This document shows positions 1 through 51,554 of a stretch of 51,554 nt of DNA, piece after piece; the stretch's first letter is position 1; each line of letters begins with the position of its first letter. The position numbers and the translations under genes were made by a program. The notes beneath the pieces were generated by a model. That model did no database searches and was not told where the DNA came from. It saw only the letters and a list, made by a program, of their open reading frames with translations. Source of the DNA: a bacterium (GTDB taxonomy: Bacteria > UBA10199 > JAIBAG01); contig JAIBAG010000018.1 in NCBI GenBank assembly GCA_019695305.1, forward strand, positions 1 to 51,554. Reading direction: 5' to 3'.

Positions 1-607
<607 letters not shown>

Positions 608-1312
608 TTATTTAAGAGAGGCTAAAATGCGGTCGACCGACGTAAGAGGTGCTCCCGATTGGGTTACAGGCCTGCCCACCACCAGATAATGACTACCATT
701 TTGCATAGCATCACGGGGCGTAACAATACGTTTTTGATCACCGGCAGCATCATCAGGCATGCGGATACCCGGTGTTACCAAACAAAAATCTTTTCCACAT
801 TTTTGCGCAATTGCTTTTGTTTCTTGCGCAGAGCACACCACACCATCCAGCTCGGCCTGCTTGGCAAGGCTTGCCAAATGCAACACCTGGTCTTCTACAC
901 TTAAAGGAATATTAAGATGCGATAAATTATTCATACTGGTTAAAACAGTGACTCCAAGCAAAATTGGAGCCTTGGTTTTGTTTTTATAGGCCGCTTCACG
1001 CGCCGCATCGCGAGCCGCCACCATCATGTCGATACCACCACTGGTATGCACATTAAACATCCACACACCCATTTTGGTACACACTTGGGCGGCTTTAGCG
1101 ACGGTATTGGGAATGTCATGAAATTTTAAATCGAGAAAAACACGCACATGATGACTCAAAATTTTTTCAACAATCTTTGGACCATGAGCGGAGAAAAGTT
1201 CGAACCCCACTTTAAAAGCCACACCCGTTTCTTTAAGACGACGCACCAACTTAAGGGCTTCACCCGAAGAATCGGTATCCAGAGCAATAATTAAGGGGTT
1301 ATGTTGAGGCAT
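608..1312 (-). CDS. pyrF: Orotidine 5'-phosphate decarboxylase
   Basis: This enzyme decarboxylates OMP to UMP, the last step of de novo pyrimidine synthesis, in the cytosol. The 234-aa length is normal for the short bacterial form. Visible signatures are the N-terminal IIALDTD strand, the catalytic DLKFHDIPNTV motif (Asp-x-Lys-x-x-Asp), GVTVLTSM, and the phosphate-binding end with TPGIRMP and VGRPVT. It lies 3 bp downstream of proS on the same strand, so the two may be cotranscribed. Its stop codon touches that of the convergent cellulase gene, leaving no room for a dedicated terminator. Confidence 0.96.
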   Translation of the reverse strand: MPQHNPLIIALDTDSSGEALKLVRRLKETGVAFKVGFELFSAHGPKIVEKILSHHVRVFLDLKFHDIPNTVAKAAQVCTKMGVWMFNVHTSGGIDMMVAARDAAREAAYKNKTKAPILLGVTVLTSMNNLSHLNIPLSVEDQVLHLASLAKQAELDGVVCSAQETKAIAQKCGKDFCLVTPGIRMPDDAAGDQKRIVTPRDAMQNGSHYLVVGRPVTQSGAPLTSVDRILASLK

Positions 1313-1315
1313 TTT

Positions 1316-2584
1316 TTATGACAACTTTGAAAAAGTATCTTTCAAAAAATTTTCCACATTCGCCAAAGGCACAATTTGTTTTTCGCCGGTTTTTCGTGTC
1401 TTAAATTCCACTTCACCCTTCTCTAACCCTTTACCACCAATAATAAGCTGGTACGGGTATCCAATAAGATCGGCATCGTTAAATTTAACACCGGCACGTT
1501 CATCGCGATCATCCAGTACCGCATCAATTTTCAAATCTTTTTGAACATACTGGTAAAATTTTTGGGCCACATCCATCACTTTTGCATCCACCGAAAGACC
1601 AATCACCGCAATTTTGTACGGAGCTAGCGCATAGGGCCAAATAATTCCTTTGTCGTCGTGATTTTGTTCAATAGCCGCAGCCGAGGTACGCCCTACTCCA
1701 ATACCATAACAACCCATTTCAATAATTTGTTCGCTTCCTTTGTCATCTAGAAAAGTTGCTTTTAAAGCTTTTGAATATTTTGTGCCCAAATAAAACACCT
1801 GGCCCACTTCAATACCTCTAAAACCTTGCATAGTTCCTTTGTTACACCGCGCACAGGTTTCGCCTTCTTTCGATTCGGCTTTTTCGATGTTGGCTGCGTA
1901 ATCACACGCTGAACAGCTCACAATGGCATCTTCGCCGCTATCGGCCAGCACCTGAAATTCGTGCGAGAGCGTTCCACCAATGTTGCCGGTAACCGCTTCT
2001 ACGGCGCGGTAGCTTAAACCACAGCGCGAAAATATTTTTTTATAGGCTTCGTAATAAGTCCAATAACTTTTTTGCGCATCTTCCATGGTGCGGTCAAAGG
2101 AGTAACAATCTTTCATGATAAACTCGCGCCCACGCATAAGCCCAAAGCGAGGACGAGTTTCATCTCTAAATTTAGTTTGAATTTGATACAGAGACACCGG
2201 CAATTGCCGATAAGAACGTACTTCACGGCGCACCACATCGGTAATAATTTCTTCGTGTGTGGGCCCCAAACAAAATTCGTTATCGTGACGATCTTTTAAG
2301 CGTAGTAATTCTTTTCCGTAAATCTGCCAACGCCCCGATTCGCTCCATAATTCGGCAGGCAGCACCATGGGCATCAGCAGTTCCTGTGCTCCCACCGCAT
2401 TCATTTCTTCACGGATAATTTTTTCAATATTTTGGATTACTTTTAAGCCTAAGGGCAAATAATTATAAATACCAGCCGCTAATTTGCGGATATAACCGGC
2501 TTTAAGCATGAGTTTATGGCTCACCACTTCGGCCTCACTGGGCACTTCACGGAGTGTAGGAATAAAAGATTGAGAAAGCTTCAT
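1316..2584 (-). CDS. proS: Prolyl-tRNA synthetase lacking the INS editing domain
   Basis: Charges tRNA-Pro. Class II motifs are clear: the N-terminal [23 protein letters not shown] region, motif 2 ([19 protein letters not shown]), motif 3 ([17 protein letters not shown]) and a C-terminal anticodon-binding domain. The protein has only 422 aa, while the common bacterial type has about 570. The INS (YbaK-like) editing domain normally sits between YAANIE and GIEVGQVF. Here about 27 residues remain, with two Cys pairs (CSAC before and CARC within), which could bind zinc. Post-transfer editing of Ala-tRNA-Pro would therefore have to be done in trans or be absent. Shortened ProRS forms are known in alphaproteobacteria. 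It is followed closely by pyrF. Confidence 0.95.
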
Positions 2585-2632
2585 AGTGATTGAAGCTTTA
2601 CAGAAGGTTTATAAAGATTTCAAGAAGAATGA

Positions 2633-4213
2633 CTAATGGTTTTTATTGGCATAAAAACGGCGTAAACCAACAGGAACACCAATCATCACCATCACAAACA
2701 TCAGAGACACCAAAGAATCCGGAGCATGGGTTCTTAACTGACAACCCGACTGCGCCAAGCCACCAGAATCGCCACCGCCATCACTTTCATCTGAGGTGGG
2801 TTCGCAAGCCCCTGTACCACCACAGGCACTAATGCAACAATCGGGTTCATCGTTCGGTGTAATATCACCGGTTTCAGGATCTGTATTAATATCGGTTGGG
2901 TTACCATCAGCATCAAGCAACGGCACACCACCCCGCGTTGTACAGTCATCCTGGCCATCACCATCAAAATCCATATCTTCAATTAAACCGCTGCACGAAA
3001 TAGTTTCGGTAACACCCGCCTGATCAATAGAATCAGTTTGGCCGGCCGCATTACACTGAAAACCTTCTACTAATGTTTCCTCCTGCACACCTTCCAACTG
3101 ATAACTGCCGCAGGGTAATACCGTTTTAGCTCCAGTAAAAAAGGTATTAATAGGCTTCACTACAATGTCATAAGTTTTAGCCGGATTTAAACCCCAAATT
3201 TTAAAATAACCACAATCACCCAAACATTCACCATCATCATCGGTATAATTATCGGTTCCCAAATCTTCCTGGGCTACATCAGCACCAGAAACCGCTTCAA
3301 TAGTTTCGCTATCATCGGTGGCAATTGCTTGAACATCCACACAACGTAAAGGCAAACCACGTAAATCAACTAAATTGCCTTCGGCTGCGCATAAAGTATT
3401 ATCCCAACCATCAGAACCATAAAGCTTAAGAATACCCACTTCATCATCACGGGTTAACGTTACCTGATCTGCCGGATCTACCGATATGGGATACATAGTA
3501 GGTAAATCATCACAATCGCCATCCACATCTGCATCGCAATCGTCTTCCAATTCTGCATTAACAACAGAATGGGTTAATCCTAAAAAATGCCCCAATTCGT
3601 GGGTAAGTGTAAAATCCAAATCTTCATCCAAAAAATCAACAGCCTCATTTTCACTATTCACGCACTGTTCGTTACCATCATAACAAAGACAATTTAAAAA
3701 TACTTGTCCATCACTAATGGTATTATCTGCCGTTTCAAAAAAAGTGGGGGCCGCAAAACCCAACACCATGTACTTAGCATCGGCTCCTAAATCATTACTA
3801 TACAGTTCATCCGTAATATCACCGGTATCATCAAATATCACAGCATTTAAGGTGTCCTGAGCATTTGTTATGCTGTTTCTGGAAACATAAAACTGGGAAT
3901 AATTGCTTAAATCAATATCATCACCATCCGTATCAACGTCACTATCATCTAAATTTCCCTGTGTAACATCAAATGCTAAATCCACATTTGTTACAGAGGC
4001 CCATGCATCGGCAGCATTTTCTAATCTTGTCTTCATGGTGTCATTATCGTAACCAGCACAATCACCGCTTTCCATATCTAAAGAGATACTGGATCCCGAC
4101 AACCAATGCGCCAGTTCCGCATCGGCATTCACAAAAATAGGACCATTCGCAAAAGCCAAAGGAGTAAAAAGTAAAACTCCCGCAACAAAAATAAATTTTA
4201 AAAGTAATTTCAT
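2633..4213 (-). CDS. Secreted matrixin-like zinc metallopeptidase with MYXO-CTERM-like tail
   Basis: This 526-aa protein starts with a signal peptide (residues 1-22, cleaved after FA). The metzincin zinc site HELGHFLGLTH lies at residues 205-215 and the probable Met-turn (PTMYP) at residue 240, as in matrixins (family M10). An Asp- and Cys-rich region with calcium-binding-like DxDGD stretches follows. The C-terminus has a Gly/Ser linker, one Cys (SGCQL), a hydrophobic segment and an Arg (LRRFYANKNH), the layout of MYXO-CTERM sorting signals that anchor proteins to the surface. I infer an exported, possibly surface-anchored endopeptidase. It lies 6 bp after the small secreted protein ending at 4220, probably in one operon. 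Confidence 0.82.
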   Translation of the reverse strand: MKLLLKFIFVAGVLLFTPLAFANGPIFVNADAELAHWLSGSSISLDMESGDCAGYDNDTMKTRLENAADAWASVTNVDLAFDVTQGNLDDSDVDTDGDDIDLSNYSQFYVSRNSITNAQDTLNAVIFDDTGDITDELYSNDLGADAKYMVLGFAAPTFFETADNTISDGQVFLNCLCYDGNEQCVNSENEAVDFLDEDLDFTLTHELGHFLGLTHSVVNAELEDDCDADVDGDCDDLPTMYPISVDPADQVTLTRDDEVGILKLYGSDGWDNTLCAAEGNLVDLRGLPLRCVDVQAIATDDSETIEAVSGADVAQEDLGTDNYTDDDGECLGDCGYFKIWGLNPAKTYDIVVKPINTFFTGAKTVLPCGSYQLEGVQEETLVEGFQCNAAGQTDSIDQAGVTETISCSGLIEDMDFDGDGQDDCTTRGGVPLLDADGNPTDINTDPETGDITPNDEPDCCISACGGTGACEPTSDESDGGGDSGGLAQSGCQLRTHAPDSLVSLMFVMVMIGVPVGLRRFYANKNH

Positions 4214-4219
4214 GATGTC

Positions 4220-4765
4220 CTATTCTATAGCTTGTTTTAAGGCATCTAAGGTAACGTAACTCGACTTCCCATTTACCGAACGGGTTAAAGAGGTGTGCGT
4301 TTTAGATTGCGCCAATTTATTTACAAAACCACGGTTTTGGGCATTATCGGGAATTACCCAACGGTTATCTTGATAGGCCATCCCCACCACACCTTGCTCT
4401 AAGGCTACAGGGTTAGTAAACCCCTCACGCGACTCACGCGCTAAAAAAATGGTGTACACCGTATCTTTTTTAAATTTGGGAGCCCCAACTAAAGAATTGG
4501 CCAGTTGATTAAAACTAACCGTCCCATTGGTGCAATTGCCTTTTAAACATTCCATCACATTAAAAGTATAACGAATAGCCTCTTTACCCGAAACCTCTAC
4601 ACCGGTTTCTACCTGAGAAACCGTTCCCGTAAACACACTTTGAGAAAAACCAGCCAACTCGGCTAGCGATAAATTGCGCATCACAAAGGCATGGGCGGTA
4701 AAAGTTAATGAAATAATAAAAAAAGTAAAAATGGACAAAAGAGCTTGTTTTGATTTAGGATTCAT
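4220..4765 (-). CDS. Secreted protein of unknown function, matrixin partner
   Basis: The 181-aa product has a clear signal peptide (MNPKSKQALLSIFTFFIISL..., cleavage probably after AHA at residues 24-26). The mature part carries two cysteines (MECLKGNC) and no motif I recognise. It is the first gene of a two-gene unit with the matrixin, 6 bp apart, which suggests a related role, for example chaperone, inhibitor or substrate carrier for the peptidase. That is inference from position only. It is divergent from the S41 peptidase gene, and the 58-bp gap must hold both promoters. Confidence 0.75.
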   Translation of the reverse strand: MNPKSKQALLSIFTFFIISLTFTAHAFVMRNLSLAELAGFSQSVFTGTVSQVETGVEVSGKEAIRYTFNVMECLKGNCTNGTVSFNQLANSLVGAPKFKKDTVYTIFLARESREGFTNPVALEQGVVGMAYQDNRWVIPDNAQNRGFVNKLAQSKTHTSLTRSVNGKSSYVTLDALKQAIE

Positions 4766-4823
4766 AGATTGTTAAGTGTACATGTCACCCCCATCCACTG
4801 TCAACAAAGCAGCGGAAAAAATT

Positions 4824-7580
4824 ATGTTTCATTTTAACACACTTTTAAGAGCTTTTATTATTGCCTCTTTTATAACCTTGCCTCTTCCCGGCTGGAGCTT
4901 TCCGTTTTTATCCGATCAATCAGCTCCCAGTATCAAGGTAGATCTCATTCCGCAAATTGTACGGTCGGTCTCCATGATTAATCAGTATTACTACGCCAGC
5001 TCACGCGTAAAACCGCTTAAAATGTTACAAGAAGGTTTATACAGCCTCTCTAAACGTATCCCCGAATTACTTATTGAATTTCCTGATGAAAACCAAAACA
5101 GCTTTAAAGTATCACTTTTAGATAAAACTAAAACATTAAGCTACGATACCCCTCAAAAACTGGCCGATATCTTACAGCCTGTTTCTGATGTTTTTAACTT
5201 TATTAACGAAACCTATAAAGGCGATGTAAAATCGGATGATCAGCAGTATGCTTTTATTACCGGTATTTTAAAACCACTCGATCCCCATTCCAATTTACTA
5301 ACCCCCGACATGTTTAAAGAGTTTCAAACCCAAACATCGGGAGAATACGGCGGCATTGGTATTGTGATTGGTTTAAAAGACGATGATCTTACCGTTATTA
5401 GCCCCATCGATAACACCCCCGCACAAAAAGCAGGCGTGAAGGCCGAAGATAAAATTTTGGAAATTGATCACCTTTCCACTGTTAACATGCCCCTTTCGGA
5501 AGCCGTAGAACGTTTGCGCGGTAAAGTGAATACAAACGTACTGCTTAAACTGTCGCGCAAAAGTACCGACCCCTGGGAAATTAATCTTACCCGCAAAAAA
5601 ATTAATATTGAAAGTGTTACCTCTAAAGTAACCACTTTTGGAAACAAAACGATTGGCATCCTCTCCATAAAAAACTTTCAGGAAGATACTTTTATGGATA
5701 TGGACCAGGAATTAAAAAAGATGAAAGAAACACACAAGCTAGACGGCTTGGTGCTGGATTTACGCAACAACCCGGGTGGCCTGTTAGACCAATCTATTCA
5801 GGTAGCCGACCGCTTTTTAGAAAGTGGTGATATTGTGCTATCGGTAGCCGCCGACGACCAAATTGAAAAAGCTCCCGCCACTCCCGATTCGCAAGATGAC
5901 ATTACAACACCCATGGTAGTTTTGGTAAACGAAGGATCAGCATCGGCATCCGAAATTGTATCGGGCGCTTTAAAAAACAATAACCGTGCTTTAGTTGTGG
6001 GAAATACAACCTTTGGAAAAGGATCTATACAATCGCTTTACCCACTGCGTGATGGGGCTTCTATTAAACTGACCATTGCGCAATATTTAACACCCGGCAA
6101 AGAATCCATTCAGGCTGTGGGTATTACGCCCGATATCCGTTTGTACCCCATGCTTATAGCCGACGACACTTTTGATATTTGGGATGACAAACCGTTTAAA
6201 GAAGCTAGTTTTGATGAGCATTTAGAAAACACCAAATATACCAAAGTATCTAAACCAACCTACAATTTGCCCTACCTGCAACTTGAAAAAAAGCAGGAAG
6301 AATCGCAATACGTTTCTAAAATAGATGAACAATCCGATTACCCGTTAAGCTTTGCCCTGCGTTTGTTATCGCAATTTAAAACAGCCAATCGCACCACCAT
6401 GATTCCCGAAGCCAAAAGCGTGGTTGAAATGGAAGAAAAATCTCAAGATAAAGCTATCACCATGGTGCTTGAGAAAAAGGGCATCAACTGGCACACCGAT
6501 ACCGCAAGTGATACTTCTTCAATTAATATAGATGTGAGTTCACGTTTTACAGAAAAAGATACCGGCAAAGAAGTAGCCGAACTAAAAGGTGGGCGCGAAT
6601 ACACCTGGACTATAACAATCAACAACAAAAGCACGGCTATCTCGCGCGTTATTGGCGTGGTAGATTCCGAAAACCCCATCATCAATCAAAAAGAATTTGT
6701 TTTTGGTCGCGTAGATGCCTCATCTAAAAAAGAGGCTTCGGTTCACTTTAAGGTTCCGCCCGAAATGATGAATTTTAATGAAAACACCAAAATTTCTCTT
6801 TTTTCCGATTCTAAAGATTTGCTTTCTACACGCGTATCCACCGTCTTTAAAGAAAAAGACAAACCGCTTTTTGCCTATAAAGTTAGCTACAAAGACGGCG
6901 GAGCCTCAGGTTTGGTTGGTAACGCTAATGGAATTCCCGAAAAAGGTGAAACGGTACGCTTAGACGTAACCATTAAAAATATTTCCAAAACTGTACCCGG
7001 CGATGTGATCATGAATTTATCAAACACCAACAGTGAAGATAATGTTAATCTTAAAACAGCCCGTTTGATGCTGGGCGAAATTTTACCCAATGCCGAAAAG
7101 CAAGGCTCTCTCGTTTTTTCAATTGGACAAGCCTATAATAAAGACAAGCTGTCACTCACGTTAAGCGCCGTAGATAAAGAAACCAAAGCCGGCTTTGCCG
7201 ATGACATTACCTTTAACCCGCTCGATTCCAAAAAAGCCCAAATTAATCCTGTTGCCGGTGTTTATGAAATACAGCCCGTTATTACTATTAGTGAAAGTAC
7301 CCTTCAACCCGGGGGTAAAAAAGTCCACTTAACCGGTACCGTAAGCGACGATCAAAATCTAAAGGATATTACCATTTATGCCGGTGGCAAAAAAGTTTAC
7401 TACAGTGCTTCGGCCACTGGCAGCACAACGCCAAATTTAACTTTTGAAACCATGGTTCCCTTAGATGAAGGGGCCAACATTCTTACTATTCAGGCCAGAG
7501 ACGGTCGTAATCTATCGTCTGTCAAAAACCTTTCCTTTATTGGTGAAGCCCCCACTTTATCCGATAATAAAACACCCTAA
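4824..7580 (+). CDS. S41 C-terminal processing peptidase with PDZ domain (MXAN_5808-like)
   Basis: A periplasmic serine peptidase of the tail-specific (Ctp/Prc) family, 918 aa from the chosen start. The first ATG in the frame is at 4776, but the ATG at 4824 begins a good signal peptide (MFHFNTLLRAFIIASFITLPLPGWS), so I prefer it. A PDZ domain (GEYGGIGIVIG...VERLRGKVNT) precedes the peptidase core (LDLRNNPGGLLD). The Ser-Lys dyad is S374 in GSASASEI and K399 in FGKGSIQ, 25 residues apart as in E. coli Prc. About 400 further residues form beta-rich domains, giving the long architecture seen in MXAN_5808-type peptidases. Substrates are unknown. Confidence 0.88.
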   Translation: MFHFNTLLRAFIIASFITLPLPGWSFPFLSDQSAPSIKVDLIPQIVRSVSMINQYYYASSRVKPLKMLQEGLYSLSKRIPELLIEFPDENQNSFKVSLLDKTKTLSYDTPQKLADILQPVSDVFNFINETYKGDVKSDDQQYAFITGILKPLDPHSNLLTPDMFKEFQTQTSGEYGGIGIVIGLKDDDLTVISPIDNTPAQKAGVKAEDKILEIDHLSTVNMPLSEAVERLRGKVNTNVLLKLSRKSTDPWEINLTRKKINIESVTSKVTTFGNKTIGILSIKNFQEDTFMDMDQELKKMKETHKLDGLVLDLRNNPGGLLDQSIQVADRFLESGDIVLSVAADDQIEKAPATPDSQDDITTPMVVLVNEGSASASEIVSGALKNNNRALVVGNTTFGKGSIQSLYPLRDGASIKLTIAQYLTPGKESIQAVGITPDIRLYPMLIADDTFDIWDDKPFKEASFDEHLENTKYTKVSKPTYNLPYLQLEKKQEESQYVSKIDEQSDYPLSFALRLLSQFKTANRTTMIPEAKSVVEMEEKSQDKAITMVLEKKGINWHTDTASDTSSINIDVSSRFTEKDTGKEVAELKGGREYTWTITINNKSTAISRVIGVVDSENPIINQKEFVFGRVDASSKKEASVHFKVPPEMMNFNENTKISLFSDSKDLLSTRVSTVFKEKDKPLFAYKVSYKDGGASGLVGNANGIPEKGETVRLDVTIKNISKTVPGDVIMNLSNTNSEDNVNLKTARLMLGEILPNAEKQGSLVFSIGQAYNKDKLSLTLSAVDKETKAGFADDITFNPLDSKKAQINPVAGVYEIQPVITISESTLQPGGKKVHLTGTVSDDQNLKDITIYAGGKKVYYSASATGSTTPNLTFETMVPLDEGANILTIQARDGRNLSSVKNLSFIGEAPTLSDNKTP

Positions 7581-7718
7581 TTCTATATAATCTCTTGTAA
7601 TATCGAACACATGAAATTGATTGCCTTTTCTGGCCTGGATTGATAAGGAATCCCCTCATTCTTTGAACCCACAACAAACAGGTTCCGGGGATAAAAACCT
7701 CTAACGGAGAACTTATAT

Positions 7719-9035
7719 ATGTCACAAGCTGTACAAATCGCCCCGGCAAAGGGCAAATTGGGTATTTTACTGGTAGGTTTAGGTGCTGTAGCCACCACTT
7801 TTGTAGCCGGTGTAGAAGCCGCTAAAAAAGGAGTTCGTCATCCCATTGGTTCCCTCACTCAAATTGGCCGTATCCGTCTGGGTAAACGTACCGAAAACAA
7901 AAACCCTTTAGTAAAAGATTTTGTACCACTTGCCAGCTTAAACGACATTGTATATGGCGCCTGGGACCTTTTCCCCGATACCGGTTATGAAGCTGCCAGT
8001 AAGGCCGGCGTTATTCCTAAAGATTTACTCGATCAAATTAAAGATGATCTTTCGGCCATTAAGCCCATGCTTGCTGTGTACGATAAAAACTATGTTCGCA
8101 ACTTAAACGGCGAAAATATTAAAAAGGAAAAAAACAAATGGGATTTGGCCCAAGCTCTCATTCAAGAAATTGCCGACTTTAAAAAGAAAAATAATTGCGA
8201 CCGCATGCAAATGATTTGGTGCGGCTCCACCGAAGCGTACTGCACCGTTCAAAACGAGCACAAAAACATTGAAGCGTTTGAAAAAGGTTTAAAAGACAAC
8301 AGCGCCAACATTCCTCCCAGCCAAATTTACGCCTATGCTGCCATTAAAAGCGGTATTGGTTATGCCAACGGCGCGCCCAACTTAACCGCCGATTGCCCAG
8401 CTTTACTTCAACTGGCCGACCTGCATAAAGTACCTCTTTCAGGAAAAGATTTTAAAACCGGACAAACTCTCATGAAAACCATCTTGGCCCCCGGTTTACG
8501 CGCCCGCTTTTTAGGGATTGCCGGTTGGTATTCCACCAACATCTTGGGAAACCGTGACGGCGAAGTATTGGATGATCCCGCTAACTTTAAAACCAAAGAA
8601 GAATCAAAGTTAGGCGTATTGGATACCATTTTACAACCCCATCTTTACCCGGAACTTTACGAAAAGATGCACCACCAGGTACGCATCAACTACTACCCTC
8701 CTCGTGGCGATAATAAAGAAGGTTGGGACAATATTGATATTGTGGGCTGGCTTGGCATGCCCATGCAGATTAAAATCAACTTCTTATGCCGCGATTCTAT
8801 TTTGGCCGCTCCCTTGGTACTCGATCTTGTTCTTTTCATGGATCTAGCCCAACGCGCCGGCATGAAAGGCATCCAGGAATGGCTGTCATTCTACTATAAA
8901 TCACCCATGACCAAAGAAGGCCTGTATCCCGAGCACAATCTCTTTATCCAAGAAATGAAGCTTAAAAACACGCTACGTTACTTGATGGGTGAAGAACAAA
9001 TTACCCATTTGGGGCTTGATTACTATCAATCGTAA
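7719..9035 (+). CDS. ino1: Inositol-3-phosphate synthase
   Basis: Converts glucose 6-phosphate to 1L-myo-inositol 3-phosphate using NAD as an internal redox cofactor. The 438-aa length fits the prokaryotic form. Visible features are the N-terminal Rossmann nucleotide site (LGILLVGLGAVATTF) and family blocks such as CGSTEAYC and SGKDFKTGQTLMKT, the latter typical of the catalytic lysine region. A good Shine-Dalgarno (GGAGA) lies before the ATG. Inositol synthesis in a Gram-negative points to phosphatidylinositol-type lipids or inositol solutes. The neighbouring ABC1 kinase and the lipid-like operon downstream make the lipid route attractive, but this is inference. Confidence 0.95.
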   Translation: MSQAVQIAPAKGKLGILLVGLGAVATTFVAGVEAAKKGVRHPIGSLTQIGRIRLGKRTENKNPLVKDFVPLASLNDIVYGAWDLFPDTGYEAASKAGVIPKDLLDQIKDDLSAIKPMLAVYDKNYVRNLNGENIKKEKNKWDLAQALIQEIADFKKKNNCDRMQMIWCGSTEAYCTVQNEHKNIEAFEKGLKDNSANIPPSQIYAYAAIKSGIGYANGAPNLTADCPALLQLADLHKVPLSGKDFKTGQTLMKTILAPGLRARFLGIAGWYSTNILGNRDGEVLDDPANFKTKEESKLGVLDTILQPHLYPELYEKMHHQVRINYYPPRGDNKEGWDNIDIVGWLGMPMQIKINFLCRDSILAAPLVLDLVLFMDLAQRAGMKGIQEWLSFYYKSPMTKEGLYPEHNLFIQEMKLKNTLRYLMGEEQITHLGLDYYQS

Positions 9036-9074
9036 TCCTTGCCGCCCGCTCTATAATCCTCTACACTCTGCCGG

Positions 9075-10721
9075 ATGAATTCCGTAGCTCGTCTTATTCG
9101 TGCATACACCGTTACCTTTCGTATACTCTTGCGCTATTTGGGGCTCTTTTTTATTGCTAAATGGGTAAGCGAAGAAAGATCGTCACTCCTTTTTGACAAA
9201 GCCCATCGTAAAACAGCACAAATGATTGTGCGCAACATTCTTATTTTAAAAGGGCTCTACATTAAAATTGGCCAAACCTTGTCTATCATGACCAATTTCC
9301 TGCCCAGCTCTATTACTGACGAGCTAGAACAATTACAGGATGCCGTCCCTCCTCATCCCTTTGATGAAGTGAAAGAACGTTTTTTAGCCGATTTTAAAAA
9401 AGAACCGCTGGAACTTTTTAAACGCTTTGACGACACACCCATAGCCTCGGCCTCATTGGGACAAGTGCATGTGGCGTATTTAAATGACGGCACTAAACTC
9501 GCCGTTAAATTTCAGTACCCTAATATTGATGAGATTGTACGGTCCGATTTAAAAACACTCAAAAGAATTTTTGGTTTATTTAATTTTATTTTTTCGGGAT
9601 ATGGCATCAGCGAAATTTACCAGGAATGTTCCAAAATGATTTTGGAAGAACTCAATTACGAAGCCGAAGGCCGTAATTTGGAACGCATCCGCGATAATTT
9701 TAAGGGCGATGAGCGCTATTACTTTCCCAAAGTATATTGGGAACTGTCCTCGCAAAAAATACTCTCGGTGGAATTTGTAGAAGGCGTAAAAGTAACCGAT
9801 GTCACAAGCTTGGGCGAAAAAGGCATTTCACCGCACGATGTAGCCGTTTCGCTCATTCACTTTTACTGCAAACAAATTTTTGTGGATGGTGTTTATCATG
9901 CCGATCCGCATCCGGGAAATATCATTATTAAACCTCACAATGGATCTTACCAAATTGCCATGGTGGATTATGGAGCCACGGCAGGCATTTCGCCCACCAT
10001 GAAATCGGGAATGACGGTGTTTGTAGAAGGCTTGATTAAGAAAGATACAAAGACGCTCGCTATTGCGCTCAAGCAAATGGGTTTTGTTTCTAAAGGCGAT
10101 CACGAAGAAACCTTGGATAAAATTGTAGAATATTTTTACAGCAAAATTCGCGGTGTTAAAATCCAGGATTTTAGAAACATCAACATTGGTGATTTTCAGC
10201 ATTTAAACGATATCATTGAGCTTAAAAAAATGGATATCAGTTTAAAAGAATTAACACGCACCTTTCATGTGCCGCGCGAATGGATTCTTTTAGAAAGAAC
10301 GTTAATTTTGATGATGGGCTTAACCGCTCATTTAGACCCGCATTTAAACCCCATGGATATTGTGTTACCGTATGTAGAGGAACTGGTATTGGGCAAAGAT
10401 CAAAAGGTTTCTGACTTGATTGTTCAATCCACCAAAGAACTGTTAATTTCTTACATCAATTTACCAACAGAAATTAGCAAAGTTCTTAAAAAATTAAACG
10501 AGGGCAAACTCACCATTCAAACCAAAGTTCAAAAGCAACATACCGAGAGAATTTACCAGGGCATTCATCAGCTCATTTACACCCTTCTTCTTACTTCATC
10601 GGTATCCATGGGATATTTAATGAGCAAAGATGGAAACGCCGAATGGGCTTCGCATTTAAAAGTTGTGAGCACCATTTTAGCCACACTTTTATTTGTGAGC
10701 TTATTTAAAAATAGGCAATAA
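9075..10721 (+). CDS. ABC1/UbiB/AarF-family atypical protein kinase-like ATPase
   Basis: A 548-aa member of the ABC1 family. Diagnostic parts are the KxGQ-type motif (IKIGQTLSIM), the Ala-rich loop with ASLGQVHVA, the lysine strand AVKFQYP, the catalytic and metal-binding motif ADPHPGNI, and VDYGATAGIS. Two hydrophobic segments near the C-terminus (LIYTLLLTSSVSMGYL and STILATLLFVSLF) suggest membrane anchoring, as in UbiB. Family members support ubiquinone synthesis or lipid metabolism and homeostasis. No other ubi genes are near, so a quinone role is not shown. It starts 39 bp after ino1, probably in the same transcript. Confidence 0.92.
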   Translation: MNSVARLIRAYTVTFRILLRYLGLFFIAKWVSEERSSLLFDKAHRKTAQMIVRNILILKGLYIKIGQTLSIMTNFLPSSITDELEQLQDAVPPHPFDEVKERFLADFKKEPLELFKRFDDTPIASASLGQVHVAYLNDGTKLAVKFQYPNIDEIVRSDLKTLKRIFGLFNFIFSGYGISEIYQECSKMILEELNYEAEGRNLERIRDNFKGDERYYFPKVYWELSSQKILSVEFVEGVKVTDVTSLGEKGISPHDVAVSLIHFYCKQIFVDGVYHADPHPGNIIIKPHNGSYQIAMVDYGATAGISPTMKSGMTVFVEGLIKKDTKTLAIALKQMGFVSKGDHEETLDKIVEYFYSKIRGVKIQDFRNINIGDFQHLNDIIELKKMDISLKELTRTFHVPREWILLERTLILMMGLTAHLDPHLNPMDIVLPYVEELVLGKDQKVSDLIVQSTKELLISYINLPTEISKVLKKLNEGKLTIQTKVQKQHTERIYQGIHQLIYTLLLTSSVSMGYLMSKDGNAEWASHLKVVSTILATLLFVSLFKNRQ

Positions 10722-10780
10722 CCCCACTTTTATAATAACTTGACGTTTTTTATAATTTTCTTTAGCTTTCAAAAACATAG

Positions 10781-11467
10781 ATGAAAATCCACGCTACAAA
10801 CTGCCAAAAAATTTTAGCTTTATTTGCAGAACTAAGGTTGCTTTCTTTTTCTGAAACTCAAACCTTACTCGCTGTATTTGATACTTCTTTTCCTTTTAAA
10901 GAAGCACTTTCGAATGCTGATTCTATTCATGCCCATGTCCGTGTTGATAATACGCAATCCTTGCCCCAAACAGCTATTTTAGCTGCTGGCGCTCAAGTCC
11001 AAAATAAAATACAAGGATATGTAAAATATCTTTTTCCCGAAGGAATCAACATGATCTTTTCTTCCATTACGATTGCCGAAGATGATCTATTACTTACCCC
11101 AACAGGCTCGCGCCCTTTTTTGGATCATATAGGAATTGATATTCGCGATAAAAACGAGCTTTCACAAAAAATAATTGAAAAAGTTCCGCTGGATGCGATG
11201 AAACGCGGATGGAAACATGTACATCAAGGAGAAACAGAAAAACCTGTTTATTGCTGCCATGCAGAGGTGGCTCAAAAAGATTGGATTTATCCTCCTTTGT
11301 CGGACTCTTTATGGAAATATCCCATCGAATTTGCTTATGGCCCGCTCATTCTTCATGAAAATAAAATGGGTTGCGACTTACGCCCTATCAACCCAGACCA
11401 TAAGCTTTTGCTTAAAACAATAGAATGTGCAGAAGCAAAAAAAAACAACATCCCTTGTTGTAATTAA
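10781..11467 (+). CDS. Protein of unknown function, first gene of the radical SAM/Lgt-like operon
   Basis: A 228-aa soluble protein with no signal peptide or membrane segment. I do not recognise the family. A segment LDHIGIDIRD resembles the start of glyoxalase/VOC-type modules but is too little to assign. The C-terminus is Cys-rich (CAEAKKNNIPCCN), and CC also occurs in the middle (YCCHAE), so metal or Fe-S binding is possible. It is separated by only 4 bp from the next small gene and opens a run of six same-strand, touching genes, so it probably works with the ferritin-like and radical SAM proteins. The base composition here looks more AT-rich than that of the flanks. Confidence 0.72.
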   Translation: MKIHATNCQKILALFAELRLLSFSETQTLLAVFDTSFPFKEALSNADSIHAHVRVDNTQSLPQTAILAAGAQVQNKIQGYVKYLFPEGINMIFSSITIAEDDLLLTPTGSRPFLDHIGIDIRDKNELSQKIIEKVPLDAMKRGWKHVHQGETEKPVYCCHAEVAQKDWIYPPLSDSLWKYPIEFAYGPLILHENKMGCDLRPINPDHKLLLKTIECAEAKKNNIPCCN

Positions 11468-11471
11468 CATT

Positions 11472-11618
11472 ATGGATAACGAAATTAAATATCAACCACC
11501 TAAACCAAAATCCAATATAGGCAAAATCATTTTTAAAACGATATTCATTGGTTTATCAGTTGGCGTAGCTATCATAATCCTTTTTTTTGGTTTTCTAATT
11601 GCAATATGCAGTACGTAA
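11472..11618 (+). CDS. Small single-pass membrane protein
   Basis: 48 aa from the ATG at 11472, which lies 4 bp after the previous stop. A longer reading from 11427 would overlap that gene. The N-terminus is short, polar and Pro/Lys-rich (YQPPKPKSNIGK), followed by one strongly hydrophobic segment (about residues 18-45) ending in a Cys. The packing inside the operon and the clear membrane segment argue that it is real. It may anchor or regulate the neighbouring enzymes; the function is unknown. Confidence 0.55.
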   Translation: MDNEIKYQPPKPKSNIGKIIFKTIFIGLSVGVAIIILFFGFLIAICST

Positions 11619-11625
11619 ACAACTT

Positions 11626-12345
11626 ATGTCCTCTATCATTCACCGTATTAAAACTGGGTTTCACCGAGATCTTCTTCAAAATCCAGAAACACATGCCTGG
11701 GTCCTCAATCTTTACCGCGCCGGCGAAGGTTACCCACAGCATGCTAACGATTATTTCCCATACGAACATTTTGAAGATAAAAAAATAACCAACCAACTTA
11801 AAACCCATGCTCAGGAAGAAAAGAAACATGAGGCTTTCTTTACAAAATTAATCCGAGACATGGGGGAACCTCTTCTCGAATTTAAAGGACCGGATATTTT
11901 TAATTATGCTGTTAAAAACTTTACACCGATAAATTTTAAAATTGAAATAGCGGATTCTACAGAAACCAAACGTCTCAAGCTGGCGCATTTTTTGATTCAT
12001 GCCCATTTTTTAGAAAAAAGAGTTGCACAGTCTCTCCTATATCATCAGGAAGCCTGTAACCATGAGGGAAAACAAAAAATTGCCGAAACAATAAACCTTA
12101 TTTATCAAGATGAATTAAACCATGTAAAACTGACATGGAACCTAGCCACAGAACTTCTGGCTAACGCGGAACTGGAAACATTTAAAGCGTTACACCAAAA
12201 AGCTGAAGCCAAAGCAAACCTAAGTTTTTCCCAACATCAAGTACGTCAATTTATAAGACTTAAAACAAACGGCCTTAGCCGTTACCGCCGCGCCTGTTAT
12301 ATGGTTTATTCTCAACTCATGAATATGGCGGTACCTTATGCTTAA
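11626..12345 (+). CDS. Ferritin-like diiron protein
   Basis: 239 aa from the ATG at 11626; an earlier ATG at 11599 would overlap the small membrane protein. The predicted helices carry a full ferritin-superfamily diiron ligand set: E34, then E65-x-x-H68 (AQEEKKHEAFF), E130 (HFLEKRV) and E163-x-x-H166 (YQDELNHVKL). I infer an oxygen- or peroxide-reacting diiron enzyme, perhaps an oxidase, oxygenase or desaturase-type catalyst, rather than an iron-storage cage, because of the spacing and the enzyme neighbours. Its last 8 bp overlap the start of the radical SAM gene, which implies coupled translation and a joint role. Confidence 0.78.
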   Translation: MSSIIHRIKTGFHRDLLQNPETHAWVLNLYRAGEGYPQHANDYFPYEHFEDKKITNQLKTHAQEEKKHEAFFTKLIRDMGEPLLEFKGPDIFNYAVKNFTPINFKIEIADSTETKRLKLAHFLIHAHFLEKRVAQSLLYHQEACNHEGKQKIAETINLIYQDELNHVKLTWNLATELLANAELETFKALHQKAEAKANLSFSQHQVRQFIRLKTNGLSRYRRACYMVYSQLMNMAVPYA

Positions 12346-13834
12346 AACCCAAATTTTTAATAATACAAGCTTGGAAGAGACTTTAAATAAACTTCAATCC
12401 ACTTTACTTTCCAAAAATGCCGAACATCTTTTAAAGGAATTTAAATTACAACCTACAGCCAAATTACTTAAATCTACATTAAGCCTTTGTCCTAGTTGTC
12501 TTGACTATAGTGAAGCTGTGGTCTTTTCTTATTTAGGAAAAGTTTTTAAAAAAACGAAATGTGCAACACATGGCCTTAGCGAAAGCATTATTGAAAACGA
12601 TGAGAATTTTTACTTTCTTTCCAATAAAGACCGCTGGGGCCGTTGCTTTGATTGGAAAAATGTTTTTACAATCCCTCAAGGGGATTGTTGCAATGGAGGG
12701 AGCTGTACTACAGAAAAACAATCCGCGCCTCTATCCCCTTTTTACATTAATCAAACACAAAACAAAACCTGTACTGTACTTGTGGAAGTCACAAATGCAT
12801 GCAATCTGTCCTGTAGGGTATGCTATTCGCACGCTGAGGGAGACAAGATTTTACCCACACATCTTTTTAAAGAATATCTCAGCGAGCTTCTTAAAAGCAA
12901 AGGAACACTTGATTCTATACAACTAACAGGAGGCGAAGCCCTCCTTCATCCTCAATTTTGGGATTTATTAGATTGGTGCTATTCGCTTCCATCAATAAAA
13001 AAAATATATTTACCAACTAACGGAATTCTCCTGGCCCAATCTCAAGTTATTCAAAAGCTGATCCCCTATCGCCATAAAATGATGGTGTTGCTTCAGTTTG
13101 ACAGCTTACGAGCAGAGGCTAATCAGTCCATCCGCCAGGCTAGTCCTGTGGCCTTGCGACTACGTGTTATTGCCGAGTGCGCCAAAGCTCATATACCAAT
13201 GCAACTCACTATGACTATTACTCAAGACGTTAATGATGATGATATTGGATCAGTTATTGATGCTGGAATCAAGCACCGTAATATTAAAGTTGTGGCTTTT
13301 CAACCGGCCACCTATTCGGGCCGTTACCATTTAAACCCTTCCCCTGTAAACCGAACCACTCTTTCTGATGTTATTAAGGCAGTTCAGCTACAATCTAATC
13401 TCAAAGTTAAAAACAGTGATTTTATTCCTATACCATGTAGCCATCCTAATTGTGGTTGGATTACTCTCTTTATCCGTAAAGGATTTTGGATTAAAAATAT
13501 CCTTCCGTATGTTAATTTGGAACAAATCATCAACCAAGTTACTAACAAAACTCTTTTATCAACAGAGGAGTTAAAATCTGTTGTAGGCACACGCCATTCT
13601 GGACTCACCAAAAAAATAATGGGCTGGCTAGGCAAAAAAATAATTAAGTCTACCGATATTTTTACTCTGGCTATTAAGCCTTTTATGGACCGTTACACTT
13701 ATGATTTAGACCGTATCTCCAATTGTTGTCATCATACCCTGGACACTAAAGGCAAACTGGTTTCTTTTTGCGAATACAACGCTCTCCACAGACCTCAAGA
13801 CCCGTGGACACATTTGGATACCATCCCAGTATGA
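12338..13834 (+). CDS. Radical SAM enzyme resembling tetraether lipid synthase (Tes/MJ0619)
   Basis: A 498-aa protein with the radical SAM cluster motif C155-x3-C159-x2-C162 and the SAM-binding GGE at 198-200. Extra cysteine groups flank it: C51-x2-C54 with C75-x2-H78 (rubredoxin- or zinc-like), C117/C118/C123, C367-x4-C372 (CSHPNC), and C463/C464 with C478 (NCCHH...FCEYN). This arrangement of an N-terminal CPxC/KxCxxHG module plus CSHPxCG and CC..H/FCxYN ends is what I associate with the MJ0619 family. Its archaeal member Tes joins lipid tails in making membrane-spanning tetraethers. I infer C-C bond formation or a related step on lipid alkyl chains. Substrate and product are unknown; another MoaA-like role is possible. 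Its stop overlaps the next ATG (ATGA). Confidence 0.8.
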   Translation: MLKTQIFNNTSLEETLNKLQSTLLSKNAEHLLKEFKLQPTAKLLKSTLSLCPSCLDYSEAVVFSYLGKVFKKTKCATHGLSESIIENDENFYFLSNKDRWGRCFDWKNVFTIPQGDCCNGGSCTTEKQSAPLSPFYINQTQNKTCTVLVEVTNACNLSCRVCYSHAEGDKILPTHLFKEYLSELLKSKGTLDSIQLTGGEALLHPQFWDLLDWCYSLPSIKKIYLPTNGILLAQSQVIQKLIPYRHKMMVLLQFDSLRAEANQSIRQASPVALRLRVIAECAKAHIPMQLTMTITQDVNDDDIGSVIDAGIKHRNIKVVAFQPATYSGRYHLNPSPVNRTTLSDVIKAVQLQSNLKVKNSDFIPIPCSHPNCGWITLFIRKGFWIKNILPYVNLEQIINQVTNKTLLSTEELKSVVGTRHSGLTKKIMGWLGKKIIKSTDIFTLAIKPFMDRYTYDLDRISNCCHHTLDTKGKLVSFCEYNALHRPQDPWTHLDTIPV

Positions 13835-14208
13835 TAAAAAACGCGCTCATCATTTTTTCTATTTTACCTTTTGCATATTTTGCATGGAAGGATACTATTT
13901 TTCATCTTAAAGGTAGAGCTGTAACAAGAACAGAGCATGTTATTCATTTTATATTAGGATTTATTTTAGCCACTTTGTTTGTTAGTTCCTATCGTGGTCA
14001 TTGGGGGAAATGGCTTATTGCCTCTTTCATCTTGTTTATAGTGGGCTCTTTGGATGAATTTATTTTTCATAAAGAGCTACCCCTGCAGGAATCAGACTGG
14101 CATGCTAAAGAGCACTGGTCTTTACTCTTATATATGATTACCTGTATAGGCATGATGGCTTGGGAATTCCAGCCAAACTGGTTTCACTTTTTAAGGCATG
14201 GTTTGTAA
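13831..14208 (+). CDS. Small polytopic membrane protein
   Basis: 125 aa from the ATG at 13831, whose ATGA overlaps the stop of the radical SAM gene, a sign of translational coupling. It has about four hydrophobic segments and a His/Glu-rich stretch near the third loop (DEFIFHKELPLQESDWHAKEHW) that could bind metal. I do not recognise the family. It sits between the radical SAM and Lgt-like genes, so a membrane subunit of the same lipid-processing system is the simplest inference. Confidence 0.7.
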   Translation: MIKNALIIFSILPFAYFAWKDTIFHLKGRAVTRTEHVIHFILGFILATLFVSSYRGHWGKWLIASFILFIVGSLDEFIFHKELPLQESDWHAKEHWSLLLYMITCIGMMAWEFQPNWFHFLRHGL

Positions 14209-14933
14209 TGCAACAAAAACTCATTGTTCTCACTTATTTTATCCCCGTTTTAACAGCACTAGCATTAAGTCTTTTTTTCCCCACCGCGCGTCATTATACA
14301 GACCCCGCCGAAAAGAAAAAATATTACATCCTTCTAGTTGTAACCTTATGCGGCGCAGTTATTGGGGGAAAACTTTCATTATGGATGGGAGATTATTTTT
14401 GGCCTATTCATCCGCTAAGCGTTCACGAACTCATTTATTCCGGCCGTTCTATTACCGGAGCTTTAATTGTAGGGCACTTAGCATCAGCCTGCGCTAAACC
14501 TTTGCTAAATTATAAAATGCCCCCCAACAACAGACTGGCTATGATTATCCCTTTTTCTATAGCGCAAGGGCGCGTAGGCTGTTGGCTTTCGGGATGCTGC
14601 CTAGGACTTCCCTATCAAGGCTTTTGGACCATGAGCTATCAAGATAACATACCCCGCTTTCCAATTGCACAATTTGAAATTATTTTTCAACTTAGCGTGG
14701 GAATTTTCTTTATCTACTGTGTTAAAAAAAATATTTTAGAGGGGCGTCTTTTTTCGCTGTATCTCTTTTTGTATGGAATTTTTCGTTTTCTATCAGAACC
14801 ATTACGGGCAACCCCAAAAATAGAGGGCGTAATCTCGGTATACCAAATATTGGCTTTAGTCATGATTGCTATTGGCGGCCTAGAGCTTTACTGGTGCTCG
14901 CGTCAAACTCTTCATAAGATACAACCCCTTTAA
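14208..14933 (+). CDS. Lgt-like (prolipoprotein diacylglyceryl transferase family) membrane protein
   Basis: 241 aa from the ATG at 14208, overlapping the previous stop by one base (TAATG). Seven or so membrane segments follow the Lgt pattern: SGRSITGALIVG in place of the Lgt HGGL block, GRVGCWLSGCCLG in place of GRLGNFINGE, PRFPIAQFE in place of RHPSQLYE, and RFLSEPLR near the end. The catalytic His of Lgt (E. coli H103) and Asn146 are not conserved, whereas the Arg of GRxG is (R122). I infer a relative of Lgt that handles phosphatidylglycerol-like lipid but probably does not lipidate lipoproteins. It ends the six-gene operon. Confidence 0.8.
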   Translation: MQQKLIVLTYFIPVLTALALSLFFPTARHYTDPAEKKKYYILLVVTLCGAVIGGKLSLWMGDYFWPIHPLSVHELIYSGRSITGALIVGHLASACAKPLLNYKMPPNNRLAMIIPFSIAQGRVGCWLSGCCLGLPYQGFWTMSYQDNIPRFPIAQFEIIFQLSVGIFFIYCVKKNILEGRLFSLYLFLYGIFRFLSEPLRATPKIEGVISVYQILALVMIAIGGLELYWCSRQTLHKIQPL

Positions 14934-15739
14934 GACCTTTTAACAAATGGGTACGCTAGCTGTTTCAAAAAACTATCTGGCACTTCCTCTGGAACTCCAA
15001 GTGCAAGCGGAGCTTTATTATTAGGAAGATAATAAGTCCCAAAAAGAAAATCATAAAAAGAGAAAAGCCCTGCAAAATTGCAATTCCGTTGATTTGAGTT
15101 GGAAAAAGCGTGGTGCCATCGATGAAAATCGGGTGTAGCCAAAAAGAATCGTAACGGCCCCAAATTACATTTGAGGTTGGCATGCAAGAAAAGAGTATGA
15201 AGTAAAAAAATAGGTCCTAAGGCAAAAAAAACACTGATCTTAAAGCCCAGCAAAAGAATCACCACACCAATCATAGTATTATCAAGCACATCATCAACCG
15301 GATGCAAACGAGCAGCGGCCAGCCAATCGAGATTTTTAGGACTGTGATGAATAAGGTGAAATTTCCACAAAAAATTCTTGTGGCGCAAACGATGGCTCCA
15401 ATACCCAATAAAATCGGCAATCAGCAACGCTTCTACCACTTGAAGAATAAAGCTCTGGTTATAAAGATGAAAAATCGAGATTTTTTCCAACAGTTTTATT
15501 AAGGGAATAGCAGGTTCAACATAAAGGATATGTATAGATAAAAAACCAATCAGTCCAAAAGTGGCCACACGGGTGAAACTTCCCGTCACTAGAGGCGTTA
15601 AAAGCCAATAAAACCAGTCTAGTCTACGTTCCTTGTTAAAAACAGGAACAAGGGAAGCTACTGGGTACTTTAGTTGAAGCTGATGTATTAAAAAGCCTAG
15701 TATACAAAAACCGCTATAGACAATAAAAAGAGATTCCAT
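14930..15739 (-). CDS. Sterol desaturase / fatty acid hydroxylase superfamily membrane protein
   Basis: 269 aa with several membrane segments and the three histidine clusters of this diiron superfamily: HRLRH in YWSHRLRHKN, HLIHH, and HRWHH in DFHRWHHAF, plus ARLHPVDD typical of the family. Such enzymes hydroxylate or desaturate lipid tails, sterols or ether lipids. It converges with the Lgt-like gene and overlaps it by 4 bp. It is thus not in that operon, but with the radical SAM enzyme and the thioesterase next door it adds to a lipid-modification neighbourhood. The substrate cannot be read from sequence. Confidence 0.88.
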   Translation of the reverse strand: MESLFIVYSGFCILGFLIHQLQLKYPVASLVPVFNKERRLDWFYWLLTPLVTGSFTRVATFGLIGFLSIHILYVEPAIPLIKLLEKISIFHLYNQSFILQVVEALLIADFIGYWSHRLRHKNFLWKFHLIHHSPKNLDWLAAARLHPVDDVLDNTMIGVVILLLGFKISVFFALGPIFLLHTLFLHANLKCNLGPLRFFLATPDFHRWHHAFSNSNQRNCNFAGLFSFYDFLFGTYYLPNNKAPLALGVPEEVPDSFLKQLAYPFVKRS

Positions 15740-15822
15740 ATTGCCTTACATCCTTGTTTTATTTAGAAAATAGAAGTATAACTTTTTCACCTTTTATAAT
15801 GAAACACTTTTTATAAATTTTT

Positions 15823-16296
15823 ATGCAATCCAAAAATCCTTCCGAATCGCGTGTTGAAATGACCGAATTGGTTCTGCCCGAACATACCAATGCCTTAGGC
15901 ACCATCTTTGGTGGGCAAATTATGGCCTGGATTGATACGGCTGCGGCCATTTGCGCTTTTAGACACTGCCGCAGCATGTGTGTGACGGCCTCTATGGATG
16001 CGCTAGATTTTATTAACCCAGTTAAACTGGGGCATATTGTTATTTTAAACGCCAATATCAATTTTACCGGAAAAACCTCTATGGAAATTGGGGTCAAAGT
16101 AACTTCTGAAAATCCGCTCACCGGTCAAAAAAGCCATACCGCCAGTTCCTATCTCACTTTTGTAGCTATTGATGGCAATGGCAACGCTATTCCGGTGCCT
16201 CCGGTAAACCCGCAAACCGAGCAGGAAAAAAAGTGGTTTGAAGAAGGCAAAGCCCGCCGCGCAGCCAGGCTCGCTTTAAAGGCTACTAAAAAATAA
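15823..16296 (+). CDS. Acyl-CoA thioesterase, hotdog fold (YciA/BACH type)
   Basis: 157 aa. The family signature is near the N-terminus: ESRVEMTELVLPEHTNALGTIFGG followed by MAWIDTAAAICAFRHC, with the usual catalytic Asn/Asp region and hotdog helix. It hydrolyses acyl-CoA to free fatty acid and CoA, with chain preference unknown. Its stop overlaps the next ATG by one base (TAATG), so it is coupled to the TonB-like gene, an unusual pairing. The divergent hydroxylase suggests lipid context. Confidence 0.9.
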   Translation: MQSKNPSESRVEMTELVLPEHTNALGTIFGGQIMAWIDTAAAICAFRHCRSMCVTASMDALDFINPVKLGHIVILNANINFTGKTSMEIGVKVTSENPLTGQKSHTASSYLTFVAIDGNGNAIPVPPVNPQTEQEKKWFEEGKARRAARLALKATKK

Positions 16297-17117
16297 TGTT
16301 TGCCCGGCCCAAACGCAAAAACACTCTCATCACTGTCATCTTACTTTCCGTTTTGCTGCATCTCATATTTTTGTTTTTTTTATTATTAGGCATGAAACAG
16401 TGGGCTAATCGTAGAAGCGATACAAAAGAAAAAGAAGCTATTTGGGTAAAATTAAAACCAGAAAAACCTATTGTTGATATTCCCAAACCACAAAAAGAAG
16501 AAAAACCGCAAAACCCAACGGCCGAGGGTTTATATAACCAAAATGCTCCCGAAGAAACTGTAGCCATGCCCACACCTGCCCCACAAGCACCACCCACACC
16601 GCCGCCACCTAAACCCCAGGCCAAGCCGGAGCCTAAAAAGGAAAACACGATCAATCCCGAAAAAAAGGAAGATACCTCCCAAAAATTTAAGGAACTCTAT
16701 GGCGAAAAATCTCCGGATATTAAGCCGCCCGTAACAAGTGGCAACTTAAATGAATTTGTCGATTCTATTAAGGTAGGTAACAAAACTTATTTAAGTGTAG
16801 AGGCTAACCCGCAAATTGGTTATTTTGTACAACTTAAACGCAAATTTCAGCTAGGTTTTAATCCCACGTCGGTATTACGCCCTCTCATGGCTCAAATTAA
16901 TACCAGTTCTCTAAGGGTAACTTTGGGTGTGTCTATTGATGCTAGAGGCAATTTAGCCGATGTAAAAGTAATTACTCCCTCGCCGTTTCCAAGTTACGAT
17001 CAAGAGTGTATTCAAACCGTAAAACGGGCCTCCCCTTTTACCTCACCCCCGCCCAATTTATTAGATACGGGCGGTACGCTGAATACCTATTTTAGTTTTA
17101 CGGTGCATATGCGATGA
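16296..17117 (+). CDS. TonB/TolA-like energy-transducer protein
   Basis: 273 aa with the classic layout: a short cytoplasmic basic start, one membrane segment (about residues 9-30), a Pro/Lys/Glu-rich periplasmic spacer (PTPAPQAPPTPPPPKP...), and a C-terminal TonB-like domain (VTLGVSIDARGNLADVKVITPSPFPSYDQECIQTVKRASPF). It would link inner-membrane proton-motive force (ExbB/ExbD-type partners, not seen here) to outer-membrane transporters, or act in a Tol-like system. Translation is coupled to the thioesterase. Which receptor it serves is unknown. Confidence 0.85.
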   Translation: MFARPKRKNTLITVILLSVLLHLIFLFFLLLGMKQWANRRSDTKEKEAIWVKLKPEKPIVDIPKPQKEEKPQNPTAEGLYNQNAPEETVAMPTPAPQAPPTPPPPKPQAKPEPKKENTINPEKKEDTSQKFKELYGEKSPDIKPPVTSGNLNEFVDSIKVGNKTYLSVEANPQIGYFVQLKRKFQLGFNPTSVLRPLMAQINTSSLRVTLGVSIDARGNLADVKVITPSPFPSYDQECIQTVKRASPFTSPPPNLLDTGGTLNTYFSFTVHMR

Positions 17118-17121
17118 ACAG

Positions 17122-17601
17122 CTAGGAACGACCTTCTTTAATGACGAGTAACTCACGTAAAACAGCTAAATCTTTTGGCCGCGACATGCATTTTTTGGCA
17201 GCAATAAGTGCATCCAAACCCAAAACTTGTACCGGCAAACCAAACACTTCATAGGCTTCGGCATCTTTTTTGGTAGCCTCAAACCCTCCTACGCCGCTAA
17301 TCTCCCCTAAAATATCCAAAATTCCCAAGTCGGTTGTGAGATACAAATTTTTAATATTTTTTAAATCGGAAGGATGCTCCAAAAAAGAAAGTTTTTGTGG
17401 AGTCATGCGATGCTTAGGATGATAAGGGGCTAAAGCTTGACGCAATTTTTCCAAATTTGATTCAGCCATACTGACGCAGATATCGACATCATGGGTAATT
17501 TGTCCCACACCATGTAAAACAGCAGCAAATCCACCTACCACAACATAGTCGATATTTGCACCGTTAAGTACTGTTAGCAGCTCTTTAAATCTGCTCTCCA
17601 T
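17122..17601 (-). CDS. Nucleotidyltransferase-fold protein
   Basis: 159 aa. The N-terminal half shows the polymerase-beta-like nucleotidyltransferase signature, VVVGGFAAVLHG followed by THDVDICV (Gly-Gly then Asp-x-Asp, here DVDI). This is the type found in AbiEii/MenT-like and other stand-alone bacterial NTases. It overlaps by 17 bp the end of a 57-aa upstream gene; such pairs behave as two-gene modules of toxin-antitoxin or regulatory type in many genomes. Whether this one is toxic is not shown. It converges with the TonB-like gene, 4 bp away. Confidence 0.78.
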   Translation of the reverse strand: MESRFKELLTVLNGANIDYVVVGGFAAVLHGVGQITHDVDICVSMAESNLEKLRQALAPYHPKHRMTPQKLSFLEHPSDLKNIKNLYLTTDLGILDILGEISGVGGFEATKKDAEAYEVFGLPVQVLGLDALIAAKKCMSRPKDLAVLRELLVIKEGRS

Positions 17602-17758
17602 ATTTTTTTGCTTTTTTAAGCTCCTGTATTAAATCGAGTGCCGCCTCTAAACGAAGCACTCTTTCGGTAGGAGTCTGAGATAAATTATCTTCAATAATAC
17701 TCAAATCAATTCCATAATTAACGGCGTCTTGTTGGATGGGCGTGAGCTTTTTATCCAT
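17585..17758 (-). CDS. Short helical protein paired with the nucleotidyltransferase
   Basis: A 57-aa reading frame from an ATG at 17758 to a TAA at 17585, found by reading the gap. It begins MDKKLTPIQQDAVNYGIDLS and contains NLSQTPTERVLRLEAALDLI, a pattern I associate with small proteins encoded just before stand-alone nucleotidyltransferases. It overlaps the NTase start by 17 bp, so translation is probably coupled. An antitoxin or partner role is inference. Confidence 0.65.
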   Translation of the reverse strand: MDKKLTPIQQDAVNYGIDLSIIEDNLSQTPTERVLRLEAALDLIQELKKAKKYGEQI

Positions 17759-17803
17759 GAGGCATTTTAAAAAAATAAGAAGTTTTAGTCACGCTATTTG
17801 TAC

Positions 17804-18187
17804 CTACTGCATCACACCGGGTTTTATAAGCGAAAACCTGGCTATTTCGGCATCAAACATATTTCCTTGCGCATCAATCATTTGATACGTACCTTGCATG
17901 GTACCAACCGGGGTTTTAAGCGGGCAAAAACTACTATATTCAAATGATTCACCAGGATTTAATACCGGCTGATAACCCACTACACCCGCACCTTTTACTT
18001 CTTCGCGTCCACCGTTACCGTCACTAATAATCCAATGACGGCTAATGAGCTGCGCCGGGATATTGCCTTCGTTGGTTATGGTGACATGATAGGTAAAAAA
18101 ATAATGGTCATCCTCGGGAACCGATTCGTCTTCTACATAATGGGCATTAACACGTACGCGTATATGGCGGGTAATAGCTTCACTCAT
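17804..18187 (-). CDS. apaG: ApaG domain protein
   Basis: 127 aa, full length for ApaG, a cytosolic immunoglobulin-like protein linked with Co2+/Mg2+ resistance and Ap4A metabolism in enterics, of unclear biochemistry. Typical sequence includes [44 protein letters not shown] and MQGTYQMID. It starts 8 bp inside the end of the thioredoxin-domain gene, so the two are translated together. No apaH neighbour is present. Confidence 0.93.
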
Positions 18188-20312
18188 AGGGTTTTACTTT
18201 TTCTAATTGCTTTAACACATCTATTCCGTTGATTGTGGGTGCATTACATACCGATTTTTCACAAACATAGTAAGTGGTTTTTCCGTCCAGAGCCATGCGC
18301 CCCTTCATTAAAGCTAAATTTTCATTACTTTTATTTTTACTCACAACCATAATATTAGGATAAAAACCCCTGTTGATGGCTTCTAATATATATTGATCGT
18401 CCCCAACAATAACAATTTCTTTAGAGATATCTGTCTCATAATCAAACGCCAGCATAGCCATGGCAAAACCGGCCGGGTATTTAATAAGTTTATCACCCAA
18501 GCTTTTAAACATTGCGTCTACTTTAGTTTGATACTCACCATTACCCGTAAGCGGCACTAATTTAACCAAATTATAAAGCGCTACCGAGTTGGCCGACGGT
18601 GTAGCATTATCGTGTAATTCCTTGCTGCGAATAACAAGCGAGCTATCATCGCCCCGTCCATAAAAATAATTACCGCTTTTTTCATCCCAAAATGATGCAT
18701 CCATACGGCTTTGTAAACTTTGGGCCCAGCTCATCCAACGGGCATCGCCATCGGCCAAAAAGAGTTCGATGAGCCCCCAATTTAAATAGGCATAATCGGA
18801 TAACATGGCATGAACACGCGCATCTTTATCGCGATAACGACGTAAAAGTTTATCGTGTTTATCGAGATGAGTTTGAATAAAAGATGCCGCCTTTTGTGCC
18901 GCCTCTAAATAACGCTCATCGCCCAAAACCGCATAAGCCTTGGCCATGGCGGCAATCATAAGACCATTCCAATCAGTTAAAATTTTATCGTCTTTATGGG
19001 GATGAATTCTTTTTTCACGCACCTCAAATAATTTTTGAAGCGCTGCTTTTAATGGGCCGCTTTGTTTAGAATCCCAAATTAAATTATCGGTAGCATACAA
19101 AATATTTCCACCTTCTATACCTTCTTCAAATTCTGCATGATAATTTCCATTTTGTTGTACATGGTATGCCTTAACAATAGCCTCATACTCTTGATCGGAA
19201 AGAATTTGCTGTAACTCCGCTATTGTCCATAAATAAAACTTTCCTTCCACGCCTTCACTATCGGCATCTTCGGCCGAATAAAAGCCCCCTTCGGAGCTTG
19301 TCATATCGCGCAACACATAATCGAGTGTTTCTCTGGCAATTATTTTGTAATGTTCTTTTTTTGTAAGCTGATACGCTTCTAAATAAGTAAGTGTAAGCAG
19401 AGCATTATCGTAGAGCATTTTTTCAAAGTGTGGCACCAACCATTTGGTATCGGTAGAATAACGGGCAAAACCGCCACCCACATGATCGTACATTCCACCT
19501 TGTGCCATTTTATCGAGCGTTAACTCTACCATATGCAACGATTCGGCATTACCCGTGCGACGAAAAATGCGCATCAGTAAATTTAAATCGATACTACGCG
19601 GAAATTTGGGGGCTCCCGAATAACCACCATAAACCGGATCAAAACGCGCTCCAAAAACATGCAGCGCCTCCATAAAGGCTTTTTGTGTGGGTAAATTTTG
19701 GGAAGAAGTACTATCGGCCGATAAATGCGCGGTAAGATCATTGGCCGTTTTAAAAATTTCATCTTTTTGTGTAAGCCAGGCTTCCTGAATTTTTTCCAAA
19801 ACCTTTAAAAACTGATCTTTCCAAAAAAAGGTTCCGCCATAAAAAGGTTTTAAATCGGGTGTTAAAAACACGCTCATAGGCCATCCGCCCCGCCCCGTCA
19901 TAGCCACTACCGCATCCATATAAATTTGATCCACATCGGGGCGTTCTTCGCGATCTACTTTAATGGCAATGTAATCTTTGTTTAAAGCATCTGCCACTTC
20001 TTGCTTTTCAAATGAATCGTGCTCCATCACGTGGCACCAATGGCAAGTGCTATAACCAATACTTAAAAATATGAGTTTGTTTTGCTTTTTTGCCGCCTCA
20101 AAAGCCTGTGGCCCCCACGCATACCAGTGCACGGGATTATCTTTGTGTTGAAGTAAATACGGACTTTTTTCTTTGGCTAAATGGTTCATGGGTTTAGAGC
20201 CTTCTTCTTTGATGTGATTCACCTCTCCTCCATAGTAGCGCCAGGCCATGTAAAAGGTAAGAATGAGCACTACTAATCCAACCAAGCGTGAAGGATGAGT
20301 TTTTTGTGTCAC
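18180..20312 (-). CDS. Thioredoxin-domain protein of the SSP411/YyaL (DUF255) family, probably membrane-anchored
   Basis: The N-terminal DUF255 domain is plain ([20 protein letters not shown], then [10 protein letters not shown] with a CxxC thioredoxin motif, [22 protein letters not shown]), followed by a glycan-epimerase-like alpha/alpha barrel. The start is uncertain. The conserved domain begins near the ATG at 20189. Upstream in frame lies a hydrophobic segment ([16 protein letters not shown]) that would make a signal anchor if translation starts at the GTG at 20312, which I chose. A still longer TTG start at 20378 would fall inside the structured element at 20370-20488 and is unlikely. 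None has a strong ribosome site. The function of the family is poorly known. It overlaps apaG. Confidence 0.85.
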
Positions 20313-20369
20313 CGGATGGGTGTAACTGATGATGCTAAAAATGTCGAGAAAAGACAAAAGAATCGGAGA

Positions 20370-20488
20370 GCCGTTCAAGAAAGGCTCAGATGCTAGGCGC
20401 CCTGACGAAGGGACCGGAGACGTACTGAAAAGTACGTTGAGGATTCCTGAGGAAGGGCAACAACGCAGATGGTCCTTTATTGGACGGC
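20370..20488 (+). ncRNA. Candidate structured RNA, multi-branched with GAAA tetraloop hairpin
   Basis: By hand-pairing: an outer stem GCCGTTCAA (20370-20378) with TTGGACGGC (20480-20488, one G-U); an inner stem AAGGGACC (20408-20415) with GGTCCTTT (20471-20478, one G-U); a hairpin ACGTACT-GAAA-AGTACGT (20420-20437); and TTCC-TGA-GGAA (20444-20454). A GNRA loop on the plus strand and a terminator just downstream at 20502 favour plus-strand transcription. GAGCC (20368-20372) can also pair with GGCTC (20383-20387), competing with the outer stem. I have an impression of similar sequences in other genomes but cannot name a family. It could instead be a mobile palindrome. Confidence 0.5.
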
Positions 20489-20501
20489 GGAGGCAATAAA
20501 A

Positions 20502-20539
20502 AAGCCCTTAAAATGGCTGCACACTTTAAGGGCTTCTTT
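20502..20539 (+). terminator. Rho-independent terminator, possibly bidirectional
   Basis: An 11-bp perfect stem, AAGCCCTTAAA (20502-20512) with TTTAAGGGCTT (20525-20535), is followed by a T-rich stretch (CTTTACTTTT). On the minus strand an A/T-rich stretch also follows (GCCTTTTTTATTGCC read backwards), so it could end both the 95-aa gene (minus) and the candidate RNA (plus). Confidence 0.75.
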
Positions 20540-20588
20540 ACTTTTGAGAACCTAATTTCAAGGAGAACAACAACAGAGAGTATTAACG

Positions 20589-20876
20589 TTAGAGTATCTT
20601 AAAAGATTTAAACAAAAGCATTTCTTCGCGGGGACTAAGGCTAGAAATGAGAGCTTGCACCTTGGGTGAAAATTCGGAATCATTAAATTGAACCCGTTGT
20701 TCCACTCCTTCTTTAAGCTCTTCCTCCATCAATTGTTTTGAAATTTCCTTAAAAATTTCAACTACATCCTGGCGCGTTACGCCTTTTTGCTTTTTGATAG
20801 AATCAAAGGATTCGTTTTCGGCTAAAAACATCAAGAGTTCACTTACAGCTTCACGTGATAAATTGTTAAATTTCAT
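20589..20876 (-). CDS. Hypothetical helical protein
   Basis: 95 aa, highly charged and probably all-helical, with an N-terminal region that could form a helix-turn-helix (SIKKQKGVTRQDVVEIFKEIS) and a repeated Leu/Ser end (ALISSLSPREEMLLF). It resembles small regulatory or sigma-associated proteins but I do not recognise a family. It stands alone between the candidate RNA and purU. Its 187-bp upstream gap, shared with purU, carries two inverted copies of TGTAAAATGT (20888-20897 and 20974-20983), possible operator half-sites. Confidence 0.7.
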   Translation of the reverse strand: MKFNNLSREAVSELLMFLAENESFDSIKKQKGVTRQDVVEIFKEISKQLMEEELKEGVEQRVQFNDSEFSPKVQALISSLSPREEMLLFKSFKIL

Positions 20877-21063
20877 ATTTTCCCTCTTGTAAAATGTTGG
20901 ATGAACTTACTTAAGATGCGCCAGTGTAGCACTCTTTTTTTTATCCTGTAAAGACTCTAAATGACGCTTCACGACATTTTACAAATCTGTAACCTTTTCA
21001 AATAGTTATTGACCACCGTACCCCTGTCCTGTATTTTACATAATCAAGACGTAGGTATATCGG

Positions 21064-21945
21064 ATGAAGTCAAAAAAAGTTGCTCAAATTCGTATTGAAG
21101 GGACAGATCGCAAAGGGATCATTGCGGCCGTCACCCAATTTCTCTTTAAAAATCAGGTAAATATTGAAGATATTGATCAGCGCGTTCACGACGATTATTT
21201 GGTGATGACCATACTGGCTGATTACACCGATCTTAAGGGAACCTTGGGCTCTTTTATAAAAGAGCTAGAAATCTGCGCCCAAAGCGTTGGCACTAAATCC
21301 AAATTTATTCCGCTCGATAAAAAGCAGGTAAAAAACGTGGCTATCCTGGTTACTAAAGAAGACCATTGCTTAAAAGCTCTTATTAAACTCATCGCTAAAA
21401 AGAATTCGATGGGTAAAATTGTGGTGGCAATTGGCAATCATCCCGATCTCCAAGGCATTGCCCGCATGCACAACATCCCCTTCTTTCATGTGCCCTCCAA
21501 AGTAAAAAAGGAGCACGAAGAAAAAGTATTGGAGCTTTTAGATAAATACGACACCGATCTTGTTGTTTTAGCGCGCTACATGCAAATTTTATCGCCCGAA
21601 TTCACCTTTAAATACGAGGGGAAAATCATCAACATTCATCCATCACTTTTACCTGCTTTTCCGGGGCCCAAATCGTACGAGCAGGCTTTTAATAAAGGCG
21701 TTGAAGTGGTGGGCGTTACCGCTCACTTTGCCACCATGGATTTGGATGAAGGCCCCATTATTGCGCAGGGCGCTTTTAATATTCATAAATCCAAGGATAC
21801 TTTGGAAAATATTGTTAAAAAAGGACGAGCCCAGGAAGCGCGCGTGTTATGCCGTGCTGTGAACCTGTTTTTAAAAGATGCACTCTTCCTACGCCGCGGA
21901 AAAGTATTCCATGGCAAAAAAGAGCTGCTGGAAGCCGAAGAATAG
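21064..21945 (+). CDS. purU: Formyltetrahydrofolate deformylase
   Basis: Hydrolyses 10-formyl-THF to formate and THF, supplying formate for purine synthesis and balancing one-carbon pools. The 293 aa hold an N-terminal ACT domain (IRIEGTDRKGIIAAVTQFLFKN, residues 7-28 and on) and a formyltransferase-type catalytic domain with GNHPDLQ, FFHVPS, INIHPSLLPAFPGPKSYEQA and GVTAHF.TMDLDEGPIIAQ. The His of HPSLLP and the Asp of LDEGPI are the expected catalytic pair. The start at 21064 leaves the ACT domain complete. It stands alone. Confidence 0.93.
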   Translation: MKSKKVAQIRIEGTDRKGIIAAVTQFLFKNQVNIEDIDQRVHDDYLVMTILADYTDLKGTLGSFIKELEICAQSVGTKSKFIPLDKKQVKNVAILVTKEDHCLKALIKLIAKKNSMGKIVVAIGNHPDLQGIARMHNIPFFHVPSKVKKEHEEKVLELLDKYDTDLVVLARYMQILSPEFTFKYEGKIINIHPSLLPAFPGPKSYEQAFNKGVEVVGVTAHFATMDLDEGPIIAQGAFNIHKSKDTLENIVKKGRAQEARVLCRAVNLFLKDALFLRRGKVFHGKKELLEAEE

Positions 21946-22010
21946 CCGCTTTACTTTTTAACCTCTTTCCTTTACTAATCAGCACCATTAAATTTTAAAC
22001 AGACTGATAG

Positions 22011-22060
22011 CACTTAGGAGCCACAAAAGTTATATTTAGAAAACTTTAAACTCCTAAGTG
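22011..22060 (+). promoter_or_regulatory. Leader hairpin before galU
   Basis: CACTTAGGAG (22011-22020) is a perfect inverted repeat of CTCCTAAGTG (22051-22060), with a nested AAAGTT/AACTTT pair inside. The right arm contains the in-frame GTG at 22058 and ends 12 bp before the ATG of galU. No T-run follows, so it is less like a terminator than a translation-control hairpin or a protein-binding palindrome. Confidence 0.5.
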
Positions 22061-22072
22061 AAACGGCCCCCC

Positions 22073-22939
22073 ATGAAAGTTAAAAAAGCAGTCATCCCGG
22101 CCGCGGGCTTTGGTACCCGTTCTCTTCCCGCTACAAAAGTGGTTCCCAAAGAATTATTGCCTATTGTTGATAAACCCGGCATTCAATATATTGTAGAAGA
22201 AGCCATCGCTGCCGGCTGCGAAGAAATTATTTTTGTCATTTCCAAAGGCAAAGAAAGTATTGCCGATCATTTTAAATCGCACCCTGCTCTTGAAGAACAG
22301 CTCACCAAAACCAACAAACAAGCCTTGCTCGAATCGATTACGGCTCTTAATAAAAAAGCGACGTATCGTGTGGTCTATCAAGATCACCCTCGTGGTTTGG
22401 GGCATGCCGTTTTGTGCGCCAAAGAAGCCGTGGGTAACGATTGGTTTTTTGTGTTCTTGCCCGACGATTTAATTTCTAACCCTGTTCCATGCGCCACCCA
22501 AATGTTAACACCACTTAACGATTACAACGCCGGCGCCATTGCAGTAATGGAAGTGCCATGGGAACAAGTAAGCATGTACGGAGTGGTAAAGGCACACCCA
22601 CTTACAGCACACGTAGGTAAAATTGAAAGCGTTATTGAAAAGCCCAAACGTGATGTAGCTCCGTCTAATTTAGCTATTATAGGACGCTATCTGTTGCCAC
22701 CCAGCATTTTTACACATTTAGAAAAAACCTCTCCAGGCGCTATCGGTGAAATTCAGCTCACCGATGGGCTTTTAAGTTTATTAAAAGACGAAGAACTCTA
22801 CGCCTACCAATTTGAAGGCGAACGTTTTGATGTGGGCAACAAAGCCGGCTTTGTTGAAGCCAATATCCATTACGCCCTTCATCATCCCGAAACTAAAGAC
22901 GCCATTCAAAAGTTTTTGGATTTGCAGAAAGAAAGATAA
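22073..22939 (+). CDS. galU: UTP-glucose-1-phosphate uridylyltransferase
   Basis: Makes UDP-glucose from UTP and glucose 1-phosphate, feeding cell-envelope polysaccharide synthesis. 288 aa from the ATG at 22073. An in-frame GTG at 22058 would add MKRPP but sits within a hairpin arm, so ATG is preferred. The nucleotide-binding start AVIPAAGFGTRSLPATKVVPKELLPIVDKP is textbook, with FLPDDLI, VEKP and GEIQLTDGL further on. A structured intergenic region follows 20 bp after its stop. Confidence 0.95.
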   Translation: MKVKKAVIPAAGFGTRSLPATKVVPKELLPIVDKPGIQYIVEEAIAAGCEEIIFVISKGKESIADHFKSHPALEEQLTKTNKQALLESITALNKKATYRVVYQDHPRGLGHAVLCAKEAVGNDWFFVFLPDDLISNPVPCATQMLTPLNDYNAGAIAVMEVPWEQVSMYGVVKAHPLTAHVGKIESVIEKPKRDVAPSNLAIIGRYLLPPSIFTHLEKTSPGAIGEIQLTDGLLSLLKDEELYAYQFEGERFDVGNKAGFVEANIHYALHHPETKDAIQKFLDLQKER

Positions 22940-22958
22940 TTCTTCTATATAAAGGAAG

Positions 22959-23055
22959 GAGCAAGCGGAGTAAACACCGGTTACCCGGTGAAAAAGGTAG
23001 ACTTTTTACTGACCCCCGCTTGCTCTCTGGCAGGCCCCTACCGTGCGGCAGGGGT
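22959..23055 (+). ncRNA. Candidate structured RNA between galU and priA
   Basis: Hand-folding gives a three-way junction. The closing stem is GAGCAAGCGG (22959-22968) with CCGCTTGCTC (23016-23025), perfect over 10 bp. Arm one is CACCGG-TTAC-CCGGTG (22975-22990), and arm two is AAAAAG-GTAGA-CTTTTT (22991-23007). A separate hairpin CCCCT-A-CCG-TG-CGG-C-AGGGG follows (about 23035-23054), but its poly-T lies about 30 bases further on. I know no family with this layout. It could be the 3' UTR of galU, a leader of priA or an independent RNA. Confidence 0.5.
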
Positions 23056-23136
23056 GATCGTCCATCCATCATGTATTATACAATTTTTTTTGACTATTAG
23101 AATAGTAAAGTTAAATTTTTGACGTTTTATATATAA

Positions 23137-25134
23137 ATGACTGATTTTATTGACATAATTCTACCGATACCGCTCAATAAAGCGCTCACTTATCATAGCT
23201 CAAACCCGCTACAAACAGGGCTAAGAGTACTCACTCCTTTAGGCACAAAAAAGGCTGTTGGCTTTGTGTTTAAAAGCCATGCAAACCCCGAAAAAACTAA
23301 AACCAAGGGCATTTATCAGGTACTCGACAAAACTCCTTTGCTCACCCCTGCTTATTTAGAATGGCTCTTGTGGGCTTCTCAATATTACATGGCGCCACTG
23401 GGCGAAGTATTGGCCGCCGCCATCCCATCACCACTTTTTGAAGCTGTCAGCGACGAAAAAATACGCACCAGAAAATCACGCGCGCAATCGCAAACCGTTT
23501 TAGATACACCTCATCAAACCGTTACTTTAAACCCCGAACAAAAAGGCGCTTTGGATTTGCTTATTCAAGATTCCAATACAGGCCAGTACTCAGCTCATCT
23601 TCTCCATGGCATCACCGGCTCGGGAAAAACCGAGGTGTACATTGAACTTGCCAAACATATTTTAAAAAGCGGCAAACAGGTGATGGTGCTGGTTCCCGAA
23701 ATTGGTCTCACCCCTCAAGCGTTGGCTCGTTTTCAAAAACATTTTGGAAATGAAATGGGGGTTTTTCATAGTAATCTCACGCAAAACCAGCGTCTGTTAG
23801 AGTGGCTTAAATGTGAATCGGGCGAAAATAAAATGATCATTGGCACACGCTCGGCTCTCTTTGCTCCCTTTAAAAATTTAGGCGCTATCATCATCGACGA
23901 AGAACACGATAGCTCGTACAAGCAGGAAGAACGCTTCCGCTACCATGCCCGCGATTTAGCCATGGTACGCGCCAAGATGGAAAAGGCAATTGTTCTGTTA
24001 GGATCTGCCACTCCCTCACTGGAAAGCATGGCCAATGTAGAAAAAGGAAAACTCAAAATACACACTCTCACCACGCGCGCCACCGGACAAAAAATGCCCG
24101 AGGTTTTAGTAGTGAACATGGCCGCTCAAAAGCGGCAAACCACTTCACCACTTGATCTATCTGTAGAACTGATAAAGGCCATTGAATATAAATTAAAGCA
24201 AGGCGAGCAAGTGATGATTTTGCAAAACAAACGCGGTTATGCCAGCGCTATCTTTTGCACCGCCTGCGAAAAAGCGCTCACCTGCCCACATTGCAGTGTG
24301 CCGTATACCTATCACAAGCATGGCAGCTATATGCTGTGTCATTATTGCGATCATAAAGAAAAACGCCCCGATAAATGCACACTCTGCGGCGAGCCCAAAA
24401 TCACCATGCTAGGGACCGGCATTCAAACCATTGAAGAACAGGTAAAAGTATTTTTTCCAAAAGCGCGCGTGGCCAGACTCGATCGCGACAGCACCAAAAA
24501 GAAAAATGCCATGGCGGATATTTTGCAACAATTGGCCGATAGAAAAATTGATATCTTGTTAGGCACGCAAATGATTGCCAAAGGGCATGATTTTCACGGT
24601 GTCACCCTCGTTGGCATTGTGGGCGTTGATTTGGCGTTATCACTGCCCGATTTTAGAAGTGCCGAACGCACCTTTCAGCTCATCACCCAAGTTTCAGGAC
24701 GCGCCGGCCGCGGCGATAAACCCGGGCATGTCATCATTCAAAGCTATGGCCCGCATCATTACAGCATCGATTGCGCCTCACAGAATGACTATGCGCGTTT
24801 TGTTAAAACCGAAACCGATTTTAGACGCGAATGGGGCTATCCGCCCTACGGCCGTATGATCGCGATAAAACTATCCAGCCCGCAGCAAAATATTCTCTCC
24901 AGCTTTTGCAGCGATTTAGAGCGTAAGTTAGAAAAACAAAAATTCCCCGTCAGCGTCTTGGGCCCCGCCCCACAAGCCATTGAAAAGATACGCAATCAAT
25001 ACCGCTGGCATCTTTTAATAAAAGGCACTAAAGAAGGACCCGTTCATCAGGTGTGCCGGCAAATTTTGGATATGATTGGCAAACCCTCTAAAATTAGGGT
25101 GAGCGTTGATGTGGACCCGATGAGTATGATATAG
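23137..25134 (+). CDS. priA: Primosomal protein N' (replication restart helicase PriA)
   Basis: 665 aa. A superfamily 2 helicase that recognises stalled forks and loads DnaB for replication restart. An N-terminal 3'BD region precedes Walker A (GITGSGKTEVY), the DEEH box (IIDEEHDSSYKQEE) and GSATPS. A zinc-binding insert with eight cysteines follows (CTACEKALTCPHC, CHYCDHKEKRPDKCTLC), then motifs V/VI (GTQMIAKGHDF and QVSGRAGRGDKPG). It is followed 14 bp later by def. A dyad ACTATT-AG-AATAGT (23093-23106) next to a TTGACT box lies upstream, a possible promoter/operator. Confidence 0.96.
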   Translation: MTDFIDIILPIPLNKALTYHSSNPLQTGLRVLTPLGTKKAVGFVFKSHANPEKTKTKGIYQVLDKTPLLTPAYLEWLLWASQYYMAPLGEVLAAAIPSPLFEAVSDEKIRTRKSRAQSQTVLDTPHQTVTLNPEQKGALDLLIQDSNTGQYSAHLLHGITGSGKTEVYIELAKHILKSGKQVMVLVPEIGLTPQALARFQKHFGNEMGVFHSNLTQNQRLLEWLKCESGENKMIIGTRSALFAPFKNLGAIIIDEEHDSSYKQEERFRYHARDLAMVRAKMEKAIVLLGSATPSLESMANVEKGKLKIHTLTTRATGQKMPEVLVVNMAAQKRQTTSPLDLSVELIKAIEYKLKQGEQVMILQNKRGYASAIFCTACEKALTCPHCSVPYTYHKHGSYMLCHYCDHKEKRPDKCTLCGEPKITMLGTGIQTIEEQVKVFFPKARVARLDRDSTKKKNAMADILQQLADRKIDILLGTQMIAKGHDFHGVTLVGIVGVDLALSLPDFRSAERTFQLITQVSGRAGRGDKPGHVIIQSYGPHHYSIDCASQNDYARFVKTETDFRREWGYPPYGRMIAIKLSSPQQNILSSFCSDLERKLEKQKFPVSVLGPAPQAIEKIRNQYRWHLLIKGTKEGPVHQVCRQILDMIGKPSKIRVSVDVDPMSMI

Positions 25135-25148
25135 TATTTAAAGAAATT

Positions 25149-25694
25149 ATGTCGTTATTAAATGTACTCAAATACCCCGATAAGCGGCTTAAAAATAAAT
25201 CAAAGCCCGTTATTGAAGTCAATAAAACCATCCGCGAATTGGCCGAGAGCATGATGGAAACCATGTACGTGGAAAACGGCATTGGTTTAGCCGCACCGCA
25301 AATTGGCGAGAACATACGGCTGATTGTGGTGGATGTCCCTATTCAAGATAAAATCAATGAAGAAAAATATCATCCTGATCCCGTCGCTTTAATTAATCCG
25401 GAAATTATTACCGGTGATGGAAAAATTCAGTACGAAGAAGGTTGCTTGTCATGCCCTGAACTTATCGTGCTGGTCGACCGCCAGAAAAATATTGTGGTGA
25501 AATATTTGGATTTAGAAGGCCGCCCGCAGGAACTCAAGGCCACCGATTTAAAAGCCGTGTGCATTCAACATGAAATTGATCACTTAAATGGAACCTTGTT
25601 GGCCGACCGTTTAAGTAGTGTTGACAGAGACTTGTACAAAACCAAACGCATCCGCATTGCGAAGGATGAAAAAGATTTGGAAAAAGTTCTTTGA
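25149..25694 (+). CDS. def: Peptide deformylase
   Basis: 181 aa. Removes the N-formyl group from new proteins. All three motifs are visible: GIGLAAPQIG, EGCLSCPE (metal-ligand Cys) and QHEIDHLNG (HExxH). It is the usual partner of fmt, which follows after a 100-bp gap filled by an inverted-repeat element. Upstream, priA is 14 bp away, so priA-def-fmt could be one transcript. Confidence 0.97.
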   Translation: MSLLNVLKYPDKRLKNKSKPVIEVNKTIRELAESMMETMYVENGIGLAAPQIGENIRLIVVDVPIQDKINEEKYHPDPVALINPEIITGDGKIQYEEGCLSCPELIVLVDRQKNIVVKYLDLEGRPQELKATDLKAVCIQHEIDHLNGTLLADRLSSVDRDLYKTKRIRIAKDEKDLEKVL

Positions 25695-25702
25695 TCGTGC
25701 GA

Positions 25703-25795
25703 TCGTACGTTCGTGCTTTCGTGCGATCGATTAAAAACACAAAAATATAATTCTTCGTACGAACGCACGAACGTACGAATCATCGAACGCACGAA
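25703..25795. repeat. Iterated TTCGTGCG/TACG inverted-repeat element between def and fmt
   Basis: TCGTACGTTCGTGC (25703-25716) is a perfect inverted repeat of GCACGAACGTACGA (25765-25778). Around it, near-copies of TTCGTGCGATCGA recur (25719-25731 and, inverted, about 25781-25794). The AT-rich middle, about 35 bp, separates the arms. The element begins about 9 bp after the def stop and runs up to the ATG of fmt, replacing any Shine-Dalgarno. It looks like a small amplified palindromic repeat. Confidence 0.7.
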
Positions 25796-26739
25796 TGACC
25801 CTTTCTAACAAACCAACCATCCTCTTTATGGGCACGCCGGCTTTTGCGCTGGAATCTTTAAAAGCCCTCCACCTTGGTGGTTACCCTCTTGTAGGCGTAG
25901 TCACTCAGCCCGATACAGTGGCTGGACGTGGCTTAAAAGAAACAAGCTGCGCGTGTGCTGTGTACGCCCGCGAGAACAAGCTGCGCTTGTTTCAGCCACC
26001 TTCTATTAAAGACACTAAAACTATCGAAGAGTTAAAAGAACTAGCTCCTGACTTTATTGTAGTAGCAGCCTACGGCCAATTTTTACCGGATACTATTTTA
26101 CAAATCCCTAAAATAGATATCGTCAATGTTCACGGCTCTCTCTTGCCTGCCTATCGTGGCGCGGCTCCCATTCAATATGCGCTACTTAATGGAGATACAA
26201 CAACCGGGGTGTCCATCATGCGGGTGATTAAAAAAATGGATGCAGGCCCAGTGTATTCTCAAGCCACGTTGCCCATTGAAATAACCGATACCAGCGAAGG
26301 CCTTATGGCCAAAGCCGCCACGGTGGGGGCCGATCTTTTGACTAAAACTATTCCGCAAATAATTGATGGATTAAAACCCGTAGAGCAAGATGAAAGCAAG
26401 GTAAGCTTTTCGCCCAGCATTAAAAAAGCGGAGGGAAAAATTGATTGGACTAAAACATCCCATGAATTGGATTGCCTGGTACGAGCTTTTTACCCCTGGC
26501 CTATTGCCCACACAAGCATTCAGGGGAAAATTCTCAAAGTTTTTGAAGCAAGTCCCGTCCAAAACAATGCTTCAGGAGTAGCCGGAACTTTGGTATCCTT
26601 GGAATCTGACGGCATTGTGTTAAAAACAAACGCCGGTTGCCTTCTCTTAAAAACCGTGCAATTAGAAGGCAAAAAGAAAATGAATGCTGCCGAATGTGCC
26701 CGCGGTTTACGCTTAAATCCGGGTGACAAATTTGAATAG
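25795..26739 (+). CDS. fmt: Methionyl-tRNA formyltransferase
   Basis: 314 aa. Formylates initiator Met-tRNA using 10-formyl-THF. N-terminal FMGTPAFALESLKAL, the HGSLLPAYRGAAPIQYALLNGD catalytic block (Asn-His-Asp type), TGVSIMRVIKKMDAGPV, and a C-terminal OB-like tRNA-binding domain (LVRAFYPWPIAHT). The ATG at 25795 directly follows the inverted-repeat element, and I see no ribosome site before it, so translation may depend on coupling with def or on the hairpin. The substrate cofactor links it with purU and purN. Confidence 0.96.
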   Translation: MTLSNKPTILFMGTPAFALESLKALHLGGYPLVGVVTQPDTVAGRGLKETSCACAVYARENKLRLFQPPSIKDTKTIEELKELAPDFIVVAAYGQFLPDTILQIPKIDIVNVHGSLLPAYRGAAPIQYALLNGDTTTGVSIMRVIKKMDAGPVYSQATLPIEITDTSEGLMAKAATVGADLLTKTIPQIIDGLKPVEQDESKVSFSPSIKKAEGKIDWTKTSHELDCLVRAFYPWPIAHTSIQGKILKVFEASPVQNNASGVAGTLVSLESDGIVLKTNAGCLLLKTVQLEGKKKMNAAECARGLRLNPGDKFE

Positions 26740-26754
26740 ACTTACTCTTAGCGT

Positions 26755-26830
26755 CCCCCTTTGTAAGGGGGACTACAGGGGGTAGCCAAAAGTGGGCTAC
26801 CTCCCCTAGCCCCTCCTTACAAAGGAGGGG
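26755..26830. repeat. GC-rich long palindrome (REP/MITE-like)
   Basis: The gap between fmt and rpe is filled by a near-perfect palindrome. The left half (CCCCCTTTGTAAGGGGGAC, then AGGGGGTAGCC) pairs with the right half (GGCTACCTCCCC, then CCCCTCCTTACAAAGGAGGGG). Each half also self-pairs. Sequences like it recur between genes of many bacteria (general knowledge). It ends 12 bp before the rpe ATG. Confidence 0.75.
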
Positions 26831-26842
26831 AAAAAAGAATAT

Positions 26843-27499
26843 ATGACAAAACTCATTGCCCCTTCCATTTTATCAGCCGACTTTTCCTGCTTAGGCGAAG
26901 AAATTAAAGCCGTTGAAGCCGCCGGCGCCGACTGGATTCACGTCGATGTGATGGACGGCCACTTTGTACCCAATATCACCATTGGGCCCCTCATTGTAGA
27001 AGCCGTTAAAAAAGTGACCAAGCTGCCCATTGATGTGCACTTGATGATTGAAAACCCCGAACGTTATGTGGCCGACTTCATTAAAGCCGGCGCTACGCAT
27101 GTGTCGGTACATGTTGAACAAGGCTATCATTTAGACCGCACCCTTAATTTAATCCGCGAATTGGACGCTAAACCCGGCATAGTTTTAAACCCGGCCACCT
27201 CTCTTTTATCGCTCGATAATTTATTGGGCATGGTGGACTATGTGTTATTGATGACGGTTAATCCGGGGTTTGGCGGGCAAAAGTTTATTGGCTACTGCAA
27301 AGATAAAATTCGTGATCTGCGGGCGCTCATTGATAAATCGGGCAAAAAGATTCTGCTCGAAATTGATGGCGGTGTAAAAGTAGATAACATTGGTGAACTC
27401 GCCAAATTAGGTGCCGATGTATTTGTAGCCGGCTCAGCCATTTATGGCAGCGGCAATTATAAAAAGACTATTGATGAGATGAAGAAAGCCATCAGCTAA
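26843..27499 (+). CDS. rpe: Ribulose-phosphate 3-epimerase
   Basis: 218 aa, full length TIM barrel of the pentose phosphate pathway, interconverting ribulose 5-phosphate and xylulose 5-phosphate. Signatures: APSILSADFSCLGEE, IHVDVMDGHFVPNITIGP (catalytic Asp and metal-binding His), DVHLMIENPE, LMTVNPGFGGQKF and the second catalytic Asp in LEIDGGVK. Its TAA overlaps the hisC ATG by one base (TAATG), so the pair is translationally coupled. The ribosome site may be GGAGGGG from the palindrome upstream. Confidence 0.97.
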   Translation: MTKLIAPSILSADFSCLGEEIKAVEAAGADWIHVDVMDGHFVPNITIGPLIVEAVKKVTKLPIDVHLMIENPERYVADFIKAGATHVSVHVEQGYHLDRTLNLIRELDAKPGIVLNPATSLLSLDNLLGMVDYVLLMTVNPGFGGQKFIGYCKDKIRDLRALIDKSGKKILLEIDGGVKVDNIGELAKLGADVFVAGSAIYGSGNYKKTIDEMKKAIS

Positions 27500-28551
27500 T
27501 GTCTATCGAGAAAAAAATCAGAAAAGCTGTTTTAGACGCTCCCGCCTATCACTTAAAAACCGAAGAAGGCATTAAGCTTAATCAAAACGAATCGCCGTGG
27601 GATATTCCTGTTCATCTTAAAACCGAAATTATCGAAAAACTGCTGCAAACCCCTTGGAACCGCTACCCGCTAGGCGATATTGTGCCGCTTAAGAAAAAAC
27701 TCGCGAAACTCTTAAACCTCTGGCCCGATAATCTGGTGTTTGCCAATGGATCCAATGTGCTCATCCAAGCCATCATCATGGCCTGTGCCGTAAACGATAA
27801 AATCATGGTGCTCGACCCCACGTTTTCGGTGTACGAGCTGCAAGGTCAGCTCTTGGGCAACACCATTATTAAATACCCCTTGGACGAAAATTTTGAATTT
27901 GACCGCGATGCCTTGATTGCCACTGTAAAAAAGCAAAAACCAAAAGTCCTTTTTATTGCTAACCCCAATGCACCCACGGGAAATTTATATAACCTTAATA
28001 TGATGCGGGCCATTGTAGAAGAATGCCCGTGCCTTGTTGTGGTAGACGAAGCTTACTACCCCTTTTCGGGAACAACCGTGATTAATTGGGTGCGTCAATA
28101 CGATAACCTGATTGTGCTTCGCACATTCTCTAAAGCTTTTGCCATGGGGGGCGTCCGTTTTGGTTATTTGGCGGCCGATGCGGATATTGCCACCCAAATT
28201 GAAAAGTGCCTGCTGCCTTTTTGTATCAGTAAACTGACAGCGGCCTGCGTGGATACCGTTTTAGACCACCCCGAATATGTAGAAAACTACACCAGCGACA
28301 TCTGCAAAGAGCGCGACCGTGTGGTGGAAGAAATGAAAAATATTCCAGGCATTACTGTTTACCCCACCAAGGCTAACTTCGTGCTTTTTAAATGCGAAGA
28401 CTCGCAAACTGTATTTAGAAGAGTGCTGAATGAGGGTGTTATTTTAAGAGATGTGAGCAACCCCACCACGCTAGCCAAAACCCTACGGGTATCCATTGGC
28501 ACCAAAGAAGAAAACAACGCCTTCCTGAGTGCTTTAAAAAAGGCAATATAA
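27499..28551 (+). CDS. hisC: Histidinol-phosphate aminotransferase
   Basis: 350 aa PLP enzyme of histidine synthesis, converting imidazole acetol phosphate to histidinol phosphate. Visible: KLNQNESPWDIP at the N-terminus, FANGSNVLIQA, ANPNAPTGN, VVDEAYYPFSG, and the PLP lysine region RTFSKAFAMGGVRFGY. Fold-type I subgroup I is sure; the exact substrate is taken from the strong N-terminal match. It is coupled to rpe. hisG and hisS lie elsewhere in the window, so histidine genes are scattered. Confidence 0.93.
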   Translation: MSIEKKIRKAVLDAPAYHLKTEEGIKLNQNESPWDIPVHLKTEIIEKLLQTPWNRYPLGDIVPLKKKLAKLLNLWPDNLVFANGSNVLIQAIIMACAVNDKIMVLDPTFSVYELQGQLLGNTIIKYPLDENFEFDRDALIATVKKQKPKVLFIANPNAPTGNLYNLNMMRAIVEECPCLVVVDEAYYPFSGTTVINWVRQYDNLIVLRTFSKAFAMGGVRFGYLAADADIATQIEKCLLPFCISKLTAACVDTVLDHPEYVENYTSDICKERDRVVEEMKNIPGITVYPTKANFVLFKCEDSQTVFRRVLNEGVILRDVSNPTTLAKTLRVSIGTKEENNAFLSALKKAI

Positions 28552-28608
28552 ACATTTGGAAGATAACAGGTCTTTTGTTACCATATACCTTCATCTTGAG
28601 GGGGAATT

Positions 28609-29649
28609 ATGTCGACAATTACAATTACCGAGTTTTTGGGCGACGGCATTGGGCCTGAGCTCTCCAAATCTATCCACGATTTTGCAGCCATTTTACCCAT
28701 TAAATTTGAGTTTGAACCGGTAGATTTAACCTTTGAAAACCGGCAAAAAATGGGCGCTAAAGTTTACGAAGACGCCGAGAAATCGTTCAATAAAACGAAG
28801 CTCGCTTTTAAATACCCCACAGTCACCAAGGGAGAAAGCCCCAACGCTAAATTGCGCAACCTATTTGATTTTTCCGTCATTCACCGCCCGGTTATTTCCA
28901 TTCCCGGTATTAATTCCAATTTTAAAGAAAACGTCGAAGTGCATATTATCCGCGTGGCTACCGGTGGCACTTACGAGCACGGTGGTGAGATGGTAAGCCC
29001 GGATGTAGCCGTGTCGCTCCGCGTGGTAGACCGTAAACCCTGTTTGCAAGCGGCCGAATTTGCCTTTGGTTTAGGGCAAAAAATAGGCAAAGGAGTCACC
29101 TCGGCCTCTAAATATACCATTCAAAAAGTAACCGATGGACTTTTTGAAGATGCGGTTAATGCCATTGCAAAAAAATATCCCGAAGTAAAACATGATGTAG
29201 AACTCTTTGATGCCTTACTGGCCAAAATGATTATTAAACCGCAAAATTACCATGTAATTGTGTGTCTTAATGAATATGGCGATTTCTTGAGCGATATGGC
29301 TTGCGGTTTAGTAGGCAGCTTAGGAATAGGCGCTTCGGCCAATTATGCTTTTGATGCAAACAACAAAGTAACGATGGCCATGTTCGACCCGGCCGGCGGC
29401 ACAGCTCCGGATATTGCAGGCCAGAACAAGGTGAATCCAGCGGCGGCCCTCTTAGCTTTTGGAATGCTCCTCAACCATATTGATCGCTACGATTTAGGAC
29501 ACAGCCTTAGGCTCGCTCTACGCAGCCTCATTGCCGAAAAACAATGCACGGTGGATTTGGGTGGAAAATTATCGTGTACTGATTTTACGAGCGTGTTGAT
29601 TAAGAAGTTTGGGGAAGAGTTTGAGAAGTATTCTAAAGAGAAGAAGTAA
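28609..29649 (+). CDS. Isocitrate/isopropylmalate dehydrogenase family protein with altered substrate motif
   Basis: 346 aa beta-decarboxylating dehydrogenase. The start (EFLGDGIGPELSKSI), the end motif (NEYGDFLSDMACGLVGSLGIGASAN) and FDPAGGTAPDIAGQNKVNPAA are typical. SPNAKLRNLFD corresponds to the substrate loop of isocitrate dehydrogenases. The usual REN(T/S)E...Y motif is replaced by IRVATGGTYEHGGE, keeping the Tyr but losing Glu-Asn, and VRP is replaced by IHRP. The catalytic Lys block survives as SKYTIQKVTDGLF. It probably oxidises isocitrate or a related 2-hydroxy-3-carboxy acid with NAD(P); the substrate is uncertain. A good ribosome site (GGGGGAATT) precedes the ATG. The stop lies in the arm of the next palindrome. 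Confidence 0.83.
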   Translation: MSTITITEFLGDGIGPELSKSIHDFAAILPIKFEFEPVDLTFENRQKMGAKVYEDAEKSFNKTKLAFKYPTVTKGESPNAKLRNLFDFSVIHRPVISIPGINSNFKENVEVHIIRVATGGTYEHGGEMVSPDVAVSLRVVDRKPCLQAAEFAFGLGQKIGKGVTSASKYTIQKVTDGLFEDAVNAIAKKYPEVKHDVELFDALLAKMIIKPQNYHVIVCLNEYGDFLSDMACGLVGSLGIGASANYAFDANNKVTMAMFDPAGGTAPDIAGQNKVNPAAALLAFGMLLNHIDRYDLGHSLRLALRSLIAEKQCTVDLGGKLSCTDFTSVLIKKFGEEFEKYSKEKK

Positions 29650-29734
29650 CCCCCTCCCTTCCTCCCCCTTAATCTAAGTGGGAGGGGCTAAGAAAGTTCC
29701 CTCACTTAGATTAAGGGAGGGACAGGGTGGGTTA
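29647..29734. repeat. Long palindrome overlapping a stop codon (REP/MITE-like)
   Basis: Outer arms TAACCC and GGGTTA, and inner arms CCCCCTTAATCTAAGTG (about 29664-29680) and CACTTAGATTAAGGGAGGG (29703-29721), form an approximately 88-base foldback. The TAA stop of the upstream dehydrogenase is the left end of the element. On the right it runs to just before the end of the convergent adenosyltransferase gene. Confidence 0.75.
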
Positions 29735-29737
29735 CTC

Positions 29738-30283
29738 TTATGAATCCCAAGGTACATCCTTAACCCCTTCTTTAAAATTCACAAAGCGCGCCAGCACAAA
29801 TAAAAAATCACTCAAGCGATTGATGTATTTAATAAACACAGCATCAATTTCTTCACTCTCCGATAAACCAATAATATTGCGTTCGGCCCGGCGGCATACC
29901 GTACGCGCCATGTGAAGAAAGCTCGATCCATGCGACCCGCCCGGTAAAATAAACGCCTTAAGGGGTTCCATTTTTTCTTCCATGGCATCAATTTCTTTTT
30001 CTAAAAATGTAATTTTAGTATCGGTAAAATCGGATTTTTCCTTTTGCTTTTTATGCTTGGGGTTAGCCATATTGGCCCCAAAAGCAAATAAATCGCGCTG
30101 GATAGAATAGAGAAGCGAAAGAGTTTTTTCGTCTTTAATAAACGAAGCGGCCACACCCAAAACCGAGTTCAGCTCATCCACATCCCCATAAGCATCCACT
30201 CGGGGGTTATCTTTTTTAACACGAGTTCCATCAAACAAAGAGGTTGTACCGTCGTCACCGGTTTTGGTATAGATTTTTGTCAT
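29738..30283 (-). CDS. Cob(I)alamin adenosyltransferase, PduO type
   Basis: 181 aa. Makes adenosylcobalamin from cob(I)alamin and ATP. N-terminal TKTGDDGTTSLFDGTRVKKD is the ATP-binding signature; YGDVDELNSVLG and VCRRAERNIIG follow, with RLSDFLFVLAR near the C-terminus. No B12-dependent enzyme or cobalamin riboswitch is seen nearby. It is divergent from the MBL-fold gene across 23 bp. Confidence 0.95.
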   Translation of the reverse strand: MTKIYTKTGDDGTTSLFDGTRVKKDNPRVDAYGDVDELNSVLGVAASFIKDEKTLSLLYSIQRDLFAFGANMANPKHKKQKEKSDFTDTKITFLEKEIDAMEEKMEPLKAFILPGGSHGSSFLHMARTVCRRAERNIIGLSESEEIDAVFIKYINRLSDFLFVLARFVNFKEGVKDVPWDS

Positions 30284-30306
30284 AATAGAAACATAAAGGA
30301 TTTTTC

Positions 30307-30954
30307 ATGCTTTTTGTCAAAACATTTCCAGTAGGCGCTTTTCAATGCAACTGCACCATTTTGGGAGATCCCGAAACGGGTGATGCCATTGTGGTGGATC
30401 CGGGCGATGAAGGCGAACGCATTGTAAAAGAAATTAACGCCAAAGGATTTAAAGTAAAATACATCGTCCACACACACGCGCATCTCGATCACATTGGAGC
30501 AACAAGCTTTGTTAAACAAAAATCCGGCGGAACCATTGGCCTGCATAAAGATGATCTCTTCCTATACGAAAACATGGAAATGCAGGGGCAAATGTTGGGC
30601 TTACATGTAGATAAAAACGTAAAACCCATCGATCACTTTTTAACCCAGGGTGATATTTTGGATTGGGGAAAAAATCAAAAAATAGAAGTGTTGCACACCC
30701 CCGGCCACACACCGGGTTCGCTCTGTTTTTTGGCCAAAGGTTTTAATAACGGACAAGATCTTTTATTTGCCGGTGACACTTTGTTTATGGGTTCCATCGG
30801 CCGGACAGATTTATGGGGCGGCGATTACGGGCAGATTATTGATTCGATTAAGACTAAGCTTGTGACACTGGATGAAACTATCACGGTGGTATGTGGCCAT
30901 GGTCCTAATACGACTGTGGGGAGGGAGAAAAAAGTGAATCCGTTTATCCAGTAA
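30307..30954 (+). CDS. MBL-fold metallo-hydrolase, glyoxalase II-like
   Basis: 215 aa. Zinc/iron ligands are clear: HTHAHLDHIGA (HxHxDH), HTPGHTPGS and FAGDTLFMGSIGRTDL, with a last His in CGHGPNT. It resembles the short YcbL/GloB-like thioesterase branch, which hydrolyses thioesters such as S-lactoylglutathione; the exact substrate is unknown. Bases 30799-30954 of this gene recur with about 90% identity at 31711-31866. The next gene (vapC) ends immediately after its stop, convergent. Confidence 0.9.
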   Translation: MLFVKTFPVGAFQCNCTILGDPETGDAIVVDPGDEGERIVKEINAKGFKVKYIVHTHAHLDHIGATSFVKQKSGGTIGLHKDDLFLYENMEMQGQMLGLHVDKNVKPIDHFLTQGDILDWGKNQKIEVLHTPGHTPGSLCFLAKGFNNGQDLLFAGDTLFMGSIGRTDLWGGDYGQIIDSIKTKLVTLDETITVVCGHGPNTTVGREKKVNPFIQ

Positions 30955-31353
30955 TTACTCGAACCAATCCTCCAAAAGAAGCTCGGCAATATTTTTAAAA
31001 TGTTTCTGATTATGAGTAACGAGCGTATAGCCATGTGAAATGGCAATAGAAGCAATCTCTAAGTCCATATCATCAATGGGCATGCCTTGGCTATTAAGAG
31101 TAGCCTTCAACCTACCATATATTTTAGCCGTACTTTTGGTGAAATTAAGAATCTGTAGTTTCTCGATATTTTTTTGAATGGCAAAGGAGTTTTCAGAAAC
31201 TTTCTTGGACTTAAATGCCCCATAATATAATTCGGCAACTGTAATGGCCGACAAAAAAATATTTTCTTCCCCAATTTCTTTTATTTTTGAAAAAATATTT
31301 TTATTACCCTGAGTGAGATAAATATAGGTATCGGTATCGAGAATGTGCGACAT
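30955..31353 (-). CDS. vapC: PIN-domain ribonuclease toxin (VapC type)
   Basis: 132 aa PIN domain. Acidic residues at the expected places: D6/D8 in ILDTDTYIY, E41 in TVAELYYG, D95-x-D97-x-E99-type in IDDMDLEIA, and a last polar cluster VTHNQKHF. It would cleave RNA (often tRNA or rRNA) when freed from VapB. It lies 2 bp downstream of the antitoxin gene, the usual order. It is flanked on both sides by copies of gene 3' ends, which suggests the module arrived as cargo. Confidence 0.9.
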   Translation of the reverse strand: MSHILDTDTYIYLTQGNKNIFSKIKEIGEENIFLSAITVAELYYGAFKSKKVSENSFAIQKNIEKLQILNFTKSTAKIYGRLKATLNSQGMPIDDMDLEIASIAISHGYTLVTHNQKHFKNIAELLLEDWFE

Positions 31354-31355
31354 AC

Positions 31356-31589
31356 TTATTTAAAACGCGAACTATTTTGACGTGAAGAATAAATGGTGTT
31401 CATCATATCATCTGCTTCTTTTGGGGATAAAATTCCAAATACATCATCAAACACACCCGTTTTTTCCTTCTGTAATAATTCTTTTTCGAGAATAGATTGA
31501 ATAATTCCCGAACGCGAAACCTTTGTTTTTTTGGCTTCTCGATCAATCCTTTTGACAATCACATCATTTAAATAAACCGATATATTCAT
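31356..31589 (-). CDS. vapB: VapB-type ribbon-helix-helix antitoxin
   Basis: 77 aa. An N-terminal RHH DNA-binding segment (ISVYLNDVIVKRIDREAKKTKVSRSGIIQSILEKEL) and a disordered, toxin-binding C-terminus (FGILSPKEADDMMNTIYSSRQNSSRFK). It would neutralise VapC and autoregulate the AT-rich promoter upstream (31590-31645). Confidence 0.85.
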   Translation of the reverse strand: MNISVYLNDVIVKRIDREAKKTKVSRSGIIQSILEKELLQKEKTGVFDDVFGILSPKEADDMMNTIYSSRQNSSRFK

Positions 31590-31644
31590 GATTTATAATG
31601 GTATATTTGTATAATATAATTGTCAATATCTAATATATTACAAA

Positions 31645-31713
31645 TTACTTAATAATATCAATCCCATCCATAAAAGGCACCAAAGCATCGGGGATTTTTA
31701 CCGTACCATCGGC
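31645..31713 (-). pseudogene. Remnant of a diverged serS 3' end
   Basis: Read on the minus strand this stretch encodes the final 22 residues of a seryl-tRNA synthetase ([17 protein letters not shown], then IDIIK and a stop). The genuine serS ends [17 protein letters not shown], then VTVIGSV. The core 31664-31713 matches 32600-32649 with 3 mismatches in 50 by my count. The copy has a different last five residues and no gene body, so it is a scar from another allele. Confidence 0.85.
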
Positions 31714-31866
31714 AGGATGGATTTATGGGGCGGTGATTACGGGCAGATTATTGATTCGATTAAGACTAAGCTTGTGACACTGGATGAAACTACCACGGTG
31801 GTATGTGGCCATGGGCCTAATACCACCGTAGGACGCGAGAAAAAAGCTAATCCGTTTATTCAGTAA
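31711..31866 (+). pseudogene. Remnant of the MBL-hydrolase 3' end
   Basis: These 156 bp match 30799-30954, the last 52 codons with stop of the MBL-fold gene, with 15 mismatches by my count, many in third codon positions. The frame is intact to the stop. It joins head-on to the serS remnant at CCATCGGC (31706-31713), a short sequence also present in the intact MBL gene at 30794-30801, pointing to a microhomology junction. Confidence 0.88.
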
Positions 31867-31893
31867 ATAAAAATTAAATTAGTTATCCTTTAA

Positions 31894-32389
31894 TTAATAT
31901 CTATTTTCACACACTTGACGCCTAGCCGCTTCAACCCTACTCACATCACCTTCTTCATATAGTACTCGCAAAGCAGCCTGACTTTCTGTTTCACCCGGCT
32001 TAACACTAAAATCTACACTTGGAAGTGCAGCAGAACACGCCGCTTCTTTTTTCTTAGGCTTCCTATCGAGAGCATCTAATGCGGAGCGTTGAGCAGAATA
32101 ATTCCGCCCCCTCTCTTTCCAATTTTTTGCAACGCTTTCATATGCTCTGCGAGTAGTTTCATCAGTAGAGGCCAAAGCTTGAGCCTTAGCTCTATCCGCC
32201 CCATCCTGATAGCATGCAGCCGCATCAGACAGGTCGGCCCTATAATCTTGGGGATTGGTAATTGTTTCACAATCTGTAGGAAGAACCGATCGCATTTCCG
32301 CAGGCAATGCTGGCTGGATATGTTGGAACGCTATCCGGAGTTGTAATATCACTCATTTTAACTTGTTGTGGCGCTACTGCAAAGCCCAT
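31894..32389 (-). pseudogene. Small hypothetical gene, apparently frame-disrupted
   Basis: A perfect AGGAGG (32395-32400, minus strand) lies 5 bases before an ATG at 32389. That frame reads MGFAVAPQQVKMSDITTPDS and stops after 40 codons at 32267. A second frame, open from a GTG at 32352 to 31894 (152 aa), encodes a polar, Ala-rich, helical protein (LSDAAACYQDGADRAKAQAL...) with no family I know. The sensible reading is one gene with a one-base shift near 32300-32320. It could be decay, an assembly error or programmed shifting. It lies between the MBL remnant and serS, in the same accessory patch as vapBC. Confidence 0.6.
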
Positions 32390-32574
32390 AAAAACCTCCT
32401 ATAAATTTTATTCTAAATATGCCCAAATACAATCCGCACTGTGAAGTACGTACAATTTATTTATCGGTTATTTATTATACAAAGTTGCGTACTTTTATAG
32501 GGTAAAAGGGGAAAGGGGAAAATATGAATCATATTAAATACTTATAAAAAGATTAATAATGCATTGATACCCGA

Positions 32575-33846
32575 TTAAACCGAACCAATAACCGTCACGC
32601 CATCCATAAAAGGCACCAAAGCCTCGGGGACTTTTACCGTACCATCAGCCTGCTGATAATTTTCTAAAATAGCCACCAGCGTACGGCCAACGGCTAAACC
32701 AGAACCATTAAGGGTATGCACCAGTTTGTTTTTTCCGTCTTTATCTTTAAAACGGGTTTTTAAGCGACGGGCCTGGAAGTCTACAAAGTTAGAACAAGAA
32801 GAGATTTCGCGGTAGGCGTTCTGACCCGGGAGCCATACTTCTAAATCATAAGTTTTGGCCGAACCAAAACCCATATCGCCTGTACACAAAACCATGCGGC
32901 GATAATGAAGGCCTAATTTTTCGAGGATTTTTTCGGCACTGCCGGTAAGTTCTTCCAACGCGTCAAACGATTTATCCGGGTGAGCAAATTGCACGAGCTC
33001 CACTTTATTAAATTGATGCTGACGGATAAGCCCTTTCACATCTTTCCCATAAGAACCCGCTTCGCTCCTAAAACAAGGCGTATACGCACACAAACGCAGC
33101 GGGAGCTGCTCTTCTTTTAAAATTTCATCACGGTAAATATTGGTTACCGGAACTTCGGCTGTGGGAATTAAATAGTGATTCGAATTTGTTTTGAAAAGAT
33201 CGGCTTCAAATTTAGGAAGCTGGCCAGTACCATACAAACTATCGGCAATAGCCATAAAAGGCGGGAGCACTTCTTCATACCCATGTTCTTTGCGATGGGT
33301 TTCGAGCATAAAATTGATAAGAGCACGTTCTAAACGAGCGGCCAAACCGCGATACAGTGTAAAGCGAGCACCCGCAATTTTAGCACCACGATCAAAATCG
33401 AGAATTTTTAAACTTTCACCAATTTCAATATGGTCTTTGGGTTTAAAACTAAATTCAGGTTTTTTCCCCCATACTTTTACTTCTTTATTCCCTTCCAAAT
33501 CGGCCCCTACAGGAACAGACGCATCGGGTACGTTGGGAATCACGGATAAAAGTTTATTGAGCTCGTCTTCAATAGACGTCATGTCGGCAGAAAGGGCTTT
33601 TACCCGGTCAGCCACTTTTTTCATCTCGGCCATAATCCCGCTGGTGTCGCGCTTTTCCTTATTGGCCATGGCAATTTCTTTAGATTTATTATTTTGTTCG
33701 GCTCTGAGCGTATCAAACTCCACCTGCAGCGCTTTGCGTTTGTTGTTCAAATCAAAAAGCCCGCTCGTATCCAGATCCGATCCACGGTTTTTGAGAGCTT
33801 GTTTAAAAGCGGCTTCGTTGTCTAAAATCCATTTTATATCTAACAT
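32575..33846 (-). CDS. serS: Seryl-tRNA synthetase
   Basis: 423 aa. Charges tRNA-Ser and tRNA-Sec. An N-terminal coiled-coil tRNA-binding arm (about residues 25-105, [28 protein letters not shown]...) precedes the class II core, with motif 2 in [28 protein letters not shown] and motif 3 in [20 protein letters not shown]. Its 3' end exists again as a diverged fragment at 31645-31713. The gap after bioA is filled by a palindrome, and no strong promoter is obvious to me. Confidence 0.97.
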
Positions 33847-33863
33847 GATTCATTCCTCGATTT

Positions 33864-33911
33864 GTAGGGGCAGGGCTTGCCCTGCCCGGGCGCAGCAAGC
33901 AGCACCCCTAC
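33864..33911. repeat. GTAGGGGC-type palindromic repeat overlapping the bioA stop
   Basis: GTAGGGG (33864-33870) and CCCCTAC (33905-33911) are the ends; CAGGGC-TT-GCCCTG lies inside, followed by CGGGCGCAGCAAGCAGC. This is the kind of intergenic repeat seen in many genomes (general knowledge). The TAG stop of bioA (33908-33910) is part of the right arm. Confidence 0.75.
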
Positions 33912-35200
33912 CCGGTTACAACTTTTATCGATTCATACGTGACATCGAGTAAAAAATCAATTTCTTCTATAGTGAGTGATAAAGGCGGCATCAATACAAT
34001 CACTGGGCCCAAGGGACGAAGAATCACGCCCTTTTCCCGCGCGTTCATAATCACTTTAATCCCTGCTTTTTCTTTAAGTTCGTAAGCGATCTTTTTTTGC
34101 ACATCTTTCATGAGTTCAATCCCCACCATAAACCCACGTTGACGGATATCGGCCACAACAGGGATATCTTTGAAACGCTCAAGCCCTTTGGTGAGATGAG
34201 TAATTTTAGGCTGAAGCTTTTCAATCGTCTTTTCGTTCTCAAAAATTTCTAGATTAGCAATCCCAGCCGCACAGGCTAAGGGATTACCGGTATAGGTATG
34301 ACCATGAAAAAATGTTTTGAGCTCTTCGTATTTATACTTAAACGCGTCATAAATTTTTTGCGTGGTGAGTGTAACAGCGAGCGGTAAATAACCGCCGGTG
34401 ATCCCTTTAGCCGCACATAAAATATCGGGCTCTATCTTATCATGCTCGCAGGCAAACATTTTTCCTGTTCTACCAAAACCGGTGGCTACTTCATCCACAA
34501 TAAGGAGCACATTGTGTTTAGTACAAGCCTCGCGCAACTTCGTCAAAAATCCTTCCGGCTGTGTGAGCATCCCCGCTGCCCCTTGAATAACGGGTTCGAT
34601 GATAACCGCCGCTAATTCATGATGATGTTTTTCGATGAGGCTCACGGCATTGTCAAAATTGGCATGCAATGCGCTGAACAGGAGCGGCTTGTAAATGGCA
34701 TGAAATAAATCCATCCCACCCACACTGACAGAGCCAATCGTATCGCCATGATAGGCATTATTGAACGAGAGAAACTTAGTTTTTTGAGTATTCCCCCCAC
34801 CCTGCTGCCAATACTGAAAGGCGATCTTGAGAGCAATTTCAACAGATGTAGAACCACTATCGGAGTAAAAAACTTTTTTAAGATTTTGGGGAACAAATTT
34901 GAGTAATTTTTCGGCAAATTCCACGGCCGGTACGTTTGATAAACCCAATAAAGTGGAATGCGACACTTTATCTACCTGTGCTTTAATGGCGTCATTAATT
35001 TCTTTTTTATTGTGGCCATGAACAGTAACCCAGAGGGACGAAATTCCATCGAGATATTTTTTCCCCTCAATATCAAACAGATAATTCCCCTCGCCCCGCT
35101 CGATAATAAGTGGCGTTTCGGTTTCGTAATCATACATCTGGGTAAACGGATGCCAGATGTTTTGGCGATCGCTGTCTTGAAGTTTTTTTACGTCTTTCAT
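33908..35200 (-). CDS. bioA: Adenosylmethionine-8-amino-7-oxononanoate aminotransferase
   Basis: 430 aa from the ATG at 35200, which overlaps the bioF stop as ATGA; an upstream start at 35230 would lie deep in bioF. It transfers the amino group of SAM to KAPA, giving DAPA, in biotin synthesis. Signatures: QNIWHPFTQMYDYETETP, FYSDSGSTSVEIALKIAFQYW, AYHGDTIGSVSVG, IVDEVATGFGRTGKMFA and the PLP Lys in CAAKGITGGYLPLA. Translationally coupled to bioF. bioB and bioD are not in the window. Confidence 0.95.
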   Translation of the reverse strand: MKDVKKLQDSDRQNIWHPFTQMYDYETETPLIIERGEGNYLFDIEGKKYLDGISSLWVTVHGHNKKEINDAIKAQVDKVSHSTLLGLSNVPAVEFAEKLLKFVPQNLKKVFYSDSGSTSVEIALKIAFQYWQQGGGNTQKTKFLSFNNAYHGDTIGSVSVGGMDLFHAIYKPLLFSALHANFDNAVSLIEKHHHELAAVIIEPVIQGAAGMLTQPEGFLTKLREACTKHNVLLIVDEVATGFGRTGKMFACEHDKIEPDILCAAKGITGGYLPLAVTLTTQKIYDAFKYKYEELKTFFHGHTYTGNPLACAAGIANLEIFENEKTIEKLQPKITHLTKGLERFKDIPVVADIRQRGFMVGIELMKDVQKKIAYELKEKAGIKVIMNAREKGVILRPLGPVIVLMPPLSLTIEEIDFLLDVTYESIKVVTG

Positions 35201-36342
35201 AATCCCAAGTCTTTCAAAGCCTTTAAACACAAATCCAATTGCTCTTTAGTATGTGTTGCCATCACCGTAAAACGAATACGCGAAGAACCCTCGGCTACTG
35301 TTGGAGGCCTAATCCCTTGCGCCCAAATTCCTTTTTCAAAAAGTTTTTGAGAAAGCTCCATCGTTTTTTGCGCATCACCAACAAGCACAGGAATAATGGG
35401 CGAAACAGCTTCTTTCTTAAAGTAACGCACATTTTCCCATAATTTTTGTGTCATAGAAGCATCACTCTGAAGCAAGTTAATCGCTGCCTGCGAAGCCGCC
35501 AGCACGGAAGGTGGCAGCGAGGTACTAAAAATAAAAGTACGCGCTTTGTTAATAAGATAATTAATTAAATCACGGGAGCCACACACATAAGCACCAAAAG
35601 AACCAAGGGCCTTACCAAGAGTGCCCATTTGAATAAGCAAGGGATGGGCGGATGAAATACCATAATGCTCCACAACCCCTCTTCCATTTTTACCAAATAC
35701 ACCCGTGCCATGCGCTTCATCTACATAAACCAGCGCGTCATATTTTTCGGCAAGCTTCATAATGTCCGGCAAAGGGCATAAATCACCATCCATAGAAAAC
35801 ACGGTATCAGTGGCAATAAGAAATCGTGGATGGTGGATGGTGGATCGTGAATGGTTTTTTAAGAGTTCTTCTAAATGGCTTAGATCATTGTGACGGTACA
35901 CCATGACTTTGGCTTTGTTCAAACGACAGCCATCAATAATACTGGCATGATTAAGTTCATCCGAAAAAATAAAGTCGCCCTCGCCCACAAGACAGGAGAT
36001 AACACCGGTATTAGCCAAATAACCCGAATTAAAAACAAGTGCCGCCTCGGTACCTTTAAATGTGGCTATAGCGCTCTCCAGCTCATCGTGCAGCGTCATC
36101 GAGCCTGTGATAAGCCTGGAGGCTCCACTGCCCGCTCCATAGCGCCCTATCGCTTTAATAGAGGCTTCTTTTAAGGCCGGATGATTGGCTATGCCCAGAT
36201 AGTTATTGGAAGAAAAATTAATCAGCTCGCGTCCATTTACGGTAAGAGTGGCATCCTGATCGGACGTAGTGGTACGCAAGGTACGGTAAAGCCCTTTTTG
36301 GGCTAAATCATCCAGTTTTTCTTTGAAAAATGAAGGGGCCAT
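35197..36342 (-). CDS. bioF: 8-amino-7-oxononanoate synthase
   Basis: 381 aa from the ATG at 36342; a TTG at 36351 would fall in the hairpin. A PLP enzyme joining pimeloyl thioester and alanine to form KAPA. Visible: INFSSNNYLGIANHP, GSGASRLITGSMTLHDELE, FSDELNHASIIDGCRL, VYVDEAHGTGVFG and the PLP Lys block QMGTLGKALGSFGAYVCG. Only three bases separate the ATG from a 32-base perfect palindrome, so no free Shine-Dalgarno is present. Followed by bioA with ATGA overlap. Confidence 0.95.
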   Translation of the reverse strand: MAPSFFKEKLDDLAQKGLYRTLRTTTSDQDATLTVNGRELINFSSNNYLGIANHPALKEASIKAIGRYGAGSGASRLITGSMTLHDELESAIATFKGTEAALVFNSGYLANTGVISCLVGEGDFIFSDELNHASIIDGCRLNKAKVMVYRHNDLSHLEELLKNHSRSTIHHPRFLIATDTVFSMDGDLCPLPDIMKLAEKYDALVYVDEAHGTGVFGKNGRGVVEHYGISSAHPLLIQMGTLGKALGSFGAYVCGSRDLINYLINKARTFIFSTSLPPSVLAASQAAINLLQSDASMTQKLWENVRYFKKEAVSPIIPVLVGDAQKTMELSQKLFEKGIWAQGIRPPTVAEGSSRIRFTVMATHTKEQLDLCLKALKDLGL

Positions 36343-36345
36343 AAA

Positions 36346-36377
36346 AAACAAAGGGGCGGATATCCGCCCCTTTGTTT
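36346..36377 (-). terminator. 32-base perfect palindrome with T-run abutting the bioF start
   Basis: AAACAAAGGGGCGGAT (36346-36361) is exactly inverted in 36362-36377. On the minus strand it is followed by a TTTTTT run and, at once, by the ATG of bioF. It is a good intrinsic terminator for the lipoprotein gene upstream. Its position against the start codon also suits control of bioF by attenuation or by hiding the ribosome site. Confidence 0.8.
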
Positions 36378-36408
36378 GATATGACTAAATGTAAAGTGTG
36401 TCAACTCA

Positions 36409-37818
36409 CTAGTCGGCCGGAACACAACTACCGGCAGCTTCAAACACTAGATATTGCAATACACGTTCCTGAGGCCAAAAGCCGGTAGTAGGACAAGTTT
36501 CGGCTGTGTGATAAGAACTATAAATAATACAACCATCCCCTTCCACTTTACTGGCGGTCAATGGGCGTTCTGACTCTACACTACCAACACTTACGTTGCC
36601 TTCAATCCATACAAAAGTATCCTCACCATCATGAACCGTGTCCATAGCCGCCCATCCAGCTAAAAAGTCTCCAATTCTAATGGTATCTTCACTAAGTAAA
36701 TTGTCAGAGCCTGAATTACCGTTCACAGTTGTATCACAACTATTTCCCGGAGCATCATCAAAATCTATCGTATTTGTTGTAATAGCACTGCTAGTAATCC
36801 AGCTAATTAGGCCAGGATCATTAATTGTGGCATTTGAAACAATACCGTCATCCCCATCCCACGCTTCGTTATAATTGCCGGGCGTAGCAGCATCATCTGG
36901 ATCATCTTTAAATTTCATAAAATTTGGGAATGACTGCTCAATAAAATCGTAGGAACGATCGGTCACATACAAGCGCCCACCGTTATTGACATAAGCTTGT
37001 ATATTATCTACCTGAGTTTCAGTAAAATCGCGTGAAACAGCATGAGAGTGGGCTTTTATTAAAGATCCACTAACCGCAGCATCAAGACTCTGATCCGCAC
37101 CACAATTTATAAAAATTATATCATAATCATCCATAACATCTGCGCTATCAAATAGAGTGTTGCACGTTTGATAGTCATCCGCATTGTCTAATAAAGAAAT
37201 TTCATAATCGGTCAAACCACCACAAGTGTAAATATCAAAAGTTTCTGTTCCCACAACCAAAGAACCGGCCTCATCCACATCGCCATATCCTAGTTTAGCC
37301 AATACATTTTCAATTTGGTCATAAGCTCCGGTAACAACAGCTATACTGATAGCATTTGCTCCACTAGAAGCACCACTAATATTAGCCACACAATTATCTG
37401 GATCATCACAATCTAAATCAGCCGTGCCACATTGAGCTCCTTTACAAAAGGTGATCGTTGTAGCTGAAGTATCACAATCTGTGGTCCCCAAAACATAAGT
37501 ACCATCAGCACAAGTACAAGTACTTCCACAAACTGTTCCACTAGGATCTTCACAGGTCACTTCCCCTTCGTCACAGGTAGCAGTAATTGTACGAGTTACA
37601 ACGCCTTTATTTTTTGTTACTTTGGAAATTGAGGAAGCCGTATCATCAATATAAACAACTGCACCCGAAATAGGATCGGTACCGTTAGGCGCATATACCG
37701 TTCCCCGTACTTCAGTTGCCCCATTTAAACCACTGGCTGAACCACCTGACGAGCTAGAACTACAAGCTGCAAATGCAACAAGAAAACAAACTGATAAAAT
37801 TTGTGCTATTTTCTTCAT
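36409..37818 (-). CDS. Large cysteine-rich lipoprotein with Ig/carboxypeptidase-like and GATase-like regions
   Basis: 469 aa. A lipoprotein signal peptide ends in the lipobox FAAC (Cys at 19), followed by Ser/Gly. An early domain (VRGTVYAPNGTDPISGAVVYID) looks like a carboxypeptidase-regulatory or beta-sandwich repeat. A Cys-rich stretch (residues about 80-140) includes CGSTCTCADGTY. The second half (DYDIIFINCGAD, VNNGGRLYVTDRSYDFIEQ, IIYSSYHT) has the pattern of a ThuA/glutamine-amidotransferase-like fold without an obvious catalytic Cys. Probably outer-membrane attached; role unknown. Its transcript ends at the hairpin before bioF. Confidence 0.78.
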   Translation of the reverse strand: MKKIAQILSVCFLVAFAACSSSSSGGSASGLNGATEVRGTVYAPNGTDPISGAVVYIDDTASSISKVTKNKGVVTRTITATCDEGEVTCEDPSGTVCGSTCTCADGTYVLGTTDCDTSATTITFCKGAQCGTADLDCDDPDNCVANISGASSGANAISIAVVTGAYDQIENVLAKLGYGDVDEAGSLVVGTETFDIYTCGGLTDYEISLLDNADDYQTCNTLFDSADVMDDYDIIFINCGADQSLDAAVSGSLIKAHSHAVSRDFTETQVDNIQAYVNNGGRLYVTDRSYDFIEQSFPNFMKFKDDPDDAATPGNYNEAWDGDDGIVSNATINDPGLISWITSSAITTNTIDFDDAPGNSCDTTVNGNSGSDNLLSEDTIRIGDFLAGWAAMDTVHDGEDTFVWIEGNVSVGSVESERPLTASKVEGDGCIIYSSYHTAETCPTTGFWPQERVLQYLVFEAAGSCVPAD

Positions 37819-37945
37819 GACCTCTCCTTTATGAGCCTCATCTACAACATAGGTGAGGCAATTGAAATGTGGGAAGAGAGTACGCCTTTTTTATGAAAAG
37901 GAAATATGTTTTTTGAAAATTCTAATAGGAATTACCCTTATGGTC

Positions 37946-37998
37946 TTATGCACCCGCCGCCACCAAGCGCGGCAAGCTCACGCGGGCAATGGGCTGAA
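37946..37998 (-). pseudogene. Remnant of a second sctV 3' end
   Basis: On the minus strand this reads QPIARVSLPRLVAAGA then TAA, against QPIARVSLPRLVAS in the intact sctV. Bases 37959-37998 are identical to 40365-40404, while the last few codons differ. It therefore looks like the tail of an older or foreign sctV allele left behind when the gene at 38017-40338 was inserted. Confidence 0.85.
37959..37998. repeat. 40-bp direct repeat, left copy
   Basis: Identical over 40 bases to 40365-40404, in the same orientation. The pair brackets the caspase-like gene and the copies lie 2,406 bp apart, start to start. Confidence 0.92.
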
Positions 37999-38016
37999 AT
38001 TTTGTATTAGCTTACG

Positions 38017-40338
38017 CTATTTTAACAAATCCACAAGAACATCCAGTGGATCATTTATATTTATATCAAAAGTGCCATGTAAATATCCCTGGCTCCATAC
38101 ACAATTCTGAAGCACGGGAATAATATATTCCTTTGCTACTTTTTTAATATCGCTTTTCACATCAGAATCCAGATTATTCTTAATCCAACCAAACAGACTC
38201 CCTAATACTTCATCTGCTTCCATCTCCTGGCCTTCTTGCTTAAAATGAACGAATAAAAACATATTGGTAAAAATAACAATCATCGCACGGGCCATTTTTT
38301 CGTGCGGATAAACAACGGCAGGGTCAGCATCAAAAAACTCATCCGATAAATTCAACAAATCTGTAGTATTCATTGCGTTCAGCAATAAAGCATAATTCCT
38401 TACAGGTGAAAACCTTTCCAAGTCTGGTACCTGCGAGTCCTCCAAGCCATACAACACATCACATTCCTCATATAAACCTTGTCGTAACTCAAGTTCTTTT
38501 GCCCTCAAAAAATCCTGTCCAAAATACTCTACCATCACCGCTAACCGATCTACGGGGAATTCCTGTAACGATATTCCTTCATCGAGTAAGACTAAATAAT
38601 CAAAAATTTCATTTAAATCTTCAAAAGATAAATAAGGCCTGATCTTTTTAAAAACAATGCGGAGCATATCATAATTATTGGCATCTATCATGACTATTAA
38701 ACCATCCACCAATTCACCGCTTGTAAAATTAGAAAAATTATCCTGAATTGAAAATAATAGTGCAATTGCATTTTGCCGTATCAAAATATTTGAATTATGT
38801 GTCATGGCCTTTATTTCAGTACTATATTTTTTTGCTATTTGTTCTGCCTGTGAAATACCATAACGAGTATTTATCAATAACCATTCCAAACCCTTTCTTT
38901 TTTGGGCATTACTCCCCTCACCCAACCACCAACCCACTTTCTCCCAGTTTTCGGCACTTATTAAGTTCCCATGATCTTTAAAAGTACAATCCAATAAACT
39001 ACTCCCAAATGTTGATCTACCATCGTCGTTTTCAAGAGCCAATGACAGGTAATACTGGAAATCATTAGGTTTCCAAAAAAGCTTCCCAAAATTATTGGCT
39101 GCACCTTCTATCAGCATCCATTCTTCAATCCCCATCATGTACCCATCTTCCACCATAGTTCTCTTTAACAAGTTCACAAAAGTTTCATCAATCAAACTAG
39201 CCTCTTCGAGAGGCAATACAGTTTGATCTTTTAAATATTTACTTAGATAGCTTCCTATATATCTCAACCCGGCCCACATATTATGGGAATTGTCTGCAAG
39301 AGCAATATTTTCACAAGCCACCTGCAAAGGGCTTAATGCCTGAAACATCCCCAACTCCTGCGTAGGATGATTCCGGTCCAAAATAATGCTATTATGGCCA
39401 CTGTTATCAAAAACCATAACCGTGGGATAACTCATAACACCATAATATTGTGCCAATGCTTCGTTTTCTGTGCGTAAAAACAAAACTTGCCCCTGAGCCT
39501 GCTCGGCCATTACTGCAAATTGGGGACGATATTCCTTGCATGGCCCACACCAACTGGCTGAAAAGGTCACCAAAGCAAATTGTCCAGGTTTAAGCCTGCC
39601 AATTTGCGTATTCAAATCATCTGCCGTTTTCACATCCACAACTTGTGCGGGGAAATCCGGCGCCCCTGCCTGAATATATCCATCAGTAACAGCCACAAAA
39701 GAATGAGACACTCCAATGTTAAATCCCTCTGCATAAGCATATCTTTCCCGAAAACTGATTTCTCCATCACCATTCTGATCAGGTACATTATTAGCCCAAA
39801 AATATGGCGCAAAAAAGCCACAACTAGCCTCTTCATTTTCACTGGCTGAAAATGCTAAAAAGGTCCTTGGATCATCGGCAAAAAAAGTGCGCGCCCATCC
39901 GGAAAAGCATTGATCCATAACAATAGTACGTTGATGATAAGGAACGACATCAATCCACTCATTTATATCTTGATTAAAGCCACCAGCCAAACCATGACCT
40001 GTATTATAAAATAACAATTCATCATTAGTACGTGCATAAGTTTTTAACTCACTTAAAACACGTCTTATATTTTCTTGTGATGCCGGGATATAATGATCAA
40101 CATCTGTAGGCTTTTTAACGGAGACAACAATCACCTCATATCCATCATCATACAAAGCAGTAGAGCTCATCTCTACATTATTCACATGCCTTTCTTCTGA
40201 ATCGAGATTTAATATAACAGCAATTTTTTTTGGATTAGTATCGGTACGATTTTTAAAAAAATCAAACGGATCAGCTGAAACGGAATCTACAAATGGATTC
40301 GGTAGTCTTCTTGTAATGGCATCCCACCAATTTCCCAT
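38017..40338 (-). CDS. Caspase-like / EF-hand / thioredoxin fusion protein
   Basis: 773 aa without signal peptide or membrane segment, so probably cytosolic. Residues about 37-220 have the clan CD (caspase/legumain) pattern: a strand KKIAVILNLD, His115 in FYNTGHG and Cys144 in TIVMDQCFSG, each after a hydrophobic strand. A canonical EF-hand loop (DQNGDGEISFRE, 187-198) lies in or just after it. Residues about 235-330 form a thioredoxin domain with the active site WCGPC (264-267) and cis-Pro305. The remaining 440 residues look helical and repeat-like (HEAT/ARM type). I infer a calcium- and redox-responsive cysteine peptidase. It lies inside a 40-bp direct repeat next to sctV. The domain combination is one I do not know. 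Confidence 0.85.
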   Translation of the reverse strand: MGNWWDAITRRLPNPFVDSVSADPFDFFKNRTDTNPKKIAVILNLDSEERHVNNVEMSSTALYDDGYEVIVVSVKKPTDVDHYIPASQENIRRVLSELKTYARTNDELLFYNTGHGLAGGFNQDINEWIDVVPYHQRTIVMDQCFSGWARTFFADDPRTFLAFSASENEEASCGFFAPYFWANNVPDQNGDGEISFRERYAYAEGFNIGVSHSFVAVTDGYIQAGAPDFPAQVVDVKTADDLNTQIGRLKPGQFALVTFSASWCGPCKEYRPQFAVMAEQAQGQVLFLRTENEALAQYYGVMSYPTVMVFDNSGHNSIILDRNHPTQELGMFQALSPLQVACENIALADNSHNMWAGLRYIGSYLSKYLKDQTVLPLEEASLIDETFVNLLKRTMVEDGYMMGIEEWMLIEGAANNFGKLFWKPNDFQYYLSLALENDDGRSTFGSSLLDCTFKDHGNLISAENWEKVGWWLGEGSNAQKRKGLEWLLINTRYGISQAEQIAKKYSTEIKAMTHNSNILIRQNAIALLFSIQDNFSNFTSGELVDGLIVMIDANNYDMLRIVFKKIRPYLSFEDLNEIFDYLVLLDEGISLQEFPVDRLAVMVEYFGQDFLRAKELELRQGLYEECDVLYGLEDSQVPDLERFSPVRNYALLLNAMNTTDLLNLSDEFFDADPAVVYPHEKMARAMIVIFTNMFLFVHFKQEGQEMEADEVLGSLFGWIKNNLDSDVKSDIKKVAKEYIIPVLQNCVWSQGYLHGTFDININDPLDVLVDLLK

Positions 40339-40357
40339 AAAATACTTCCTTATTACT

Positions 40358-42493
40358 TTATGAAGCCACCAAGCGCGGCAAGCTCACGCGGGCAATGGGC
40401 TGAATACGCAGGTTTTCGGAAAGCTCTTGGTACGACAAGACGGAGAGCTGAGGAAATTCCAGCTCAATAATTTTACGGAAATAACGGCGGATTTCGGCCG
40501 TGGTTAATATTACCGGCGGACGAGCACCCGGAGGAAAAGGATGGGAGGCAATTTCTTTACCTACATTTTCAATAATCTCCTGCGTAATTTCGGGATCGAG
40601 CGCTAAATAATTCCCTTTCTCAGTGGTACGAATGGCATCGCGCACCATGTCTTCGATGCGAGGATCTAATAAATATACTGCCAGCGCATTACCATGGCCC
40701 GAATATTTAAACGTCACATAGCGTTTTAAACCGGCACGCACATGCTCGGTGAGCATGAGAGTATTACGTTCAATTTCGGCCCATTGCGCGAGTGTAGAAA
40801 AAATATTTTTTAAATCGCGGATAGATACTTCTTCCTGCACCAAACGCTGAAAAATTTCGGCTAATTGTAATACGGTAATAACTTTAGGCACTAATTCTTT
40901 CACCAAAGCCGGGTGCGATTTTTCAAGTTCATTCAAAAGGGTTTGTACTTCCTGCAAGCCCAAGAATTCATGTGCATGCTTACGCAACACATACGAGAGA
41001 TGCAAAATTAAATATTCCGAAATATCCCACATTCTAAAACCAGCCTGTACCGCCACATCTTTATATTTATCGGATACCCAGGTAACAATAGAACCATCAA
41101 TAGGATGAATAGTTTCCTTTCCGGTAATATTAAAAAGCTGCAATTGCTCTAAAGGCTCGCCCACTAAAATACAGCCCTGCATAATTTTGCCCCGCGCCAC
41201 TGGCACTTCGTTAATATTAATCACATACGCATCGGGCTCCATGTCCACTGTTTGCCCACGCACTTGGATTCCGGGGAAGTTAACGCCCAATTCATAGTAT
41301 AAGCCGTGACGAAGTAACGGAATAAGCTCGTTTATAAAGCGGCCCCCGTCTTTACTGTCGTCTACAAAGGGAATAATATTACTACCCACTTCAAGCGAAA
41401 TAGGCGACGGCATAATAAAGGGCAATTGATCGCCATGCTTTTCGATAGCCTTTTTAACTTTTTCTTCTTTAGGCTGATCAATAATTTTTTGAATTTTCTC
41501 TTCCTTTTTACGCGTACTGTAAAAAGCATAAGCGCCCAGTAATAAACCTAAAAAGATAAACGGTAATTTAGGAAGCCCGGGCACCAGCGCCATACCCAAG
41601 AGCAGCACTGAGGCAATCATAAATACTTTGGGATAAGCCGTAATTTGACCAATAACATCTTTACCCAAGCTTGCTTCTTTATTATCGGAAGACACACGGG
41701 TAACCACAATACCGGCCGCCATCGAAATAATAAACGCAGGCAACATACTGATAATACCATCACCAATGGAAAGGATGGAGTATGTATGCGCCGCTTTTTC
41801 AAAACTCATATCCCGCTGCATCACACCAATAACAAGGCCACCAATTAAGTTGATGACCGTAATAATAATACCCGCAATGGCATCACCCTTTACAAACTTC
41901 ATGGCACCATCCATGGCTCCGTACATTTGCGATTCGCGTTGTAATTGGCTACGGCGCGCTTTGGCTTCGTCCATGGTAATGGTGCCCGCGCGTAAGTCGG
42001 CATCAATACTCATTTGTTTACCCGGCATAGCATCCAAGGTAAAACGGGCCGCCACTTCGGATACACGCTCGGCACCTTTGGCCACCACAATAAAGTTAAC
42101 CAGGGTAATAATCACAAACAAAACAAGCCCCACCACAAGCTGGCCTCTGGCCACGAAATTACCAAATGCCTCAATCACCTCACCGGCATAGCCTTCGGAT
42201 AAAATGAGACGGGTAGATGAAATGTTAAGAGCCAAGCGATACAAAGTTGAAATAAGCAAAATGGTGGGAAATGAAGCTAACTTTAATCCGTCTGAAATAT
42301 AGAGCGATACAAGAAGAATGATAACGCCTAACGAAATAGAAATAGTAAGACAAATATCCAGTAACCAGGGTGGCAACGGGATAATGATCATCGACAACAC
42401 GCTGATAACAAGACCCGCCAAGATGAGATCGCTGTACTTCGTAATCAAACCATTAATATCATCCACACCTAATTTAGAAAAAAGCCAATTCAT
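40358..42493 (-). CDS. sctV: Type III secretion export gate protein SctV (FlhA family)
   Basis: 711 aa. The N-terminal half has about eight membrane segments with the FHIPEP core (FPTILLISTLYRLALNISSTRLIL, GAERVSEVAARFTLDAMPGKQMSIDADLRAG). The C-terminal half is the cytosolic nonameric ring domain. Residues such as YGAMDGAMKFVKGDAIAG and the ending LSYQELSENLRIQPIARVSL favour the non-flagellar SctV branch over FlhA, which I judge from memory. It would form the export gate of an injectisome. No other type III genes are in the window, so it is either isolated or at a cluster edge. Its last 40 bp are duplicated at 37959-37998. Confidence 0.85.
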   Translation of the reverse strand: MNWLFSKLGVDDINGLITKYSDLILAGLVISVLSMIIIPLPPWLLDICLTISISLGVIILLVSLYISDGLKLASFPTILLISTLYRLALNISSTRLILSEGYAGEVIEAFGNFVARGQLVVGLVLFVIITLVNFIVVAKGAERVSEVAARFTLDAMPGKQMSIDADLRAGTITMDEAKARRSQLQRESQMYGAMDGAMKFVKGDAIAGIIITVINLIGGLVIGVMQRDMSFEKAAHTYSILSIGDGIISMLPAFIISMAAGIVVTRVSSDNKEASLGKDVIGQITAYPKVFMIASVLLLGMALVPGLPKLPFIFLGLLLGAYAFYSTRKKEEKIQKIIDQPKEEKVKKAIEKHGDQLPFIMPSPISLEVGSNIIPFVDDSKDGGRFINELIPLLRHGLYYELGVNFPGIQVRGQTVDMEPDAYVININEVPVARGKIMQGCILVGEPLEQLQLFNITGKETIHPIDGSIVTWVSDKYKDVAVQAGFRMWDISEYLILHLSYVLRKHAHEFLGLQEVQTLLNELEKSHPALVKELVPKVITVLQLAEIFQRLVQEEVSIRDLKNIFSTLAQWAEIERNTLMLTEHVRAGLKRYVTFKYSGHGNALAVYLLDPRIEDMVRDAIRTTEKGNYLALDPEITQEIIENVGKEIASHPFPPGARPPVILTTAEIRRYFRKIIELEFPQLSVLSYQELSENLRIQPIARVSLPRLVAS
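40365..40404. repeat. 40-bp direct repeat, right copy (inside the sctV 3' end)
   Basis: Covers the last codons of sctV and is identical to 37959-37998. It marks the right end of the segment carrying the caspase-like gene. Confidence 0.92.
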
Positions 42494-42826
42494 GAAATCC
42501 TTAAATAAAGGTTATATTGTACCCTGTTTTTACAGTGTAGCATCGTTCACTAAACTATCAAAACTAAAAGATATTTTTGCAATTCAGGTGCCATCACAAA
42601 CGCCTCTTAAAGAATAAAATACTTATATTTATCAATATTTTATGGGCGTGCCTGGCACCGCGATCAATTTTAAATGGGGAGTAAATTCAGGGAGTTAGTT
42701 AATCTGGGGGTGGCAAAACCTCAAAAATGCCAAACATAGCAAGAGCCAAAAATCTCCCTTAATAAAATGTAATACAACTTCATACACCTTTAAACCCGAT
42801 AACTAGTTAGTAGCTTACACTCATTT
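42494..42826. other. AT-rich intergenic region upstream of sctV and of a lipoprotein gene
   Basis: No convincing gene is seen in these 333 bp. They must hold the divergent promoters of sctV and the lipoprotein gene. A small palindrome GTGCCTGGCAC (42648-42658) is followed by CGCGATCAATTTTAAATGG, which resembles pieces of REP-type repeats, but only one copy is present here. Confidence 0.5.
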
Positions 42827-43381
42827 ATGAAAACTTACCTCCTCATACTTTTTGCTCTCATAGTTCTGAGCACAGCGGCCTGCGACAACATGGGTAATGA
42901 TTGTGTAGATGGCCTCTATGAGAGCCAGCCCTACTCCTTTTGCCGCAACTCCGATGCTTCTCATGGCTCCGATGAAAACCCTCCCAATGATGAAAACGAA
43001 AATGAAACAGGAAAGCTGATGGGCGATTGGTGTTACCGCTATTCAAAAGGGTCGGAAAACGAAAAACCCGATTACATGACCCTCTCTTTAGACACTGATA
43101 ATAACCAGGTTACTTTAATGGAACGAGCCCATAACCTTGATGCTATATTAAATGAAGATTATTCAAACATCACCTTTACCACAAACTCCTTAAATGAAAA
43201 TAGCGAAACCCAAACATTTAACTCCAGCGAATATGGTTCCTTTATACTAAAACTTATTGGGAATGATGTCCTGCAAATGACAAAAACAGGAAGCGCTCAT
43301 CATCAAATTTATATACGCGATACTTTTGATAATTGTATTCTGCAGGGCCCTGCAATTTTGGGATGGGATTTGGTTCAATAG
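42827..43381 (+). CDS. Small lipoprotein of unknown function
   Basis: 184 aa. Signal peptide with lipobox STAAC (Cys19). A short Cys-containing start and an Asp/Glu/Asn-rich linker (SDENPPNDENENETG) are followed by a beta-rich domain beginning LMGDWCYRYSKG and containing YMTLSLDTDNNQVTL, reminiscent of lipocalin-like or 'META/copper'-type small barrels. I cannot name the family. It converges with hisS, one base apart. Confidence 0.75.
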   Translation: MKTYLLILFALIVLSTAACDNMGNDCVDGLYESQPYSFCRNSDASHGSDENPPNDENENETGKLMGDWCYRYSKGSENEKPDYMTLSLDTDNNQVTLMERAHNLDAILNEDYSNITFTTNSLNENSETQTFNSSEYGSFILKLIGNDVLQMTKTGSAHHQIYIRDTFDNCILQGPAILGWDLVQ

Positions 43382-43382
43382 C

Positions 43383-44621
43383 CTAAAAAAGAGACGCAAT
43401 GGAAGAAAAAACCACTTCTTTTTGCTCGCCGGTTTTGTAGTCTTTTAATTGAGCAACACCTTTTGCAAGTTCGCTCTCGCCTAGGATGATGACATAATCA
43501 AAATTGTATTTACCGGCGCGGCGCAACTGAGCCTTCATCGATTTTTCGGCGTAATCAATTTCAACAGTCATTCCTTTTGCTCGAAGTTCACCGGCCAATT
43601 TACGAGCGGGGGATTCTGTGCCGGAGCCCATAAAAACTATATAGGTTTTTTTGCCGCCTACTTCTGGTTTTTTATCACCCAAAAGAAGAATGAGACGTTC
43701 CATACCCAGCGCAAAACCAACGGCGGGAACATCCGGGCCACCCAATTCTTTCACGAGTCCATCATAACGCCCGCCACCGGCAAACGCATTTTGCGATCCT
43801 AAATCGTTGGATAAAAATTCAAACGCTGTGCGTTGGTAATAATCAAGCCCGCGAGCAATACGGGGATTCACGATGTATTTTGTTTGAGCGGCATCCAAAC
43901 CACTTTTTACCGCATCAAAGTGTGTTTTGCATGGAACACAAAGTGCATCTAACAAAACTGGTGCGGCCTTCAACTTCTCTTTACACTTTTCTACCTTGCA
44001 ATCAAAAACACGCATGGGATTTTTAGTGATGCGTTCTTGGCAATCGGCGCATAATTCGCCCGCAAGGGATTTTAAATGATCTGTCAATTTTTTCTGAAAC
44101 GGTACACGACATTCAGTACAACCCAAACTGTTAATTTGCAGCTCGTAATTTTTAACGCCCACTTTTTGAAAAAACAAATCGAGCATGCCAATTACTTCGG
44201 CATCGGCGGCAGGTTCGGTAGCGCCAAATAATTCTACACCAATCTGATGAAACTGGCGAAGCCGGCCCTTCTGCGGGCGTTCATAGCGAAACATGGGGCC
44301 GATATAATAAAATTTTGTCACCGGATCGGCGCGCTGGATATTATGTTCAATGTAGGCGCGGACTACGGAGGCTGTGCCTTCGGGACGCAAAGTAACAGAA
44401 TCGCCACCCTTATCATCAAAGGTATACATTTCTTTTTTTACAACACCGGTTTCGGTGCCAATACCGCGTTCAAAAAGGGAAGTTTCTTCTAAAAGAGGGG
44501 TTCTAATTTCTTCGTAAAAATATTTTGAAAAATGCTCACGGGCAGTTTTTTCTACCGCTTGCCACAAGGCAATGTCGGGAGAAAGATTATCTTTCATTCC
44601 TGTGATGGCTTTAATCGTCAT
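43383..44621 (-). CDS. hisS: Histidyl-tRNA synthetase
   Basis: 412 aa. Charges tRNA-His. Class II signatures: TGMKDNLSPDIALW at the N-terminus, TLRPEGTASVVRAYIEH, motif 2 FYYIGPMFRYERPQKGRLRQFHQIGVELFG, the HisA motif RGLDYYQRTAFEF, GGGRYDGLVKELGG and motif 3 AVGFALGMERL, then a C-terminal anticodon domain. The GLDYY..TAFEF block marks a true synthetase rather than HisZ. It lies 77 bp after hisG on the same strand, with a palindrome between. Confidence 0.97.
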   Translation of the reverse strand: MTIKAITGMKDNLSPDIALWQAVEKTAREHFSKYFYEEIRTPLLEETSLFERGIGTETGVVKKEMYTFDDKGGDSVTLRPEGTASVVRAYIEHNIQRADPVTKFYYIGPMFRYERPQKGRLRQFHQIGVELFGATEPAADAEVIGMLDLFFQKVGVKNYELQINSLGCTECRVPFQKKLTDHLKSLAGELCADCQERITKNPMRVFDCKVEKCKEKLKAAPVLLDALCVPCKTHFDAVKSGLDAAQTKYIVNPRIARGLDYYQRTAFEFLSNDLGSQNAFAGGGRYDGLVKELGGPDVPAVGFALGMERLILLLGDKKPEVGGKKTYIVFMGSGTESPARKLAGELRAKGMTVEIDYAEKSMKAQLRRAGKYNFDYVIILGESELAKGVAQLKDYKTGEQKEVVFSSIASLF

Positions 44622-44644
44622 AATAAACCAAGCTCAACGGGCCG

Positions 44645-44702
44645 TTGAAGGGGAGGCTCCGTCCGGCTTTGCCGGTGGAGGGGGCGACGCTAGCCCCTTC
44701 AA
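44645..44702. repeat. TTGAAGGGG palindrome overlapping the hisG stop
   Basis: TTGAAGGGG (44645-44653) and CCCCTTCAA (44694-44702) form the ends; CCGGC-TTT-GCCGG forms the centre, within GGCTCCGTC...GGAGGGGGCGACGC. The stop codon of hisG (44699-44701) lies in the right arm. It may act as an RNA hairpin between hisG and hisS. Confidence 0.75.
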
Positions 44703-45574
44703 TAGATAACTTTATTTAAGGGGTATTCTACAATGCCACTAGCACCCGCAGCCTTAAGTTGCGGAATAATATCACGCACGGTAGCCTCGGCCACAATCAC
44801 TTCTAAACTTAAACCTTTACCGTCTAAATGCTCGCTAACAGTAGGCGATTTAAGCGATGGAAGAGATGCCATAATTTTTTTAAGATTCGCCTTGGGAATA
44901 TTCATTTTTAAACCCACTTTTTCCTCGGCAGCAATAGCACCCTGCAACAACATCACCATGTTTTCAATCTTTTGTCTTTTCCAGGGGTTTTTCCACGAAT
45001 CTTTGTTGGCAATAAACAAAGTGTTTGATTCTAAAAGAGTATCAACAATGCGTAAATTATTGGCGCGCAATGACGAACCGGTTTCGGTAAGCTCTACAAT
45101 AGCATCGGCTAAAACAGGAGGCTTTACTTCGGTAGCACCCCACGAAAACTCAACCGAGGCATTTACCTTTTTTTCTTTTAAAAAGCGCTGTGTATACTTA
45201 ACCAGTTCGGTAGAAATACGCTTTCCTTCCAAATCTTTCACAGTTTTAATTTTAGAATCGTTAGGCACAGCCAACACCCAGCGCACGGGACGTAAGCCGG
45301 CTTTAGCATACTTTAACTCGGCCACTTCTACTACTTTGGCTCCCTCTTCCATCACCCAATCACGGCCAGTTAAGCCTGCATCAAGCACACCATCTTGTAC
45401 ATACCGTGCCATTTCTTGGGCGCGGATGAGCATACCGGATAATTCGGGATCGTTAATAGATGGAAAATAAGAACGCGATGAGGCGTTAATATCGTAACCT
45501 GCCTTTTTAAACAGGCGAAAAGTTGATTCTTGAAGGGATCCTTTGGGTAAACCCAATTTAAGCTCGTTTGCCAT
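44699..45574 (-). CDS. hisG: ATP phosphoribosyltransferase, long form
   Basis: 291 aa. First step of histidine synthesis, joining ATP and PRPP. The start [39 protein letters not shown] and the PRPP motif [23 protein letters not shown] are typical. The C-terminal about 75 residues form the ACT-like regulatory domain of the long, hexameric form ([19 protein letters not shown]...), so HisZ is not needed and histidine feedback is expected. Divergent from the parvulin lipoprotein gene. Confidence 0.96.
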
Positions 45575-45711
45575 AACTATAACCGTATAAAAGTTGAAAT
45601 GTTTTTTAAGAGGGCTTAGTTACTGGTTTTATTATCAAAAAGCAAGGTAGAAATCCTTGCAATTACAAAGCTGTGAGGCTAAGATCCGCCACCACACAAA
45701 GGAGGCTTTTC

Positions 45712-46866
45712 ATGAAACGTTTTCTTCTGGCAGTATCCATTCTTTTAGTATCCTGTTCGCAGGTAAAACTCTCTTCCAACACCGCCGGCGGCGACCCCTT
45801 AGATGCCGTTAACACCGGTAAAGACATGGTACTGATAGGCAAAAGCACCATCAAGGAAGGCACTCTTGAATTTTTAGCAAAAATCAACCCACGCGTAGGA
45901 GCCCAACTTAAAAACCCCATCGCTAAAAAGAAACTGGTAGAAAACCTGGTAGAACAAGAACTCTTGTATCAAGAAGCTGTAAAACGTGGTCTCGACCGCG
46001 ATAATGAAGCCCTTACCAAAGCTGCCCTCTACAAAAAAATTATCATCTCGCAAGCTCTGGTAGATGCCGAAGTAAAAAAGAAAGCCAAAACCTATTACGA
46101 CGACAAAAAAGCATCCGAGTTTACCACGCTTGAAGCCGCTCAAATTACAATAGACTGGTTAATGCCCGAACCCACCAGCGATAATAAAGACCAAACCGCT
46201 GCCAATCGTGAGCCCTCCGCCGACGAAAAACAAAAAACCCTGGAAAAAGCCAAACAAATTAAAGCCCGCTTAGCTTCCGGTGAAGACTTTGCCAAAGTAG
46301 CAGAAGAAATGTCGGACGATAAAGCCACCAAGAAAAAAGGCGGCAACATGGGCGATATTAACATTGAAGACAAACGCCTTGCCCGTCGTGGAATGGAACA
46401 AGTGGGGCCCGTTGCTTTTAAAATGAAAAAAGACGAAGTATCCGACCCTATAGAAGTTAAAAAGGGTTATGTAATTATTAAAGTGCTCAGCGACCAAAAA
46501 GAAATTCCTTTTGAAGATGCCGAAAAAGGCATTGAAATGCAGCTCACCAAGCAGGTGAAAGATGAATTGGTGGCCGAGCTCACCAAAAACAACACCATTG
46601 TTTATGCCGATACAACCTTAAAAGATGCACCTAAAACAGAGGAAGCCGTACCGGCTCCCGAGGGTGTACCTCCTGCAGCCGAAGCTCCCGTTGCTCCTGG
46701 AGCCGAAACAGCGCCAGCAGCACCGGCTCCTGCTCCCGAGGCAGGAACCACAACACCACCTACTAACCCACAACCGGCCCAAACTCAGCCTGCTGTTCCC
46801 GCTGAACCCGCAGCACCGGCTCCAACTCCAGCACCTGCTCCGGCTCCAACAGAAGGTGCTCATTAA
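45712..46866 (+). CDS. Parvulin-type peptidyl-prolyl isomerase lipoprotein
   Basis: 384 aa from the ATG at 45712, which has an excellent Shine-Dalgarno (AAAGGAGG); an ATG at 45673 has none. A short signal peptide ends in the lipobox LLVSC (Cys15). A SurA-like N-terminal helical region (NPIAKKKLVENLVEQELLYQEAVKRGLD) precedes a rotamase domain (about residues 160-295; ARLASGEDFAKVAEEMSDD, GGNMGDI, FKMKKDEVSDPIEVKKGYVIIKVL). A tail of about 80 residues is Pro/Ala/Glu-rich, perhaps spanning or binding peptidoglycan. I infer an outer-membrane-protein chaperone in the periplasm. A hairpin GCAAGG/CCTTGC (45642-45660) lies upstream. Confidence 0.88.
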   Translation: MKRFLLAVSILLVSCSQVKLSSNTAGGDPLDAVNTGKDMVLIGKSTIKEGTLEFLAKINPRVGAQLKNPIAKKKLVENLVEQELLYQEAVKRGLDRDNEALTKAALYKKIIISQALVDAEVKKKAKTYYDDKKASEFTTLEAAQITIDWLMPEPTSDNKDQTAANREPSADEKQKTLEKAKQIKARLASGEDFAKVAEEMSDDKATKKKGGNMGDINIEDKRLARRGMEQVGPVAFKMKKDEVSDPIEVKKGYVIIKVLSDQKEIPFEDAEKGIEMQLTKQVKDELVAELTKNNTIVYADTTLKDAPKTEEAVPAPEGVPPAAEAPVAPGAETAPAAPAPAPEAGTTTPPTNPQPAQTQPAVPAEPAAPAPTPAPAPAPTEGAH

Positions 46867-46868
46867 TA

Positions 46869-47903
46869 ATGGTAACTCCAACTACTTACAAAGATGCCGG
46901 TGTTGATATAGACGAAGGCGATGGCCTGGTTGATGACATTGGTGACATGGTTAAAAAAACCCAGCGCCCCGAACTTTTAGGGGGCTTAGGTGGATATGCT
47001 GGGCTTTTTGGATTAGATCTCAAAAAATTTCCAGAACCTGTTTTGGTATCGTCCACCGATGGCGTTGGCACTAAATTAAAACTGGCATTTGAAATGAATG
47101 TTTTTAACACCGTAGGCGTTGATTTAGTGGCCATGTGTGTGAACGACCTTGTTTGCTGCGGTGCCGAACCCCTCTTCTTTTTAGATTACTATGCTACCGG
47201 CAAGCTAGAGCGCGCCCAGGCACGCGACGTTATTAAAGGCATTGCTGGCGCACTGGCCAACATTCGTTGCACCCTTATTGGTGGTGAAACGGCCGAAATG
47301 CCCGGCATGTATGCCAAGGGTGAATTTGACCTGGCCGGTTTTTCGGTGGGCGCTGTTAATAAACCAGATATTATTGACGGCTCCAAAGTTGCTGAAGGCG
47401 ATGCTGTTATTGGGCTAGCCAGCTCGGGCGTTCATTCTAACGGGTATTCGCTGGTTCGTAAAATCATTGAAAAAAATAACATCAACATTAAAACTTTTAA
47501 AGAAGGACTAGATAAGCCCATTGGTGAAGTTTTACTAGTACCCACTCAAATTTACGTTAATCCGGTATTAGAGCTCATTAAAAAAGTAAAAGTAAAAGCT
47601 TTGGCACATATTACTGGCGGCGGCATTGTAGAAAACCTGCCACGCGTGTTGCCCAATGCCCTTGCCGCCCGTATTGAAAAAAATAAAATAGAAACACCTG
47701 CCATTTTTAAAGTGTTAAAGCATTTGGGTGCAGTGCCCGAAGATGAAATGTGGCGCGTATTTAACATGGGAGTAGGTTTTGTGGTGATTGCCTCTTCCCA
47801 AGACGCTCAAAATGTTATAGATATTTGTAAAGCTCAAGGCTATAAAGCCTCGTTAATGGGCAACATTGTAAAACGTTCAACTACAGGAGTAGAACTTGTC
47901 TGA
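46869..47903 (+). CDS. purM: Phosphoribosylaminoimidazole synthetase (AIR synthetase)
   Basis: 344 aa. Converts FGAM to AIR with ATP in purine synthesis. Typical blocks: TYKDAGVDIDEGDGLVDDI, VSSTDGVGTKLKLAFEMN, DLVAMCVNDLVCCGAEPLFFLDYYA, LIGGETAEMPGMY, SSGVHSNGYSLVRKI and HITGGGIVENLPRVLP. It starts 2 bp after the parvulin gene and overlaps purN by 8 bp. The three genes are therefore probably one transcript, linking a chaperone with purine synthesis only by position. Confidence 0.97.
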   Translation: MVTPTTYKDAGVDIDEGDGLVDDIGDMVKKTQRPELLGGLGGYAGLFGLDLKKFPEPVLVSSTDGVGTKLKLAFEMNVFNTVGVDLVAMCVNDLVCCGAEPLFFLDYYATGKLERAQARDVIKGIAGALANIRCTLIGGETAEMPGMYAKGEFDLAGFSVGAVNKPDIIDGSKVAEGDAVIGLASSGVHSNGYSLVRKIIEKNNINIKTFKEGLDKPIGEVLLVPTQIYVNPVLELIKKVKVKALAHITGGGIVENLPRVLPNALAARIEKNKIETPAIFKVLKHLGAVPEDEMWRVFNMGVGFVVIASSQDAQNVIDICKAQGYKASLMGNIVKRSTTGVELV

Positions 47904-48510
47904 AAAAACCTTAACATTAGGTGTGTTGGTTTCGGGGAGAGGCACTAATTTACAAGCCTTAATTGACGCCCGCTACGAACGTAAATTAGCCGCAACCGTA
48001 GGTGTTGTTATTTCTAACAAACCCGATTCGCGCGCCATAGAACGTTCGCGCAAGGCTGGCATTCCGGCGTTTGTAATAGAACCGCAAGCCGGCGAATCAC
48101 GCGAAGATTACGATAAAAAATTAATCAACTGTTTAAACGAACATAAAGTAGATTTAGTAGTTCTGGCCGGCTTTATGCGTATTTTATCCCCTTCATTTAT
48201 TAAAGCTTTTCCCACGAAGGTGATCAACATCCATCCCTCCCTTTTGCCATCGTTTCCGGGCCGTTATGCCCAAAAAGATGCACTGGAATATGGTGTTAAA
48301 TTTGCCGGCTGCACAGTTCATTTTGCCGATGAAGGTTGTGATACAGGCCCCATTATTATGCAATCGGTTGTTCCTATAGATGCGGGTGAAACACCCGAAA
48401 GTTTAGCCGATAAAATTTTATTAGAGGAGCACCAACTTCTTCCCAAAGCCGTAGACCTTGTGGCACGGGGCAAAGTAACTGTAAAGGGTCGTCAGGTTAT
48501 TATTTCGTAG
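47896..48510 (+). CDS. purN: Phosphoribosylglycinamide formyltransferase
   Basis: 204 aa. Adds a formyl group from 10-formyl-THF to GAR. Start LGVLVSGRGTNLQALIDA, VVISNKPDSRAIERS, LAGFMRILSPSFI, the catalytic INIHPSLLPSFPGRYAQKDALEYGVKFAGCTVHF.DEGCDTGPIIMQ. The start codon is TTG at 47896, preceded by a good AGGAG (47885-47889) and lying inside purM. No alternative ATG is near, so this rare start is credible. Confidence 0.96.
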   Translation: MSEKTLTLGVLVSGRGTNLQALIDARYERKLAATVGVVISNKPDSRAIERSRKAGIPAFVIEPQAGESREDYDKKLINCLNEHKVDLVVLAGFMRILSPSFIKAFPTKVINIHPSLLPSFPGRYAQKDALEYGVKFAGCTVHFADEGCDTGPIIMQSVVPIDAGETPESLADKILLEEHQLLPKAVDLVARGKVTVKGRQVIIS

Positions 48511-48550
48511 AGCTAAAATAAGTTATTGCAGCATCAACCAGGGGGTAAAT

Positions 48551-49096
48551 ATGAAAAAGCTTTTGGCCGTCATTGTTACGGCTTTTTTATTATTAAGCGC
48601 GCCTTCTTGGGCGCGCAGTACAAAAAATAAAACCATTGGTGTGTATGCCCTGGGCAATATCCAGGTGCTCGAAACTGCTCCCGGCTTTGATGCCGGCCCG
48701 GGTGGCGGTGCTTTTTTTGATTATCGATTTAACCAGCGCTTTTCTCTCACAGTAGAAGCCTGGGCTTCTACTCACGATACCAGTAGCGGCAATATGGTGA
48801 TTATGGCGCTTCCGGCCGCTACCATTAAATTGTATTTTTTTGATGACGAGTCAGGTAAATGGGATCCTTATGCTGGCATTGGTGTGGGGGCTTATGCTAC
48901 AAGCGGTGCCCATAATGGTGTGGGCTTAGGCGGACAAATTGAATTAGGACTCGATTATTATATTTCCGATACCTTGTCTACAGGGCTTGCCGGCACATTT
49001 CGCTCGGCAGCCATTATTGACGACTTAGGTACCGGCAACAATGCCTTTGGCATGCTGCCCTATACAGTGGCCGGAAAAGTGGGATTTCATTTTTAA
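48551..49096 (+). CDS. Outer-membrane beta-barrel protein
   Basis: 181 aa. Signal peptide MKKLLAVIVTAFLLLSAPSWA, then alternating amphipathic strands (FFDYRFNQRFSLTVEAWAST, TIKLYFFDDESGKWDPYAGIGVGAY, QIELGLDYYISDTLSTGLAGTF) and a C-terminal Phe (GKVGFHF), the BAM recognition ending. It resembles eight-stranded OmpA/OmpW-like barrels and is probably a small porin-like or structural protein. It has a clear ribosome site (AGGGGG) and is followed immediately by the FAD-type gene. Confidence 0.85.
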   Translation: MKKLLAVIVTAFLLLSAPSWARSTKNKTIGVYALGNIQVLETAPGFDAGPGGGAFFDYRFNQRFSLTVEAWASTHDTSSGNMVIMALPAATIKLYFFDDESGKWDPYAGIGVGAYATSGAHNGVGLGGQIELGLDYYISDTLSTGLAGTFRSAAIIDDLGTGNNAFGMLPYTVAGKVGFHF

Positions 49097-50584
49097 ATGT
49101 TAGAACGTTATTGCGATGCATTAGTCATTGGTACGGAGTTATCCGGCCTTATTACGGCGGCTTTTTTAGCCCGAAGGGGTCTTACCGTTCATGTGTTAAA
49201 CCCCAATCCTTTTCACGACACCGAAAACTTATCAGACCCCTACCCTGTTACCAATTTACACTCCAAGCTCTTACGTTCTATTTTAGGCCGTCTTAACATT
49301 CCCGATGTTGATATTCAGGCTCTTTCACAAAAGTTATCACCTTTGCAGCTTATTTATCCCGATAAACGTATCGATATTTCGTCTAACCCGCTTACATATT
49401 ACGAAGAATTGGAACGCGAGTTTCCAGACGACTACGACAATTTAAAACCTTTTTTAGAAAAATTATCCCAATACAAGCATCAAATTGACGTTCAGGATTT
49501 ATACAACACGGCTCATCCGCAGGGCTTTATGGAACGCCGCCGTTTTGCCAAATTTGTAAAAATGAGCACTTTGCATTACACCTTAAACGATATTGATGCT
49601 CCGTCTCAAAATAGTGTTTTGGGAAATTTTTTAGATGCGCAACTTAACTTAATTTTGCCACACCGTAACAACCCCGTATTTGCGTTTCAGATGGCCGATT
49701 TGTTAAACCCCAGCGACGGCGAAATTTTATCGATGCAGGGAGGCCAAAACGCGCTTAAAAAATTATTTATAGAACGCATCCAGCATCACGAAGGCGCTTA
49801 TAGGCCCGATGCCAAAATTGAAAAGCTGCTTTATAAAAACGGTATTTTTGAAGGAGCAACGCTTGCAGGTAGTGACGGCACTATTTTATCGCGCTATGTG
49901 ATATGGAACACACAAATTGAAAAATTGCTACCTTACTTGCCATCCCTTTTTAGGTTTAGAAAAATAAGAAAATTTGCCAAAAGTTTAAAACCAAAAGCGT
50001 ATTGGCACACCTGTTTTTTTGAAGTACCCACCGAGCTACTGCCTCCGCCCATGCACAATAATCTTTTAATATTAAACGGAACCAACATGATTGGAATTGA
50101 TTATTTGTATGTGCAACTCAAGCGCAAAAGTGATTTTACCACCATTGCGGTTAATTATTTGCTCGATAAATCGCAGATGGAAGCCGACTTTGAATTTTTT
50201 AACGAGCTCCATGACAACATCATGAAAAAGCTATGGGATCTCATTCCATTTTCGGAATCTAAGCTCAATTTAACTTTCCCGCTCATGAGCAAAAAAGAAG
50301 ATGAAGACACGCTTTTTCCCATGAAGGAAAACGATTTTGAAATTTTTAAACAGCAAGCACTCATGCATCCGGTGTTTGAGACCAATCATAAAAACTTTAC
50401 CGATTTATTCCCGCTTGATTACAAAACCCCCTCCCCTAACTTTTTACTCACCGCCCCCGAAATATTAGGCCACTTTGGCTTTGAAGCCAAATTCATGCTT
50501 GGTTTAAATGTAACCGATCTCATCTGGGCCGATGTAGAAAAAGAAAAGAAACGCGCGATGAAATTGGAACAACGCATCGCATAA
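49097..50584 (+). CDS. FAD-dependent oxidoreductase-like protein (phytoene desaturase-like fold)
   Basis: 495 aa. The N-terminal Rossmann beta-alpha-beta is present in modified form (DALVIGTELSGLITAAFLARRGLTVHVLNP; GxGxxG reads G-T-E-L-S-G). GLITAAFLARRG and the internal GGQNALKKLFIERIQ (corresponding to the GGxxxL block) recall NAD(P)/FAD desaturases and amine oxidases. The dinucleotide glycines are degenerate, so cofactor binding may be weak or lost. The ATG follows the previous stop with no gap. The substrate is unknown; it is next to an outer-membrane protein and an unrecognised gene. Confidence 0.72.
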   Translation: MLERYCDALVIGTELSGLITAAFLARRGLTVHVLNPNPFHDTENLSDPYPVTNLHSKLLRSILGRLNIPDVDIQALSQKLSPLQLIYPDKRIDISSNPLTYYEELEREFPDDYDNLKPFLEKLSQYKHQIDVQDLYNTAHPQGFMERRRFAKFVKMSTLHYTLNDIDAPSQNSVLGNFLDAQLNLILPHRNNPVFAFQMADLLNPSDGEILSMQGGQNALKKLFIERIQHHEGAYRPDAKIEKLLYKNGIFEGATLAGSDGTILSRYVIWNTQIEKLLPYLPSLFRFRKIRKFAKSLKPKAYWHTCFFEVPTELLPPPMHNNLLILNGTNMIGIDYLYVQLKRKSDFTTIAVNYLLDKSQMEADFEFFNELHDNIMKKLWDLIPFSESKLNLTFPLMSKKEDEDTLFPMKENDFEIFKQQALMHPVFETNHKNFTDLFPLDYKTPSPNFLLTAPEILGHFGFEAKFMLGLNVTDLIWADVEKEKKRAMKLEQRIA

Positions 50585-50668
50585 GACTGATAACAAACTG
50601 TTCTCACTTTCTACCTTTTATCTCCTTTTTTGAATGAACATTAATAAGCTTATACCGATAACTTGGGT

Positions 50669-51554
50669 ATGAGCTCCTCCACATTACCGTCCATTTTAGA
50701 ACCATTTTATGTTCAAATAAGAAACCTGGCATCCCACTGTGTGGATGCGGCTCAAAAATCTGGTATTCTTGGCGTGGGTACAAACGATTATGGCGTGCAC
50801 GATAGTCTTTACCGCTTGCGCAATTTAGCTTTAGGAAATCTCACCCTCGATTCTTATGCCACGGTTGATCATGATGCCTTATGGGAATCGTATCAGCGGG
50901 CTTTTTCGCAGGAACTTATTTTACAGGGGCTTGCCTTTAAAAGTTTATCTCCGGATGAAGATATTAGACATATTACAACTAATTTTTTGTACGATGAAAT
51001 GGGCTGGTCGGGCAATGCTTATGATTTGGCTTTAGCTTACTGGAATACCGATATTGACAAAAAAGTGGATCTTAAAACTTTTGGTTATTCCCCCGTTACA
51101 GCCATGGCCGAGGGAGCTTTTGATGTATCGGAACACCCGTGGCTGGCGTTGGGTTCAACCCTTGTGTTGGGCGGCATTGCTTACTTCTGTCCGCCCACAA
51201 TCCCCTACATAGGATGGGGTGGGGTTGGCTTAGGCGCAGCAACTACCGCTAAGGGTGTTGTTGATTCTACAACAGCGGATACACCACACCAAGCCATCCA
51301 GGCCGATGCCACCATTGGCAAAGGCTTAGCCACCATGGCACTTTCCACCGCAACCCTTGCTAGTATCCCCACTCCCAATGAAACAAGCGCTCTTATTATT
51401 ACTCCTAAAGCTCTTACAGTTGTAGAAGAACCTGTGGTTGTTTTACCCGAAACACCTTTGTTAACAGGGCCTGTAACAATACCCCCACCTGAATTAATTT
51501 ATCCCAGCAAGCCATTACCACCGTTTAGGGCCGATCCCTTTGAAGCTGTTTCGT
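50669..51554 (+). CDS. Unknown protein, 3' end beyond the window
   Basis: An open frame of at least 295 codons from an ATG at 50669 to the window end. The N-terminal 150 residues are mixed polar (SSSTLPSILEPFYVQIRNLASHC). A hydrophobic, Gly-rich segment follows (about residues 160-190: LALGSTLVLGGIAYF...YIGWGGVGLGAATTAKG), then a Pro/Val-rich stretch. The early part has Trp and Tyr repeats (MGWSGNAYDLALAYWNTD). I recognise no family. The Gly-rich hydrophobic segment is of the kind found in membrane-active or secreted effector proteins, but that is speculation. Confidence 0.6.
   Translation, partial: MSSSTLPSILEPFYVQIRNLASHCVDAAQKSGILGVGTNDYGVHDSLYRLRNLALGNLTLDSYATVDHDALWESYQRAFSQELILQGLAFKSLSPDEDIRHITTNFLYDEMGWSGNAYDLALAYWNTDIDKKVDLKTFGYSPVTAMAEGAFDVSEHPWLALGSTLVLGGIAYFCPPTIPYIGWGGVGLGAATTAKGVVDSTTADTPHQAIQADATIGKGLATMALSTATLASIPTPNETSALIITPKALTVVEEPVVVLPETPLLTGPVTIPPPELIYPSKPLPPFRADPFEAVS

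Follow-up and report, generated by a model that had tools for sequence, protein, structure and literature searches.

A recurrent bacterial gene set joining a Tes-superfamily radical SAM enzyme to Lgt-like and diiron proteins: a candidate pathway for membrane lipid tails

The window analysed here, a stretch of bacterial DNA of 51,554 nucleotides, carries at positions 10781-14933 six genes (A to F) on one strand, met by a convergent gene (G). From sequence comparison we propose, with a probability of about one half, that B, C, D, F and G (with E) would form a dedicated, horizontally mobile pathway altering the alkyl tails of membrane glycerolipids; that the cluster modifies lipid tails in some way is rather likely. 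The proposal is founded on the observed gene content, co-occurrence, metal-ligand conservation and phylogeny of the set. Archaeal Tes joins lipid tails together; the identity of the bacterial enzymes that couple or reshape such inert tails is an open question, one that underlies the brGDGT climate proxies as well as the 'lipid divide'. The present set is compact and genetically coherent, with a Tes-superfamily enzyme devoid of the labile Met of Tes; it is common to some uncultured bacteria and to cholesterol-pathway myxobacteria and has not been described before.

Layout and distribution of the gene set

The coordinates bear out the earlier note, in which the six genes had been read as touching or overlapping on the same strand: the gaps in the A-F run are 4 nt and 7 nt long and the remaining junctions overlap. 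The domain calls made there (Tes-like D, diiron C, Lgt-like F, four-helix E, membrane B) are upheld by profiles, structures and alignments. The AT-richness claimed for the region is modest but real, with 38.2% GC against 41.5% in the flanks, an equally low GC being met in 4.4% of equal-sized stretches. A promoter-like site on the plus strand (TTTATA-16-TATAAT, 10729..10756) precedes gene A and matches the consensus at 10 of 12 positions; it is regarded as weak because such sites are fewer than in shuffled sequence. Gene A itself (10781..11467, plus strand) encodes a family-less protein of 228 aa with 7 Cys, among them C-terminal ones (...IPCCN). No Pfam or NCBIfam profile matched it above cut-off, no homologue was found in 44 relatives or in the other cluster loci, and it has no similarity to the Fe-S-biogenesis-like ORF that opens the L018 cluster; it is probably accessory to the cluster.

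Related clusters were found in 8 of the 379 sampled Myxococcota genomes and, among 46 genomes sampled from the window's phylum, in the window's genome only. The genes recur in shuffled order: E-F-B-C-D-G in L018, G-E-F-B-C-D in L019, F-B-C-D-G in L071 and L073, F-B-C-D in L074 and B-C-D-G, with no adjacent F, in L072. Wherever the interval is intact, B sits between F and C, or before C. C (>300 bits) is present in exactly those 7 of 361 sampled genomes that have a full-length D (>600 bits). The earlier note held that its reading would be refuted by related operons devoid of the Lgt-like and diiron genes, and such cases were found only in part: G390 has no adjacent F, and in G129 D stands alone on one contig, but F, B and C are together on another. 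L020/L070 (genome G062) was not counted as a full cluster, the N-terminus of G running there into the middle of D (deletion or misassembly). B, C, D, F and G are taken as the set, E being regarded as accessory.

Gene G (14930..15739, minus strand) encodes a member of the fatty acid hydroxylase superfamily (PF04116, 93.9 bits against a gathering threshold of 31 bits) with the His boxes of this superfamily. It shares these features with OlsE and the sterol desaturases but is not an OlsE by score (128.5 bits against an equivalog cut-off of 475). In L018, L019, L071, L073 and L072 it adjoins D, C or E; no G turned up near D in L074 and L075. It is a recurrent cluster member beyond the six-gene run, next to which the earlier note had placed it. 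The thioesterase and ino1, also mentioned there, are left out together with a UbiB-like gene, none of the three having been found in the other clusters.

Relation of the radical SAM enzyme to Tes

Gene D (12338..13834, plus strand; 498 aa) carries PF04055 and PF23545, with Pfam profile scores of 49.7 bits for Radical_SAM and 31 bits for Zn_ribbon_HMPTM, and its nearest solved structure is Tes (GDGT-MAS, MJ0619, PDB 7TOL; E 1.8e-34). The two share the radical SAM motif CX3CX2C (C155, C159, C162), a rubredoxin motif CX2CX20CX2H (C51, C54, C75, H78) of identical spacing, and three of the four Tes ligands of the C-terminal cluster (C372, C463, C478). These residues are kept in all eight members of the D family, except that the rubredoxin His is Asp in G410. 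In contrast, the N-terminal cluster motif of D is an invariant CCx4C (C117, C118, C123) plus Cys145, where Tes has CX3CX2C plus His; the labile Met439 of Tes is replaced by Lys447, a Lys found in 8/8 members; and D has an extra Cys367. Because of Cys367 and Lys447, lipid coupling by the Tes mechanism may not transfer to D.

The score against the Tes model NF045702 (179.9 bits) also falls short of its cut-off of 450, and in the tree a branch with an UFBoot of 100 sets D apart from Tes and from the bacterial relatives nearer to Tes. By this sequence comparison, D is not a Tes orthologue: of the earlier placement, membership in the Tes superfamily stands and a position within Tes itself does not. 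Nor, by score, is D a TrsS. The TrsS model NF045646 gives the top NCBIfam score, with a match spanning the full length, but its 206.9 bits are under half of the cut-off of 490 and D is without selenocysteine. A Thermotoga maritima control gave no match to the Tes model or to the TrsS model.

D also differs from Tes by its own clade and by sharing its operon with B and with genes for diiron, Lgt-like and hydroxylase proteins. The nearest large group to it in the tree is a second Tes-like clade that itself adjoins Lgt-like genes; an Lgt-like neighbour occurs in at least 19 of 28 members of a Tes-like clade other than that of D. The comparison of neighbourhoods called for by the earlier note gives a recurrent pairing, in which Lgt-like genes are repeated partners of Tes-like enzymes across more than one clade; a literature search on this pairing found nothing. 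Elsewhere Tes-like genes adjoin CDP-alcohol phosphatidyltransferase or acyl-chain-synthesis-like genes, as does a second Tes relative in the window's genome, which is nearer to Tes (334-335 bits), keeps Met439 and lies beside a CDP-alcohol phosphatidyltransferase.

The Lgt-like protein, the miniprotein and the partner proteins

Gene F (14208..14933, plus strand; 241 aa) has the PF01790 fold of Lgt (84.5 bits against a gathering threshold of 24.9) and its sole solved-structure match is Lgt 5AZB. It keeps the equivalents of Lgt R143, R239, E243 and Y26 and has motifs of the type GR[ST]xxG[GA] / GRxGCxxxGCCxG. Unlike Lgt, it remains below the TIGR00544 equivalog cut-off (51 bits against 118.9), is linked to Tes-like genes, has Cys for N146 and E151, and at the E. 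coli His103 position has Thr in the window and Val or Thr in homologues. This loss of the catalytic His had been taken as a special mark of F, a view that we abandon, since the best-scoring Lgt of the window's genome carries Tyr there; this genome has two further Lgt-family genes besides F.

Gene B (11472..11618, plus strand) encodes a single-pass membrane miniprotein of 48 aa ending in ...FFGFLIAICST. Equivalents occur in seven other loci, every one having a Cys placed 2-3 residues before its C-terminal end, whereas just 6.4% of the ORFs of the window have a Cys among their final four residues. Elsewhere B is poorly conserved, with the Cys and the hydrophobicity retained. Its charged N-terminus suggests an N-in, Cys-out topology, and the outer face of the membrane, where the Cys would then lie, is the side of Lgt action.

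Gene C (11626..12345, plus strand; 239 aa) encodes a ferritin-like diiron protein, the AlphaFold model of which (pLDDT 85.3) places the E/ExxH/E/ExxH set on a helical bundle. The full ligand set announced for it is invariant in a seven-sequence alignment (E34, E65xxH68, E130, E163xxH166). The top Foldseek matches are ferritin-like, none of them significant (E >= 0.14), and in distant homologues a C-like domain makes up the C-terminal half of a protein fused to a membrane fatty-acid desaturase (FA_desaturase). Gene E (13831..14208, plus strand; 125 aa) encodes a membrane protein of four long helices (AlphaFold mean pLDDT 87.9), seen in L018 and L019 besides the window and nowhere else. D21, H25, E35, H36, H39, D75, E76, H80, E87, D89, H91 and H95 are invariant in the three-sequence alignment, and its structure search gave no significant match.

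Proposed pathway and competing explanations

For the substrate, the type of reaction, the order of the steps and the pairing of F with B, we infer the following scheme. D would abstract a hydrogen from an unactivated lipid-tail carbon, and its C-terminal [4Fe-4S] cluster would retain the resulting tail radical or join it up in a C-C or C-S bond; that D performs C-C coupling is a tentative proposal, less likely than not. C and G, a ferritin-like and a membrane diiron protein, could carry out an O2-dependent hydroxylation or desaturation. F would handle a diacylglyceryl unit, most likely by transfer to a thiol, for which the best candidate is the Cys on the outward-facing end of the membrane helix of B; an action of F on B is possible but doubtful. 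The lipid-tail reading is strengthened by the kinship of D with Tes, a lipid enzyme whose cluster Cys are kept, by the recurrence of the gene set in shuffled order with C and D co-occurring, by the fusion of C-like domains to fatty-acid desaturases together with the place of G in PF04116, and by the Lgt-like, CDP-alcohol phosphatidyltransferase and acyl-chain-synthesis-like genes that adjoin other Tes-like genes. Counted against it are the Met439 loss, Cys367 and the differing N-terminal cluster motif of D, the position of the cluster beside sterol genes in two genomes, the lack of a significant structural match for C and E, the lack of an adjacent F in L072, and the failure to find G near D in L074 and L075. 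Of the earlier lipid-pathway reading, the conserved Tes-superfamily/Lgt-like/diiron unit is retained, and coupled or membrane-spanning lipids may still be the product.

Several other explanations could be issued. The constant position of B, its near-terminal Cys, so much rarer in other ORFs of the window, and its predicted topology on Lgt's side would also agree with peptide maturation, in which F would attach a lipid to the C-terminal Cys of B, or to other proteins, and D, C and G would act on the peptide or on the lipid that anchors it, giving a lipidated membrane miniprotein and not a free lipid. A not yet identified Lgt-like enzyme has indeed been proposed for the cysteine lipidation of MYXO-CTERM proteins (PMC11980579). 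This explanation seems unlikely, since the residue at -1 of the B Cys is I, L, V or T in six loci, with no lipobox small residue there (G at the last Cys in G129), the sequence of B varies more than would be expected of a peptide substrate of a radical SAM enzyme, and D is closest to Tes and not to the SPASM peptide maturases. A tailoring of sterols or other triterpenoids, which the cluster would modify or conjugate, appears more improbable still. Sterol desaturases do fall in PF04116, PF13243 cyclases occur in 5/8 Myxococcota carriers against 78/361 sampled genomes, and in G240 and G416 the cluster lies immediately next to a sterol gene cluster and a homologue of ERG2 (247 bits), a neighbourhood that matches the published Sandaracinus cholesterol cluster. 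G240 and G416 are however close relatives, so that this neighbourhood, real in both, counts once and is not general; the single PF13243 cyclase of the window's genome is of the high-scoring squalene-hopene type (439 bits, where the sterol-cluster genomes have about 190), none was found in G061, G062 and G129, and Tes-like pockets accommodate alkyl chains.

Equally improbable is that D is itself a bacterial Tes or Mss, with membrane-spanning lipids as its product. Mss is the bacterial membrane-spanning lipid synthase, for which tail coupling by a Tes-like catalytic architecture is proposed (PMC13274423), a role akin to that considered for D; the D tree contains no Mss sequence. The fold-level kinship and the retained C-terminal ligands agree with such an identity, but the tree split, the Lys in place of Met439, the missed NF045702 cut-off and the nearer Tes relative elsewhere in the same genome argue against it. 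Least probable is a non-lipid TrsS-like system or a small-molecule (pterin-type) methylation, suggested by the TrsS score and by the Pfam zinc-ribbon name of a D domain, which refers to a pterin methyltransferase: the TrsS cut-off is far from reached, the pterin role annotated for MJ0619 was not reproduced (PMC9433317) and the remaining cluster genes are of lipid type.

F could also place a diacylglyceryl on the C-terminal Cys of B, and D (with C and G) could then oxidise or couple the bound or partner tails into a miniprotein-anchored, possibly membrane-spanning lipid; this combination is a long shot, which if true would be a new kind of lipid-protein conjugate. The carriers probably make an uncharacterised membrane lipid or a lipid-anchored miniprotein. 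The two with complete genomes appear to be cultured strains and, if so, the role of the cluster is directly testable in them.

Architecture and distribution of the cluster

The six-gene operon in the window belongs to a real and conserved cluster of lipid type, built on a new subfamily of Tes-like radical SAM enzymes, for which no prior description was found in the literature searched. The positions given in the earlier note were borne out for all six genes: A (10781-11467, no known family), B (11472-11618, a membrane miniprotein), C (11626-12345, a ferritin-like diiron protein), D (12338-13834, the enzyme related to archaeal lipid-tail-joining Tes), E (13831-14208, a four-helix membrane protein) and F (14208-14933, Lgt-like). 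Gaps of 4 and 7 nt separate A-B and B-C, the remaining junctions overlap, and a weak promoter-like site lies upstream of A. Directly after F, with a 4-nt overlap and on the opposite strand, lies G (14930-15739), encoding a fatty acid hydroxylase superfamily protein. A nucleotidyltransferase-like gene with a small partner (17122-17758) is reminiscent of a toxin-antitoxin type module.

A protein search over genome contigs showed that loci L018 and L019 carry the same gene set. A profile search covering 379 genomes from the phylum to which L019 belongs detected strong D homologues in G060, G061, G129, G240, G390, G410 and G416; the homologue in G062 is partial. One locus label (Myxococcales), with which the sterol genes agree, fits the assignment of this phylum to Myxococcota. 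In the window's own phylum, D was found only in the window's genome (1 of 46). Across loci the order is E-F-B-C-D-G, G-E-F-B-C-D, F-B-C-D-G (twice), B-C-D-G or F-B-C-D, and in G129 D stands by itself on one contig and F-B-C on a second. The placement of the window's D with L018 and L019 (bootstrap 82) within the clade of the other phylum, together with the patchy distribution and the low GC content (38.2% versus 41.5% in the flanks, equally low in 4.4% of equal-sized windows), suggests acquisition by horizontal transfer.

At L020 (L070), 7880-8678, the N-terminus of G is fused into the middle of D, reflecting either a decayed cluster with its middle deleted or a misassembly. The L018 cluster starts with an Fe-S-biogenesis-like ORF (1203-1547; weak A-type carrier-like match) ending in CC, and a protein judged lipoxygenase-like by eye (7625-9115) lies nearby, beside a second PF04116 protein (9114-10103).

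D and its relation to Tes

The closest solved relative of D is Tes (7TOL), and its NCBIfam scores are 206.9 bits for TrsS, a radical SAM model (cut-off 490), and 179.9 for Tes (cut-off 450). In Tes, the rubredoxin site has the form CX2CX20CX2H and the N-terminal [4Fe-4S] cluster is bound by CX3CX2C together with a His; besides the SAM cluster there is a C-terminal one, whose Met439 is labile, and the product arises via a bond of lipid carbon to cluster sulfur (PMC9433317). D shares the SAM cluster and an identically spaced rubredoxin site, and of the C-terminal cluster it retains three cysteines (C372, C463 and C478). The Met439 position is Lys447 in 8/8 cluster members, Cys367 is an extra invariant residue, and C117, C118, C123 and C145 take the place of the N-terminal cluster motif of Tes. 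Tes residues carry our own numbering, which allows for a tag of 20 residues in the 7TOL chain. In a tree of 70 sequences, Tes and its nearer bacterial relatives split from all others (100); the clade of the cluster's D (100) joins a 28-member clade (83). In at least 19 of these 28 an Lgt-like gene lies no more than 1.5 kb away, a lower bound given the little flank at many loci.

The window's genome also encodes a second, nearer Tes relative (contig 24, L030 7115-9783; 334-335 bits), itself a candidate membrane-lipid enzyme, that keeps Met439 and is encoded next to a CDP-alcohol phosphatidyltransferase; the same pair occurs in L028 and L029 and is repeated in the class. Members of the second Tes-like clade, which is widespread and closest to the TrsS model, adjoin Lgt-like genes with a GKTVVGG motif (L022, L023, L067, L068, L087, L088, L090 and others, and L077, an outlier branch). 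Three tandem Tes-like genes occur at L024 1-8425 and L083 5279-11559, both with SDR genes and L024 also with ketosynthase-like and dehydratase-like genes (neighbours named by eye), an arrangement that resembles a cluster for acyl-chain biosynthesis.

Partner proteins

Protein C exceeded 300 bits in exactly the 7 of 361 searched genomes holding full-length D; since the two genes are adjacent in six, the independent weight of this co-occurrence falls on G129, where they occupy separate contigs. The strongest evidence that C acts on lipid tails comes from G379 and G116, where a distant C-like domain makes up the C-terminal half of a protein and a membrane fatty acid desaturase (PF00487; 91.5 and 95.3 bits) the N-terminal half. 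Such fusions are located at L179/L185 8051-9793 and L180 574-2274. The predicted structure of C is a confident helical bundle, with ribonucleotide reductase R2, ferritins and COQ7 as best matches, none of them significant.

F is an Lgt paralogue: it passes the Pfam Lgt family (84.5 bits) and falls below the Lgt equivalog cut-off (51 versus 118.9). Aligned with E. coli Lgt, it keeps R143, R239 and E243, whereas N146 and E151 are replaced by Cys. The loss of the catalytic His, to which the earlier note had drawn attention, is correct, H103 being Thr in the window's F and Thr or Val in the others, but is of little diagnostic weight alone, since the better (213.9 bits) of two further Lgt-family genes in the window's genome has Tyr there.

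B, a small membrane ORF, is present in each locus, either in the F-C interval or immediately ahead of C. It varies from 48 to about 130 aa, some members having extra hydrophobic segments, and every B has a Cys 2-3 residues from its C-terminal end (...LIAICST, ...MFALCGA, ...IVAVCGSH, ...LIFLTCSGH twice, ...LIAFTCTR, ...LLLLTCMGH and, in G129, ...LLAAACGGCRR), compared with 6.4% of window ORFs having Cys among the last four residues. The residue at -1 is mostly not a lipobox residue. The charged or proline-rich N-termini suggest that this Cys faces the outer side, where Lgt acts. E is predicted with confidence to form four helices and is rich in invariant His, Asp and Glu residues; the structure search found no match for it.

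Lipid tails or sterols

We consider it probable that the cluster performs lipid-tail modification of some kind; the fuller proposal, a dedicated, mobile pathway in which B, C, D, F and G, with E as an accessory, would modify the alkyl tails of a membrane glycerolipid, is given a probability of about 0.5. A rival explanation is that the cluster serves sterol tailoring. In G240 and G416 it abuts an ERG2 homologue (PF04622, 247.4 bits) followed by P450-like, cyclase, GGR-like and Rieske-like genes (named by eye, except ERG2 and the cyclase), a neighbourhood of the same character as the cholesterol cluster described for Sandaracinus amylolyticus (PMC12004948), and PF13243 cyclases occur in 5 of the 8 carriers in that phylum versus 78 of 361 genomes, counts that ignore kinship. 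However, the cyclase of the window's genome is of hopanoid type only. On contig 3 (L114 6850-11327), a squalene-hopene-type cyclase is convergent with an RND-type exporter-like gene, which suggests that the organism makes hopanoids.

Follow-up and report, generated by a model that had tools for sequence, protein, structure and literature searches.

A legumain-like clan CD peptidase domain joined to thioredoxin in proteins of an uncultured bacterial class

We found that one gene in a bacterial DNA stretch of 51,554 nucleotides (the whole stretch analysed, called the window below) encodes a clan CD peptidase domain, a thioredoxin domain and a helical C-terminal part in a single chain. The bare statement that a clan CD-fold protein is fused here to thioredoxin is close to certain, and the peptidase-thioredoxin architecture is well supported. 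Overall, we read the product as a cytosolic clan CD cysteine endopeptidase that carries thioredoxin in cis, has a helical arm for protein binding and is controlled by redox state, and we give this reading a probability of about 0.45. The new element is the combination of a known fold with a known redox domain, and each part was already known. In the literature searched, we did not find a description of a caspase- or legumain-type peptidase fused to thioredoxin. Similarly, the word "thioredoxin" does not occur in the available portion of a survey of caspase homologues in prokaryotes from 2012 (PMC3501461). The gene and its main parts are as follows.

38017..40338, minus strand: whole gene, 773 amino acids, clan CD peptidase plus thioredoxin plus helical C-terminal part
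39655..40251, minus strand: clan CD (legumain/caspase-fold) peptidase domain, residues 30-228, placed by the AlphaFold2 model and the legumain match
39331..39651, minus strand: thioredoxin domain, about residues 230-336, with WCGPC at 263-267 and Pro305 (PF00085)
38020..39318, minus strand: helical C-terminal region, residues 341-773

The open reading frame starts with ATG, from which residues were counted, and AAGGAAG lies just 5′ of it. The motif positions were determined by script: TGHG at residues 113-116, DQCFSG at 142-147, DQNGDGEISFRE at 187-198, WCGPC at 263-267 and SYPT at 303-306. There are eight cysteines in the protein, at positions 144, 173, 264, 267, 342, 451, 626 and 746. The conservation tables hold 28 family proteins, and the table of proteins with a thioredoxin region holds 24, with L016, L024, L017 and L027 (no thioredoxin region) outside it. 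L077 and L083 were used as outgroup. Three contig-end fragments (G003:C52, G020:C107 and G043:C272) were left out of the tables, together with a thioredoxin-only relative (L025) and with L026, which is apparently the rest of the L011 gene. In addition, L010 stops at a contig end just after its CxxC.

The original prediction had assigned His115 (in GHG) and Cys144 (in DQCFSG) to a clan CD peptidase, and the model and the alignments both bear this out. The two residues lie as follows.

39991..39996, minus strand: catalytic His115-Gly116 of TGHG, aligned with legumain YFTNHG; His in 27 of 28 family proteins
39907..39909, minus strand: catalytic Cys144 of DQCFSG, aligned with legumain EACESG; Cys in 26 of 28 family proteins

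AlphaFold2 gave residues 30-228 a pLDDT of 83.6 and a pTM of 0.86. In Foldseek, legumain made up the best 24 matches, which were all those with E below 0.001 (E from 1.6e-6 to 6.7e-5). VIA-align superposed 187 of the 199 residues on human legumain (7fqi_B) with Z 17.9 and rmsd 2.7, and it gave Z 17.2 for metacaspase-4 and Z 16.2 for procaspase-6. Meanwhile, a profile of nine members (A4) matched legumain (3e-5), metacaspase-4 (3.4e-5) and GPI transamidase (0.001) in the PDB. Thus, the N-terminal domain is, in this model, a complete clan CD peptidase fold that is nearest to human legumain. Because AlphaFold2, Foldseek and VIA-align all led to a legumain-like fold, a prediction lacking the caspase core, which would have spoken against the original assignment, did not materialise. 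His and Cys are moreover conserved together in 26 of the 28 family proteins, and the dyad is kept in 23 of the 24 thioredoxin-bearing members.

Sequence models matched this part at low scores. In Pfam, the window protein alone gave no match for the caspase part at E up to 0.1, neither to Peptidase_C13 nor to Peptidase_C14. At the same limit, 11 of 20 aligned homologues matched Peptidase_C13 (best 2.8e-6), and eight of the 20 had a weak match to Peptidase_C14 (best 1.2e-4). The gathering score of PF01650 (22.8 bits) was passed by three homologues (G043, G012:C8 and G021) and not by the window protein, which reached 17.7 bits with the best caspase model of NCBIfam (cut-off 140).

Legumain (asparaginyl endopeptidase, MEROPS C13) is the nearest known system by both fold and profile, and its His and Cys stand at the same places. 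However, legumain is a vesicular enzyme with a pro-domain of its own, whereas the window protein lacks a visible signal peptide and has a fused thioredoxin, a helical arm and an acidic loop within its peptidase domain. GPI transamidase and peptide asparaginyl ligases were also matched by profile and fold, and two of the 28 family members have lost the dyad (QE in L006 and HN in L016). Both observations would suit a transpeptidase, a ligase or a pseudo-enzyme on the legumain fold, acting like GPI transamidase or the plant peptide ligases and not as a hydrolase. Yet His and Cys persist in all the remaining members, and we consider such a non-hydrolytic role improbable.

The original prediction had counted three domains, with a canonical calcium loop as the mark of an EF-hand domain besides the peptidase and the thioredoxin. 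The motif itself was confirmed in the peptidase domain.

39745..39780, minus strand: calcium-loop motif DQNGDGEISFRE (residues 187-198), within the peptidase domain; by eye count, 19 of 28 family proteins have D-x-[DN]-x-[DN]-G

These residues fit a 12-residue acidic EF-hand loop (D-x-N-x-D-G-x-I-x-x-x-E). In the chain, Cys144 is followed by a strand and a loop, next by this acidic loop and then by a helix. Among the eight members without CxxC, each of the two loop end residues is kept in seven. However, what we found is a single loop within the peptidase domain and not an independent, paired helix-loop-helix domain. EF-hand_5 was matched in four of 20 homologues (best E 0.023), and none was listed for the window protein. 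A loop of this kind, DxDxDG-like, stands at the same alignment position in L077 and L083, two caspase homologues of the same fold family. They differ from the window protein in having a signal peptide (by eye), no thioredoxin and no Cys173. Since the loop lies within the peptidase domain and also occurs in these thioredoxin-less proteins, it belongs to the peptidase part and there is no third domain. Thus, the peptidase and thioredoxin domains of the original scheme stand, and the EF-hand as a domain of its own does not.

According to the parts of the literature at hand, many metacaspases need calcium (PMC4357240), and seven archaeal orthocaspases bear EF-hand motifs (PMC6426788). Thus, going by the available part of the latter paper, other cases of a calcium motif near a caspase are already known. 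As a side observation, L077 (4753-6228, plus strand) is a second caspase homologue of this same genome and sits downstream of a sigma-factor-like gene.

The thioredoxin site predicted from WCGPC and a conserved proline proved sound. PF00085 matched with E 1.3e-12 and 48 bits against a cut-off of 23.5, over residues 251-315 (numbers one low, because the query lacked the first Met), and both WCGPC and Pro305 are in place. Free thioredoxins share these features and are separate proteins, whereas this one is fused. In an unrooted tree built from 23 fused thioredoxins and 12 free ones, the former formed one group apart from the latter (support 98/91, present in 200 of 200 bootstrap trees). This separation suggests a single origin of the fusion, and one fusion event is likely as the simplest account of the sequences. 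Another thioredoxin-fold protein, of the DUF255/DsbH type (PF03190), is encoded elsewhere in the window (18180-20378, minus strand).

Whether the two cysteine centres are conserved together was a check proposed with the original prediction. CxxC is present in 16 of the 24 proteins with a thioredoxin region, and all 16 keep the His/Cys dyad. The other eight have lost CxxC while seven of them retain the dyad, so thioredoxin chemistry is dispensable in some members. This loss would fit a different account, in which the thioredoxin serves clients of the protein in folding, reduction or docking and only shares a scaffold with a peptidase that it does not regulate. A relative with swapped order (L082, 5409-7031, plus strand) points the same way: it has a thioredoxin with CKAC before the peptidase and a degenerate thioredoxin-like part after it. 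However, in the fused members other than L082 the thioredoxin follows the peptidase at the same place, with a partly conserved linker, and every CxxC-bearing member keeps Cys173 as well as the dyad. We therefore regard a module for clients as rather unlikely. A gene for a protein of 1091 amino acids, of a kind that we did not recognise, lies directly upstream of L082.

For redox control of the peptidase, a second conserved cysteine of the peptidase domain is a candidate target.

39820..39822, minus strand: second conserved cysteine, Cys173, proposed redox site; Cys in 17 of 20 rows of alignment A1

Cys173 follows Cys144 by 29 residues, and legumain likewise has a second cysteine, some 30 residues beyond its catalytic Cys. 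In human legumain this is presumably Cys219, at +30 from catalytic Cys189, which we place near Cys173 by that distance. All 16 members with CxxC have Cys173, compared with one of the eight without it (Fisher p 2.3e-5, uncorrected for kinship). The sole CxxC-less keeper is L006, in which the His, the Cys and the first thioredoxin cysteine are lost. As a control, we compared 26 conserved peptidase columns, and Cys173 was the least kept of them in the eight CxxC-less proteins (1/8). Seven other conserved columns were kept in only two of the eight, and overall divergence could thus explain the link. Furthermore, a tree-aware test contained a single supported independent pair (p 1) and so had no power. 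Because divergence and kinship could yield the pattern, we use the coupling of Cys173 and CxxC as a hint only, and we grade the link as weak. The most telling row is L014, which keeps His, Cys and many conserved columns and lacks Cys173, CxxC and a further cysteine. This further cysteine, in the loop after the catalytic His, was found in 17 of 20 rows and is absent from the window protein. In the portions available of two studies of legumain, sulfenylation of human Cys219 inhibits processing and activity (PMC11939249), and the plant enzyme has a "redox-sensitive disulfide bridge" between Cys252 and Cys266 in the S3 pocket (PMC5995516).

The long helical region that the original prediction placed after the thioredoxin agrees with our structure prediction. 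About 430 residues after residue 335 or so were predicted to be mostly helical, with low to middling confidence, and Pfam gave no match for residues 341-773. The C-terminal parts differ among relatives, with HEAT in L033, L015 and L079 and TPR in L006. In addition, we noted two other kinds of relatives. L079 (2205-6332, minus strand) and L078 (1573-5457, minus strand), both from G011, have about 1300-1380 amino acids and combine a peptidase with a CxxC thioredoxin and with long arms that are helical or HEAT-like. L033, L012, L018, L080 and L081 have a beta-rich C-terminal stretch that resembles an outer-membrane barrel by eye, and it closes on Phe in L033 and L018. Pfam found no barrel in L033, L012, L018 or L080, and a signal peptide is not visible in most of these five.

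The original prediction had called for homologues with the same domain order, and these were found within one class, probably UBA10199 of GTDB. The class consists of uncultured "Deltaproteobacteria" MAGs, and the 46 genomes examined are also all those examined of the phylum. Peptidase and thioredoxin region occur together in 24 proteins from 17 of these genomes, and the 16 fused proteins with CxxC come from 12. Family matches at E up to 1e-11 occur in 20 of the 46. In a wider set of 385 genomes, 22 matched at E up to 1e-12, and 20 of them belong to the class. One of the two genomes outside matched in the peptidase part only and the other in the thioredoxin part only, and no peptidase-thioredoxin fusion was found outside the class among the 385 genomes. 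A single-sequence scan of genome contigs gave zero relatives. An alignment scan, which rests on one short pattern and may miss relatives, gave nine loci, eight in "Deltaproteobacteria" MAGs and one a weak match in Streptosporangiaceae; several of the source MAGs come from groundwater. Viral contigs gave one weak match, to the peptidase part only. In plasmids, tblastn found no place covering 80% of the query, and coverage was at most 41% in nine of the ten rows listed.

Next to the protease gene lies a gene of the type III export apparatus.

40358..42493, minus strand: sctV, type III export apparatus gene (TIGR01399, 796 bits against a cut-off of 692)

The protease gene follows sctV on the same strand after 19 bp, and SctV was found in 44 of the 46 genomes of the class (the model was over its cut-off in 38). 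These facts would suit an effector or substrate of the adjoining export apparatus. However, with SctV in nearly all genomes of the class and strong family matches in only 20, co-occurrence of the two cannot discriminate. In G004, a genome of the same order, sctV (83% identical) runs straight into bioF (59%), bioA (69%) and serS (68%), with neither the protease gene nor the lipoprotein gene, both of which stand between sctV and bioF in the window. No copy of the protease gene was found in five sctV neighbourhoods of other genomes (14-18 kb each). Furthermore, the G+C content of the protease gene is 37.9%, compared with 41-44% in its neighbours of the sctV/bioF block. Together with the gene-free block of G004, this makes the protease gene look like an insertion into a conserved block, so sctV is probably an incidental neighbour.

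The homologue genes are orphans, and the seven distinct neighbourhoods that we read are mostly housekeeping. In the neighbourhood of L032 there is a FlhB/SctU-like gene (by eye) about 7 kb off. The YscJ model gave 110-160 bits in 39 of the 46 genomes of the class, always short of the 162-bit cut-off, and only a FliF-sized match of 66 bits in this genome, where secretin matches were also below the YscC cut-off. In addition, most homologues reach their first strand within about 10 residues, so that an N-terminal secretion signal would hardly fit. The candidate effector role was weakened by the break of synteny between sctV and bioF, and no conserved linkage to export genes was found. We consider it very improbable. 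Transcription of the protease gene may well depend on that of sctV; the region has 16 promoter-like sites against 15.7 expected, which is chance level. As for the surroundings, the non-flagellar sctV stands alone beside biotin genes in the window, and a Cys-rich and Asp-rich lipoprotein (by eye) is encoded between the protease gene and bioF (36409-37818, minus strand).

Bacterial conflict systems include clan CD peptidases that carry repeat domains. This precedent and the variation of the C-terminal parts between members would agree with an anti-phage or programmed-death effector in which the helical part senses and the protease kills. However, PADLOC gave no match for the window protein (0 families) or for four family relatives tested, and we noticed no defence genes beside the homologues examined, so we see a slim chance of such an effector. 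PADLOC did give a weak caspase match for the outgroup protein L077 (E 6.7e-5).

Returning to the redox-controlled endopeptidase, the building of a thioredoxin into the protease chain suggests that the redox state of the cell may switch the protease. In favour of a cytosolic place, most homologues have no visible signal peptide and begin only about 10 residues ahead of the first strand. We propose that catalysis would be carried out by His115 and Cys144, and that the fused thioredoxin would keep Cys144, Cys173 or both reduced. Oxidation would silence the protease, and reducing power supplied via thioredoxin reductase would re-arm it. The acidic loop (187-198) may bind one Ca2+ and stabilise the region after the active-site strand, while the variable C-terminal part, which is HEAT or TPR in relatives, may choose the partner or substrate. 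In a more specific and tentative form, which we hold as doubtful, the protein would be a single-chain redox-gated protease with a built-in thioredoxin as on-switch, calcium as a second input through the catalytic-domain loop, and interchangeable repeat arms that pick the targets. Such a protease would probably act in a stress response inside the cell, with a role in cell death or defence as a more remote possibility.

For eukaryotes, it has been proposed that caspase-fold proteases are under thiol redox control, usually with thioredoxin as a separate partner. Metacaspases and orthocaspases (C14B) resemble the window protein in fold, and in the accessible part of one report the Chlamydomonas metacaspase MCA-II is described as being targeted by thioredoxin in trans (PMC10980519), whereas here thioredoxin is part of the chain. 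If the proposed control is true, the window protein would show, in a bacterium and within one chain, the thioredoxin control that is reported in trans for the eukaryotic metacaspase. In this family, a natural fusion with both active-site motifs intact in 16 proteins provides a one-protein system in which redox control could be tested directly.
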